Shown: positions 1-47,690 of the stretch, piece after piece
Numbering within the stretch: the stretch's first letter is position 1
Layout: every line of letters begins with the position of its first letter
Source: an uncultured Opitutia bacterium
GTDB lineage: Bacteria > Verrucomicrobiota > Verrucomicrobiia > Opitutales > Opitutaceae
Assembly (NCBI GenBank): GCA_903840415.1
Contig: CAIMFY010000124.1
Location: forward strand, 1 to 47,690
DNA: 47,690 nt
Direction of reading: 5' to 3'
Program-made: the position numbers and the translations under genes
Notes under the pieces: generated by a model
The model's database searches: none
What the model saw: only the letters and a program-made list of their open reading frames with translations
What the model was told of the DNA's origin: nothing

Positions 1-157
1 CGGTGAGGAACCGGCGCTTGGCGGCGGTGAGCTTTTCACCGCGGGCGTAGAGCGCAGTAAAGAGCAGTCGTTCGAGGCGCGAGAACAACGCGGCGCATTG
101 CTCCAACGCCGGATCATTATCCGACGTCGTCAGCTTTGCTTCCACGGTGATCGTCAT
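1..157 (-). CDS. TnpB-like transposase (IS605 OrfB type), 5' end only
   Basis: The frame opens with ATG at 157 and stays open for 52 codons to the window edge, so only the N-terminus is visible. It has a short basic/acidic start followed by a segment reading S-R-L-E-R-L-L-F and then L-T-A-A-K-R-R-F-L. This resembles the N-terminal helices of some long TnpB / IS605 OrfB proteins, which are RNA-guided nucleases carried by IS200/IS605-type elements. The catalytic RuvC part would lie outside the window and cannot be checked. A small hairpin sits directly upstream, and a truncated unrelated gene begins within 100 bases, which fits an element boundary. The family call rests on pattern recognition over a short stretch and is tentative. 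Confidence 0.45.
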   Translation of the reverse strand, partial: MTITVEAKLTTSDNDPALEQCAALFSRLERLLFTALYARGEKLTAAKRRFLT

Positions 158-158
158 A

Positions 159-174
159 GTGTGCAAATGCACAC
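159..174. other. Small hairpin upstream of the TnpB-like gene
   Basis: GTGTGC and GCACAC flank an AAAT loop, giving a perfect 6-bp stem with a 4-base loop one base upstream of the TnpB-like ATG. IS200/IS605 elements have subterminal hairpins recognised by their transposase, so this could be part of an element end. It could equally be an operator or chance. Confidence 0.3.
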
Positions 175-250
175 GTTTAGGCGCAATGGCAAGATCTTCC
201 ACCATCAAGTACGGCAAAGTTTCGCGTTAAATGCCCACAAAAGCCCATAA

Positions 251-676
251 AATCGGCAGCTGCTGGCAACCCTCGCGCTGAACAACGCGCTCACAAGCTG
301 GGCGGCCCGCGATTCCGCCGCCAACGCGAACTACGTGGCCACGATGCCTCTGGGCCCATTGCAGCACTCGACGGCCGTTGGCCTTGCCATGCTCCTCGGC
401 TCCCGCGACCCGCAAAGCGCGATCGCATTGGCCCAAGCGTTGCCGGCGGGCGAGACGCGCGCCATCGCTCTCGTCAATGTCGCCAGCGGTTGGGCCCAGC
501 GCGAACCCGCCGCCGCCGCCCGCTGGACCGCGGCCCAAGCCGATTTGCCGCCGCCGGCCCTGCGTGGCGCATTTTCCTATTGGCGACTGCAAGACGCCGC
601 AGCCGCCCAAGCGTGGCTCAAATCGGCCGGTCTCCCCGCGGAGACAAAAGCGCAACTCCGCGGCGGCGTGCGTTGA
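251..676 (+). pseudogene. C-terminal remnant of an Ala/Trp-rich repeat protein
   Basis: The frame is open from just after a stop at 248 to the stop at 676, but it has no convincing start. The only in-frame candidate is a GTG at 335, inside an evident repeat. The translation shows two or three degenerate units of the form A-x-x-W-A-x-R-D/E-x-A-A with a following L-P-x-G-x-x-R, a pattern known from large verrucomicrobial repeat proteins of unknown function. Only the last 140 or so residues remain. The TnpB-like element boundary lies immediately to the left, so truncation by insertion or deletion is the simplest explanation. A short gene using the GTG start cannot be excluded. Confidence 0.5.
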
Positions 677-708
677 CCCCGACGGTCTTCCACCCGAACA
701 ATTATTCC

Positions 709-1791
709 GTGTCAGCGCCCAACAAAATCCTCGTCGCCATGTCCGGCGGAGTCGACAGCTCCGTCGCCGCACTCCTGCTCAAACAGCAGGGCGCAGCGAT
801 CGTCGGCGCTTACATGAAGAACTGGATCAACGAGGACAACGTCGTCGGCGACTGCCCGTGGCAACGCGACATTGAAGATGCCCGCGCCGTCTGCGACCGA
901 CTCGGAATCGAATTTCGCGTTGTGAATCTCATGCGCGATTACCGCGAACGCGTTGTAGCCTATCTGCTCGATGGCTATGCGCGCGGCCTCACTCCCAACC
1001 CCGACATCATGTGCAACCGCGAGATCAAGTTCGGGGTGTTTCGCGCGTGGGCCAAGGAGAACGGCTTCGGCGCCGTCGCCACCGGCCACTACGCGCAGCG
1101 ACTCGAAGTGACTCCCGGCGCCTACGCCCTCCACGAAGGCGCCGATCCCAACAAGGATCAGTCCTACTTCCTCGCGCTCCTTTCCCAGACCCAACTCGCC
1201 GATGCGCGATTCCCAATTGGGCATCTTGCGAAACCAGCGCTGCGGCAACTCGCCCGCGAGGCGGGTCTTCCGACCGCGGAAAAGAAAGATAGTCAGGGAA
1301 TTTGCTTCATCGGCGAAGTGAAGATGGCTGATTTTCTCCGCGCCTATGTGCCCGATGCGCCCGGCCCAATCGTGCGCGCCAGCGACGGTCACACCCTTGG
1401 CGAGCACCATGGCCTCCATTTCTACACGCTCGGCCAGCGGCGTGGTATCCGCATCCCTTCGAACACCGATCACGCCGCCTACGTTGTCGTCGGTAAACGC
1501 GCCTCCGACCGCGCGCTCCTTGTGGCGTTCGATCATCCCGATGCGCCCGGGCTGTTTCAACGCGAGGTGCGCGTGCACTCGCTCAGTTGGATCGGCGAAC
1601 CGATTGCGACGCCGCGCGCGATCGAAGGCCGCGTGCGCTACCGCGATCCACGCGTGCCGTTGGAGTTTCTTCCCGAACGCGGCGGCACGGCGCGCATCAC
1701 CTTTCCCACACCGCAGCGCGGCCTCGCCAGCGGCCAGATCCTGGCGTTCTACGACGGGCCGCGGTTGCTCGGCGGCGGAGTTTACGCGTAA
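709..1791 (+). CDS. mnmA: tRNA-specific 2-thiouridylase MnmA
   Basis: This 360-residue enzyme, normal length for the family, should thiolate U34 of tRNAs for Lys, Glu and Gln in the cytosol, using ATP and sulfur relayed from a desulfurase. The PP-loop SGGVDSS lies at residues 12-18. The nucleophilic cysteine is in the N-P-D-I-M-C-N segment, and the persulfide cysteine is in G-I-C-F-I-G. The A-T-G-H-Y motif and a C-terminal beta-barrel are also present. I chose the GTG at 709 because it places the PP-loop at the usual distance from the N-terminus. The frame is open further upstream, but that region overlaps the repeat-protein remnant in another frame. The gene ends 9 bases from the convergent stop of the HDOD gene. 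Confidence 0.95.
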
Positions 1792-1800
1792 CGCAAGACT

Positions 1801-3513
1801 TCAGGCGACCGCCGCTTGCCTCGCCCGACCTCGCAGTTCGAGCTTGGCATCGTGGCAGTCGGAGTGGGCCTGCAACTCGTATTTCCGCAGATTGAAACTC
1901 GGGAAGACGTGTTCGCGCAGCACGCGCCACTCTTCCGATTCCTCAATCGACGAGAGGTGTTGCAACGGCGCATCGCCGCCATGACCGAGGTGGTTGTGCC
2001 GACAAAAATCGCGGGAGAGCGAGACCACGCACACCAGTTCAATATCATCCGTAGCCTGCGCCGGCGTGTCGATCCAGCGCATGACATTGATGTAGCTCCG
2101 CGGGAGACCGACCTTTTCGGCGAAGTGCACAGCCAGTTCATTCGTAGTGCAGCCGAGGAATTTCTTTTCGGCCTCGCGCACCGGCACCTTTTCCAAGCGG
2201 GCATATTCGAGCACCGCCTGAAAGCCCATCGGATGGAGGCGGAGCAGCAGGAGCTTGCCCAGATCGTGCAGCAACCCGGCGGTGCCGGCGGCCGACTCCA
2301 AATCGTGAAATTCCATATAGCGGCAAGTATTGCGCGCGAGACGGGAGACACCGTTTTGAAACATCCAATACTGCGGCCAGTTAAATTGCGGGGACACATC
2401 CATTTGGTGCTCGGGCACGGTCACCAGCCCGCGCGCTTGAGAGGACAACTTTAACTCCCCGAGCAACCCGACCGCGAGACGCGGATCGTCGACCACCTGC
2501 GAACTGTCTTCCTGCTGCCGCCGCACGTGGTTCGCAGCGATCAACATTTGCGTGGCGAGCCCCGGATCTCGATCCACCATGTCCATCAGCGGACTGATGC
2601 AGGTCGGATCACCAGTCGCGGACATCTGAAACGCCGCCGCGGCCGAATCGATCACCGGGCAGCCGGCGAGCGCATCGAGGGCGGTATGAAGTTGCGGTAT
2701 CGTGAAGACGGGACAGCGATTTTCCGCCGGCGCGTTGAACCACATCGCCCGGGCCGCCGCGGTGTGCTCGACGTCCACCTCGGTCGAAGTCAAGAATTCC
2801 TCGGGCTCAGGCATGGGATACAGGTGCCGGAAAATCAGATGATCGGCGAATTCCAGCGAGGGCAACCGTTCCAGAAAATCGGGCCACCGACGCTGGACCA
2901 CCAACTCGCCTAAACTGGACAAACATTCCACGACACCCCACGCACCCGCGGCCTCCGCTTGCGCGGACAAGGTGACCAGTTGTTCGTTCACCGCTTTATC
3001 CGCCTCGATCCCCGCGCTCGCCGCGAGTGGCGCAGTCTGCGCTGTCAGCGCTGCACGCAAATCCTCGAGCATGCGATGCAGTTCAGCCGGTTCGAATCCC
3101 ATCAGTTTGCAAAACGATCGTTCCTCCTCGAAGTGACGCGCGCGCCAAGGGTTGCTGGTGCCTTTGGCAATCTCCGCGTAGATGACATCGTCGTGGTAAG
3201 GCTTGATGAGGAAATTCTGCACGCGCAGGTCGAGGGCGCGTTTCACCGCATCGCGATCGCCGTGGGCCGTGTAGAAAACGAAAGGGAGCAGTTTCCGAAA
3301 GGGATCCTGCTTCAGTCGCTGGGCGAGAGCGAGACCGTTGCCGCCGATCTTCAGCTCGGAAAAAACCACGTCGACCTTCACCACGCGGTGGATGAAATCC
3401 CAGGCCTCATCCCCGTTGCTGACCACAGCGAGCCGATGGCGCCCGCGCTGCAGGATGCCGCGCATCGCGAGTTGGGCGACGTCGTCAGGATCGACGAGGA
3501 GGATGTTGGCCAT
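1801..3513 (-). CDS. Pseudo-receiver / HDOD domain protein
   Basis: This is a 570-residue cytosolic signalling protein. Residues 1-125 form a receiver-like domain with the acidic pocket (D8, D10, D11), a T in the F-Y-T-A-H segment and the conserved I-K-P lysine. The expected phospho-accepting aspartate is replaced by Glu53 in the F-S-E-L-K segment. A helical linker follows. The C-terminal half carries an HDOD domain, a degenerate HD fold often found in regulators of motility, stress or cell cycle, with an intact H-D pair at 416-417 in the L-L-H-D-L-G-K motif. Whether it hydrolyses anything is unknown. Glu53 suggests it is not switched by phosphorylation, or that it is locked in an active-like state. 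The upstream FGE-like gene on the same strand ends 126 bases away. Confidence 0.85.
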   Translation of the reverse strand: MANILLVDPDDVAQLAMRGILQRGRHRLAVVSNGDEAWDFIHRVVKVDVVFSELKIGGNGLALAQRLKQDPFRKLLPFVFYTAHGDRDAVKRALDLRVQNFLIKPYHDDVIYAEIAKGTSNPWRARHFEEERSFCKLMGFEPAELHRMLEDLRAALTAQTAPLAASAGIEADKAVNEQLVTLSAQAEAAGAWGVVECLSSLGELVVQRRWPDFLERLPSLEFADHLIFRHLYPMPEPEEFLTSTEVDVEHTAAARAMWFNAPAENRCPVFTIPQLHTALDALAGCPVIDSAAAAFQMSATGDPTCISPLMDMVDRDPGLATQMLIAANHVRRQQEDSSQVVDDPRLAVGLLGELKLSSQARGLVTVPEHQMDVSPQFNWPQYWMFQNGVSRLARNTCRYMEFHDLESAAGTAGLLHDLGKLLLLRLHPMGFQAVLEYARLEKVPVREAEKKFLGCTTNELAVHFAEKVGLPRSYINVMRWIDTPAQATDDIELVCVVSLSRDFCRHNHLGHGGDAPLQHLSSIEESEEWRVLREHVFPSFNLRKYELQAHSDCHDAKLELRGRARQAAVA

Positions 3514-3639
3514 GGAAATGGGTGCGGCGCACGCCGCGGCGGGCGCCCAGACAAGCCGGTCGCCACATCTCTTTTCGACACGAACCGGGCAAAGTTGAGC
3601 GTGACCTCACGCTTAAACGACAGTCTGCGCTCCGGCCAA

Positions 3640-4491
3640 TCAGCCGCCACTGGCCTTGGTCACCGCTGGCGACGCGCCCTGGAACGTGAGCGCGAGGCGA
3701 AAGCCGAGGCGGGCGTGACTGGAGTTCCCGGGAGTCCAATTGCGAAATGCCGAGCGGCAAGCGCCGGCTGCATCGCCCCAACTGCCGCCGCGAACGACGT
3801 AGAATTGTCCCAGCGCCGGTCCCGTGGGATCACTCACCTTGCCGCCCGGATAGCCTGCATACCAATTCGCACACCATTCCCCCACGTTGCCGTGCATGTC
3901 GTAGAATCCCCAGGCATTGGGTCGCTTCTGGGCGACCGAGTGCGTCTGACCGCCACTGTTAGTTTCGATCCACGCCATCGCCGCAATGTCGCCAGCGTAG
4001 ATCCCCGTCGTCCCGGCGCGGCAGGCGTATTCCCACTGCGCTTCCGTCGGCAGCGTGTAACGGTAGCCTTCAGGCAGGCGGCCGGCAGCGCGTTCACGCT
4101 CGGTGAGCTTCCCGCAAAACTCCATCACCAGATCATAAGCGACCTGCTCCACCGGCAGGTCGGAGCCCTTGAAGTGGCTGGGGATCGGAAGGCGGTCCAT
4201 CAACGCCTGCCACTGACTCTGCGTGACTTCGGTCCGGCCGAGCCAGTAACCGTGGGTAAGCGTCACTTCCGTGTCGTCACCAGCGCCATGCGTGCCGCTC
4301 ATTAGAAACTTGCCTGACGCGATCCAAATCATCGCGATCCGCGGAGTGCCGACGGTGAAATTTCGACCAGTCTGGGGGTTCGCCAAGTCGAACTCCGTTG
4401 GTGACGACCGAGCCGGCGCGTCGGCCGCGCTCGACACCAGAGTGAACGCAAGCAAGCCAAGAACAGCAATCAGGCATCGTAACACAGGCAC
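3640..4491 (-). CDS. Exported FGE-sulfatase fold (SUMF1-like) protein, probably non-catalytic
   Basis: The 283-residue protein starts at the GTG at 4491, which gives a clean signal peptide of about 23 residues ending S-S-A-A-D-A. The rest matches the formylglycine-generating-enzyme fold. It has a start strand with W-I-A-S-G-K-F, then R-T-E-V-T-Q, L-P-T-E-A-Q-W-E-Y-A-C-R, M-H-G-N-V-G-E-W-C, R-G-G-S-W and a closing L-G-F-R-L. True FGEs carry a copper-binding cysteine pair after the G-G-S-x motif. Here that stretch (G-G-S-W-G-D-A-A-G-A-C-R) has only the single cysteine preceding the R-S-A-F-R segment, so sulfatase activation is unlikely. Many bacterial members of this fold act as binding or accessory domains. 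It is divergent from the sensor kinase starting at 4618, with a 126-base shared upstream region. Confidence 0.85.
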   Translation of the reverse strand: MPVLRCLIAVLGLLAFTLVSSAADAPARSSPTEFDLANPQTGRNFTVGTPRIAMIWIASGKFLMSGTHGAGDDTEVTLTHGYWLGRTEVTQSQWQALMDRLPIPSHFKGSDLPVEQVAYDLVMEFCGKLTERERAAGRLPEGYRYTLPTEAQWEYACRAGTTGIYAGDIAAMAWIETNSGGQTHSVAQKRPNAWGFYDMHGNVGEWCANWYAGYPGGKVSDPTGPALGQFYVVRGGSWGDAAGACRSAFRNWTPGNSSHARLGFRLALTFQGASPAVTKASGG

Positions 4492-4617
4492 GACTTGGCC
4501 GGAAAAACACCTGCAGTGCAATCGGGAGATTCTGCGGTCGCTACCCCATCGCCTTCGACGATCCCGCCGGGGAAACATTTGGTTGGCGGCTCAGACGCTC
4601 GCCTCTAGTTTTTGTTC

Positions 4618-7600
4618 ATGCGCCCCACCCCAGCCGGATTCTTCGCGGCGCGATTGATGCATAGAGCCCTGAGTTTCGCATTTTTGCTTGGCACTCAGGT
4701 AACGGCGCAAGCGTCGGCACCGTCAAACGAACTTGGCCGCCCGCTCTCGCGGAATTTTCCGCCGGGCCGATCCAAAATCGCCCATCTCTGCCAAGCTGTA
4801 ACTCAAGATGCGGTTGGCTTCATCTACATCGCCAACGGCAACCAGATTCGCCGCTACGATGGCGCCACCTGGAAGTTGATTCCACTTCCGAATGAATCCG
4901 CGGGCGTCCGAAAATTCGCCGTCGCCGCAAACGGCACGGTCTACGCGGGCGGAGCCAGTGTGCTCGGCTATCTTCTCCCGGCGGGCGCGAACCACGACTA
5001 TGTTTCGCTCATCGACCAACTCGCTCCGGCCGATCGCAATTTCGACGATATCTACGACGTGCTCGCGGTCGGCAACGCGGTCTATTTCGCCACCGAGGAG
5101 AAAATTCTGATTTGGCGCGACCGGCATTTCACTGTGGTTCCCTGTCCCACTCCGCCACACTCTCGCGGTGCACGCCTCCACCGCGTCGGGGAAGCGGTCT
5201 ACGTCACTTCGCTCGATCACCCATTGTGCCGGCTCACGCATGACCGACTCGAAGTGGTCGCCGACGATCGGTTGCTGCGGCAAAATCAGATCGTCTCCGT
5301 CGAGGCGGGCGCGGCCGGCACACTCGTGCTGCTCACCGCCGGGCAAGGATTCTTTCAACTCACAGCCGGGCGTATCACGCCATGGCCGATCGACGCCAAT
5401 CGCTGGCTCGCCGGTAAAACTATTTTTCGCGCGCAACGCCTAGGCGACGGCTCGCTCGTCGTGGCGTTCACGTCCGTGAGCGGCGACGGCGGCATGCGCT
5501 TCGCTGCCGATGGGTACTATGTCGGCGCCCTCGATCAATCGATCGGTTTCTATGTCAAAACGCTCCGCGATTTTTTTTGCGATCGTGAGGGCGGTCTCTG
5601 GATCGGCACCGAGACGGGCGTCTTCCGACTCGAGTGGCCGTCCGCAGTGACGGTCTTCGACGTCATTAACGGTCTCGGTCAGGGCGTCGTAGCAGACGTC
5701 GCCCGGCACAACGGTGCGCTCTACGCCGCGACCGCTGAAGGCGTCTTTCGGCTTGTGCCGAGCGACGACCGCGACGGCAGCGCAGCGCATTTCGAACGCA
5801 TTTTCGGCGCCCCTGCTTTTTCGCTAGTGTCCCATCCCCGCGGTCTCCTGGTCCTGGGTTACGCCGATCTATTTGCGCAATCGCCGGGGGGTTTCACCTC
5901 GGTGGCCACGATTCCACCCGGCAGCGGACTCCTGCATCGATCGCGGCGCGATCCCGATCGCGTTTGGATCAGCACGGCCCACGGTATCCAATCCGTGCGG
6001 CACACGCCCCAAGGCTGGCGCGATGAGGGACTCGTGGCTGGCTTTGATGAAAACGCCCGCGAACTCGCCGAGGCCGCGGATGGCGCACTGTGGGCCGCGA
6101 CGTTCGACCACGGTTTGTTTCGTCTCGAATTTGGCGATGGTGACCGCGTTACTCGTGGCGCGCCTCGCATCGAGCGCTTCACCGGCAGCCATGGTTTCCC
6201 GGAGCAATTTCAGCGCGTCAGCACCGCGATCTGGGCCGGCGATCCGGTCATCGTAACCAATTCCACGGCACGGCCGCTGCGTTTCGACGTCGCGTCGCAC
6301 CGCTTCGTGCCGGTGGTTGGCACAGAATCGCTGCCGGCCGACGCCACCGACGACGGCTGGTTGCCCAGCGACAACAACGCCGAGAGCGAAGCCGACGCGC
6401 TGTGGTTGGCGAGCCCCACGAGCATCTACCAAGTGCCGCGTCAGGGTCTGCCCCGACGACTGCCGCGCCTGGTGAAAGAAGCTGCTGGCAAAGTCTCGCA
6501 GATGCGCGAGGAAACCTCCGCCGCGGGCACGGTGCTCTGGATTTGTGGCAGCAACTGCCTTGTGCGCGTCGACGTCGCGCACGCCTTTCCGTCAGCGGCG
6601 CCATTCATGACGTTGCTCACGACGGCCGATGTCCACGAAGGCGACCGTCTCGCTGCCGGGCGCACGGCACTCAAATTCGACTACGTCGCCCTGCGCCATC
6701 AACTCGCCGACTCCGTCGCCTACCAGACTCGGCTTGTCGGCTATGATCGGGACTGGTCGTCGTGGTCGGCCGAACGAGAGCGCGCGTTTACCGGCCTATC
6801 GGCTGGCGGCTACCAATTCGATGTTCGCGCCCGCGATGCCGATGGCCAGATCACCGCGCCCACGGCGCTCGCCTTTACGATTCTCCCACTCTGGTGGCAG
6901 ACGCCGTGGGTGTATTTTGGCGACACGATCGTGGGCATCATATTGATCGGCAGCGTCGTCTGGTTCCGCACCCGGGCATTGCACCGGCGCGCGGCCCGAC
7001 TCGAACTCGTCGTCGCCGAGCGCACCGCCGAACTCGCCCAGAAAAATACCGAACTCGTCCGCCTCAATCGCCTTGAGTTCGACGAAAAAGTCTCCGCCCG
7101 CCTCGCCGAGGAAAAGGCGCGCCTTGAGGTGCTTCGCTATCAGCTCAACCCGCATTTTCTCTTCAACACTCTCGCCTCGATCAGCGCCTCGCTCCCGGCC
7201 GGCCGCTCCACGGCGCGCGCAATGGTCGAGCGCCTCGCCGAATTCTGCCGCCTCACCCTCCACCGCGCCGACGATCGCGAGTGGACGACACTCTGCGAGG
7301 AGATGCGGCTCCTGCGCGCCTACCTCGAAATCGAGCAGTCCCGTTGGGGTGACCTGCTCGACATCGCGATTGACTGCCCGCCCGGGCTCGACAGCGAACG
7401 CCTCCCGCATTTTCTTCTGCTGCCGCTGGTGGAAAACGCGTTGAAATACGGCCGAGCCACCAGCCCCGACCGCGTTGGCCTGCGCCTCGCCGCCCGCCGC
7501 GAACCCGACGGCACGCTCGTCCTCGAAGTCGCCAACACCGGCGAGTGGGTCGACCCCGCGGCCAAGAAGACCGTCGCCTCGCTCGGCATCGGGCTCGACA

Positions 7601-7713
7601 ACCTGCGCGAACGGCTCGCCCGCTACTATCCGCGCGCCCACCAACTCGCGATTTCCCACACCGGCGGCTGGGTCAAGGTGGTCTTGCGCCTCCTCAACTC
7701 GCCCGCAGTGTAA
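4618..7713 (+). CDS. Propeller / Y_Y_Y sensor histidine kinase, LytS type
   Basis: This large membrane sensor has 1031 residues. The N-terminus is hydrophobic and exported; an internal ATG at 4657 would give a shorter signal peptide ending A-Q-A-S-A. Residues 50-670 show repeated two-component-regulator propeller units such as G-G-L-W-I-G-T-E-T-G-V-F. A Y_Y_Y beta-sandwich follows near residues 685-755, then one membrane helix at about 767-787 and a coiled linker. The kinase core is of the LytS / His_kinase class, with the motif Q-L-N-P-H-F-L-F-N-T, phospho-acceptor His846, and an N box L-P-L-V-E-N-A-L-K-Y-G. The topology places the propeller in the periplasm, where related proteins sense polysaccharide breakdown products. 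The ligand is unknown here. The LytTR regulator starts 7 bases after the stop and is the obvious partner. Confidence 0.92.
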   Translation: MRPTPAGFFAARLMHRALSFAFLLGTQVTAQASAPSNELGRPLSRNFPPGRSKIAHLCQAVTQDAVGFIYIANGNQIRRYDGATWKLIPLPNESAGVRKFAVAANGTVYAGGASVLGYLLPAGANHDYVSLIDQLAPADRNFDDIYDVLAVGNAVYFATEEKILIWRDRHFTVVPCPTPPHSRGARLHRVGEAVYVTSLDHPLCRLTHDRLEVVADDRLLRQNQIVSVEAGAAGTLVLLTAGQGFFQLTAGRITPWPIDANRWLAGKTIFRAQRLGDGSLVVAFTSVSGDGGMRFAADGYYVGALDQSIGFYVKTLRDFFCDREGGLWIGTETGVFRLEWPSAVTVFDVINGLGQGVVADVARHNGALYAATAEGVFRLVPSDDRDGSAAHFERIFGAPAFSLVSHPRGLLVLGYADLFAQSPGGFTSVATIPPGSGLLHRSRRDPDRVWISTAHGIQSVRHTPQGWRDEGLVAGFDENARELAEAADGALWAATFDHGLFRLEFGDGDRVTRGAPRIERFTGSHGFPEQFQRVSTAIWAGDPVIVTNSTARPLRFDVASHRFVPVVGTESLPADATDDGWLPSDNNAESEADALWLASPTSIYQVPRQGLPRRLPRLVKEAAGKVSQMREETSAAGTVLWICGSNCLVRVDVAHAFPSAAPFMTLLTTADVHEGDRLAAGRTALKFDYVALRHQLADSVAYQTRLVGYDRDWSSWSAERERAFTGLSAGGYQFDVRARDADGQITAPTALAFTILPLWWQTPWVYFGDTIVGIILIGSVVWFRTRALHRRAARLELVVAERTAELAQKNTELVRLNRLEFDEKVSARLAEEKARLEVLRYQLNPHFLFNTLASISASLPAGRSTARAMVERLAEFCRLTLHRADDREWTTLCEEMRLLRAYLEIEQSRWGDLLDIAIDCPPGLDSERLPHFLLLPLVENALKYGRATSPDRVGLRLAARREPDGTLVLEVANTGEWVDPAAKKTVASLGIGLDNLRERLARYYPRAHQLAISHTGGWVKVVLRLLNSPAV

Positions 7714-7720
7714 TCGCTCC

Positions 7721-8473
7721 ATGCCGCGGGCCCTGATCATCGAAGACGAAACCACCGCGCGCGCCGATCTGTGCGCCAAGCTCGCCGCGCATCCCGACAT
7801 AACCATCCTCGCCGAGGCCGCCACGCTGCGCAGCGCGCAGGCGCTCCTCGCGCGCACTGATTACGATCTCGTGTTTCTCGACATCCACCTCGTCGGTGGC
7901 AACGCCTTCGACCTCGTGCCAGATGTGCGCCCGGAGGCGCGCATCGTCTTCGTCACCGCCTACGACACCTACGCCCTGCGCGCCTTCGAGATCAACGCGC
8001 TCGACTACCTGCTCAAACCCGTCGCGCCCGCGCGCCTCGCTGAGGCGCTCCGCCGTCTCGCCGCTGCTCCCGCCACCAGCGCGGAGGCAACAGCCGAACT
8101 CCCACGCGGCCCCGCCCTGCGGCTCGACGACACCGTTTACCTCCGCTCCGGCCTGCGAGCGCGCTTCGCACCGGTCGCCGACATCAGCGTCATCGCCGCC
8201 CGCGACAATTATTCCGAAGTGCAACTCGCCAGCGGCACGAAAATCTTCCTGCGCAAGAGCCTCAAGGCGTGGGAGGACACGCTGCCCGCTACGCATTTCA
8301 TGCGCGTGCACCGCACGCAAATCGTGAACCTCGCGCGCGTCCTCCGCTACAAACGCGACCCGGACGAGCACACCCTGCTTTACCTCGAAGGCGCCGCCGA
8401 ACCCGTCTCTGCCAGCCGCGATCGCTGGAGCGATCTGCGCGAGCGACTAAGCGCGATCCGCCGCACGGCGTGA
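7721..8473 (+). CDS. LytTR-family response regulator
   Basis: The 250-residue regulator has a receiver at residues 1-120, with the acidic pair in I-E-D-E, phospho-acceptor Asp54 in F-L-D-I-H and the lysine in L-L-K-P-V. A LytTR DNA-binding domain occupies about residues 145-245, recognisable by R-D-N-Y-S-E-V and F-M-R-V-H-R-T-Q-I-V-N. LytTR regulators bind direct repeats at target promoters. The ATG at 7721 follows the kinase stop by 7 bases, so the two genes form one operon and presumably one two-component system. A strong hairpin follows at 8494-8518. The PEP-CTERM gene downstream is a possible target but nothing in the sequence proves it. Confidence 0.93.
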   Translation: MPRALIIEDETTARADLCAKLAAHPDITILAEAATLRSAQALLARTDYDLVFLDIHLVGGNAFDLVPDVRPEARIVFVTAYDTYALRAFEINALDYLLKPVAPARLAEALRRLAAAPATSAEATAELPRGPALRLDDTVYLRSGLRARFAPVADISVIAARDNYSEVQLASGTKIFLRKSLKAWEDTLPATHFMRVHRTQIVNLARVLRYKRDPDEHTLLYLEGAAEPVSASRDRWSDLRERLSAIRRTA

Positions 8474-8493
8474 AGTTCGGCGCGGTTCGGGTC

Positions 8494-8518
8494 GGAGCGT
8501 GTTGGTCCAACGCGCTCC
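8494..8518 (+). terminator. Stem-loop after the LytS/LytTR operon
   Basis: A 10-bp stem (GGAGCGTGTT with AACGCGCTCC, one G-T pair) closes a 5-base loop 20 bases after the regulator stop. There is no T tract, so it is either a factor-dependent terminator or a transcript-stabilising hairpin. A second small hairpin with a GGAA loop lies at 8563-8584, in the leader of the PEP-CTERM gene. Confidence 0.5.
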
Positions 8519-8646
8519 GCGACTGGCCACAGGGGCTCCTCGATTCGCCCCAGATGAATCGCAGCATAGCGCGGAAGCGCTGCTGCTGTTCGCGTGCGGG
8601 AAGTTTCCCCGCGAAGTGCCCCAGGCAGGCTCAAGCAATCCCCACT

Positions 8647-10176
8647 ATGAAAATGTTCCGCTCTTCCTTGTTCAGCGGCAAGACCACGGCCGCAATCCTC
8701 GCGACGATCGCGCTGCTCGTCACCGGCAAGCTCGGCGCCCAGACGGATGCTGTTTCGAATCTCGGCCAGGCCCTTGACGTAAATGGCAGTTTCTTTCCCG
8801 TTGGCAGAAGCTCCGATGTCCGGGACCTTGTCTTCAATTTTACGACCGGAACAACGGCGGCTGATTTTACAGGAGTCTCGCTGACTTTTAATATCGCCGT
8901 AGGAAGCCCCGGCGCGCTGACGTTAGGATTGTATTCTACGTTTACCAATGGGGGCATTCCCGCAAACGGCGCGAGTAATCTGTTGACGACCCTCACGGTC
9001 TTCGGGACTAACCAGCCGACTACGGGCGGACTCGTTACCTTCTCCGTGTCCGGGCTGCCGTTAACCCTCGCTGCGGGCACAACCTACTACTTGAAGCTCT
9101 CAGCAGACAGCGTGCCCGCGACGGGCAACAACTATTTTGCTGTCCCTGGGACGGCGCTCACGGGCCAAACGGGGCTTACCGGATGGTCGATAGGAGATTC
9201 TTCCTCCTATGGGAATGGTTCATTTTATAATGCAAATAGCTTAATGCCTAGTTTTTCAGTGCAGGCTACCGAAGTAAGTGCCGTTCCCGAGCCCTCCACC
9301 TACGCCGCTATCGCGGGCGTCGCGATGCTCGGCTTCGCCGTCTGGCACCGGAGACGCCGGAAGAACTCGACTACATTTGGTCGCAAACTCGTCGGAATGC
9401 GCTACTCCGCAATTTCCCGCGGTATCCTCACCATCGCAATGGTCCTAACAATATGTGTCGGCACGACGAACAGTGCACGCTCCCAAGTATTGATAGGCAG
9501 TGGCGACCATCTCGCACTCCCTGTCATTACCACGTTAACCGGAGCCGTTGGCCCATCCTATGTAAATTCCAATCCCAACTTTACCGCCACATGGGATTCC
9601 AGTGCGGCGACCGCATGGCAGGGGACTGTTAATGCGATCGGTCCCCTCCCCATTGGGAGCACGAACACGACATTGGGGACCAGCACCTACAATTTTACCA
9701 CTCTGACGGCAGGTTTTCTTCCCACGAATTCGTATTTCGTTCTGGGCGATCTCGATAGTGGGACCGGGGCGGCTGAACATATCACCCTCACAGCCTACAC
9801 CACGTCAAACACGCTCATCACGTCGCCGTGGCTGAACATTCCCACCCTGATTTATAACAGCACAACTGATGGAGGCGGCTCTCCGATTGCCACAGACATG
9901 CCGGGCTGGAATTGGAACATGACCACAGCATCTAGCTACTATTTTGATGGAGGCACGGTTCCATTAAATCCGACTATCGCTCTAGCCATGTTTAGCAATC
10001 TGGACATTGGTTATCTGGTCGTCTACCGCGATAATACCACCAGTAACTTTGCCGTCTTCGCTCCATCTGCCATCCCCGAGCCATCGACCTATGCGGCATT
10101 CGCGGGCGCCGCGATGCTGGGCTTCGCCGACTGGCGCCGGCGCAGGGCAGTTTCCGCAAAGACTGTGGCGGCTTGA
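8647..10176 (+). CDS. Tandem PEP-CTERM protein (two exported units fused in frame)
   Basis: The 509-residue frame starts at ATG 8647 with a signal peptide ending L-G-A-Q. A Thr/Gly/Ser-rich beta domain ends in a full sorting signal: V-P-E-P-S-T-Y at about 213, a hydrophobic segment, then W-H-R-R-R-R. PEP-CTERM proteins normally stop there. Here the frame continues about 10 residues to Met251, where a second signal-peptide-like segment begins (hydrophobic I-L-T-I-A-M-V-L-T, then S-A-R-S-Q). A second beta-rich domain follows, ending in another signal (I-P-E-P-S-T-Y at about 476, hydrophobic segment, W-R-R-R-R). The simplest reading is two adjacent PEP-CTERM genes joined by loss of a stop codon. 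The second half may also start on its own at ATG 9397. Such proteins are sorted by exosortase to the cell surface or matrix. Base use is more AT-rich than in the neighbours, as is usual for these low-complexity proteins. Confidence 0.85.
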   Translation: MKMFRSSLFSGKTTAAILATIALLVTGKLGAQTDAVSNLGQALDVNGSFFPVGRSSDVRDLVFNFTTGTTAADFTGVSLTFNIAVGSPGALTLGLYSTFTNGGIPANGASNLLTTLTVFGTNQPTTGGLVTFSVSGLPLTLAAGTTYYLKLSADSVPATGNNYFAVPGTALTGQTGLTGWSIGDSSSYGNGSFYNANSLMPSFSVQATEVSAVPEPSTYAAIAGVAMLGFAVWHRRRRKNSTTFGRKLVGMRYSAISRGILTIAMVLTICVGTTNSARSQVLIGSGDHLALPVITTLTGAVGPSYVNSNPNFTATWDSSAATAWQGTVNAIGPLPIGSTNTTLGTSTYNFTTLTAGFLPTNSYFVLGDLDSGTGAAEHITLTAYTTSNTLITSPWLNIPTLIYNSTTDGGGSPIATDMPGWNWNMTTASSYYFDGGTVPLNPTIALAMFSNLDIGYLVVYRDNTTSNFAVFAPSAIPEPSTYAAFAGAAMLGFADWRRRRAVSAKTVAA

Positions 10177-10278
10177 TCACGTAGGTCTGTTCGCCGCACG
10201 TTCCAGATTTTGCATGACGACGGGCCCGGTGCCTCAAAACCGACCGCAACGCTAGCTTCACTCCACCACATTCCCGTC

Positions 10279-10443
10279 ATGACGGCCCTCACCACCTTCG
10301 ATCGCAAACCTGTCAGGGTTCGCCATAGCGCAACCGCCATCGTGCCCGTGCCAAAGCGCCGTTGGTTTCGCCTCGGCGTCTTGGCTCTCATTGCAAGTTG
10401 TATTCTCGCCGGTGTCATCGCGTGGGTGCGGATGCCAAACTGA
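10279..10443 (+). CDS. Small single-span membrane protein
   Basis: A 54-residue frame begins at ATG 10279. It has a basic segment (K-R-R-W-F-R) followed by one strong hydrophobic helix of about 20 residues near the C-terminus, ending W-V-R-M-P-N. I recognise no family. It lies between the PEP-CTERM gene (103 bases upstream) and the convergent LysE gene. There is no clear ribosome-binding site. The clear basic-then-hydrophobic design supports a real gene, but chance remains possible at this size. Confidence 0.45.
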   Translation: MTALTTFDRKPVRVRHSATAIVPVPKRRWFRLGVLALIASCILAGVIAWVRMPN

Positions 10444-10502
10444 AGTCTCCCACCGCGCGATAATTTTGACTCACTGTCGCCAGTAAAAAATATTTGCGGG
10501 AC

Positions 10503-10521
10503 GAGGCGCCACCGCCGCCTC
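10503..10521 (-). terminator. Terminator candidate after the LysE gene
   Basis: GAGGCG and CGCCTC form a 6-bp stem with a 7-base loop overlapping the LysE stop codon. On the minus strand a TATTTTTT run follows about 11 bases later (10486-10493). The gap between stem and T run is longer than in a classical intrinsic terminator. Confidence 0.4.
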
Positions 10522-11155
10522 ACCTCACCGTCGCAACCACGAGGCTTGCGGCGAAACCCAAAAACACCACGCCCAAAGCGCGATCGATCCAATGGCCGTG
10601 GCGCAGGAAATTTCGGCGGACTTCGTCGCGCGTGAAGCACACCGCGACAAAGCTAAACCAGCCTACCGTCACGATTGTCATCCAAAGCCCGTAACCGGCC
10701 TGAATCAGCTTCGGCGTCTGCGGGCTCACTACGAGCAGGAAGACCGAGATAAAAAAGAGCGTGGCTTTCGGGTTCAGCATGTTCGTCAGAAATCCTGTCG
10801 CAAATGCGCCATGCGTGCTAGGCACCGGGGCAGCGTGGCCGTTCGCACGCATCGCCGCCTCTCGCGGCCGGGCGCGGAGCGCCTGCACCCCGAGCCACGC
10901 AATGTAGACCGCGCCGGCATATTTCACGATATCGAACCACAGCGCCGAGCTCTTGAGCAGCAGCCCGAGGCCAAGCAGTGAATAGCTCACCTGCAGCATA
11001 TTCGCCAGGCCGATGCCAATACTGGTCCAGATCGCAGTGCGGCGGCCATGAGTGAGGCTTTGTTTCACCACGATGGCAAAATCCGGTCCAGGACTCGCCA
11101 CTCCGAGCGCATGCGCCAGCGCCACCTTGGAAAACTCGATCCAGTAGTCGTGCAT
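10520..11155 (-). CDS. LysE/RhtB-family amino-acid exporter
   Basis: The 211-residue inner-membrane protein has about six hydrophobic helices. It carries the family hallmark S-P-G-P-D-F near residue 21 and the G-F-L-T-N-M-L-N-P-K segment in the middle. These proteins export amino acids or related small metabolites. The substrate cannot be told from sequence. ATG 11155 gives the normal start of the family, since the open frame upstream has no membrane segment. It lies 10 bases after the stop of the lipoprotein gene, so the DUF899 gene, the lipoprotein gene and this gene probably share a transcript. Confidence 0.9.
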   Translation of the reverse strand: MHDYWIEFSKVALAHALGVASPGPDFAIVVKQSLTHGRRTAIWTSIGIGLANMLQVSYSLLGLGLLLKSSALWFDIVKYAGAVYIAWLGVQALRARPREAAMRANGHAAPVPSTHGAFATGFLTNMLNPKATLFFISVFLLVVSPQTPKLIQAGYGLWMTIVTVGWFSFVAVCFTRDEVRRNFLRHGHWIDRALGVVFLGFAASLVVATVR

Positions 11156-11165
11156 CGACGCCGGT

Positions 11166-11678
11166 TCAGAGCGCGACTTCCTTGAGTCCGGGACTGGCCA
11201 GCAACTGCTCGAGTTGCTTGCTGTCGGCAAACGCGCGCACGTCTCGATCATCGGGAAAATTTTTCAATGCCTGCGCGAGCCGGGCGCGCGCCTCATCCGA
11301 CTGGCCGAGCAGCGCCAACACATAAAGCTGCCGCAGCAACGCCGGCCCGCGGGTGGCGGAATTTTTCGCCGCCTCCGCCTCATAGGCCGCGAGCGCAGAG
11401 TGATAGGCCGCCTTCGCCTCACCACGGTGGCCAAGTCGCACCCGGCAACGGCCCAATTCGATCCAGTAGTCGCCGGTGTCGGGGCACAACGCCGCCGCCC
11501 GCGCGAGTGTCGCCTCCGCCCGCACCACATCGCGGATGCTCAGCGCAAACTGCGCCTCGCTCGCGAGGCTCGCGGCCTCCCGGCGCTGCAGCGCGGTGAT
11601 CTCCTGCGTTCGCGGCTTGCAGCCCGCGCCCAGCAACAGACCCGCCACCACCGCGATCGCCAGGAAACGTTTTGTCAT
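11166..11678 (-). CDS. TPR-like lipoprotein
   Basis: The 170-residue protein starts with a lipoprotein signal peptide whose lipobox is L-L-G-A-G-C, with the cysteine at residue 20. The mature part is helical and alanine-rich, with at least two tetratricopeptide-like units (for example A-L-C-P-D-T-G-D-Y-W-I-E-L-G-R and A-L-L-G-Q-S-D-E-A-R-A-R-L-A-Q-A-L). It is probably anchored to the outer or inner membrane and used for protein contacts. The gene sits between the DUF899 gene (3 bases away) and the LysE exporter (10 bases away). No specific function can be assigned. Confidence 0.8.
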   Translation of the reverse strand: MTKRFLAIAVVAGLLLGAGCKPRTQEITALQRREAASLASEAQFALSIRDVVRAEATLARAAALCPDTGDYWIELGRCRVRLGHRGEAKAAYHSALAAYEAEAAKNSATRGPALLRQLYVLALLGQSDEARARLAQALKNFPDDRDVRAFADSKQLEQLLASPGLKEVAL

Positions 11679-11681
11679 GCC

Positions 11682-12251
11682 TCAATAGCGATACTTCGGC
11701 TTCCAGTCGTCAACCCCGTCGGCGAGCAGTGCGAACATCGGCCACGTCGCGCAAAACGAATCGAACGGTCCGAACGGCGCCGTCGCCACGCGAAAAATTT
11801 TCCCGCGCGAGAGCCGGAACGTCGACACGCCCGGCCACGGCTCGTCCGGCGTAGGCTGATACCCCATGTCATGAGTGAATGTCGAACCCTCGCCCGAAGC
11901 CATCGGGAAACGCCAGCCGCGCGACGCCGCAAATTTCTCCTGCACCGCCGGCGAATCCGGCGATACCACGACGAACGCCGCCCGATCAGCGAGGTGCGGC
12001 GCGAGGCCGTTGAACCCATCCGCCCACATCGTGCAATAGGGGCAGTGCCGCCCCATGTTATGCACGACGATGAGATCGCGCTTTCCGCCAAAGAGCGCCG
12101 AGAGCTTCACCGGCCCATTCGGCGTCGCGAGCGTGTAGTCGGCGACGGGTTCGAGCGGCTGGCGGCGCTTCAGAGCAGCGAGTTGCATTTGATTGCGGAC
12201 GAGTGCCGACTCGAGGGCACGGATTTTTCTTTTCGCGGCCGTGGTTTTCAT
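11682..12251 (-). CDS. DUF899 thioredoxin-like protein
   Basis: The 189-residue protein has a helical N-terminus followed by a thioredoxin-like fold with a C-P-Y-C motif at residues 70-73 in the segment H-N-M-G-R-H-C. The C-terminal part includes H-D-M-G-Y and P-G-V-S-T-F. This is the pattern of the DUF899 group, which resembles AhpC/peroxiredoxin-like thiol proteins. A redox role is plausible but no substrate is known. I chose ATG 12251 because the longer frame upstream overlaps the region leading to the divergent Kelch gene. The 191-base gap to that gene shows no obvious promoter motif. Confidence 0.85.
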   Translation of the reverse strand: MKTTAAKRKIRALESALVRNQMQLAALKRRQPLEPVADYTLATPNGPVKLSALFGGKRDLIVVHNMGRHCPYCTMWADGFNGLAPHLADRAAFVVVSPDSPAVQEKFAASRGWRFPMASGEGSTFTHDMGYQPTPDEPWPGVSTFRLSRGKIFRVATAPFGPFDSFCATWPMFALLADGVDDWKPKYRY

Positions 12252-12442
12252 CGTGAGGAATGCATCACTTCGACGCCCGCATATTCTGATGGCAGCAACC
12301 ACAAGGTCAACGCGCCGCATCCGTTTCACCTTTCCAGCCTGCTGGCCTCTGCTACGAACTATCCCGTGACCGCCGCTGCTCCGAAAATTTCGCCCGCGCT
12401 CCCCGATGCCAGCGCGCCGCACGTGCCGGACGTTTCGCTTCG

Positions 12443-13669
12443 ATGAGCACCCGCCGCTCGATCGGGCGCAAGTCGCGCAGGTTTGCGATCGCGGCGCTCG
12501 TCGCCGTTGGCAGTCTCTGGCAGGCATCGTCTGCGCGGGCCCAGACAAAACGCGAACCTCCGGTGGTGCTGCCCAAAGTGGACGTTTACGCGAATGTCCC
12601 GCTCGTCAAAGTCGCCGAATATCAAATGCGCGAAGCACGGTATCAGCCGGCCGCCGTCGCGCTGGGCGATTTCATCTACATCATCGGCGGCAGCACCGCG
12701 CACGACTCGCTGCTCGACTCCGTCGAACGGTTCAATGTGCGCACCGGCAAGTCGGAGGATTTCGCCAAGCTGGGCAACGGTCGCAGCGGCCATCGGGCGG
12801 TCGTGGTCGGAAACCGGATTTACGTGCTCGGAGGTTACTCCACCCTGAGCTACCAATCCGTTACTGGCGGCGGGGGCGTCGCCTCTGGCTCGGTTTGGGC
12901 GGATAATCCCTACGATGTCATGGCGACGCGTTCGGAGAATCCCAATATTCCAACGGGTCCGGGCGTCATAGACCCCACCCAAGTCTCCGACGGGCACGGA
13001 CTGCGAACCGTAGTCCAGCATGTGTCAGGCGTCGCCGAAGTTACAGGTCTTGAGCAGTCCGTGGAAATCCTCGACCTCGCGACCCGCAAGGTCACACACG
13101 CGGCGGAAATGCCCGATCCGCGGGCGCTGTTCGGCTGCGTGGCGCGCGACGGAAAAATTTTCGTGGTCGGCGGACGGCGGCTCTATCGCCACTCTTCGCT
13201 ATCCCGCACGAACACCGTGGAAGTCTTCGATCTGGCGACGGGCAAATGGTCGGCCGGCGTGCCGATGCCGACGCCGCGGGAAACCGAGGCGGTGTTGGTG
13301 GACGGGCGCGTGATCGTCGTGCCCGGCGGCTACGACGGCAAGGCCGCGAGCTCCGCCGTGGAGGTGTTCGATCCGCAGGCCAGGCTCTGGCGGTTTCTCC
13401 CGCCGCTGTGCCGGCCGACCAGCGCGCACTCGCTGGTATTTCTCGGGGACTATCTGTTTCTGTTCGGCCACGATGCGTTGCCCGGCGAACTCGTCGCCTA
13501 CGATCTCAAGGCTAAGACCTCCGAGGCCTTCACACTCCAATACCGGCCCGCCCGCAACACCGCCGCCGTCGTGCATGAGGATAAAATCTACGTCATCGGC
13601 GGCCAGGCCTCCAGCGTGTCGGACCCGCTGAACACCATCCAGGTTTTCGCCCTGCGGAAGAAAACGTGA
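12443..13669 (+). CDS. Secreted Kelch-repeat beta-propeller protein
   Basis: The 408-residue protein has a basic N-terminus, a hydrophobic core and a cleavage site near A-R-A-Q at about residue 34, so it should be exported. The mature part contains repeated Kelch units. Each has a double glycine preceded by a hydrophobic strand (F-I-Y-I-I-G-G, I-Y-V-L-G-G, I-F-V-V-G-G, V-I-V-V-P-G-G, I-Y-V-I-G-G) and a V-E-x-F/L-D motif later in the blade. At least five or six blades are visible. The propeller probably binds a carbohydrate or protein partner at the surface. Its 3' end converges on the pilB-like gene, separated by a hairpin. Confidence 0.88.
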   Translation: MSTRRSIGRKSRRFAIAALVAVGSLWQASSARAQTKREPPVVLPKVDVYANVPLVKVAEYQMREARYQPAAVALGDFIYIIGGSTAHDSLLDSVERFNVRTGKSEDFAKLGNGRSGHRAVVVGNRIYVLGGYSTLSYQSVTGGGGVASGSVWADNPYDVMATRSENPNIPTGPGVIDPTQVSDGHGLRTVVQHVSGVAEVTGLEQSVEILDLATRKVTHAAEMPDPRALFGCVARDGKIFVVGGRRLYRHSSLSRTNTVEVFDLATGKWSAGVPMPTPRETEAVLVDGRVIVVPGGYDGKAASSAVEVFDPQARLWRFLPPLCRPTSAHSLVFLGDYLFLFGHDALPGELVAYDLKAKTSEAFTLQYRPARNTAAVVHEDKIYVIGGQASSVSDPLNTIQVFALRKKT

Positions 13670-13686
13670 TCGCCGCTCCGGCGGTC
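13668..13686. terminator. Bidirectional hairpin between the Kelch and pilB-like genes
   Basis: GATCGCCG and CGGCGGTC form an 8-bp stem (one T-G pair) with a CTC loop, filling the whole gap between two convergent stop codons. No T tract follows on either side. Confidence 0.4.
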
Positions 13687-13687
13687 G

Positions 13688-15403
13688 TCACGTCATGTCC
13701 GGCGGCACGTTTGCGATCGCTTCTTCGAGCGTCGTCAGGCCGTCCTTCACTTTCAGCACGCTGTCCTGATGGAGCGTCTTCATGCCGGCGCGCATCGCGA
13801 TCTTCTTCAGCTCGGCCGACTCCATCTCCTTGTTGATCGCATCGGCGAGTTCCTCGTTCATCACCATCAATTCGTGGATACCGAGGCGGCCTTTGTAGCC
13901 GCTGCCGCCGCACTTCGGGCAACCCTTGGGATTGGCTTTGAAGGCCGGCCCGTTCCAGCCGATGGCCTTCTCGATGATTTCCTTTTCCCGGCCTTCCGGC
14001 GTGTAGGTCACACGGCAGGTCTTGCACACGCGCCGCATGAGGCGCTGCGCACACACGCACAGCAGCGACGACGAAATCATGAACGGCTCGACCCCCATGT
14101 CCACGAGACGCGCGACGGTGCCGGGGGCGTCGTTGGTATGCAGGGTGGATACGAGCAAGTGACCGGTGAGCGCGGCCTCGACGGCGATGCCCGCGGTTTC
14201 CTTGTCGCGGATTTCGCCAACGAGGATAATGTCAGGGTCCTGCCGCAGAAACGCGCGCAACGCCGAGGCAAACGTGAGACCGATCTGCCGGTGCATCTGC
14301 ATCTGGTTCAGGCCGGGCAGCGTATATTCGATCGGATCTTCGGCGGTGCGGATGACGACGTCGGGGGTGTTGATCTCGTTGAGCGCCGAATAGAGCGTCA
14401 TCGATTTGCCCGAGCCGGTCGGCCCGCAGTGCAGGATCATGCCGTAGGGCTGGCGGATGCACTCGCGGTATTTGGCGAGATTCTCCTCGGAGAAACCGAG
14501 GGCGGGCAGCGGCAACGTGCTCTTCTGCTTGTCGAGAATACGCATGACCACGCCCTCGCCGTGGTTGAGCGGCGCGGTCGAAACGCGTAGATCGAGGTCG
14601 ATGTTTTTCTTCGTGAACTGTTTGAAGATGATGCGCCCGTCCTGCGGCAGACGCCGCTCTGAGATGTCGAGGTTGCACATGATTTTCAGGCGGGCCACGA
14701 GCGCGGGGCCGACTTTTTTCGGCAGGCGCAGCACCTCGTGGCACACGCCGTCCACCCGGTTGCGGATGATCATTTCCTTTTCCTGCGGCTCGATGTGAAT
14801 GTCACTCGTGCCCGAGAAATACGCGTCCTCGATGACCCGATTCGCGAGCTGGATGATCGGGCCGGACTCTTCGCTGACATCCTCCTCCTTCAGTTCGCCC
14901 TCGGCGGCGTGCTCGCCATACTCCGCACCGATTTGCATGACCACGTCGTCGAAGCCGGTGGCCTTGTCCTGACCCTTCGCAAACTTGTCCCGAATATCTT
15001 TTTCGCGCGCAAGCAGGCGGACGACCGGCTTGCCCGTCATCTCCTGAATCTTCGTCGGTAGCGTGACCTCGAAGGGATTGGCAAACGCGACGAGCAACAT
15101 CTCGCCCACCTGGCCGACGGGTAGCACGAGGTTCTCCTTGCAAAATTCCTCTGGGATGCGCTCGAACGTCTGGGCCGAGGTGCGATAGTGGGCGACGTTG
15201 AACGGCGAGAGATTGAGCGCGCGCGCTTTCGCCACGAGGCACTGAAACGCGGTAATCTTGAAATCTTCCTGCAGCAGTTTGTCGAGGTTGTCGCCGCTCA
15301 GATCTTCAGGCCTAGCGGCGAGCGCGGTGCGCTGCTCCGCATCGAGCCGGCCCATTTCGACGAGCTTGGTGACAATTTGGAGCTGAATTTTTCCGAGCGG
15401 CAT
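13688..15403 (-). CDS. pilB: GspE/PilB-type secretion or pilus assembly ATPase
   Basis: This 571-residue cytosolic ATPase drives pilus or type II secretion assembly. Residues 1-140 form the N-terminal domain (MshEN/T2SSE_N-like). The ATPase core has Walker A G-P-T-G-S-G-K-S at 327-334, an Asp box R-T-A-E-D-P-I-E-Y, Walker [10 protein letters not shown] and a His box S-T-L-H-T-N-D-A. A four-cysteine zinc site follows (C-K-T-C and C-P-K-C), as in PilB and GspE. PilB and GspE cannot be separated without neighbours; no pilin, PilC or secretin gene is present here. It lies 3 bases after its companion gene, in a row with obgE. Confidence 0.9.
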
Positions 15404-15406
15404 GGC

Positions 15407-15946
15407 TTATTTGACGGCGGCAGGAACCGGAGTCGCGGGCGCCGCCGGTTTGGGCGCGTTGGCCGGATCGTTGGAGTGTTTTTCGAGGTAGTCGGCGATA
15501 CCTTCGAGCGTCGTGCCGAACCACAGAATCGGACCGCCGAGCTGTTTCTCCCAGTAGGCGCGAACGGCGGGGCTCAGGTAATAGGCCGTCGCGACGAAGT
15601 GAAATTCCTCCTCGCGATCGAACGGCACGGACCACGTTGCCCAACAGGCGCCCAGATCGAGGTTCTTCCGCGCTTCCTCCGGCACGTCGTAGTCGCGCAA
15701 ATCGACGAGGCCGACGCCTTCGGACTCCACGAGGTGGTGCAACAGTTCATCTTCCTTGAGCACCTTCATGTCGTAGGCGAGCAACCCGAGGATCGTGCAT
15801 TGTCGCGGCTGATCGGTCGCCACGATCTCGATCAGTTTTTCGTTGGCCGTCTCCAGATTCTCGATTTTCACGAGATTGTGTTCGACGAGCGCGGCGCCGA
15901 GGAGGCGGTTCGCACGCATCATCAGGGGGCGGTGTTCCTTGGACAT
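15407..15946 (-). CDS. GspE N-domain-like companion protein
   Basis: This 179-residue protein has no signal peptide or membrane segment. Its first 60 residues (L-L-G-A-A-L-V-E-H-N-L-V, then E-T-A-N-E-K-L-I-E-I) resemble the N-terminal domain of GspE/PilB-type ATPases and of related receiver-like adaptors. The remainder is mixed, with aromatic patches (A-C-W-A-T-W), and the C-terminus is a Pro/Ala tail. The gene sits 16 bases after obgE and 3 bases before the pilB-like ATPase, so a partner role in the same motor is likely. No catalytic motif is visible. Confidence 0.7.
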   Translation of the reverse strand: MSKEHRPLMMRANRLLGAALVEHNLVKIENLETANEKLIEIVATDQPRQCTILGLLAYDMKVLKEDELLHHLVESEGVGLVDLRDYDVPEEARKNLDLGACWATWSVPFDREEEFHFVATAYYLSPAVRAYWEKQLGGPILWFGTTLEGIADYLEKHSNDPANAPKPAAPATPVPAAVK

Positions 15947-15962
15947 GGGACGAAAACTTGGC

Positions 15963-17099
<1,137 letters not shown>

Positions 17100-17122
17100 T
17101 CATTACCCCTTGCTTTCCGCCC

Positions 17123-17470
17123 ATGAATCCACACTCCGCCACTCTGCTTCGCGCCCTGGCGACGCTTCGCGTTACCGAGATTCGCTTCACTATCACTCGT
17201 GATGGCGACACTGAACACCATTCGATTCCGCGCGCCCGAACCGACGATATCCGCGTGGCCGCGCAACCGTTTTCGATTCTTTCGCTGGAAGATTTGTTTG
17301 AAGCTTATGCCGTCACGCCCCGCAAGGGCACCTACACTCTGCGAGTGATTGATGGCCGGCTCGACTATGAGCCGATGCCACCCCGAAAGCTGGCTCGCCG
17401 CGCAACCGCCCTCGGTCGATCTCGCCCGAACCCGGCCTTCGCTAGCCGTCCCGACAAGGTCGCGGCCTAA
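17123..17470 (+). CDS. Conserved-looking small protein of unknown function
   Basis: The 115-residue frame starts at ATG 17123. The first 80 residues alternate hydrophobic and charged positions, as in a small alpha/beta domain (T-L-R-V-T-E-I-R-F-T-I-T, then I-L-S-L-E-D-L-F-E-A-Y, then Y-T-L-R-V-I-D-G-R). The tail is basic and proline-rich. There is no signal peptide, metal site or known motif. It is divergent from obgE and convergent with ftsZ, with 16 bases between the stops. Strong G/C bias at third positions supports real coding. I do not recognise the family. Confidence 0.7.
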   Translation: MNPHSATLLRALATLRVTEIRFTITRDGDTEHHSIPRARTDDIRVAAQPFSILSLEDLFEAYAVTPRKGTYTLRVIDGRLDYEPMPPRKLARRATALGRSRPNPAFASRPDKVAA

Positions 17471-17477
17471 CACCGCG
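17461..17477. terminator. Hairpin between the small ORF and ftsZ
   Basis: CGCGG and CCGCG form a 5-bp stem with a 7-base loop spanning the stop codon of the plus-strand gene, 10 bases before the ftsZ stop. It is short and has no T tract, so it is only a candidate for terminating both convergent transcripts. Confidence 0.3.
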
Positions 17478-17486
17478 GCCCAGCCC

Positions 17487-18764
17487 TCAGAGCGAAATCT
17501 TGATCCCTTTGCGCAGGTAGGTCGGCACGTCGAGATCGTGGCCGTCGAAGAGATTGCGGTCGGTCTTCTCAAAGTGGCCACGGCTTTCCACTTCGCCGAA
17601 ACCGAATTCCTCCTGGGCCACTTTCGCCGCATGGACGGCCTTGGCGGTAGCGAGTTCCAACTCCGCTGACGTCGTCTTGTCCGGAGCATTCGACGGGACG
17701 TGCGCGGTCAGGCTCTCCGTTCTCGGTGGTGCGGCCACCTTGCCTTTCGTTGCCGCGAAAATCCGGCGCGGCGGGAAACTCCGCCCGCCCATGTCGCTCG
17801 TGCCGAGCACGCACACCTCCACGCGCCCCTGCATCTCCTCATCTATCACCGCGCCCATGATGATGTGCGAATCGCGGCCAAACTGATCGGTGATGGCGCT
17901 CATCAACTCGTTCACCTTCGGAAGCGTGAGATCGGCGCCACCGAGAATATTCACGAGCAGCCGGTCAGCCTTGCGGGAAAATTCCGGCGTATGCAGCAAC
18001 GGGCACATCTTCAGGCTCGCGAGCGCGTCGGCGACGGCGTTTTCGCCGGAGCCTTCGCCGAGGCCGAACAGAGTCTTTCCGCCGCGGTTTTGAAACGCCT
18101 GCCGCAACGTGGCAAAATCGAGATTGATGAGCCCGGTCTTGAAGAGCATCGCCCAAATCGACTTCACCCCACGCCCGATCCACTCGTCGGCGCGCGCAAA
18201 CGAATCGAGCACGGTCTCGTTGTCCGCCGCCTCCTGCAGCAGCACATCGTTCGGCAGCGGGATGACGGCGTCACACACCTGCCGCAGCGCTCGCAGGCCT
18301 TCCTCGGCCTGCTTCAGCCGCCGGCCGCCCTCGAAACTGAAGGGCATCGTGACAAACGCGATCACGAGCGCACTAGTCTCCGCCGCGATTTCGGCCACAA
18401 CCGGCGAAGCGCCGCTGCCAGTGCCACCACCCATGCCCGTGACGAGAAACACCAGATCACAATCTTTCACGATCGCGGAAATTTTTTCGCGGTCGGCCTC
18501 CGCCGCCATCCGGCCGAGCTCCGGATCGCCGCCGGCGCCAAGGCCGCGCGTGACACTCATGCCGATCAAAACCTTGTCCTGCACCGGCGAACTGGAGAGC
18601 GCCTGATGATCAGTGTTGATCACTGCGAGTTGGAGCCGCTCGAGGTTTTCCATCTTCAGCCGGTCGACGGCGTTGGAGCCCGCGCCGCCGACGCCGACGA
18701 GCTTGATCGCGATGGTGCGATCGGTAAGGAGCGCGTGGTCAAGGGGAAGTTCGTTCGGATTCAT
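17487..18764 (-). CDS. ftsZ: Cell division GTPase FtsZ with altered T7 loop
   Basis: The 425-residue tubulin homologue should form the cytokinetic ring. The GTP-binding half is intact, with G-V-G-G-A-G-S-N near residue 24 and the signature G-G-G-T-G-S-G near 112-118, the serine form more usual in tubulin. The synergy loop reads N-L-D-F-A-T-L. The asparagine and first aspartate (about 214 and 216) are kept, but the position equal to E. coli Asp212, needed for GTP hydrolysis across the subunit interface, is Thr219. The variable linker (about 320-410) ends in the conserved tail V-P-T-Y-L-R-K-G that should bind FtsA. I chose ATG 18764, 7 bases after the ftsA stop; a TTG at 18785 would overlap ftsA. 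It is last in the dcw run. Confidence 0.96.
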   Translation of the reverse strand: MNPNELPLDHALLTDRTIAIKLVGVGGAGSNAVDRLKMENLERLQLAVINTDHQALSSSPVQDKVLIGMSVTRGLGAGGDPELGRMAAEADREKISAIVKDCDLVFLVTGMGGGTGSGASPVVAEIAAETSALVIAFVTMPFSFEGGRRLKQAEEGLRALRQVCDAVIPLPNDVLLQEAADNETVLDSFARADEWIGRGVKSIWAMLFKTGLINLDFATLRQAFQNRGGKTLFGLGEGSGENAVADALASLKMCPLLHTPEFSRKADRLLVNILGGADLTLPKVNELMSAITDQFGRDSHIIMGAVIDEEMQGRVEVCVLGTSDMGGRSFPPRRIFAATKGKVAAPPRTESLTAHVPSNAPDKTTSAELELATAKAVHAAKVAQEEFGFGEVESRGHFEKTDRNLFDGHDLDVPTYLRKGIKISL

Positions 18765-18771
18765 GGCGGAT

Positions 18772-19986
18772 TCAGGCGTTGGCAAACAGGCGCTTCATGC
18801 CAGAGAGAAATCCGCCCCGGCGGCGCGTGCCGGTGGACTTTTCCGCCTGCGCGCTCACGCCATAATAGAGCAACCCGAGCGCCGTGTGATAACCGGGATC
18901 GCGGAGATTCTCGCTGACCCACAACGGCGGTTCGCCGAGGTGCGCTGGCACGCCGAACACTCGCGCGGCCGCCTCCGCGAGGCCACCCAGTTTCGCGGTG
19001 CCTCCGGTTAGGACGACGCCTGAGGCGCACGTCTCTGGCGCGAATGCGTTGCCCAGTTTCTTTTTCACGACTTCGAGCAACTCCCACGTCCGCGCCGCGG
19101 TGATTTGCTCGATGGCCTGCTGCGAAAACTGCCGGTCGCCGATGGCGAAGTTGCCATCGAGCCATACTTTTTCGGCCTTGTCCTTCGTGACCACGCTCGC
19201 GCGACCGAAGCGGAGTTTCAGCTTTTCCGCCTGCTGCTCCGTCAATCGCAGCCCTATGCTGAGATCGTTGGTGAGGTGAGTGCCACCGACGGTAACGACG
19301 CCCGTCGTGTGCGCCGCTCCATCGCGATACAACACGAAATCAGTCGTGCCCGCCCCGAAGTCGATCGCCAGCACGCCGTGCTGGCGCTCCTCGGGCGTAG
19401 TCACCATGTGCCCGGAGGCCAGACTCGCGAGGACGAGTTCGCGCACCTCCAAGTTGAATCCGCGAATGACGTGAATGTTGTCCGCCAGCCGTTGCTCCTG
19501 GCCGTGCACGGTCCAGTAACCGACCTCCAGCCGCTGTCCGACGAGATTCTCCGGCATCGCCGGCACGAGTCGGCCATCGACACGAAACGGTCGACGGATG
19601 TTGTGCACTACCATGCGACCCGCGGGCAATTCCTTCGAGCGCGCGAGATCGCACACCGTACGAACATCGTCGGCATCGATCATGTTGTCGGCGGCTTTCA
19701 CATTCACCGCGGCCTCATTGTAGAAACCCTCAAGATGCGCGCCCGTCTGCGCGAGAAAAACCAAATCGATCCGTTCGCCGGCTTCGCGCTCGGCTTGCTC
19801 GAGCGCGGCGTGCGTGCAGTCGCTGGCAGCCTTATAATCCACAACGCTGCCCTTGATCACGCCGCGCGACGCGCACTCACCGCGGCCGATGATGGTGAGT
19901 TCACGGCCGCTGTGCTCGCCGACGAGGACCGTGGTCTTGGAGGTGCCGATTTCGACGGCGCCGATGAAAGTGGTGCTAGAGCTCAC
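18772..19986 (-). CDS. ftsA: Cell division actin-like protein FtsA
   Basis: The 404-residue FtsA tethers FtsZ filaments to the membrane. The actin-type nucleotide motifs are visible: V-E-I-G-T-S-K-T at about residue 10, D-F-G-A-G-T-T-D near 218 and L-T-G-G-T-A-K-L near 340. The 1C domain lies between the first two. The C-terminus (G-F-L-S-G-M-K-R-L-F) is an amphipathic helix suited to membrane binding. The start overlaps the end of ftsQ by 11 bases, and ftsZ follows after 7 bases, so the three are probably translationally coupled. Confidence 0.95.
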   Translation of the reverse strand: MSSSTTFIGAVEIGTSKTTVLVGEHSGRELTIIGRGECASRGVIKGSVVDYKAASDCTHAALEQAEREAGERIDLVFLAQTGAHLEGFYNEAAVNVKAADNMIDADDVRTVCDLARSKELPAGRMVVHNIRRPFRVDGRLVPAMPENLVGQRLEVGYWTVHGQEQRLADNIHVIRGFNLEVRELVLASLASGHMVTTPEERQHGVLAIDFGAGTTDFVLYRDGAAHTTGVVTVGGTHLTNDLSIGLRLTEQQAEKLKLRFGRASVVTKDKAEKVWLDGNFAIGDRQFSQQAIEQITAARTWELLEVVKKKLGNAFAPETCASGVVLTGGTAKLGGLAEAAARVFGVPAHLGEPPLWVSENLRDPGYHTALGLLYYGVSAQAEKSTGTRRRGGFLSGMKRLFANA

Positions 19987-20989
19987 GTTTGGTCTTGGGC
20001 TGTGAATTCGGAAACAGGGAAAAAAGCGGCGCCGACGCGGGCTTGGCCGGAACTGCCACCGGGCCGCTGGCCGATGCCGCGGATGGCGCCGGCAGCGCGT
20101 CGAACGTCACCGGCACTTCGCGACCGAGCGCGAGGTTAATCTTCGACGGCGGAGTCGGAAGCTTCGCGATCATCTCCCATTGGTAGTCGAGTTTCGCGAG
20201 CTGGAGCGCGAAATCGCTATCGGTGCCGAACACGATCACGGTGCCCGGTTTCGTCCGCACCTCGATTTCCCGATCGGATTGGAGGCGCGCGAGTGAGATG
20301 ACCTGCCACATCGCATAAAGCTGATCCGTCTCGAGTCGCGCGTGCGCCACGAGATCGGCCACGAAGTTCATGCCGGCGATCGGCGCGAATTGGCCGCCGG
20401 TGCGCGCGAGTTTCACACCCGCCAGCCAGGGCAACTCGTCCAGCCGCGCGGCTTCGAAACCCGTGCCGGCAAACACGACGCCATCGCGCGCCACGAGGAG
20501 CGTGCGCTCGTCACCGTTGCCAAATTGGGCGTGGAGCCGCGCGACCGGCGCGCGCTCGACGATCCGCACCTCGAGCGTGTCGGGAAAACTCCGCGTGATG
20601 TTCACAACGCTCACCTGTCCGTCCGCCAACAGCCGCGCACGCAACTGCTGCAGGTCGAGTTCCATGAGCGTCGCGCCTTTCGGCAATGCGAGCGCCGGCC
20701 GCAGCCACGCGGCGTCTAGCACGCCCTCGGCGTTCGTCTTCAGCAGGAAGTTTTTCACCGGCACGGTCCGCGCCGCCGCCGGCATATTCTGCGGGTTTTC
20801 CTGGAGTGCTGCGACCACCAGCCCGACGCCCCACGCCACGCCGATCACCACGACCACGATCGTCAGCACACGGGCCAGCGAGGACCACAGCCGCCAGCGA
20901 CCCTCGCGCGACATCGCGCGTGGTTTCACCGGCTGCGGAATGTCGCGCCAGCTTCGGGCCTGCGGAGCTTGGACCAACGGTTGACTCAT
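19976..20989 (-). CDS. ftsQ: Cell division protein FtsQ/DivIB
   Basis: The 337-residue bitopic division protein has a cytoplasmic N-terminus of about 40 residues, one membrane helix near 40-62, then a POTRA-like domain (A-L-P-K-G-A-T-L-M-E-L-D, then V-V-N-I-T-R-S-F-P-D-T-L-E-V-R-I-V-E-R-A-P-V-A). The last pattern is diagnostic for FtsQ. A beta domain and an Ala/Pro-rich tail follow. FtsQ links FtsB/FtsL to the septal synthase FtsW-FtsI. It starts inside an ATGA overlap with ddl and overlaps ftsA at its end. Confidence 0.92.
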   Translation of the reverse strand: MSQPLVQAPQARSWRDIPQPVKPRAMSREGRWRLWSSLARVLTIVVVVIGVAWGVGLVVAALQENPQNMPAAARTVPVKNFLLKTNAEGVLDAAWLRPALALPKGATLMELDLQQLRARLLADGQVSVVNITRSFPDTLEVRIVERAPVARLHAQFGNGDERTLLVARDGVVFAGTGFEAARLDELPWLAGVKLARTGGQFAPIAGMNFVADLVAHARLETDQLYAMWQVISLARLQSDREIEVRTKPGTVIVFGTDSDFALQLAKLDYQWEMIAKLPTPPSKINLALGREVPVTFDALPAPSAASASGPVAVPAKPASAPLFSLFPNSQPKTKREL

Positions 20990-21924
20990 CGAGGTAATGC
21001 AGCCGCCGCGCGAAAACGCTGCACCGCGGGCATGACCAACTCCCGAACCAGTCCCGTAAAATCCAGTCCCCCGCAGCGAGCGCTCATCGGCAGCAAGCTG
21101 GTCTCCTTCATGCCGGGCAGCGTGTTTATTTCCAGCAAAAATATTCCGTCGTGCACAGTCAGGATGAAATCGACGCGAGCGTAGTCGCGGCAGCCGCAGG
21201 CCGCAAACGCCGTCTCCGCCGCCCGCTGGGCCGCCGCGGTTTCCGTCGCATCGAGCGGCGCAGGCGCGAAATACTCGGTCATGCCCTTGGTATATTTGCT
21301 CTTGAAATCATAGACACCGCTCTTCGGCCGAATCTCGACGACACCCATCGCCTTCCCGCCAAGCACGCCGATCGACAGCTCGCGGCCGATGAGACGCGGT
21401 TCGATCAACCACGAACCGCTCGCGATGGCGGCGAGTTTCGCGGTGAGTTCGGCGCGGCTCGCGGTGAGCGCGAGGCCCACGCTGCTACCCTCGTTGTTTG
21501 GTTTGACGACGAGATTTTCGCCGAGCCGGGCGACGACCGCTTTGGCGGTAGGTTTCTGATCCGCGGAAAACACGACCGCATCGGCCACGCGCACTCCGCG
21601 CGCCGCCGCGGCCTGCTTGGTGCGCGTCTTATCCATCGTCAATTCGCTGCTCGCCGCATCGCAACCCGCGTAGGTCACGCCCGCCGCGTCGAGCAACCGC
21701 TGCATCCCGCCATCCTCGCCAAACGTCCCGTGCAACGTCGAAAACACGACGTGCCGTTTCGGATCGAGCCCCGCTGGCAACGCCTCGGCATTGATCTCAA
21801 ACACCCGCGTCGGAAAAGTTCGCGCCAGCGCGATCGCGGCGGCCTGGCCGGAACCGATGGAAACTTCGCGTTCGGCGGAGGTGCCGCCCGCAAGGACGGC
21901 GATGATCGGTAACGGTTCGCTCAT
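20986..21924 (-). CDS. ddl: D-alanine--D-alanine ligase
   Basis: The 312-residue ATP-grasp enzyme makes the D-Ala-D-Ala dipeptide that MurF adds to the UDP-MurNAc-tripeptide. Seen in order are L-A-G-G-T-S-A-E-R-E-V-S near the start, L-H-G-T-F-G-E-D-G, K-P-N-N-E-G-S-S-V-G, E-R/L-I-G-R-E-L, and the magnesium site V-D-F-I-L with E-I-N-T-L-P-G-M. ATG 21924 overlaps the murB stop as ATGA, and the stop overlaps the ftsQ start the same way. Length is normal for bacterial DdlB. Confidence 0.96.
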   Translation of the reverse strand: MSEPLPIIAVLAGGTSAEREVSIGSGQAAAIALARTFPTRVFEINAEALPAGLDPKRHVVFSTLHGTFGEDGGMQRLLDAAGVTYAGCDAASSELTMDKTRTKQAAAARGVRVADAVVFSADQKPTAKAVVARLGENLVVKPNNEGSSVGLALTASRAELTAKLAAIASGSWLIEPRLIGRELSIGVLGGKAMGVVEIRPKSGVYDFKSKYTKGMTEYFAPAPLDATETAAAQRAAETAFAACGCRDYARVDFILTVHDGIFLLEINTLPGMKETSLLPMSARCGGLDFTGLVRELVMPAVQRFRAAAALPR

Positions 21925-22904
21925 AAAACGTCCTTCCAGTTTTTCCCGTAGAGCAGCACTTCCGGTTCCAACTCCACGCCTTTGGCTTGCCGCACCCGGG
22001 CCCGCACTTGGCGCACAAGTTCGATCACCTCGGCGGCGGTCGCGTGACCACGGTTCACGATGAAATTCGCGTGCACTGGCGACACTTCCGCGTCTCCCAC
22101 CCGCTCGCCCTTGAGCCCGCTCTCGTCGACCAAGCGGCCTGCGGAGTGGCCCGGCGGGTTTTTGAAAATGCATCCCGCGCTCGGCTCGCGCGGCTGCGTC
22201 TCGTGCCGTTTTTGCGCGTAGGCATCCATCTGCCGCTTGATCGAATCGGCATTGGCCACCGTCGCCGGCCGCAGCCGCGCGCCGATGGCGATCGCGTGGT
22301 GTAGCTCGGCACAATGCCGGTAGTCGACATGCATCTCCGCCTTCGCGAGAATCTTCACATCGCCATCGAACGTCATCAGCTCGACCGCCTCAACCACGTC
22401 GAAGATCCAGCCGCCCATCGCGCCGGCGTTCATGCGCAGCGCGCCGCCCACACTCCCCGGAATCCCCTCCAAAAACTCGAAGCCCGCCACGCCAGCTGCC
22501 GCCGCACGCCCGCACAAATTTTTCAACCGCAGCCCGGCCCCGACGTGCACGGCACCGCCTGCCACCACCTCAAACGTCGCCCACGCCTCGTGTGCCAGCG
22601 AAATCACGATGCCTTCCACCCCCTCGTCCGGCACGATCACATTCGAACCGCGGCCGAGCAGAAATACCTCCACGCCACTCGCGCGGGCCGCGCGGAGCAC
22701 CGTTTGCAAATCGGTCGCGCTCGCCGGCTCGGCATAAAGGCGGGCGGCACCACCGACGCGCATCGTCGTCTTCGGCGCGAGCGGTTCCTCGCGCTGAAGT
22801 TTCGTTTTCGTCGCGAGCTGCAGCCGCAACGCCGCTGTGAAATCCTCCCATGCCGGGGCTCCCATCGCTTCCGCTCCGCTCAAAGCTGATCCGGCGGTGT
22901 TCAT
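21921..22904 (-). CDS. murB: UDP-N-acetylenolpyruvoylglucosamine reductase
   Basis: The 327-residue flavoenzyme reduces UDP-GlcNAc-enolpyruvate to UDP-MurNAc with NADPH. The FAD-binding part shows T-T-M-R-V-G-G, L-L-G-R-G-S-N and E-F-L-E-G-I-P-G-S-V-G-G. The catalytic serine region is P-S-A-G-C-I-F-K-N-P-P-G, and a late glutamate lies in E-L-E-P-E-V. The layout fits type II MurB. It overlaps murG and ddl by 4 bases at each end. murC, usually next to murB, is absent from the cluster. Confidence 0.95.
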   Translation of the reverse strand: MNTAGSALSGAEAMGAPAWEDFTAALRLQLATKTKLQREEPLAPKTTMRVGGAARLYAEPASATDLQTVLRAARASGVEVFLLGRGSNVIVPDEGVEGIVISLAHEAWATFEVVAGGAVHVGAGLRLKNLCGRAAAAGVAGFEFLEGIPGSVGGALRMNAGAMGGWIFDVVEAVELMTFDGDVKILAKAEMHVDYRHCAELHHAIAIGARLRPATVANADSIKRQMDAYAQKRHETQPREPSAGCIFKNPPGHSAGRLVDESGLKGERVGDAEVSPVHANFIVNRGHATAAEVIELVRQVRARVRQAKGVELEPEVLLYGKNWKDVL

Positions 22905-24025
22905 GCCGTGGCCGGCTGCACGTGCGCCGGATCGGCCGGCGGCGAGGTCATCCCCTCGAGATCGCGCAGCAGCAGATCGAGGGAGTTTGCACGGTCCATG
23001 CGCTGGAGGTTGGCGCGGAATTTCCGTAGCAGCCAGTCATTGAAAATCAAATCGAGCACCTCATCGTGCATCCGGCCGAGTTGCGTCTGCTCGACGACAA
23101 TCCCGCCGCCCTGCCGCTCGAAGAATGCCGCATTCGCTCGCTGGTGATCGTCGGCCGCCTGCGGATAAGGCACGAGAATCGCGGGCGTCTCGCAGCGAAT
23201 CAGCTCCGCGAGCGTCCCCGCCCCCGCACGCGACACCACTAAGTCCGCCGCCGACAGCAACTCGCCAATCCGATCGCTGAACGCGATGAAATGCGCTCGC
23301 ACCGTCGCGCCGGTTTTAGTTTTCAACTCGACCGCGCCATCGTGCCCTTTGCCGAGACCGGTGACGCAGTAAAGCTGCACGCCTTCGGACGCGAGGGCCA
23401 CAAGTTGCGCGCGCGCCCAGTCGTTGAGCGCGCCGGAACCTTGGCTGCCGCCGAGCACGACGAGGACTTTTTGATTGGGTTCGAGTCCGAGCGCAGCGCG
23501 GGCGGCGGTTTGCGGGGTGCGTGCGATTTCGCGGCGCACCGGCAGGCCGACGTGGCGCGTCGCCGCGGCGCCGACTCCTCCAATACGAATCCCTGGTGGC
23601 AAATAGACTCGTTGTGCGAACCGCCCGAGTGCGCGGATCGCGAGCCCTGGCACGCGGTTCGACTCGTGCAGCGCCACCGGCACGCCCAGCACGCGGCCCG
23701 CGGCGACCACCGGCGCTGAAGTGAACCCACCGAAACCCACAATGACATCCGGTTTCCACGATCGCACGAGCCGTAAACAAAACAGGAGCGCCTGGGTCTG
23801 TGAAACGAGGCAGCGCACAAACGCCATAGGTCGCCACGAGAATCCTGTGCCTGGCATCCGCTCAAAGCGCAGGTGCGAATATTTTTCGAGCAGGCGCGCA
23901 TCGACTTTTTTCCGACTGACCAGCAGCACCGATTCGTGGCCGCGCGCCGCAAGTCCCTCCGCAAGCGAAATGCCCGGCGACAAATGCCCTCCCGTGCCGC
24001 CGCAGGAAATGAAAAACCGGCTCAA
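22901..24025 (-). CDS. murG: UDP-GlcNAc:lipid I transferase MurG
   Basis: The 374-residue GT-B enzyme makes lipid II at the inner face of the membrane. It has the N-terminal loop G-G-T-G-G-H-L-S-P-G, the acceptor-side H-E-S-N, a G-G-S-Q-G-S-G-A loop, and the UDP-GlcNAc-site S-R-A-G-A-G-T-L-A-E-L. The start is a TTG at 24025 inside a TTGA overlap with the ftsW stop. It puts the glycine-rich loop about 9 residues in, as expected. The longer frame upstream is ftsW sequence read out of frame. It ends in an ATGA overlap with murB. Confidence 0.94.
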   Translation of the reverse strand: MSRFFISCGGTGGHLSPGISLAEGLAARGHESVLLVSRKKVDARLLEKYSHLRFERMPGTGFSWRPMAFVRCLVSQTQALLFCLRLVRSWKPDVIVGFGGFTSAPVVAAGRVLGVPVALHESNRVPGLAIRALGRFAQRVYLPPGIRIGGVGAAATRHVGLPVRREIARTPQTAARAALGLEPNQKVLVVLGGSQGSGALNDWARAQLVALASEGVQLYCVTGLGKGHDGAVELKTKTGATVRAHFIAFSDRIGELLSAADLVVSRAGAGTLAELIRCETPAILVPYPQAADDHQRANAAFFERQGGGIVVEQTQLGRMHDEVLDLIFNDWLLRKFRANLQRMDRANSLDLLLRDLEGMTSPPADPAHVQPATA

Positions 24026-25167
24026 GCGAGCACCTCCCGCATCGTCCGCGCGCGCCGGGGTAGCGCAGCGCGGCCCCACGCCCGCTGCGTGTTGATGATC
24101 ACACCGAGCATTAGACCCATGAGCAGCAGATTCGACAACCCAGCGCTGATAAACGGCAGTGACATGCCTTTCGGCGGCACCATGCCCGTGACCGAGAGCA
24201 AATTGATCAGCGCCTGGAGCGTGATGAACAGCAGGCAGCCCGTCACAAGCAGGAAATGAAACAGGTTCGGCGCACGCCGCAGGTGCATCAGCCCGGCGAT
24301 CAGAATAATCAGGAACACCGCGACCACGCCCATGGTGAACCACATCCCCAGTTCCTCCCCAATCACTGCGAAGATCATGTCGGTGTGCGCTTCGGGCAGA
24401 AAACTGAGTTGCTGGCGGCCCTGCCCCAGCCCGACGCCGTCGGTGCCACCCGCCGCGTAGGCGACGAGCGCTTGGCGCACTTGGTAAGGCGGCTCCGAAT
24501 CCCAAAACTCCGCGAGACGCCGCATGCGGTTCGGATTCTGAATCACGAGTGCCGCGAAACCCGCCGCCGCAATCGCGCCGCTCGTGAGCAGATAGCGCCA
24601 CTTCGCGCCCGCGAGAAACAGCATAACGAGCCCGACCACGAGGTAAAATGCCCCCATGCCGAAATCCGGCTCGCGCACGATTGGCAACACGAACGCCACG
24701 ATGATTCCGATCGGGTAAAGGAAACCGCGCTTGAATTCGCCGATGCGCGTCTGGTTCAGCGCGAGGTAGTGCGCGAGACAGAAGACGAGCCCGAGTTTCG
24801 CAAACTCCGACACTTGCACGCCGCCGAGCCGCAACCAGCGCCGCGATCCATTCACGCGGATGCCGACATACGGCAGCAGCACGAGCACCAGCAGCACGAG
24901 GCACGCCCCGCCGACCCACCACCAATAGTTGCGGGCATAATCGACGTCGATGCGGCTCACGATGAAGCACAGCACCGCTGCTATGCCGACGCCCGCGAGC
25001 TGCTTCGTCAGGTAAAAATACGGCCCTTCCTTGAACGAAGCGCTGGCGCTGAACAAAATCGTCAGTCCGAGCAGCGTGAGGCCGATGGCGCAGACGACAA
25101 TGACCGTCGCAGGATTAAGCAGGGAACGCGCACGGAAAGTATCGGCGGGCTGCGGGGCGGTGGCCAT
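24022..25167 (-). CDS. ftsW: Septal peptidoglycan glycosyltransferase FtsW
   Basis: The 381-residue SEDS protein has about ten membrane helices and polymerises lipid II with FtsI. Recognisable blocks are I-L-F-S-A-S near the first helix, the long G-S-R-R-W-L-R-L-G-G-V-Q-V-S-E-F-A-K loop, and L-P-E-A-H-T-D-M-I-F with the conserved aspartate. Near the end lies G-M-V-P-P-K-G-M-S-L-P-F-I-S. After that the usual Y-G-G-S-S is replaced by A-G-L-S-N. ATG 25167 removes a basic, non-membrane leader. It lies 88 bases after the LysM gene and overlaps murG. Confidence 0.94.
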   Translation of the reverse strand: MATAPQPADTFRARSLLNPATVIVVCAIGLTLLGLTILFSASASFKEGPYFYLTKQLAGVGIAAVLCFIVSRIDVDYARNYWWWVGGACLVLLVLVLLPYVGIRVNGSRRWLRLGGVQVSEFAKLGLVFCLAHYLALNQTRIGEFKRGFLYPIGIIVAFVLPIVREPDFGMGAFYLVVGLVMLFLAGAKWRYLLTSGAIAAAGFAALVIQNPNRMRRLAEFWDSEPPYQVRQALVAYAAGGTDGVGLGQGRQQLSFLPEAHTDMIFAVIGEELGMWFTMGVVAVFLIILIAGLMHLRRAPNLFHFLLVTGCLLFITLQALINLLSVTGMVPPKGMSLPFISAGLSNLLLMGLMLGVIINTQRAWGRAALPRRARTMREVLA

Positions 25168-25255
25168 GTCGTCGCGGCGGGAGAGAAAAATTCTACAACG
25201 GCGAAAAGCGGCGGGCCGGCAGCGCGGAGCGCACGCCACCGGTCACCGGCAACAA

Positions 25256-26203
25256 TCAGGGTTTGGTGGGAGCGGGCGCTGGCGTCTCGTCGACTTTGAT
25301 GACCGGCACGTCGCCGGCCGCTGGGGCTTTCGGACCGATCGCGGGCGTGGCGGAGGAAGAACCGGGCGCGTTGAACAGCGGCTTGATTTCTGGCACCGGT
25401 GCCTTCGCGGTCGCACCGCTTTTCGCCTGAGCGCCGGCCGGTTTCGTCCCGGATTTTCCCGCGGGCGATTGCCAGCCCGGGATAACGAGATCCATACCCG
25501 CGTAGATTTTCGCCGGGTCCGTGATGTTGTTGGCGACCGCGATGTCGCCCTGCTTCACCCCATATTTTCTCGCGATCGTGCCGAGCGTCTCGCCGGATTT
25601 TACCGTATGCTTGACCGAATCCGCCGGGGCTTTCGGCGCGGCCACATCTGCCGGCTTCGCGGTCGCGCCCACTCCGCTCGCGGTAGTCGCAGCACTGGCT
25701 GCGATCGGTTTGCTCGGGATCAGAAGTTTCTGTCCCTCGTGCAGCGGCGCGGTCGATTTCAGATTGTTCGCCGCCGCGAGATCGCCAACCGAGAGGTGAT
25801 TCTTCTTCGCGATGGTCCAGAGACTGTCGCCCGACTTGACGGCATACGTCGTCGCCGGCGTGACGTCGGCTACCGGCTCGGCGATGAGAGTCGAAGCTGC
25901 AGCCGTGCCCGGCCGGGTCGGTGTGAACCGCACGCCTCCGCTGGAGGCCAGTGCAGGGGCGTCGGGATTGAAGGCCACCGGCGAAGCGATCACCGGCGAG
26001 GCGCCGCCATCGTTCATCGGCACGCCGACGCTGGGCGCGACACCCGGCACGGAAACGGTGGGTGCCTGTTCCGCGCGCACCATGGTGTCGACCGGAGCGG
26101 GCGACGGCTTCGCGGTCGAGCTGCAGCCCGGATTGGCAAAAATCAGGATCAAGGCAAACACGTGGATGCCCACGACGACGCCGAGGACTTTCATGATTTT
26201 CAT
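25256..26203 (-). CDS. Envelope protein with two LysM domains
   Basis: The 315-residue protein starts with a hydrophobic segment (V-V-V-G-I-H-V-F-A-L-I-L-I-F) and a cysteine in N-P-G-C-S-S, so it is exported. It may be a lipoprotein, though the lipobox is imperfect. Two LysM domains follow: Y-A-V-K-S-G-D-S-L-W-T-I-A near residue 118 and H-T-V-K-S-G-E-T-L-G-T-I-A near 195. The ends are Ala/Pro-rich and probably disordered. LysM binds the glycan of peptidoglycan, and no hydrolase domain is attached, so a structural or adaptor role in division is plausible. It stands where murD is usually found in dcw clusters, between the mraY region and ftsW. Confidence 0.88.
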   Translation of the reverse strand: MKIMKVLGVVVGIHVFALILIFANPGCSSTAKPSPAPVDTMVRAEQAPTVSVPGVAPSVGVPMNDGGASPVIASPVAFNPDAPALASSGGVRFTPTRPGTAAASTLIAEPVADVTPATTYAVKSGDSLWTIAKKNHLSVGDLAAANNLKSTAPLHEGQKLLIPSKPIAASAATTASGVGATAKPADVAAPKAPADSVKHTVKSGETLGTIARKYGVKQGDIAVANNITDPAKIYAGMDLVIPGWQSPAGKSGTKPAGAQAKSGATAKAPVPEIKPLFNAPGSSSATPAIGPKAPAAGDVPVIKVDETPAPAPTKP

Positions 26204-26285
26204 AGGTGGAATGGGTAAGCTGGTTGTGAAGACTAGTGGAAGTGAAAGCTACTTAAAATTCGCAGTGCCGGCCCCAGAATCGAGC

Positions 26286-26302
26286 GCGGCTTCGCGAGCC
26301 GC
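26286..26302 (-). terminator. Hairpin between the small ORF and the LysM gene
   Basis: GCGGCT and AGCCGC form a 6-bp stem with a 5-base loop in the 130-base gap between the small ORF after mraY and the LysM gene. It has no T run on the minus strand. It may attenuate transcription between the two halves of the dcw cluster. Confidence 0.3.
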
Positions 26303-26333
26303 AGCGACCGGAATCGCGCACGCGAATAGGTGA

Positions 26334-26525
26334 TTACTTGAGGTTCCGCACGGTGACACCAGCGCGATGGGCGGCCCACGCCCGGATGAACGCGCGATTT
26401 CCCATCGCTGCCGGAAGCACGGCCCGCGACGTCGCGCTGCACACAAAGCGGGGTGCACGCACCGTGCGCTCCGCGATTCGAACAGCCACCGGCTCCGAGC
26501 GGGAATTTTTCGTTGTTACACTCAT
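26334..26525 (-). CDS. Small basic ORF directly after mraY
   Basis: A 63-residue frame starts 2 bases after the mraY stop (TAA-CC-ATG-AG). The product is basic, with many Arg and Ala (V-R-I-A-E-R-T-V-R-A-P-R, ending R-A-G-V-T-V-R-N-L-K), one cysteine and no membrane segment. I recognise no family. It cannot be a MurD remnant by any motif I can see. Its position and spacing mimic those of the other small ORF in this cluster, between mraZ and rsmH, which argues for a coupled gene. Third-position bias is weaker than in the neighbours. Confidence 0.5.
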   Translation of the reverse strand: MSVTTKNSRSEPVAVRIAERTVRAPRFVCSATSRAVLPAAMGNRAFIRAWAAHRAGVTVRNLK

Positions 26526-26527
26526 GG

Positions 26528-27643
26528 TTAGCGGAGTTTGAGCGTCGCGAGGCTGGCGAGCGCGCACCCGAGGGAGAGAACCCAGAAGCGAAGAACCACC
26601 TTCGTTTCCGGCCAGCCTTTCTTCTGAAAATGGTGGTGAATCGGCGCCATCAAAAACACCCGCCGGCCCACGCCAAAGCGGGTGCGCGTATATTTGAACC
26701 AGCCGATTTGGATGACGACCGAGAGCAACTCGACCACGAACACGCCGCCGGCAATCACCAGCGTGAACGGCTGGTTGATCATGAACGCCATCACGCCGAT
26801 CAATCCGCCGAGCGCCAGCGAACCCGTGTCGCCCATGAACACCTCCGCGGGATGCGAGTTGAACCACAGAAACGCCATGCAGCCGCCGACCAGCGCGCCG
26901 CAGATCACCACGAGTTCGCCGGTGCCGCGCACATGGCTCAGCAAAAGATATTCCGAGAGAAACACATGGTCCGCGACGTAGGCCATGATCCCGACGACGA
27001 GCACGACCGTGATCGTGCAGCCCACCGCCAGTCCATCGAGCCCATCGGTGAAGTTGATCGCGTTGCTGAAACCGACGACCCACAGGTAAATCATCACCAG
27101 CAGCAGCCACCACGGCATGCTTGGAATCACCGCGTGCTTCACGAACGGCACCCATAGCTCGCGAATCTTTTCCGAACTCATCGGGTGCCACAGCAGCGCG
27201 ACTAGCGCCACGATCGTCGCCAGACTCTGCCAGGCGATCTTTTCCCATGAGGCGATGCCGGCGCTTTTTTTGTGAACAACCTTGAGGTAGTCGTCGCGGA
27301 AGCCCGGCACCGTCAGCGCGGCATAGACGAACAGCGCGACGACGACCCACACATTCGGCGCCGCCCAAAGTGCAGAACTGATGAACACCGAGAAAAAAAT
27401 GATTAGGCCGCCCATCGTCGGCGTGTGTTTCTTGTCAAAGTAAGTCGCGCCGAGCGCACCCGTGCGGTCATCGATATAGCCGTGGCCAAACTTGAGTTCG
27501 CGGAATCGGCGGATGAGCACCGGCCCGATCGCGAAACCGATCGCCAGCGACGTCAGCGCGGCGAAGATCGTGCGCAGCGTCATGTATTTCAACAGGCGCA
27601 GCGGGCCGAAATATTCCTGGTAGTCGGCGAGGTAGCTAAGCAT
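26528..27643 (-). CDS. mraY: Phospho-MurNAc-pentapeptide translocase MraY
   Basis: The 371-residue membrane enzyme transfers phospho-MurNAc-pentapeptide to undecaprenyl phosphate, giving lipid I. About ten helices are visible with the classic motifs: H-T-P-T-M-G-G, F-R-D-D-Y-L-K, N-F-T-D-G-L-D-G-L-A, M-G-D-T-G-S-L-A-L-G-G and A-P-I-H-H-H-F-Q-K-K-G-W. ATG 27643 has a GGAGG six bases upstream and is preferred to a TTG two codons earlier. It overlaps the murF stop by 8 bases. Confidence 0.96.
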   Translation of the reverse strand: MLSYLADYQEYFGPLRLLKYMTLRTIFAALTSLAIGFAIGPVLIRRFRELKFGHGYIDDRTGALGATYFDKKHTPTMGGLIIFFSVFISSALWAAPNVWVVVALFVYAALTVPGFRDDYLKVVHKKSAGIASWEKIAWQSLATIVALVALLWHPMSSEKIRELWVPFVKHAVIPSMPWWLLLVMIYLWVVGFSNAINFTDGLDGLAVGCTITVVLVVGIMAYVADHVFLSEYLLLSHVRGTGELVVICGALVGGCMAFLWFNSHPAEVFMGDTGSLALGGLIGVMAFMINQPFTLVIAGGVFVVELLSVVIQIGWFKYTRTRFGVGRRVFLMAPIHHHFQKKGWPETKVVLRFWVLSLGCALASLATLKLR

Positions 27644-29036
27644 GGGCAACCTCCCGGGCGGCGCCGGCGAGCGCCCGTTCCAGCTGATAGCGCCGGCTGC
27701 CTTTCACGAAAACCGCGCCCTGCCACTCCGCGATCGCGGCCGCCATCGGCTCGAGCGTGGAGCAAATCTGAATCTGTTTCGAAAAATCGCCCTGCTCCAG
27801 CACGCCGCGGCACACTTCGTCGGCCTGCGAACCGATGACGAGGAGTTGATCGCCGGCGCGCAGTGGCAGCGTGCGGCCAAGCCGACGGTGATGGGCCGGC
27901 GACGCCGCGCCCAACTCCTCCATGCAACCGATCGCGTAAAGCCGGCGCTCTGTCGGATCCGTGATCGCGACAAAGGTCGCGAGCGCGTCGGCCATAGAAG
28001 CGGGATTGGCGTTGTAGCAATCGAGATAAAGCAGGCGGCCGTCTTCGCGCCGAATTTCGCCGCGCAGCGCCGGCGGGGCCCACGCCGCGAGCCGCGTCTG
28101 AATCGCGTCGCGATTCACGCCCAGCCGAAGGGCGACCACGATCGCCAGAGCGGCGTTGTCGGCCATGCCGTCGGTCACGCGGCGCAGCTTGAACATCGCC
28201 GGTGGCGGCGGCCCAAACGCGACGGCGATCACGGTTTCGTCTCGCCGCTGGATCACGTTGTAGTGAATCGTGTGCTGCGGCAACGTCGCCGGCCGCAACA
28301 CCGGCGAGCGCTCCAGCACCAACTGATCGACGAAAAGATCGCGGAACGCGGCGAACTCCGTGCAACTCTTGGGAAACACTGCCACGCCACCCGCCGTGAG
28401 AGTGCGGAACAGCCCGGCTTTTTCGCGCGCCACGCCTTCGAGTCCGCCAAGCGCGAGCGTGTGGGCCGGCCCGACCATCGTGATCAGCCCTACATCAGGA
28501 TGAATCATCTCCGCAAGTGGCGCCATTTCGCCCGGCGTGCTGACGCCGGCTTCGACGACCGCGAACCGATGCGTGTCCTGATCGAGCCGCGTGAGCGTGA
28601 GGGGAACACCGAGGTGATTGTTGAGATTTGCCTCGGTGGCGAGCACGCCGGCATCCTTCCCGCCGAGGACGAGCGTGAGCAGTTCCTTCGTCGAAGTCTT
28701 GCCCGCACTGCCGGAAATTCCGATCACGTGGCCGCGAAACGTCCGGCGATGTTCGCGGGCGATTGCCTGCAACGCCGCCACCGGATCGGCGACGACGAGT
28801 TGCGGCAGAGCGAGCGCACCGTTCGGCGTCGCCACGATCGCCGCGCCCGCGCCGGCCGCCGCCGCGGCCACTAGAAAATCGTGGCCGTCGCGCTGGTCGG
28901 TCTTGAGCGCGACAAAAATCTGTCCCGGTCGGATCGCACGCGAATCGATGGCAAAGCCGGTCAGCGGCGCAACCGGTTGCCCGGCCCAACGCCCGCCGGT
29001 CCACAAGGAAAGAGCAGCTGGAGCAAACGTCGGCAT
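27636..29036 (-). CDS. murF: UDP-MurNAc-tripeptide--D-Ala-D-Ala ligase MurF
   Basis: The 466-residue Mur ligase adds the D-Ala-D-Ala made by Ddl. The N-terminal UDP-binding domain has the F-A-I-D-S-R motif near residue 28. The ATP loop is G-S-A-G-K-T-S-T-K near 109-117, and the central domain shows V-V-E-A-G-V-S-T-P-G-E-M. The C-terminal domain includes D-C-Y-N-A-N-P-A-S-M. It starts directly after the murE stop (no gap) and overlaps mraY by 8 bases. Confidence 0.95.
   Translation of the reverse strand: MPTFAPAALSLWTGGRWAGQPVAPLTGFAIDSRAIRPGQIFVALKTDQRDGHDFLVAAAAAGAGAAIVATPNGALALPQLVVADPVAALQAIAREHRRTFRGHVIGISGSAGKTSTKELLTLVLGGKDAGVLATEANLNNHLGVPLTLTRLDQDTHRFAVVEAGVSTPGEMAPLAEMIHPDVGLITMVGPAHTLALGGLEGVAREKAGLFRTLTAGGVAVFPKSCTEFAAFRDLFVDQLVLERSPVLRPATLPQHTIHYNVIQRRDETVIAVAFGPPPPAMFKLRRVTDGMADNAALAIVVALRLGVNRDAIQTRLAAWAPPALRGEIRREDGRLLYLDCYNANPASMADALATFVAITDPTERRLYAIGCMEELGAASPAHHRRLGRTLPLRAGDQLLVIGSQADEVCRGVLEQGDFSKQIQICSTLEPMAAAIAEWQGAVFVKGSRRYQLERALAGAAREVAHA
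27650..27654 (-). promoter_or_regulatory. Ribosome-binding site deciding the mraY start
   Basis: GGAGG on the minus strand lies 6 bases before ATG 27643, inside the murF coding end. It supports that ATG over the TTG at 27649. Clear Shine-Dalgarno sequences are uncommon elsewhere in this window. Confidence 0.7.
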
Positions 29037-30632
29037 CTAAGTTTTTCGCTCTTGGGCTTCAAGCATTTCTCGCGCGACCTGACGGTCGTCGAACGGGAAG
29101 ACAGTGTCGGCAAATTGCTGGTGGTTCTCATGGCCCTTGCCCGCCACGAGCAGACAGTCGCCCGGTTCGCACGAAGCGATCGCAACGCGAATCGCCTCAC
29201 GGCGATCTTCGATCCACGAGATTTTTTCCGGCGCCGTGACGCCTGCTCGCATGTCGGCAAAAATCTGGCCAAGGCGCTCGGTGCGCGGATTGTCAGCGGT
29301 GGCAAATGCGTGATCGGCAAATTCCTGCACGGCGCGAACCATCAGCGGACGCTTGGCGCGGTCACGGTTGCCGCCGCAACCGAAGACCACGCGCAGTTTT
29401 CCCGGCGTGCTCGCGCGGAGCATGCCGAGCGTGTTGCTGAGAGCATCGTCCGTGTGCGCGTAATCGACAAAGACGTTGAACGGCTGGCTCGCGTCGATCG
29501 CCTCCATGCGACCGGGCACGCCGGCAAAGGTGCGCAACTTTCCGAGAAACGCCGCCGGATCGTGCCCAAGCGCCCACGCGGTCGCGATCGCGGCGAGCAG
29601 ATTGCTGACGTTGTAGCGGCCAACCAGCGGTGCCTCGATGTCGCGCATGCCACCGGGCCAGACGAGACGAAAGGTCGAGTGCTTGAAATGCAGTGCGACG
29701 TTTTCGGCGCGAACTTGCGCGTGCGGATTTTCGCCAAAGGTGACGAGCTTTACCTCGCTATGCTCCGCGGAAATTTTGGCGGCGAGTTTTTCTCCGTGCG
29801 CATCGTCGAGATTCACGACGGCGATTTTCGGCGTCGTCCCAGTCGCGCCGGTGAAGAGCCGGGTCTTGACGTCGAAATAATCTTCGAGCGTCCCATGGTA
29901 ATCGAGGTGATCGCGGGTGAGATTCGTGAAGACAGCAGCGCCGAATTGAAGCCCGAACACGCGTTGCTGGTCGAGGCCGTGTGAGCTGACTTCCATCACC
30001 GCGTGGCGGCAGCCGGCGTCGCGCATTTGCGCCATCAGTCCGTAGATGTCGAGCGACTCGGGCGTCGTCCGATACGACGGCACCGTGCGTGCGCCGAGGT
30101 CGTAGTGGATCGTTCCCAGGAGGCCGACGCGGTCGGCCCCTTTGAGGAAATGTTTGATGAGATGGGCAACGGTCGTTTTGCCATTTGTGCCCGTCACGCC
30201 GATCGCCGTGACATCGCGATCGGGAAACTTGTAGTAGCGCTGCGCCACCCGAGCGAGGGCGACCCGTGCATCGGCCACGCGGATGAACGTCACCTTCGCC
30301 GGTGGAAACGCCGGCATCTTCTGCGTGATGACCGCGACAGCGCCGCGACTGACCGCCTCGTCGATAAACGCAGCGCCATCGGCGCGCCGACCCGGGAGCG
30401 CGAAGAACACGTTGCCCGGCGCGACGCGCCGGCTGTCGATCGCGAGTCCCGAGATCGGACGATCGAGTTCGCCTTTCAGGGCGACGATTTCGTCCTCGTG
30501 AAGGTAGTCGGAGAGTTTCGGCGCCGTTTTGAAAACGCGATTGCGAGCGAGCGTGTCGCTGCGAGTGCGGCGCACCGGCCGCGGCTGAAACGCATGAATC
30601 AGCGCCGAGTTAAACGTAAGATATCCGATCAC
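29037..30632 (-). CDS. murE: UDP-MurNAc-dipeptide--meso-DAP ligase MurE
   Basis: The 531-residue Mur ligase adds the third stem-peptide residue. The ATP loop T-G-T-N-G-K-T-T lies at 147-154, H-G-L-D-Q near 218, and D-N-P-R at 447-450. DNPR is the motif of enzymes that add meso-diaminopimelate, so this organism should have Gram-negative type peptidoglycan. About 35 extra basic residues precede the conserved fold. The GTG at 30632 has a perfect AAGGAGG at 30639-30645 and overlaps the ftsI stop as GTGA, which supports this longer start. Confidence 0.94.
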   Translation of the reverse strand: MIGYLTFNSALIHAFQPRPVRRTRSDTLARNRVFKTAPKLSDYLHEDEIVALKGELDRPISGLAIDSRRVAPGNVFFALPGRRADGAAFIDEAVSRGAVAVITQKMPAFPPAKVTFIRVADARVALARVAQRYYKFPDRDVTAIGVTGTNGKTTVAHLIKHFLKGADRVGLLGTIHYDLGARTVPSYRTTPESLDIYGLMAQMRDAGCRHAVMEVSSHGLDQQRVFGLQFGAAVFTNLTRDHLDYHGTLEDYFDVKTRLFTGATGTTPKIAVVNLDDAHGEKLAAKISAEHSEVKLVTFGENPHAQVRAENVALHFKHSTFRLVWPGGMRDIEAPLVGRYNVSNLLAAIATAWALGHDPAAFLGKLRTFAGVPGRMEAIDASQPFNVFVDYAHTDDALSNTLGMLRASTPGKLRVVFGCGGNRDRAKRPLMVRAVQEFADHAFATADNPRTERLGQIFADMRAGVTAPEKISWIEDRREAIRVAIASCEPGDCLLVAGKGHENHQQFADTVFPFDDRQVAREMLEAQERKT

Positions 30633-32623
30633 CGGAGGCCTCCTTCAAACGCGACGAGATTGGTCGCGATGGCCGGACGGCCGGCCTGGATGTTAAGGAG
30701 CGGAATGAGTTGCTCGCCGATGTGCTTGAACGACGGCGCGGCGACCTTCGCGCCGTAGGCGACACCGTTCGGTGCGTGCGCATCGACATCGTCGATGATG
30801 ACCGAAATCACGACCTGCGGACGACTGGCCGGGAAAAATCCAACGAACGAAGCGACGTGGTGCTTGTGCGAGTAAACCAGTTTGGTCTTCCCGCTCGGCT
30901 GCATTTCCTCCTCGAGTTTTTGCGTCGTGCCAGTCTTGCCCGCGACTTCGTAGCCGGTGATCGCCGCCTCCGGGGCGGTGCCGTCTTTGGTCGCCACTCC
31001 CATCAGTAGTTGCGCCATGGTGCTCGCAGTGCGCGTCGACACCACGCGGCCCAATTCAACCCGACTGTAGCGGTAAACCGGCTCGTTCGACGCGTCGCGA
31101 ATCTCCCGGATGAGCTGCGGACGGAGCAGCACGCCACCGCTCGCGATGGCGCTCATCGCCTGATGCATTTGGAGCACCGTGACGGAAACCGACTGGCCCA
31201 TCGGGAGGCGGGTGATGTCGATCGGATTCCAATCCTTCACGGGGTGGAAAATTCCCGGCACCTCGCCGCCGACCGGAAAACCCAGGGTGCGGCCAAAACC
31301 GAACGACCGCGCGTAACGATCAAACCGCTCTTCGCCGAGAAGCATCGCGAGTTGCGCGGCGCCGCGGTTGCTCGAGTGCGCGATGATTTCCGCCACGCTG
31401 AGGTCGTGATCGAAGTGGTGATCCTCGCCGGGGAGTTTGAGTTCGCGGCCCTTGTAGGAAATTTTCTCCAGCATGCAGTTGAACCGCGTCGCCCGCGTCA
31501 CGAGGTTCTCCTCCAGCGCCGCCGACGCCGCGACGATCTTAAACACGGAGCCGGGATCGTAGACGTCGGCCACCGCGACGTTTTTCATCCGCTCCTGCTC
31601 TTGCTTCGGGATCTTATTATATTCGTTGGGATCGTAGCTCGGGTAATTCGCGAGGCCGAGGACGAACCCGTCGTCGGGCCGACTGACGATGATGGTGGCT
31701 TTCAGCGGCTGATAAGTCGCCGCGATGTGCGCGAGTTCCTGCTCGATGATGTCCTGCACATTGGTGTCGATCGAGAGCTTGACGGAGTAGCCGTCGGCGC
31801 GCGGGACTTCGCGAGTGCGGAATTGCGCGAGCTCGCGACTGCGGCCGTCGCGCTCGCCTTCGCGCCAGCCATCCTGCCCTTGCAGGTAAAAATCGGCGTA
31901 GCGCTCAAGACCGGCCACGGGCTGCTCGTCGCGGTTCAGGTAACCGAGGAGGTGCGACGCGAGTTGGTGGTGCGGATAGGAGCGGCGATAAACACGATCG
32001 CGGGTGATGCCCTGAATGCCGAGTTTTTCGATTTCGACGGCAGCCGATTCCGAAATATCTTCGGCGAGCTTGGCCCACCGAATTTCGTGCCGGCCGGCGG
32101 CATCAGCCGCAGGATCGAGTTCGACGTCGTCGCCATCGTCGGTTGCTGCGTCGGTCGCGGCCGACTTCGCGGGTGTCAGGTCAAAATTAAACACCAGGCC
32201 CGCGGGCGCCGCCGTCGGCGAGGCCGCAGTAGCGGTGGTCGCCGCGGCGGGCTCGCGGAACCTGGTGGTGAAGATTTTCTTCAGCTGTGACAGCGGCAGG
32301 CCGAGCAGCGCGGCGAGTTGCGGCCATTTCTGTTCGTCTTTGGCGCACAGCTTGTCGTCGGGTTTCCGCAGCGCGCTCCGGTCAACCCCGACGACGAGCA
32401 GCGAGTGGCTGGTCGCGAGAATCGCGCCATGCGCATCGAGGATGTCGCCACGGCGCGCTTTCTCGACGATGATCTGGCGGCGGATCTTGACGATGTTGCG
32501 GAGCAGCGAATCGCGATCGATGACGTGCAGCCACACAAGGCGCGCGCCGAGGAGGCCGAACACGCCGAGCAATCCCGTGGCGAGCACGAAGATGCGGTAG
32601 GTGGAGGCGAAGCCCTTCGACAT
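30629..32623 (-). CDS. ftsI: Septal transpeptidase FtsI (PBP3)
   Basis: The 664-residue class B penicillin-binding protein has one membrane helix near residues 10-33, then the dimerisation/pedestal domain with R-R-G-D-I-L-D near 57. The transpeptidase domain carries S-V-F-K at 359-362 (nucleophile Ser359), S-S-N at 417-419 and K-T-G at 563-565. About 55 residues rich in Ala, Thr, Pro and Asp (about 124-178) interrupt the pedestal and look like a disordered insertion in the periplasm. It lies 3 bases after the FtsL-like gene and overlaps murE. There is no PASTA domain. Confidence 0.95.
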   Translation of the reverse strand: MSKGFASTYRIFVLATGLLGVFGLLGARLVWLHVIDRDSLLRNIVKIRRQIIVEKARRGDILDAHGAILATSHSLLVVGVDRSALRKPDDKLCAKDEQKWPQLAALLGLPLSQLKKIFTTRFREPAAATTATAASPTAAPAGLVFNFDLTPAKSAATDAATDDGDDVELDPAADAAGRHEIRWAKLAEDISESAAVEIEKLGIQGITRDRVYRRSYPHHQLASHLLGYLNRDEQPVAGLERYADFYLQGQDGWREGERDGRSRELAQFRTREVPRADGYSVKLSIDTNVQDIIEQELAHIAATYQPLKATIIVSRPDDGFVLGLANYPSYDPNEYNKIPKQEQERMKNVAVADVYDPGSVFKIVAASAALEENLVTRATRFNCMLEKISYKGRELKLPGEDHHFDHDLSVAEIIAHSSNRGAAQLAMLLGEERFDRYARSFGFGRTLGFPVGGEVPGIFHPVKDWNPIDITRLPMGQSVSVTVLQMHQAMSAIASGGVLLRPQLIREIRDASNEPVYRYSRVELGRVVSTRTASTMAQLLMGVATKDGTAPEAAITGYEVAGKTGTTQKLEEEMQPSGKTKLVYSHKHHVASFVGFFPASRPQVVISVIIDDVDAHAPNGVAYGAKVAAPSFKHIGEQLIPLLNIQAGRPAIATNLVAFEGGLR
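30639..30645 (-). promoter_or_regulatory. Strong ribosome-binding site of murE
   Basis: AAGGAGG on the minus strand lies 6 bases before the GTG at 30632, inside the ftsI coding end. It also forms part of the perfect palindrome GGAGGCCTCC (30634-30643). It decides the long murE start. Confidence 0.7.
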
Positions 32624-32626
32624 GGC

Positions 32627-33016
32627 CTAGTTTTTTGCGGCGATTTGGAAAGAGACAGCGGCGACGCGGTCGTTGAACAGGTCGCGGTTTTGGCGCTGCG
32701 CGAGCCGCAAGACGGGATCCTCTGGCATTTGAACCAGATGCGTTTCGGCGGGAGCCATAAGACCGAGATGCCACTCGGCGTTGCGGCGGCGGAGCACATC
32801 AGAGCCTTTCTCACCCTCGATCGCGGTGGAGGTTTCGTCGAGGTGGCGTTGGAGGTCGGCGATGCGCGCCTCGAGTTTGCGGTTGGAGTTGGCGGTCACG
32901 GAAATCTGGTGACGCATCCACACCGTGCCGAGACCGATGGAGCCGCTGAAGCAAAAGGTGACGAGGAGCCAGACGAGGAACTGGTTCACGAAGGCATGCG
33001 TGTCGGTGGTTTTCAT
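32627..33016 (-). CDS. ftsL: FtsL-like division protein
   Basis: The 129-residue protein has a short cytoplasmic start, one membrane helix at about 11-34 and a coiled-coil stretch (N-R-K-L-E-A-R-I-A-D-L-Q-R-H-L). FtsL is poorly conserved in sequence, so the call rests on topology, size and position between rsmH and ftsI. The protein would form the FtsQ-FtsL-FtsB bridge in the septum. The rsmH stop is 51 bases upstream and ftsI begins 3 bases downstream. Confidence 0.75.
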   Translation of the reverse strand: MKTTDTHAFVNQFLVWLLVTFCFSGSIGLGTVWMRHQISVTANSNRKLEARIADLQRHLDETSTAIEGEKGSDVLRRRNAEWHLGLMAPAETHLVQMPEDPVLRLAQRQNRDLFNDRVAAVSFQIAAKN

Positions 33017-33067
33017 CGGGGCGCGGACTGGAAGGACAAACGGGAAAAGGAACAGACGACGGAGCGC

Positions 33068-34024
33068 TCAGAGTTTGCGGAGCGCGCGGAGCTTGGCGGA
33101 ACGGCTGCGGGGATTGGCGGCGATCTCATCGTCTGCCGGGGTGAGCGGGCGGCGGGTGAGCGGCTCGGCGAACTTCGCGCGCAGATCCTGCGGCGTGGCG
33201 TCGTCCGCGTTTTCGGGCTGGCCGCACATGCGGCGGAAAAACTGTTTCGCCGGCCGATCCTCGAGCGAGTGGAAGCTGATCACGCAGAGCACGCCACCCG
33301 GCGCGAGTTTCGCGAAGGCCGCCGGGAGCGCGCGTTCGATGGCACCGATCTCGTCGTTCAAGGCGATGCGGATGCCTTGGAACGAGCGCGTGGCCGGATG
33401 GATTTTCGACAGTGCCCGGGCGCGCGCCGGGATCGCCTCGCCGATGACGGCGGCGAGCGAGGCCGTGCGAGCGAGCTGACCCGTGCCGCGGGCCGCCAGG
33501 AGCGCGTGCACGACACGCCGCCAGTTGTCTTCCTCGCCGAATTCGCGAATCGCGCGGACGAGCATTTCTTCCGTGGCGGTCTCGAGCCAGCGGCTCGCAG
33601 GCACGCCGGAACGCGGATCCATGCGCATGTCAGCCGGCGCATCGGTGCGAAACGAAAAACCGCGGGCCGCGTCGTCGAGTTGAAAAGACGAGACGCCGAA
33701 ATCGAACAGGATACCGTCGAAACCCTCCAGCGGCAGCTCGGCCAGCCGGCCGAAGTCGCGATCGAGCAGCGCGAAGCGCCCGGAAAATTCCTCGCGCATT
33801 CCAGTCGCCCGATCCTGCGCCGCGGGATCACGGTCGAGGGCGACAACGTTCACGGCCGGTGCGGACTCCAACAACGCGCGGGTGTGTCCGCCGCCGCCGA
33901 ACGTGCAGTCGAGATAACGGCCGCCAGCGCGCGGCGCCAGCAGGCTGAGTGCCTCGCGGAGCAACACGGGGCGATGGCCGGGCGTCAAGGTCACAGGAGA
34001 AAGTTCAGCGAGCGCCGGGGCCAT
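33068..34024 (-). CDS. rsmH: 16S rRNA (cytosine-1402-N4)-methyltransferase RsmH (MraW)
   Basis: The 318-residue SAM-dependent enzyme methylates C1402 in the decoding centre. Motifs include H-R-P-V-L-L-R-E near residue 17, the SAM loop [22 protein letters not shown] and the late [10 protein letters not shown]. Length is normal. Its ATG overlaps the preceding small basic ORF by 20 bases, in a different frame. Confidence 0.95.
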
Positions 34025-34250
34025 GGGAGGGTGGCTTCACAGTGGCGGCCAGTTTCTTGCGGCCGACGATGCGCAGCACGAGACCGTCGCGCACCCGCGG
34101 CATGACGGCCTTGGCGTTGAATGCCACGCCACGTTCGCTCGCATCGATCCAGGCGGGAAAGGCGCGGCGCAACGGAGCACCCAGCATGCGCGCGGCCTTC
34201 GGCGCAAGCATGCGCGCCGCGGCGATTTTGACTTGGGGGGCGCGGCTCAT
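34005..34250 (-). CDS. Small basic ORF between mraZ and rsmH
   Basis: An 81-residue frame starts 2 bases after the mraZ stop (TGA-CC-ATG-AG) and ends 20 bases inside rsmH. The product is strongly basic with no signal peptide. A helical N-terminus ([15 protein letters not shown]) is followed by a strand-like part ([13 protein letters not shown] and [11 protein letters not shown]). Third codon positions are almost all G or C, like the neighbouring real genes, so it is very likely translated. I recognise no family. In most dcw clusters mraZ and rsmH are adjacent, so this is an unusual extra gene. Basic charge would fit nucleic-acid or ribosome contact, which is only a guess. Confidence 0.7.
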
Positions 34251-34252
34251 GG

Positions 34253-34705
34253 TCAGATGTCGAACCGGCGCATGAGATCGCCGAAGCTCTCGCCCTCGCC
34301 GCCGGCCGCTTCTTTTTCCCAGCGCGCTGGCGCGTAGAGGTTGAACTTCGTCAGCGAGCCGACGAGCACCGCGTCCTTGTCGATCTGCGCGTGTTTCAAC
34401 AAATCGGCGGTGAGGCCCACGCGCCCAGCCTTGTCGAACGAGAACGTCTGCGTCTGGGAAAAAAACTTTGCGGAAAATTTCTGCGCGGCCGCATCGCTCA
34501 GCTTCATCGCGGCGATCTTCGCTTCGAGCTTCGCGATCTCTGCCGGCGGCAGCACCGCGATGTAACCGTCGGGATGCGGCGTCGCGAGAAATGTATCGCT
34601 CTCCTCGTGCGCGTAGCGCCACGCCGACGGGATCGTGAGCCGACCCTTGTCGTCAAGGTGGTGCCGGAAAAGTCCGGTGTAAAATGCCTTGCCGGGTTGC
34701 GCCAT
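34253..34705 (-). CDS. mraZ: Transcriptional regulator MraZ
   Basis: The 150-residue protein has two AbrB-like half-domains with the motifs D-D-K-G-R-L-T-I-P near residue 18 and D-K-A-G-R-V-G-L in the second half. It forms a ring-shaped oligomer that binds direct repeats upstream of its own operon and usually represses the dcw genes. Three matching boxes lie at 34728-34762. ATG 34705 is preferred because the longer frame runs through the operator. It is the first gene of the cluster. Confidence 0.94.
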   Translation of the reverse strand: MAQPGKAFYTGLFRHHLDDKGRLTIPSAWRYAHEESDTFLATPHPDGYIAVLPPAEIAKLEAKIAAMKLSDAAAQKFSAKFFSQTQTFSFDKAGRVGLTADLLKHAQIDKDAVLVGSLTKFNLYAPARWEKEAAGGEGESFGDLMRRFDI

Positions 34706-34727
34706 TTGGGAAGCGGGGCGCCAGTTG

Positions 34728-34762
34728 CCCCATAGTGCTGCATTTCGTCCCACTTTGCCCCA
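34728..34762 (-). promoter_or_regulatory. MraZ operator (three TGGGR boxes)
   Basis: On the minus strand TGGGG, TGGGA and TGGGG begin at 34762, 34752 and 34732, so two are 10 bases apart and the third is 20 further on. The slot in between has TGCAG. This phase matches the known MraZ boxes, which repeat about once per helical turn. The last box ends 22 bases before the mraZ ATG. I see no convincing -35/-10 pair nearby. Confidence 0.75.
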
Positions 34763-34886
34763 CGTCGGTCAAGCCAAGATGTGTGAAGAATTGAAGAAAC
34801 TTATTCACAAGAGGTGCGGAGCGTTGCGCAAAAATTACCTAGTCGGATCACTCCATTGTGTCGTAGTATGAATTGCTTCCCAAGCC

Positions 34887-36323
34887 ATGGCTCCCAAGGC
34901 ACCCATCCCGACCAACGCTAAATACGCTTGGTCCTTCATTGCGCGCACCGCACCACCCAAGCGGGCGGCAGCGGAGCGTGTCGGCGATTTTCACGAAATC
35001 TATTCCGACTACGACGAAGCGACGGTCCGCGAACAAGCCAGCCGCTGCATCCAGTGCCCTAACCCGCTGTGCGCCCAAGCTTGTCCGCTGTCGAATCGCA
35101 TTCCGGAGTGGCTCGCCCTCGCTGCGCAAGGGCTGTTTCTCGAAGCGGCCGCCGCCTCGCGGGCCACGAGCAACATGCCGGAAATCTGCTCGCGCGTCTG
35201 TCCGCAAGAGCGGCTCTGCGAAGGCGCGTGCATCCTCAATTGCAAAAGCGATCCCGTCGCGATCGGTGCGGTCGAGCGGTTCATCAACGAGTATGCCTTC
35301 GCGCACGGCGCGGTTGACGCCACACCTTCGGCGCCGAACGGTCTGCGCGCCGCCATCATCGGTTCCGGCCCGGCCGGCATCGCGTGCGCCGATGAACTCG
35401 AAAAGCTCGGCTATCGCGTGACTGTGTTCGAGTCGCTGTGGCTCCCCGGCGGCCTGCTGGTGAACGGCATCCCCGCGTTCAAACTCGAAAAATCGATCGT
35501 CGCACGCCGCGTCGACCTGCTCGCGAAGCGCGGAGTCGAGTTCAAACTCGGCGTCGCGGTCGGCAGCGATGTCCCACTCGCGGAAGTGCGCCGCACCCAT
35601 GATGCGGTGTTCCTCGGCCATGGCGCACAGAAGGCAAAAACGGCTGCTGTGCCCGGAGAAAATCTCCGCGGCGTCGAACAGGGGCTCCCGTTTCTCATCC
35701 AGAAAAATGTCGATTCCGAATTGGTGAACCTGCCACCCATCGACGTAGTCGGTAAGCGCGTCGCCGTGCTGGGCGGTGGCGACACCGCGATGGATTGCCT
35801 CCGTACCGCGTTGCGCGCCGGGGCAAAATCCGCCGTCTGCCTTTATCGCCGCGACTTCGCCAACATGCCCGGCAGCCGCAAGGAATACTACAACGCCCTC
35901 GAGGAAGGCGCGGAGTTTCAGTTTCTCACGAATCCCACGGAAATCCTCTCCGACGGCCGCGGCGGGATCGCCAGCGTGCGCTGCGTGAAGATGGAACTCG
36001 GCGCGCCTGATGCTTCCGGCCGCAGCAAACCACGCGCAGTCCCCGGCTCCGAATTCGACACACCGGTGGACGTCGTGCTCGTCGCCTACGGCTTCGATCC
36101 GGTGTCTTTTCCGGACGACAGTGAATTTGCCGCCATCAAGGTCAACGAATGGGGCGGCATCGTCGTCGATCGAAATCAGATGACGAGTGTGCCGGGGGTT
36201 TACGCAGGCGGCGATTCCGTGCGCGGACCGAGCCTCGTCGTGCATGCCGTGCGGGATGCCCGCCGTGCGGCGGCTGGCATTCATCGCCAGCTCGCACCAA
36301 AGCTCGCCGCGACGGCGCAGTAA
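34887..36323 (+). CDS. GltD-like NAD(P)H-dependent flavin oxidoreductase
   Basis: The 478-residue protein matches the small subunit of glutamate synthase. The N-terminal domain holds cysteines for two iron-sulfur clusters (C-I-Q-C-P-N-P-L-C-A-Q-A-C-P and C-S-R-V-C-P-Q-E-R-L-C). The FAD loop is I-G-S-G-P-A-G near residue 153, the NAD(P)H loop L-G-G-G-D-T-A-M-D near 297, and the late G-V-Y-A-G-G-D closes the flavin site. No large subunit gltB is nearby. It may serve a GltB encoded elsewhere, or be one of the many stand-alone GltD-like electron-transfer proteins. It is divergent from mraZ across 181 bases. Confidence 0.9.
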   Translation: MAPKAPIPTNAKYAWSFIARTAPPKRAAAERVGDFHEIYSDYDEATVREQASRCIQCPNPLCAQACPLSNRIPEWLALAAQGLFLEAAAASRATSNMPEICSRVCPQERLCEGACILNCKSDPVAIGAVERFINEYAFAHGAVDATPSAPNGLRAAIIGSGPAGIACADELEKLGYRVTVFESLWLPGGLLVNGIPAFKLEKSIVARRVDLLAKRGVEFKLGVAVGSDVPLAEVRRTHDAVFLGHGAQKAKTAAVPGENLRGVEQGLPFLIQKNVDSELVNLPPIDVVGKRVAVLGGGDTAMDCLRTALRAGAKSAVCLYRRDFANMPGSRKEYYNALEEGAEFQFLTNPTEILSDGRGGIASVRCVKMELGAPDASGRSKPRAVPGSEFDTPVDVVLVAYGFDPVSFPDDSEFAAIKVNEWGGIVVDRNQMTSVPGVYAGGDSVRGPSLVVHAVRDARRAAAGIHRQLAPKLAATAQ

Positions 36324-36376
36324 CCGTCAGCCGAGTCTGGCTGCGCGACGCGACGGCTTGGTCGCTCACCTAAGGC

Positions 36377-36401
36377 GCGGCTTCCCAGCCGCACTTTTAT
36401 T
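36377..36401 (+). terminator. Intrinsic terminator after the GltD-like gene
   Basis: GCGGCT and AGCCGC form a 6-bp GC-rich stem with a TCCC loop, followed at once by ACTTTTATT. It lies 54 bases after the stop and 27 bases before the next start. Confidence 0.6.
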
Positions 36402-36427
36402 GTTACGCTGCGCTCCTCCAACGGCTC

Positions 36428-38110
36428 ATGCCCCGCCCCATCTCGTCTCTGCAAAGCACGCCTGATCGCGCCGCACCACGCAGTCCTCTCGACTCACGAT
36501 GGTGGATTTGGGTCGCGGTGTTTGCGGCGGTGTTTGCCGCCTATCTGCCGGCGGTGCGTGCGGCGTTCATCTGGAACGACAGCGATTACGTGACGGCGCC
36601 ACACCTGCGTTCGCTGCACGGCCTCTGGCGCATTTGGTTCGAGGTGGGTGCGACCCAGCAATACTACCCGCTGCTCCACTCTGCATTCTGGGTGCAACAC
36701 CGGCTCTGGGGCGACGCTCCGCTCGGCTATCATCTCGCGAATATTTTTCTGCACGCTTCGGCCGCATGGCTGTTTGCACTGGTGCTTCGCCAACTGGCCG
36801 TGCCGGGCGCAGGGCTGGCCGCGATGATCTTCGCCCTGCATCCGGTGTGCGTCGAATCCGTCGCCTGGATCACGGAGCAGAAGAATACGCTCTCGCTGGT
36901 CTTCTACTTGCTCGCCGCACTGGCCTACCTGCGGTTCGACGCGAAGCGCCAGGTCTCGCACTATGCGCTCGCCACCGCGCTTTTCGTTGGCGCGCTGCTG
37001 AGCAAGACGACGACGGCCACGCTGCCGGCGGCGCTGCTGGTTGCGTTCTGGTGGCGACGCGGGTGCATCGAATGGCGGCGCGACATCGTGCCGCTGCTGC
37101 CGTGGTTCGGACTCGCCGCCGCGCTGGGTCTTTTTTCGGCCTGGGTGGAGCGCACCTTCATCGGAGCGGACGGCGCGGATTTCGCCCTGACGTTCGTGCA
37201 ACGCGGTCTGCTCGCCGGGCGCATCGTCTGGTTTTATTTCGGCAAATTCTTCTGGCCGGCTGATCTGATTTTCATCTATCCGCGCTGGAGCGTCGACCCG
37301 GCGATGTGGTGGCAATGGCTGTATCCGATCGGCGGGCTCGCCGTCGTCGCGACGTTGTGGGCGTGGCGCCTGCGTTCACGCGCACCGCTGGCGGCGCTAC
37401 TCCTGTTCACCGGCTCGCTGTTTCCGGTGCTCGGATTTTTCAATGTCTTCGGCTTCACCTATTCATTCGTCGCCGACCACTGGCAGTATTTACCCTGCCT
37501 CGCTCTCGTGGCGCTGACTGCGGCAGTCATCGTCACTGCGCTGGCGCGTTTCGCCGCACCAGTGCGCTGGACCGCACAGGCCGTGGTGCTGGGCACGCTC
37601 GCCGTGCTGAGCTGGCAGCAGAGCGGCATGTATCGCGACATCGAGACATTCTACCGCACGACCATCGCGCAGAATCCGGACTGCTGGATGGCCTACAACA
37701 ATCTCGGTCGCCAACTCGCCGGCGACCGCACCCGTTTCCCCGAGGCAATCGCGCTCTTCGAACGCTCCCTCGCGCTCCACCCGACCAACACGGAGGCACT
37801 CTCCAATCTCGGCCTGGCTCTCGCGCAATCTGGTCACCCTGATGAAGGCATCGCCCGCCTCGAGCAGGCGCTGCACCTTAACCCGAAGCTCCATCAGGCG
37901 CACAACAACTATGGCATCGCCCTCGCTGGCGTCGGACGACTGGAGGAGGCCGCAACATCGTTTGCCCGCGCCGCACAGCTCAATCCCAACCTGCCGCAGG
38001 TCTACGACAACTGGGCGAAGGTCTGCCAGGCGCTCGGCCTGGAGGCCGAGGCCACGAAACATTTTGCCGAGGCGGCGCAGTTGCGCATCGACGCTAATTT
38101 GGCGCGCTGA
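36428..38110 (+). CDS. TMTC-like membrane protein with C-terminal TPR repeats
   Basis: The 560-residue protein has about ten membrane helices over residues 20-400 and then three to four TPR units (for example N-T-E-A-L-S-N-L-G-L-A-L-A-Q-S-G). The first periplasmic loop carries W-N-D-S-D-Y-V near residue 50 and later H-P-V-C-V-E-S-V-A-W, both typical of the TMTC / GT-C glycosyltransferase family. Such enzymes use a lipid-linked sugar to glycosylate proteins or glycans outside the cytoplasm. Acceptor and donor are unknown. TPRs would lie on the side that binds the acceptor. It is flanked upstream by the terminator of the GltD-like gene. Confidence 0.85.
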   Translation: MPRPISSLQSTPDRAAPRSPLDSRWWIWVAVFAAVFAAYLPAVRAAFIWNDSDYVTAPHLRSLHGLWRIWFEVGATQQYYPLLHSAFWVQHRLWGDAPLGYHLANIFLHASAAWLFALVLRQLAVPGAGLAAMIFALHPVCVESVAWITEQKNTLSLVFYLLAALAYLRFDAKRQVSHYALATALFVGALLSKTTTATLPAALLVAFWWRRGCIEWRRDIVPLLPWFGLAAALGLFSAWVERTFIGADGADFALTFVQRGLLAGRIVWFYFGKFFWPADLIFIYPRWSVDPAMWWQWLYPIGGLAVVATLWAWRLRSRAPLAALLLFTGSLFPVLGFFNVFGFTYSFVADHWQYLPCLALVALTAAVIVTALARFAAPVRWTAQAVVLGTLAVLSWQQSGMYRDIETFYRTTIAQNPDCWMAYNNLGRQLAGDRTRFPEAIALFERSLALHPTNTEALSNLGLALAQSGHPDEGIARLEQALHLNPKLHQAHNNYGIALAGVGRLEEAATSFARAAQLNPNLPQVYDNWAKVCQALGLEAEATKHFAEAAQLRIDANLAR

Positions 38111-38212
38111 GTGCAGCGGCGCCGCCGAACGCGGTGGCCATCGGGCGCATCGCCCCGCGGACAAATTTGCTGTTCTTCTGTGATGAATGTTTTCTAGCTG
38201 GAAAACCCATTG

Positions 38213-38515
38213 ATGCACGCTCCCACTAACATTCAACTCGTCGGGCAAGAACTGGCTATCGTCTGGGACGACGGCACGGAGAGTTATTTTTCGTTCGAGC
38301 GACTGCGCGCGGCCTCACCGAGCGCGGAGACCGCGGGCGAACGCGATATTTTCGGCCGGCAATACGGCGGCCATGGGCCGAAGAAATTTGACGGCGTTCA
38401 AGTGACCGGCTGGACGCTGGTCGGCAACTACGCGCTGCGATTAGAATTTAGCGACGGCCACAATACCGGCCTCTACGCCTACGACTATCTCCGCAAGCTC
38501 GCGAACGAGCCCTGA
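38213..38515 (+). CDS. DUF971 family protein
   Basis: The 100-residue protein starts at ATG 38213; a TTG one codon upstream is ignored. It has the compact fold seen in the DUF971 group and at the N-terminus of gamma-butyrobetaine hydroxylase: L-A-I-V-W-D-D-G-T-E-S, then F-E-R-L-R, G-W-T-L-V-G-N-Y-A-L, and D-G-H-N-T-G-L-Y-A-Y-D-Y-L. Stand-alone members occur beside iron-sulfur or quinone-related genes, but no function is settled. hisI follows after 7 bases. Confidence 0.88.
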   Translation: MHAPTNIQLVGQELAIVWDDGTESYFSFERLRAASPSAETAGERDIFGRQYGGHGPKKFDGVQVTGWTLVGNYALRLEFSDGHNTGLYAYDYLRKLANEP

Positions 38516-38522
38516 TTTTTCC

Positions 38523-38978
38523 ATGAGCACCTACGTCTTCCCCGCCCGCACCACCACCGCCGAGATCGAACTCGGCACGACACTGCAGCCGAAATTCGGC
38601 GCCGACGGCCTCATCCCGTGCATCACGCAGGATGTGCACTCCGGCGAAGTGCTGATGTTCGCGTTCATGAATGCCGAGTCGCTTACGCACACGCTTCGGA
38701 CCAAAAAGGCGACCTACTGGAGCCGCTCGCGCAGCAAGCTCTGGGTGAAAGGCGAAGAGTCTGGCAACGTGCAACACGTCCGCGAACTCCGCACCGACTG
38801 CGATCAGGATGTGCTCCTCATCAAGGTCGAGCAAACGGGCGCGGCCAACGCCTCGTGCCACAACGGCTACAAGTCCTGTTTCTATCGCCAGCTCGCCGAT
38901 CTCGACGATGACGCGCTGAAATTAAAGTTCACCGCCGAACGCCTTTTTGATCCGGCGATCGTTTACAAAAAAAAGTGA
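38523..38978 (+). CDS. hisI: Phosphoribosyl-AMP cyclohydrolase HisI
   Basis: The 151-residue enzyme opens the adenine ring of phosphoribosyl-AMP in histidine synthesis. Motifs are V-L-M-F-A-F-M-N, T-Y-W-S-R-S-R, L-W-V-K-G-E-E-S-G-N, the metal-binding D-C-D-Q-D, and the cysteines in A-S-C-H-N-G-Y-K-S-C-F-Y-R. It is the stand-alone form without the HisE domain. It follows the DUF971 gene in an apparent two-gene operon. No other his genes are in the window. Confidence 0.95.
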   Translation: MSTYVFPARTTTAEIELGTTLQPKFGADGLIPCITQDVHSGEVLMFAFMNAESLTHTLRTKKATYWSRSRSKLWVKGEESGNVQHVRELRTDCDQDVLLIKVEQTGAANASCHNGYKSCFYRQLADLDDDALKLKFTAERLFDPAIVYKKK

Positions 38979-38985
38979 ACCTCTA

Positions 38986-39008
38986 CCGTCGCGCCTCGGA
39001 CGCGACGG
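38986..39008. terminator. Bidirectional terminator between hisI and the RG-rich gene
   Basis: CCGTCGCG and CGCGACGG form a perfect 8-bp stem with a 7-base loop, midway between two convergent stop codons. On the minus strand a run of eight T (38967-38975 region) follows about 12 bases later. Confidence 0.6.
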
Positions 39009-39013
39009 CGTGA

Positions 39014-40945
39014 TTACACCCCGGGCGGCTCGGGTTTCGGTTCTTCCGCGACCGGTGTGACCGGCGGCGGCGTAACCGTTTCCACCGGCACCTCGGCGGG
39101 CGCCGGCTCGACAGTCGCAGGCACGGTCGCGATCGGTGCGGGCGCCGGCGGAGCCACCTCGAAGGGCGGCGACGATGCCGGCACCTCGGGAAAATTCTCC
39201 GGATCGTGTTCCTCGCCTTCGACCTCTTTCTTGCGCGCCTCTGCCATTGGCGGCGGGGCGAAGAGACGACCGTCAATAAACTCGGTCACATAGCCCTCGT
39301 GAACGAGCCACATCAGGTCGCCCTGCAGACGGGCGATTTTTGCGCGTTCCTCGACGCTGAGTTTGGGTTCCTCCGGAACCGGCAGGCCCGCGATGGCTGG
39401 CAGCGCCGGCACATGCAGCGCGATGCCGAGCAATTTGGTCGGCAGTTCGCTGGCCCGGATCATCGGGTGCGTCTCAATAAACGAGATCAGCGAACCGATG
39501 CTGTCGGAGAACATCTGGCCGGGCACGCGGAACTTCCGCTTCACGGCGCACACGTAGCTGACGCCCTTCGAGCCCTTCTTGAAAATCGTGAAGTGCTCGC
39601 GGCGCAGCCGGCCGCGCAATGCGTTGGCGGTGTCGAGCGGGAACTTGCGCTGGCGTTCTAGCGCCCCCTCGATCGCGCGGCGGATTTCACCGGGCGGCAT
39701 CGTCTCAGCGACGCTGCCGTGGAAACGGGCGTTCTCCGCCGGTCGGACCACCTTGTCGCGGGCATGCGTGAGCAGATAAATCCGGGCTTCTTCGAGCGAA
39801 TCGAAAGTCGGAGTCTCCGGAACGGCGACCGGCGCGGGCGTCGGCTCCGCTGCGGCAACTGCGGCGGTTTCGCTCACGGGCGTTTCGGCGGCGGGTGTCT
39901 CCGCGGGAGTCGGCTCGGCGGTGGCAGCCACAACGGGCGCCACGACAGGCTTGGCTCCAGTCGGCAGTTTCCACGTGTAGCGCGTGGTCTTCTTCATCTT
40001 GTCCAGCCACTGCTTCACGACCTCCGGATCGCGGATCGTCTCGATGCGGCTGCGAAAGGCCTCGAACGCCATCCGGGCGACCTTCGCTGCATGGTGCTGC
40101 TGCACAATCTGGGTGTAGCGATGGTAGTTCGGCGGCCCGAGCAATTCGCCCGTGACGCCGCATTTGTTGATCACCTGGAAATTTCCCTTCGGGGGCTCTA
40201 CCTCGACCTCGGCGGTGTCGAAAAACACTCCGAGATGCTTCGACAGCACGTGCGCCACGGCCGCCTCATCACTCTCAAACGGCAAATGATCGGGCACTGA
40301 AATGTAGAACGGCGCTTTCGCGGGACGCGCCGCGACCTCGCCACCCGGCGCGGGTGCACCTGACTCCACCGGTGTCTTGCGGGTGACGACAACGACGAAC
40401 CGCTCCGTCTTCGCGACCACCGTCCGCGCAATTTCGAAAAGCTCGATGGTGCGGCACGACTTCCGGATCGTCTGCACGAGCGTGTTAAAGCTCGTGTCCT
40501 CGGGATAAAACGTCGCAGCGAAAAACGGACTCTCATACGGGCCGCGATCGAACGATTCGCTGCGACCGCCATACCGCGGTCCACCGCGATAATCGCCGCC
40601 ACCACCAGGACCATCCTCTCGGCGCGGCCGCGGGCCCCCAGAGAACTCCCGGCGCTCGGGCGCGCCACCAGCCGAAGCCGGAGCGCCGCTCGGACCCTCG
40701 CCACCGGGACCAGCCGGCCGGCGGAACGGCCGACGATCGCGCGCTTGGGGCGCACCACCGCCACCAGGTCCGCCACGACGATCGTCGCGCCGTGGGCGGT
40801 CGCCACCGGATTCACCGGAGTGTCGATCGGCCGCGGCCGATTTGTCCTGGGTCCATTGCGTGCCGAAGCTGAAGCCTTGAAGCTGGCTCAGATCGAGTTT
40901 GTTGAAATCCGCGGGCGGATTCTCCTGAGGAGGTTGGTCGTCCAT
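39014..40945 (-). CDS. Large protein with RG-rich N-terminus, function unknown
   Basis: The 643-residue protein has no signal peptide. After a short motif L-S-Q-L-Q-G-F-S-F-G-T-Q-W near residue 20 comes a stretch of about 100 residues rich in Arg, Gly and Pro (R-R-D-D-R-R-G-G-P-G-G-G-G type repeats), like RNA-binding RGG regions. The middle (about 135-320) and a second block (about 390-560, with K-V-V-R-P and R-F-H-G-S-V) look folded. Ala/Pro/Glu-rich linkers separate and end them. I know of no named domain. An RNA-associated role is a reasonable guess from composition only. I chose ATG 40945 because the longer frame has a different composition. Confidence 0.75.
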   Translation of the reverse strand: MDDQPPQENPPADFNKLDLSQLQGFSFGTQWTQDKSAAADRHSGESGGDRPRRDDRRGGPGGGGAPQARDRRPFRRPAGPGGEGPSGAPASAGGAPERREFSGGPRPRREDGPGGGGDYRGGPRYGGRSESFDRGPYESPFFAATFYPEDTSFNTLVQTIRKSCRTIELFEIARTVVAKTERFVVVVTRKTPVESGAPAPGGEVAARPAKAPFYISVPDHLPFESDEAAVAHVLSKHLGVFFDTAEVEVEPPKGNFQVINKCGVTGELLGPPNYHRYTQIVQQHHAAKVARMAFEAFRSRIETIRDPEVVKQWLDKMKKTTRYTWKLPTGAKPVVAPVVAATAEPTPAETPAAETPVSETAAVAAAEPTPAPVAVPETPTFDSLEEARIYLLTHARDKVVRPAENARFHGSVAETMPPGEIRRAIEGALERQRKFPLDTANALRGRLRREHFTIFKKGSKGVSYVCAVKRKFRVPGQMFSDSIGSLISFIETHPMIRASELPTKLLGIALHVPALPAIAGLPVPEEPKLSVEERAKIARLQGDLMWLVHEGYVTEFIDGRLFAPPPMAEARKKEVEGEEHDPENFPEVPASSPPFEVAPPAPAPIATVPATVEPAPAEVPVETVTPPPVTPVAEEPKPEPPGV

Positions 40946-41074
40946 GTAGTCCGGAAGCGGGCGTGAGCCCGCGGGTGTTGGCGTGGTGAAACGCTGCCGT
41001 TCGCAGTTGCCGCGGAGTGTCCCGGGACACCGCGGGAGTGGCAAGCAGTTTCCCACCACCCTGCCGGCCACTGT

Positions 41075-41833
41075 TCAAACTGCCACTAATGGCTGGATGT
41101 CGCCCCCGCTCGCCGTCGCTGGATGATGCCTGCCGCGCACATGAAAGGAAAACACCGTGAGGCCTTCCCGTGATCGCACCCGCAATATCGAGCCGTGGCT
41201 GCGCACGCACCGACGAGCAATGTAGAGCCCGATTCCAGTGCTCCCAATTTTAGGTGCGGTCTTCCCTTCCGACGTCAACTCAAACAGATAGGGTTGATGA
41301 TCGACTGGAATGCCCGGCCCGCCATTGGCGACCAACAGGTGCCAGTTGTCACCTGCCGCTCGCACCAGTCGCACCCGCACCCACGAGCCGCGGGAATACG
41401 CCACCGCGTTGCCGATTAAGTTGACGAGCGCATGCCGCATCAGCAGCGGCGAATACAGCACCGGCACCACCGCTGGGAGATCGAGCGCAATCGGGGCGCC
41501 CGCCGGCCAGACGCCCGGCTCTCGCACGAGCGCCGTGATAAACGCCGCCAGATCACCGTGCGCGAAATCCTTCGCCCCGTCGCGTGTCAAAAATAGCTGG
41601 CGCATCCCCGCGAACAGTTCGTTCATGCGTTTTACGCCGCCCTGCAAATCGCGCAGGCTTTGAGACCGCACGGCGTCGTTACGCGTCGTCGCCAGAATGG
41701 TCGTGCACATCGAGACTTGGCACAGGACGTTGGCCAGATCGTGTTGTAGAATCCCTGGAAGGAGCGCGCGTTCTTCCGAAAGATTGCGCTCCTCTTCCAG
41801 CGCCACAAAGAGCGCCTCTTCAAGCCGCGACAT
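41075..41833 (-). CDS. Soluble sensor histidine kinase in the YcaO operon
   Basis: The 252-residue kinase has no membrane segment and no separate sensor domain. The H box is L-Q-H-D-L-A-N-V with His31. The N box is N-L-I-G-N-A-V-A-Y-S, the G1 box A-N-G-G-P-G-I-P (Asn where Asp is usual), and the G2 box G-S-T-G-I-G-L-Y-I-A. Its input must come from a partner protein. ATG 41833 overlaps the end of the 80-residue gene by 14 bases, so they are coupled. No response regulator follows it directly. The NarL-type regulator at 46791 and the receiver of the hybrid kinase at 43205 are the nearest candidates. Confidence 0.88.
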   Translation of the reverse strand: MSRLEEALFVALEEERNLSEERALLPGILQHDLANVLCQVSMCTTILATTRNDAVRSQSLRDLQGGVKRMNELFAGMRQLFLTRDGAKDFAHGDLAAFITALVREPGVWPAGAPIALDLPAVVPVLYSPLLMRHALVNLIGNAVAYSRGSWVRVRLVRAAGDNWHLLVANGGPGIPVDHQPYLFELTSEGKTAPKIGSTGIGLYIARRCVRSHGSILRVRSREGLTVFSFHVRGRHHPATASGGDIQPLVAV

Positions 41834-42062
41834 GGTTGGTCTGAGGGACAAAACGATAGGTGCCGGTCACCCCCCACTCCATCGCCGCGATGGCCTCGGC
41901 GACCATGGCCGGTGAGCCTTGTCGCACGGCGAGCATCACTTCAACGCCTTCACGCGCGCCAATTTTTTCTCCGTTAATCGCTGCGCGCAGCGCGCTCAGC
42001 GCCGCCGCGCGATTGCCTTGGGCGACACAATCACGGATTTGGGCGAGGCCTGCGGTGGACAT
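41820..42062 (-). CDS. 80-residue helical protein between ycaO-like and kinase genes
   Basis: The frame starts at ATG 42062, 4 bases after the stop of the YcaO-like gene, and overlaps the kinase start. The product is Ala-rich and helical for about 60 residues (A-L-S-A-L-R-A-A-I-N-G-E and M-V-A-E-A-I-A-A-M-E-W-G), then ends in a short aromatic tail with T-G-T-Y-R-F-V-P-Q. There is no signal peptide and one cysteine. I recognise no family. It could be an adaptor passing a signal to the sensor-less kinase, or a substrate of the YcaO-like enzyme. Neither is shown by the sequence. Confidence 0.7.
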   Translation of the reverse strand: MSTAGLAQIRDCVAQGNRAAALSALRAAINGEKIGAREGVEVMLAVRQGSPAMVAEAIAAMEWGVTGTYRFVPQTNHVAA

Positions 42063-42066
42063 GAGG

Positions 42067-42951
42067 TTACCAGAAAAAACAGGATGATTTCGGATCGAGA
42101 TATTCGCGCGACGGCATCGCCGGGACGACGCGCCACACGGTGGCATATTTCGACCACGGGCCCGGCAGTTCGCCGTCAAACAGCACCGACCACGCCGCCT
42201 CGCGGTGCGGCTTGCGATCGAAGACGCGGCGGAGAAATTCCGCGTGCCCTTCCTCGCCGGCAAAGTAGAGGCAACGCCGCTCGAAGCAATTGGGCACGTC
42301 GCGCACCACGCTGCGGAGCTTGTAGTAGCCGACGACGAATTCGTTGCGCGCTAGTTCGACCGCGGCCCGCGCCGCCGCCGAGCGAAACGTCGTGCCCGCC
42401 GAGTAACCGTAGCTCACATGCCCCGCCGCCGAGCGGCGAAACAAGATCGCGACCTCGCCGATCTTGGCGGAATGCTCGAGCCGTAGCGCCGTCACGCCGA
42501 GCATCGCATCGCCCACGACCGACGCCCGCAAATGGCCCGACCACCATGAGACGAGCGCCCAGCGCTCCAGCGCCTCAAGGTAGGCGTTTTTGCGCGCCTG
42601 CGATTTGAAGAACCCGGGAAACGCGGCCATGCCGTTGGTCGAGTTGTCGACGTCGAACCCATAGCTGGCCGCAGCGTCGCCCTGGGATAATTCGTAGAAC
42701 GCCCAGCGCTCCAGCGCCTCCGAGATCGCCATGTATCGCGCGACTTGGGCGGAGCCGCTGGCGCCGGTGCCATCGGCATTGCCATACACACTGAGTGGCA
42801 GCTTGCCGCGGATGAGTCCCGGGGCAAGATACGCGTTAGCCTGATGCGCCTGCTTCCCCAACACATCGATCGACCCCGACGAGACCCGATCAATCGGACC
42901 ACCGTCGCTCGTGAACACGTCACGGTAGTTAATCGCTGCGAGGCTGAACAT
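42067..42951 (-). CDS. Compact YcaO-like protein
   Basis: The 294-residue cytosolic protein shows the YcaO pattern. A glycine-rich lead-in (G-T-G-A-S-G near 61) runs into A-I-S-E-A-L-E-R-W with Glu78 and Glu81, then N-S-T-N-G-M-A-A near 103, and Y-L-E-A-L-E-R-W-A-L-V-S-W-W with Glu126 and Glu129. In YcaO enzymes these glutamates hold ATP and magnesium, and the enzyme activates a peptide amide to form azolines, thioamides or amidines. It is shorter than most YcaO proteins (about 400 or more). It lacks a proline-rich tail and ends S-C-F-F-W. No E1-like or TfuA partner is nearby. A 56-residue exported peptide lies 18 bases upstream. Confidence 0.75.
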   Translation of the reverse strand: MFSLAAINYRDVFTSDGGPIDRVSSGSIDVLGKQAHQANAYLAPGLIRGKLPLSVYGNADGTGASGSAQVARYMAISEALERWAFYELSQGDAAASYGFDVDNSTNGMAAFPGFFKSQARKNAYLEALERWALVSWWSGHLRASVVGDAMLGVTALRLEHSAKIGEVAILFRRSAAGHVSYGYSAGTTFRSAAARAAVELARNEFVVGYYKLRSVVRDVPNCFERRCLYFAGEEGHAEFLRRVFDRKPHREAAWSVLFDGELPGPWSKYATVWRVVPAMPSREYLDPKSSCFFW

Positions 42952-42969
42952 GGCGCGGATGGTTTGGGA

Positions 42970-43140
42970 TTAGTTATTTTCGATTACGACACAGGGCATC
43001 GCGGGACCATCCATGATCGTGTCCGGCAACGAAGCATTCTTGCGGGATTGGTTGTCGAACTTTTCGGCGGCGCGGGCGGCTCCTACAGCGAGCAACATCG
43101 TCGAAACGATGGCGAAGAATAGGGATGTGGATTTTTTCAT
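42970..43140 (-). CDS. 56-residue peptide with signal sequence, upstream of YcaO-like gene
   Basis: A frame starts at ATG 43140 with K-K-S-T-S, a hydrophobic core and a signal-peptidase site after A-A-R-A at residue 24. The remaining 32 residues are polar (A-E-K-F-D-N-Q-S-R-K-N-A at the start) and end M-P-C-V-V-I-E-N-N with one cysteine at 50. The textbook signal peptide in so short a frame makes it a likely real gene. It is first in the operon, 18 bases before the YcaO-like gene. It could be the substrate of that enzyme or an exported signal. Nothing in it matches a known precursor family. Confidence 0.7.
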   Translation of the reverse strand: MKKSTSLFFAIVSTMLLAVGAARAAEKFDNQSRKNASLPDTIMDGPAMPCVVIENN

Positions 43141-43152
43141 TGCGCCGTCATC

Positions 43153-43198
43153 TTATCCTAGGCCTATCCACGCTTCTACTGCGCCGCTTACCGGATAA
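43153..43198. promoter_or_regulatory. Repeated TATCC elements between divergent peptide and hybrid-kinase genes
   Basis: The 64-base gap holds TTATCC at 43153-43158, TATCC again at 43165-43169, and the inverted copy GGATAA at 43193-43198. Two copies are 12 bases apart in direct orientation. This could be a regulator site controlling both genes. I see no strong -35/-10 pair. Confidence 0.3.
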
Positions 43199-43204
43199 AC
43201 CTTA

Positions 43205-46200
43205 ATGCACTACCTTTTAAGAGGTATCCGACTACTGTTTTGGTGGTCCGCACTGCTGGCCCCACTCGCGGCCGCGCCGCTCGTGTCGAGCCCTCCGCAC
43301 GTTCTCTTTGCCAGTCCGCAGCTCAAAGGAGAGACTTACATTTGGCAAATCGCCGAGACGCCAGAGCATCAATTCATCGCCTCCGGCGAGCAGATCATTT
43401 TCTACGAAGACGGCCGGTGGACCGCGGTGAATGGAGTGCGCAAGGCGGCGATTCGTTGCCTGCTGGTCGATGGGGCAACGTTGTGGATCGCCTCACCCGG
43501 CCAAGTGGGAAGACTTCATCTACCGCTGCGGGCAGACAGTCGCTACGAGCCCGTCGAAATCGCCGGTCTGTCAGAAGCGGGCGAGGTGTGGCACCTCGCC
43601 AAATCGGGCGATGCGATCGTCGCGACGACAAAAGACGACGTCTGGTTTTATCATCCGGCGACCAAGCAAACGACCCGCACTCACCTGCCCACTCGGGGAC
43701 ATCTCATTGTGCAATCGTTCGGTCAGGAAACCCTCGTGCTCCAATTTGGCACCGCCTTATGGAAAATGGCGGGGGACAAGTTGGAGCCGTTCGACAATCC
43801 GTTGCCCGACAAATCCGACGTAAAATGGGGTTTGGCGACCTCCTCGTTTGTCCTGACCGCCAAGGCGCTTTATCAAACGACACCGGAGGGCTTCCGGCCA
43901 GTGATTGCCACGTCAGCCCTCAAGGCTCCATCGGAAGCCCTTTCTGCGCTCTGTCAGTGGGAAGATTCCGTGGTGGTCGGAAGTGCCTCGCGTGGCCTCG
44001 CGCTTTTGGTGCCCAAGACCGGCGAACTGCATTTTCTGAATCGCGAGGTGGGACTCCCCAGTCTGGCCATCTGCTGTCTCTTCCCGGATACCCGCGGGCG
44101 GCTTTGGGTCGGCACGAGCCAAGGAATCGCGCTGTTTGAGTCTCAAAAATTTGGCCAGCAAAACGCGGATGCCAATGCCCCGCGTTTTGCCGCCAGCCAT
44201 CAAGGACTTTTCGTCAGCCACGAAGATTCAGCCATTTTCTACCATGACGATGGCCGGGAAGAGACGATCCCGCAAAAAGTCTATGAGTTCATTTCCTTCC
44301 GCTCGGGTTACGCGCTCGGGTTTTGGGATAAAATCCAGGTGGCGGCCAAAACTATTCCAGTTCCCGGCGGCCGTATCGGCGCCAGCATCGAACTGCCCGG
44401 CGGCCAACTCCTCGTGACCGCCGTTCAGAACGTTTATCTCGTGGATCCTGTCAGCGGTGAATCCGCGCCCGTTGCCGCGCCGCAAACCGAATTCACCGGT
44501 CTCACCGTCATCGGAGAATCTCTCTGGGGCGCCGGTCTCAACGGCTCGCTTTACCGCTCGCCCGTCACGCCGCCGCTCGCGTTTGCCCACGTCTCGGATC
44601 TGGGAGGCACCAGTGCGACCCAACTCGCTCACCTCGGTACCATCCTTGTCACCGCGTCGAATTCTGGTGTGCGTTTCGGCGAGCACTTGCGATCGGTCGG
44701 CGGCACGCGCAATCTGCATAATCCGCATCTCGCGGAAAACGCCGACGGCGTCTGGCTCCTTGGCGAACAGGATGGTGCGCACCGACTCGGCCGGCTCGCG
44801 CTCGCCGGCGACGCGATCGAATGGCAGACCGTCGAGGCCAAGGGCCTGAGTCTCCTGGCCGACCCGCACTCGCTCAACGCTAGCGGTCACACGTTGCTCA
44901 TCTGTGGCGAAAATCAGATTCTCTCGCTCAACAGCGATCAGTTGCCGCGCGCTTACCGGCTCGACGCGCCGCGGCTCAGTTTTACATTCGCCGACTCGGC
45001 GACCGGCATCAACTCCACGATCGATCATCCGCCCGCTAAGCTGTCCGCCGAAAGGAATGGTATCACATTCACCGGCACGCTGGCGTTCGATGAGTTCGGC
45101 GAGCGACCCGGTTTCGAGCGCCGCCTACTGCCCACCGAGACCGCGTGGATTCCCACCCAGGCCGGCGAAAAAATCAGCTATCCCTCGCTCTCGCCGCGCG
45201 ACTACACGCTCGAAGTCCGCGCGACTCACCTCGGCCACACCGGCCCGGCGACCGCGCAGACGTTCACCGTGCTCCCGCCGTGGTATGCCTCGCCGATCGC
45301 GCTGGCCGGCTATGGCGCGCTCGCGTTGCTGGCGTCCTATTCGATCTTCCGCTTCCGCACCCTCCAGATTCGCCGGCGCAATCTCGAACTCGAACGCCTC
45401 GTCGAGCATCGCACCCACGAACTCGCTCAGGCCAGCGCCGCCAAAACCGAATTCCTCGCGTCGATGTCCCACGAGATTCGCAACCCGATGAACGGCGTGA
45501 TCGGCCTCGTGAATATTTTGCGCGACGAACCGCTCGGGCCGCGGCAGGCCCACACCTTGAAGATGCTTCACGGCTGCGCCGAGCAGCTCCGCACCACGGT
45601 CGACGACATCCTCGACTTCTCGAAAATCGAAGCCGGTCGCATTGAGCTCGAACGCACCACCTTCGATTTGCTCGACACTCTGGAAGCCTCCGCCGCCACC
45701 ATCGATCCCGGTGGCACGAAAATCCGTTTCACCGACAAACCCCCGCCGCACCTGTCGCTCCTCGGCGATGCCGGCAAGTTCCGGCAAATTTTTGCCAACT
45801 ACGCCAGCAACGCCCTCAAATACGGCCTTCCGCCCGAGGCGCGAGTCGCCACGATCCTGGTTCCCACCGACGACGGCGTGCGGCTCACGCTCAGCGTCAC
45901 GAGCTCCGGCCCGACGATCGACAAGGACACGCTCGATCAGTTTTTCGAGAGCTTCACGCGCGGCGCCGATGCGATGGAGCGCAACATCCACGGCACTGGC
46001 CTCGGCCTCGCGATTTGCCGGCGTTACGCGCAGGCGATGGGTGGCGAAGTCGGCGCCGTCAGCACGAACGGCGAGACGACGTTCTATCTCAACCTGCCCT
46101 TCGCCCGCGCCCGCGCCGGCGCCGCCGCCCCCGCGCCCCCGATCCCCGCCGCCGAACGATCGGTGTTGCCGGCCCGCGCGCTCGCCATCGAGGACGAGGA

Positions 46201-46822
46201 TTACAACCGCATCGTGCTCGGCAGCATCCTCGCGAAGATGAATTACTCCGTCGACTGGGCAACCACCGGCGCCGAGGCGCTGAAGCTCGCGCAGGAAAAC
46301 GGCTACGACATCGTCCTCACCGATTACCGGCTGCCCGACACCAACGGCGTCGACCTCGCGCGAGAAATTCTCCGCCTCTGCCCCGAGCCGAAGCCCGCGG
46401 TCTTCGCCGTCACGGCCTACTCGACGCGCGAACGGCGCGAGGAATGCCTGCGCGCCGGCATGGCCGGTTTCATCAGCAAACCGATCACGCTCGAAAAACT
46501 CCGCACCACCCTCGCCGGCTGGGGCGACAAACGACTCACCACGATTTCCCTCGAAGCGAGCCACCGCCCGCTGCCGTTGCAGCCACCCGCGGCGATCGAG
46601 TCGGGCTGGGCCGAGTTAAAGCGAGCCGCGATGCTCGACACCAAGCGCGCCGCTACTCTCGCGCACCGACTCAACAACGTGTGCCGCGCATTTCATTATC
46701 TCGATCTGGCCGAGCAGCTCGAGTTGCTCGAAGGTGCACTGGAGCGCGACGAACCCGCCGCACCATTTCTCCAAGCCTGCGAACGTCTGCTCAGGCCGAG
46801 TTCAGACGATCTACCGTCGTGA
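43205..46822 (+). CDS. Hybrid propeller sensor kinase with receiver and Hpt-like tail
   Basis: The 1205-residue protein begins with a signal peptide ending L-A-A-A-P. Residues 30-600 are two-component propeller-like repeats (for example G-R-L-W-V-G-T-S-Q-G-I-A), then a Y_Y_Y-like domain and a membrane helix near 697-715. The kinase core has S-M-S-H-E-I-R-N-P-M-N-G with His756, a weak G1 box (S-S-G-P-T-I) and a good G2 box (H-G-T-G-L-G-L-A-I). A receiver follows with Asp1040 in L-T-D-Y-R. The tail resembles an Hpt domain, with L-A-H-R-L-N-N-V and His1154. It is divergent from the YcaO operon. The design places the ligand-binding part in the periplasm. Its end overlaps the convergent NarL-type gene by 32 bases. 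Confidence 0.92.
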   Translation: MHYLLRGIRLLFWWSALLAPLAAAPLVSSPPHVLFASPQLKGETYIWQIAETPEHQFIASGEQIIFYEDGRWTAVNGVRKAAIRCLLVDGATLWIASPGQVGRLHLPLRADSRYEPVEIAGLSEAGEVWHLAKSGDAIVATTKDDVWFYHPATKQTTRTHLPTRGHLIVQSFGQETLVLQFGTALWKMAGDKLEPFDNPLPDKSDVKWGLATSSFVLTAKALYQTTPEGFRPVIATSALKAPSEALSALCQWEDSVVVGSASRGLALLVPKTGELHFLNREVGLPSLAICCLFPDTRGRLWVGTSQGIALFESQKFGQQNADANAPRFAASHQGLFVSHEDSAIFYHDDGREETIPQKVYEFISFRSGYALGFWDKIQVAAKTIPVPGGRIGASIELPGGQLLVTAVQNVYLVDPVSGESAPVAAPQTEFTGLTVIGESLWGAGLNGSLYRSPVTPPLAFAHVSDLGGTSATQLAHLGTILVTASNSGVRFGEHLRSVGGTRNLHNPHLAENADGVWLLGEQDGAHRLGRLALAGDAIEWQTVEAKGLSLLADPHSLNASGHTLLICGENQILSLNSDQLPRAYRLDAPRLSFTFADSATGINSTIDHPPAKLSAERNGITFTGTLAFDEFGERPGFERRLLPTETAWIPTQAGEKISYPSLSPRDYTLEVRATHLGHTGPATAQTFTVLPPWYASPIALAGYGALALLASYSIFRFRTLQIRRRNLELERLVEHRTHELAQASAAKTEFLASMSHEIRNPMNGVIGLVNILRDEPLGPRQAHTLKMLHGCAEQLRTTVDDILDFSKIEAGRIELERTTFDLLDTLEASAATIDPGGTKIRFTDKPPPHLSLLGDAGKFRQIFANYASNALKYGLPPEARVATILVPTDDGVRLTLSVTSSGPTIDKDTLDQFFESFTRGADAMERNIHGTGLGLAICRRYAQAMGGEVGAVSTNGETTFYLNLPFARARAGAAAPAPPIPAAERSVLPARALAIEDEDYNRIVLGSILAKMNYSVDWATTGAEALKLAQENGYDIVLTDYRLPDTNGVDLAREILRLCPEPKPAVFAVTAYSTRERREECLRAGMAGFISKPITLEKLRTTLAGWGDKRLTTISLEASHRPLPLQPPAAIESGWAELKRAAMLDTKRAATLAHRLNNVCRAFHYLDLAEQLELLEGALERDEPAAPFLQACERLLRPSSDDLPS

Positions 46823-47438
46823 AACCCATTTTAAGAGCGTAGGTTTGCAGTTCCTGGGCGGTGTGCAGGTTGAGTTTCGCCATGATGTTGCGCCGGTGCG
46901 TCTGCGCCGTGGCCGCGCCCAGGCCGAGTTCGGCCGCGGCCTCGACGTCGGTGCTGCCGGAGCCAATGAGGCGCAAGAATTCCTGTTCGCGCGGCGAGAG
47001 CAGCTTGTCGAAACTCGTCTGGTCGCGCGCCAACCGCCCGCGCCGCTCGACGAAACGCGGGCTGAAAAATGCCCCACCGGCCGCCACCGTCTGAATCGCG
47101 GTCAGCAAGACTTTCGGCTCCTCCTCCTTGTGCACGAAACCTTGCACGAATGCGCGGCTCACGCGATGAACGATGTAGTCTTCGCAGGAACCGGAAATCA
47201 GCAGCACCGGGGTGGGCACGTGCGCTTTGGAAAGTTCATCCACAAAATCGATGCCGTCGCCATCAGGCAGCCGGATATCGAGCAGGATCACGTCTGCCTG
47301 TTGCAGCAGGGGAAAGTTGGCGCGCAACTCCGCCAGCGTGCCGGTTTCTAGCACGATCTTGCCCTTGCAATCCTCGATCAGGAGTCGCCGGATCAGGCCG
47401 CGGAACATTACCTGGTCTTCCACCAAGACGAACTTCAT
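46791..47438 (-). CDS. NarL/FixJ-type response regulator
   Basis: The 215-residue regulator has a receiver with the acidic pair in V-E-D-Q, phospho-acceptor Asp54 in L-L-D-I-R-L-P-D and the lysine in V-H-K-E. A LuxR-type helix-turn-helix lies at about 148-205 (L-S-P-R-E-Q-E-F-L-R-L-I, then A-A-A-E-L-G-L, then T-A-Q-T-H-R-R-N-I-M-A-K-L). It overlaps the end of the hybrid kinase tail to tail, so it is probably the output of that phosphorelay, possibly via the Hpt-like His1154. The 252 bases upstream hold a leader hairpin (GCAGGT/ACCTGC, 47554-47574) and the tRNA-like fragments, with no clear promoter. Confidence 0.93.
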   Translation of the reverse strand: MKFVLVEDQVMFRGLIRRLLIEDCKGKIVLETGTLAELRANFPLLQQADVILLDIRLPDGDGIDFVDELSKAHVPTPVLLISGSCEDYIVHRVSRAFVQGFVHKEEEPKVLLTAIQTVAAGGAFFSPRFVERRGRLARDQTSFDKLLSPREQEFLRLIGSGSTDVEAAAELGLGAATAQTHRRNIMAKLNLHTAQELQTYALKMGFTTVDRLNSA

Positions 47439-47611
47439 GTCCGCGATAGTGCGCAGAAAAACCGGGGAGGAAAGAGGGATTTCCCCCTACCCGCATCACC
47501 GTCAACGGTCCTCAGCCTCGAGGTGGTTCACCTTTCTCGATCATCAATTTGGTGCAGGTTAGTCTACCACCTGCGAACCCACTTTCAAAGACACGGCGCT
47601 TCGGCTTCTCC

Positions 47612-47666
47612 CGGAGAGTGAGAGATTCGAACTGGCCCTGCCGGTGGAGGTGGCGAGAATCGAACT
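47612..47666 (-). other. Two tRNA/tmRNA 3'-end-like fragments (possible attachment-site scars)
   Basis: Read on the minus strand, 47666-47643 gives AGTTCGATTCTCGCC then ACCTCCACC, like the T-loop, 3' T-stem and acceptor end of a tmRNA. 47633-47612 gives AGTTCGAATCTCTCA then CTCTCCG, like the same part of a serine-type tRNA. In both, the bases before the T-loop (GACAG and GGCCAG) do not pair with the 3' T-stem, so neither belongs to an intact RNA. The match ends where integrase attachment sites in RNA genes often end. Two such fragments 9 bases apart suggest a tandem integration scar, but chance or a decayed RNA gene is possible. Confidence 0.35.
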
Positions 47667-47690
47667 GTCTTTGACGAAAATCCCTCCCGC

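Follow-up and report, generated by a model that had tools for sequence, protein, structure and literature searches.

The window analysed here is a stretch of 47,690 nucleotides of DNA from an uncultured Opitutia bacterium. The locus under study comprises the following genes and features.

42970-43140, minus strand: precursor peptide of 56 residues, with a signal/leader (residues 1-24, 43069-43140), a conserved A-E-K-F-D segment next to it and a C-terminal core region
42973-43014, minus strand: presumed core region, residues 43-56 of the precursor, MDGPAMPCVVIENN
42067-42951, minus strand: compact stand-alone YcaO protein of 294 residues, with Glu78, Glu81, Glu126 and Glu129 conserved and an aromatic C-terminus (FFW)
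41820-42062, minus strand: protein of 80 residues, family unknown; accessory and lineage-specific
41075-41833, minus strand: soluble histidine kinase without a sensor domain, 252 residues from its ATG; accessory and lineage-specific
43211-43226, no strand assigned: palindrome TACCTTTTAAGAGGTA, a candidate NarL-like 7-2-7 operator
43205-46822, plus strand: hybrid histidine kinase of 1205 residues, divergent from the peptide gene
46791-47438, minus strand: NarL/FixJ-type response regulator of 215 residues, convergent with the hybrid kinase

The original prediction had described four minus-strand genes, from the peptide to the soluble kinase, and all of them lie in that order where it had placed them: 18 bases separate the peptide gene from that for YcaO and 4 bases the latter from the 80-residue gene, which in turn overlaps the soluble-kinase gene by 14 bases. 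Relatives have homologues of the peptide, the YcaO protein, the 80-residue protein and the soluble kinase alike. The 1205-residue hybrid kinase, the response regulator behind it and the palindrome at 43211-43226 had been missed.

The gene content of the locus was compared over a census sample consisting of the window and 80 related loci; 32 of 112 relatives lie outside this sample, which bears on the distribution outside the Verrucomicrobiota. Where the upstream flank exceeds 1.5 kb (72 loci), a hybrid kinase divergent from the peptide gene is found in 70; of the 57 loci whose flank exceeds 5.4 kb, 52 have a NarL-type response regulator; and of the 75 with over 450 bases, 70 match the peptide profile at E 0.21 or better. 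These counts are partly circular, since the sequences behind the HMMs (12 for the kinase, 12 for the regulator and 14 for the peptide) are drawn in part from the window itself and from genomes among the 80 loci. The conserved unit is thus an exported peptide, a compact YcaO, a divergent propeller-type hybrid kinase and a convergent NarL-type regulator. One locus (L072) retains the peptide and YcaO without kinase or regulator. Among 1077 open reading frames around 81 loci, called by a simple script rather than a trained gene caller, no further family recurs throughout. When loci sharing one flanking gene at 45% identity or more were grouped, the 56 loci with enough flank fell into 17 groups, 14 of them single loci, and into 36 groups when two shared genes were required; as the flanks are short, these groups are not proof of independent contexts. 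A looser grouping, which had put 52 of 64 loci into one group, was replaced by this stricter rule.

The soluble kinase and the 80-residue protein are local additions, accessories of the clade of the window. With its own profile, the 80-residue gene was found after YcaO in only 6 of 76 loci with room for it, and the soluble kinase, at more than 100 bits, in 14 of 72; both counts include the window, the latter leaves out two further weak matches (L081 and L105), and both are partly circular, because the seeds of these profiles likewise overlap the census genomes.

The fold of the enzyme, which had been called YcaO-like, was checked with an AF2 model (pLDDT 90.4). In a VIA-align comparison YcaO enzymes fill the first 13 rows, with Z-scores from 17.3 to 12.3 over 234-269 residues, and the next row stands at 5.8; five of the 13 are titled microcin synthetase or heterocyclase, which we take to be YcaO proteins. 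Foldseek with the same model returned no match at E<=0.001 and no YcaO among the best 50 matches listed, and its first rows (dsRBD, LeuA and ribosomal proteins) were judged to be chance. By sequence, the YcaO profile had no match in the PDB at E<=10. Against Pfam family PF02624 the window protein scores 23.8 bits, where the curated cut-off is 25.7, and relatives at L118 (34), L067 (27.8) and L070 (25.8) score above it. The four glutamates that had been proposed as an ATP/magnesium site are nearly invariant in 77 aligned homologues (Glu78 in 77, Glu81 in 76, Glu126 in 76 and Glu129 in 75), as is Arg130 (75). In a local hhalign alignment with a probability of only 38.5 (E 3.3e-4), Glu126, Glu129 and Arg130 fall on Glu199, Glu202 and Arg203 of E. 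coli YcaO, presumably the ATP/Mg-binding residues of that enzyme. As modelled, the window enzyme is a YcaO by the fold of the whole protein, with its ATP/Mg glutamates conserved.

The partners that might accompany such an enzyme were also sought. TfuA (PF07812), the partner of YcaO in thioamide systems, is absent from all 57 genomes searched, while the positive control was matched in Methanosarcina acetivorans. Judged by recurrence among the 1077 reading frames rather than by profiles of their own, neither the E1-like/Ocin-ThiF partner of azole/azoline (LAP) clusters nor the dehydrogenase that goes with azoles is present as a recurring family; by the same measure, and not by an MNIO profile, the locus does not resemble an MNIO (DUF692) and PME partner arrangement, the adjacent enzyme being a YcaO with no further recurring partner. 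The earlier view that dehydrogenase, protease, TfuA and E1-like genes are lacking agrees with the census, in which no fifth family recurs throughout, and with the genome search for TfuA. Weak Pfam matches to Musclin, RcpC and the like were judged to be chance.

The peptide is tied to the enzyme across genomes, as had been suggested, and both the locus census and genome co-occurrence bear this out. Its profile matches 16 of the 57 genomes (its own included), all of them within the 18 that have YcaO, and none of the 39 that lack it; this search is partly circular, as at least 5 of the 18 rows in the query come from genomes searched. All 19 places matched by the peptide profile lie at most about 0.5 kb from a YcaO match, and the YcaO copies without a peptide match include one in G023 (contig C163). 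The precursors follow a common pattern, in which the signal/leader is conserved and the C-terminus is variable and mostly contains cysteine, and in several loci between 2 and 5 cores follow one another in tandem. Thus L118 encodes five copies of SAFSELPCQFS, with different codons in 9 of the 11 columns of the identical stretch, L080 three of AFTETVCNF (6 of 9 columns), L120 three of DTCTWPCE (5 of 8) and L083 two of ACTAACH (5 of 7). The position of the core in the window peptide is inferred from these tandem cores; it contains MDGP(A/G)(M/L)PC, also found at L042 and L048. PC occurs in 50 of 77 peptides and CxxPC in 25, and five of the 77 listed have no cysteine after residue 22. Other precursor types are found at L062, L078 and L094, the last of them in Opitutaceae bacterium EW11, and inspection of L113, from Cerasicoccus arenae, revealed no clear precursor. 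Hydrophobicity and a lenient test of the -3 and -1 residues, and not SignalP, served to judge the signal peptides, with 69 and 72 of 77 passing.

Some genomes carry two systems, whose cores may differ (L118 and L080; L048 and L077), and the two systems of Coraliomargarita sp. SDUM461004, L115 and L116, have nearly the same core, which counts against private channels. A short precursor with a conserved leader and a variable core, encoded beside a modifying enzyme, is what is found in RiPP loci. The original prediction had held that this was not a classical RiPP cluster; that description stands, yet the multi-core precursors make a stronger case for a RiPP-like product than could then be seen.

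A link to signalling had likewise been proposed, by way of the soluble kinase. Signalling genes are indeed linked to the peptide, but the conserved ones are the propeller-type hybrid kinase and the NarL-type regulator. The hybrid kinase consists of a two-propeller, Y_Y_Y-type periplasmic sensor followed by HisKA (His756), HATPase and receiver (Asp1040) domains and a C-terminal histidine, His1154, which appears Hpt-like by its position. These residues are conserved in 63, 62 and 61 of 63 homologues, respectively. The regulator combines a receiver (PF00072) with a GerE/LuxR helix-turn-helix (PF00196), both above cut-off in the window protein, and its Asp54 is conserved in 57 of 57. Over nearly its whole length, the sensor model matches the hybrid two-component sensors BT4663, BT4673 and BT3049 of Bacteroides. 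These are its closest solved relatives, and one of them senses heparin, so a glycan ligand is quite possible.

The palindrome lies upstream of the peptide gene, 86 bases from its ATG, and overlaps the first codons of the hybrid-kinase reading frame as annotated. Operators with 7-2-7 spacing have a precedent (PMC4549865). An exact TACC-N8-GGTA site is present in 24 of 69 loci, namely the window and 23 others, which belong mostly to two clades plus L119 and L120. The motif is enriched before the peptide gene, with 27 sites in 13,800 bases upstream of the peptide and 9 in 1,099,702 bases elsewhere in the same loci. Of the 57 genomes, 3 have a paired 22-base form, which in two of these stands at the peptide promoter; the reversed-pattern control gave none. 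It is probable that the linked regulator, whose namesake NarL binds a 7-2-7 site of inverted heptamers, binds this candidate operator.

Searches with palindrome patterns found no regulon beyond the peptide promoter in the window genome. There TACCTNNNNNNAGGTA occurs once, at its own locus, and the reversed control likewise once; a looser pattern gave one extra site, judged by eye, near a HipA-like gene, with none for the control. With two mismatches allowed, TACCTTTTAAAAGGTA was found only at its own promoter in genomes G000 and G001, at its own promoter and one more place in G024, and not in G010, G004, G016 or G014, the controls giving 0 to 2 per genome and strand. The lack of a regulon fits a regulator that has the peptide as its output as well as one that hears the peptide. 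In G024, five perfect copies of TACCGGAATTCCGGTA, the palindrome of the second system, lie outside the module near unrelated genes. On contig C104 of this genome, two neighbouring sites, one of them perfect and the other with one change, have about 20 bases of flank in common, so some of the G024 copies may belong to a dispersed repeat and not to a regulon. In locus L181, also in G024, a triple operator is followed by a possible non-coding transcript (7587-7925), with a fold z-score of -2.8; beyond the operator it is not conserved in the 57 genomes, and further matches at E about 1e-4 were short pieces judged to be chance.

We propose that the locus encodes a self-contained peptide system of the Opitutales. 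The precursor would start with a Sec-type signal/leader and end in one or more cores, and the compact YcaO, using ATP, would modify the core backbone or its Cys, Ser or Thr residues prior to export. As none of the families that recur throughout is a dedicated transporter, the product would take the general route of export, and it would be trimmed by proteases. Signals received by the propeller sensor would pass through a phosphorelay from histidine to aspartate to the C-terminal histidine of the hybrid kinase and on to the NarL-type regulator; by binding the 7-2-7 palindrome that lies between the divergent transcription units, the regulator would control the peptide-YcaO operon. The reading that we favour has the sensor respond to the matured peptide, which would close an autoinducing pheromone loop. 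We put the probability of this whole model at roughly 0.45. Of its parts, modification of the adjacent peptide by YcaO is probable, and for the peptide as ligand of the hybrid kinase the chances are about even.

The co-variation of the parts was examined with a Mantel test over 51 loci, which does not properly handle the tree and in which sensor distances are near saturation (median 0.78). After controls, core distance correlates with that of YcaO (r=0.215, p=0.0005) and that of the sensor (r=0.13, p=0.01), and not with that of the kinase or the regulator. With YcaO alone controlled, the correlation between core and sensor falls short of significance (r=0.07, p=0.16), and the sensor is more closely correlated with the leader (r=0.37) than with the core. 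Co-variation thus lends the core-sensor link weak support.

The peptide may instead be an effector, a YcaO-modified, exported RiPP that binds metal, acts as an antimicrobial or works on the envelope, with the sensor reading something else such as a glycan. The likeness of the sensor to BT4663, BT4673 and BT3049 would suit this, as would the absence of a regulon beyond the peptide promoter in the window genome, which is expected if the peptide is the output; the frequent PC and CxxPC motifs are compatible with metal or redox chemistry, and the bufferins, in the available text of PMC12452194, provide a precedent for Sec-exported, Cys-containing RiPPs. Set against it are the lack, among ORF families at the 81 loci, of any transporter, immunity or metal gene that recurs throughout with the peptide, the diversity of the cores, which differ between the two systems of one genome at L118/L080 and L048/L077 though not at L115/L116, the weak correlation of core with sensor distance, and the five extra palindromes of the second system in G024. 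We regard this account as a serious contender that is nonetheless rather doubtful.

In E. coli, YcaO has been connected with ribosomal protein S12, and in archaea with McrA. By analogy, the enzyme could act on another protein, or be a regulatory ATP-binding protein, leaving the exported peptide as an unmodified pheromone or a cofactor of the sensor. It is a single compact domain for which no partner family recurs throughout, and the cores are so variable that no single substrate residue is universal; Sec-exported precursors are also rare for RiPPs, as far as the available text of PMC12452194 goes. This account is improbable given that peptide and YcaO co-occur and adjoin, that the catalytic residues are nearly invariant and that core distance tracks YcaO distance after controls, and streptamidine, in the portion of PMC8442711 available, offers a precedent for a stand-alone YcaO with an adjacent small precursor. 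A third account takes the four-gene operon, as originally drawn, for the functional unit; the 80-residue protein would then serve as a partner or additional substrate, and the soluble kinase would be the signalling output. Tight spacing on one strand and the retention of both genes in close relatives of the window agree with this, but a search for the four-gene neighbourhood in relatives found two of the four genes missing from most loci, and both are absent from the same-genus relative L023/L042. That the four genes form the unit is accordingly very unlikely.

Several known systems share features with the proposed pheromone system. In peptide-pheromone loci of Firmicutes such as agr and ComQXPA, precursor, processing enzyme, receptor kinase and response regulator are found in one locus. 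The locus likewise joins precursor, enzyme, kinase, regulator and a candidate autoregulatory site, the ligand role of the peptide being our proposal, but differs in its Verrucomicrobiota host, in having YcaO in place of AgrB or a prenyltransferase, in its Sec-type leader and in its propeller receptor. Bacteroides hybrid two-component systems carry an AraC-type DNA-binding domain. Like the window kinase, BT4663, BT4673 and BT3049 are hybrid histidine kinases whose periplasmic sensor is of the two-propeller, Y_Y_Y type. A Pfam scan of the window kinase gave no AraC-type domain; instead it has a conserved C-terminal histidine and is accompanied by a NarL-type regulator that is a protein of its own, and both are linked to a peptide-YcaO operon.

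Among RiPP systems, the streptamidine/amidine family of Actinobacteria also has an unfused YcaO beside a short precursor (PMC8442711, in the portion available), and the amidine-forming ItfB of Bacteroidales, as recounted in PMC10352776, is a stand-alone YcaO RiPP system too. In contrast to both, the present locus has a Sec-type precursor signal, tandem cores in some species and a dedicated hybrid kinase with a NarL-type regulator; in the main text of PMC8442711 none of the terms histidine kinase, two-component and signal peptide appears. The bufferins and other MNIO-modified RiPPs similarly have Cys-containing precursors with Sec signals, encoded just before the modifying enzyme, which at our locus is a YcaO and not an MNIO. 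According to the available text of PMC12452194, Sec signals are rare among bacterial RiPPs and have experimental proof in the natural host for bufferins only; that text also poses, for bufferins, the question that our model would raise, of how a cytoplasmic enzyme reaches its precursor ahead of Sec.

We found no prior description of the locus in the literature searched. If the model is correct, three things come together in it, namely the chemistry of YcaO, a multi-core precursor exported by a Sec-type route, and a dedicated phosphorelay with a sensor of the kind that senses glycans, a combination not found in that literature. The Opitutales are common in soil and freshwater, and the locus would provide them with a candidate peptide-signalling system. 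Somewhat short of an even bet is that this represents a new class of signal between bacterial cells, in which a multi-core pheromone, modified by YcaO and exported by Sec, is read by a two-propeller hybrid kinase and a NarL-type regulator of its own in Opitutales, with some genomes holding two systems with different cores. The cores yield exact mass predictions, and the palindrome can be used as a promoter reporter.

In the window, the four minus-strand genes that the original prediction had read as a possible peptide-modification operon wired to signalling are all present, with the spacings claimed for them. The 294-residue protein falls just below the Pfam cut-off for YcaO (23.8 bits against 25.7), the 252-residue soluble kinase matches HATPase_c, and a Pfam scan gives no match for the 56-residue peptide or the 80-residue protein. 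Outside these four genes, a 1205-residue hybrid histidine kinase with Reg_prop, HisKA, HATPase_c and Response_reg domains begins 64 bases from the peptide gene on the opposite strand, and convergent with it is a 215-residue receiver-GerE response regulator. The features are as follows.

39014-41071, minus strand: 685-residue protein with a Gly/Arg-rich N-terminal part and no convincing Pfam match, kept downstream in close relatives at 70-75% identity
41075-43140, minus strand: exported peptide, YcaO-like protein, 80-residue protein and soluble kinase
43205-46822, plus strand: hybrid histidine kinase
43211-43226: palindrome TACCTNNNNNNAGGTA, a single copy in the window genome (its reversed control also occurs once), overlapping the first codons of the annotated hybrid-kinase reading frame
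46791-47438, minus strand: NarL-type response regulator

The conserved linkage is that of peptide, YcaO, hybrid kinase and regulator. Across the window and the best 80 of 112 YcaO places found among 84,980 species, counted with profiles built in part from the genomes that are themselves counted, the hybrid kinase lies divergently upstream in 70 of the 72 loci with room (it is absent from L057 and L072), the regulator is found in 52 of 57 loci, and the exported peptide is matched by profile in 70 of 75. In the same census, genes for the soluble kinase and the 80-residue protein come after YcaO at 14/72 and 6/76 loci with room, respectively, and neither is present in the same-genus relative, so that the four-gene operon does not hold as a conserved unit. 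The regulator is missing from its usual place in L072, L078, L089, L113 and L115; in L113 and L115 a regulator sits 3' of YcaO instead. Clustering of 1077 reading frames from around module loci gives no fifth family that is present throughout, and 56 loci fall into 17 groups by common flanking genes. YcaO occurs in 18 of 57 genomes and, phylum-wide, in 14 of 387, the window's own counted in both, with all 14 in one single order. In their record titles, the best 80 of 112 places carry names of Verrucomicrobiota lineages (Opitutaceae, Opitutia, Opitutales and others) or of Opitutales genera, except L072, titled only 'bacterium'. This locus has peptide and YcaO without the kinase or regulator, and its adjoining genes appear by eye to be periplasmic-binding- and transport-like.

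An AF2 model of the enzyme, built from 40 aligned homologues (mean pLDDT 90.4), aligns in VIA-align with microcin B17 synthetase chain D (6gos; Z 17.3, rmsd 4.0, 260 aligned), then with M. kandleri YcaO bound to AMPPCP-Mg (6cib; 16.6), a heterocyclase (4v1v; 16.4), a YcaO peptidase (7u58; 15.2) and the YcaO proteins of M. jannaschii (6peu; 14.8) and E. coli (4q85; 12.8), as against 5.8 for the best unrelated structure. Foldseek gave no YcaO among the matches listed. Judged by its model, the 294-residue protein is a YcaO, as had been proposed, and it is most likely enzymatically active. The four glutamates singled out earlier are conserved in 77 homologues (Glu78 77/77, Glu81 76/77, Glu126 76/77, Glu129 75/77), and would cluster in space because the model has the YcaO fold. 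A local profile match to E. coli YcaO (E=3.3e-4, probability only 38.5) places Glu126, Glu129 and Arg130 on Glu199, Glu202 and Arg203, which bind Mg/ATP. The lack of TfuA noted in the original prediction extends to all 57 genomes.

The precursors were compared as 77 listed peptides from 73 loci. Their start is signal-like, with a hydrophobic 12-mer in 69 of the 77 and Lys or Arg within residues 2-10 in 71, and 72 pass a lenient -3/-1 test. A conserved A-A-(D/E)-x-(L/F/I)-D segment is followed by a variable C-terminus; Cys occurs beyond residue 22 in 72/77, PC in 50/77 and CxxPC in 25/77. Several precursors carry tandem cores: SAFSELPCQFS five times in L118, AFTETVCNF three times in L080, DTCTWPCE three times in L120, ACTAACH twice in L083 and AWEQPPGVPP(C/R)PGGGIIIK twice in L078. 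Within core copies, defined as stretches identical between repeats, 9 of 11 codon columns differ in L118, 6 of 9 in L080, 5 of 8 in L120 and 5 of 7 in L083, and the flanking residues vary (S, N or V ahead of AFTETVCNF, for example). Since codons differ and residues are identical, the copies are old enough to have diverged in DNA with the peptide retained, as would be expected if every copy gave one identical small product.

Peptide and enzyme also co-occur. Of the 57 genomes, the peptide profile matches 16 of the 18 that have YcaO and none of the 39 that lack it, and all 19 places adjoin a YcaO match. The two remaining YcaO genomes (G011, G034) have other precursor types, as do loci L062, L078 and L094 (AYEQ/AWEQ...IIIR/K, PIPPPDDGDIIIR); the second YcaO copy of G023 (contig C163) has no profile match. 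L057, without a match at the usual place, has two 0.7-0.9 kb upstream, and L113 has neither a match at the usual place nor a clear precursor. Two peptide genes precede YcaO in L057, L058 and L059, the nearer lacking the usual C-terminal Cys core, and L061, a short contig, has only this second type. In L060 a 41-residue second peptide, with the same leader and almost no core, is encoded some 0.1 kb beyond the stop codon of YcaO.

The phosphorelay residues are conserved (HisKA His 63/63, receiver Asp 62/63, C-terminal His 61/63, regulator Asp 57/57), and hence kinase and regulator plausibly form a His-Asp-His-Asp relay, although no Hpt family matched. Divergence is far greater in the sensor part (median distance 0.78) than in the kinase (0.58). 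Between the kinase and peptide genes lies a TACC-N8-GGTA palindrome, enriched upstream of 69 peptides (27 sites in 13,800 bases, in 24/69 loci, most sites belonging to two clades and to L119 and L120) relative to the rest of those loci (9 sites in 1,099,702 bases) and to mononucleotide shuffles (0.05 loci on average). Perfect 7-2-7 inverted repeats occur in 17/69 upstream regions, against a mean of 2.0 and a maximum of 6 in 30 draws of random stretches. Measured from the peptide start, most exact sites lie at about -64 or -87, with a spacing of 22 bases, and some at -93 to -138; several further loci have a best palindrome of different letters, such as CACC...GGTG near -107. NarL favors 7-2-7 sites, one engineered example being TACCCCTAAAGGGGTA, according to passages of PMC4549865. 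It is likely that the linked regulator acts at this palindrome. Three of the 57 genomes carry the paired 22-base form, G001 and G010 at the module promoter and G024 elsewhere (the reversed control has 0 matches in the 57); the window promoter has a single palindrome.

Quite probably, YcaO would modify the precursor ahead of Sec export. That the matured peptide is then the ligand of the hybrid kinase, we give a probability of about one half. This step is supported by gene adjacency, by the different cores of two systems in one genome (L118 and L080; L048 and L077) and by a weak partial correlation of core distance with the sensor (r=0.13, p=0.01). The corresponding correlation with YcaO is r=0.215 (p=0.0005), and kinase and regulator show none. 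Weakening the ligand step, the core-sensor correlation is not significant with YcaO alone controlled (p=0.16), the leader-sensor correlation is stronger (r=0.37), and two Coraliomargarita systems (L115, L116) have an almost identical core.

The peptide may instead be an effector, the output of the system and not its signal, a reading that these points place close behind that of a pheromone. The model of the 681-residue sensor region (pLDDT 92.1) resembles Bacteroides hybrid two-component sensors, which make up its first 15 Foldseek matches: BT4673, BT4663 and BT3049 (VIA-align Z 23.4 over 634 residues, with single propellers scoring almost as high). The solved relative BT4663 senses heparin, which favors an effector, and the absence of any visible regulon in the window genome suits a peptide output equally well.

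The enzyme family and the kinase type are known, whereas their combination and the precursor design are new; the system would count as a new category only if pheromone signalling proves true. According to passages of PMC12452194, few bacterial RiPP precursors carry a Sec signal, and bufferins are the one case in which it has been demonstrated in the natural host; passages of PMC8442711 describe stand-alone YcaO proteins with adjacent precursors in Actinobacteria, and those of PMC10352776 an amidine-forming YcaO in Bacteroidales. The passages retrieved from PMC7298704, PMC8939145 and PMC10885120 describe no such locus. Searches of open-access literature, with most subscription papers outside their reach, gave no prior description among the papers listed (YcaO with histidine kinase, two-component or Verrucomicrobia; Opitut- with kinase and peptide).

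Outside the module, G024 has five perfect TACCGGAATTCCGGTA palindromes (L178, L180, L181, L182), the palindrome used by its second system; two neighboring sites of this type have some flank in common. By eye, genes for a PAS kinase and exported proteins lie near the five, together with a CheW-like and an oxidase-like gene. At L181:7587-7925 (contig C103), a triple array of window-type palindromes at 22-base spacing precedes about 280 bases without a convincing reading frame, a stretch that gives no match in the other genomes searched. It ends with a terminator-like hairpin and is possibly a regulatory RNA (fold z-score -2.8).
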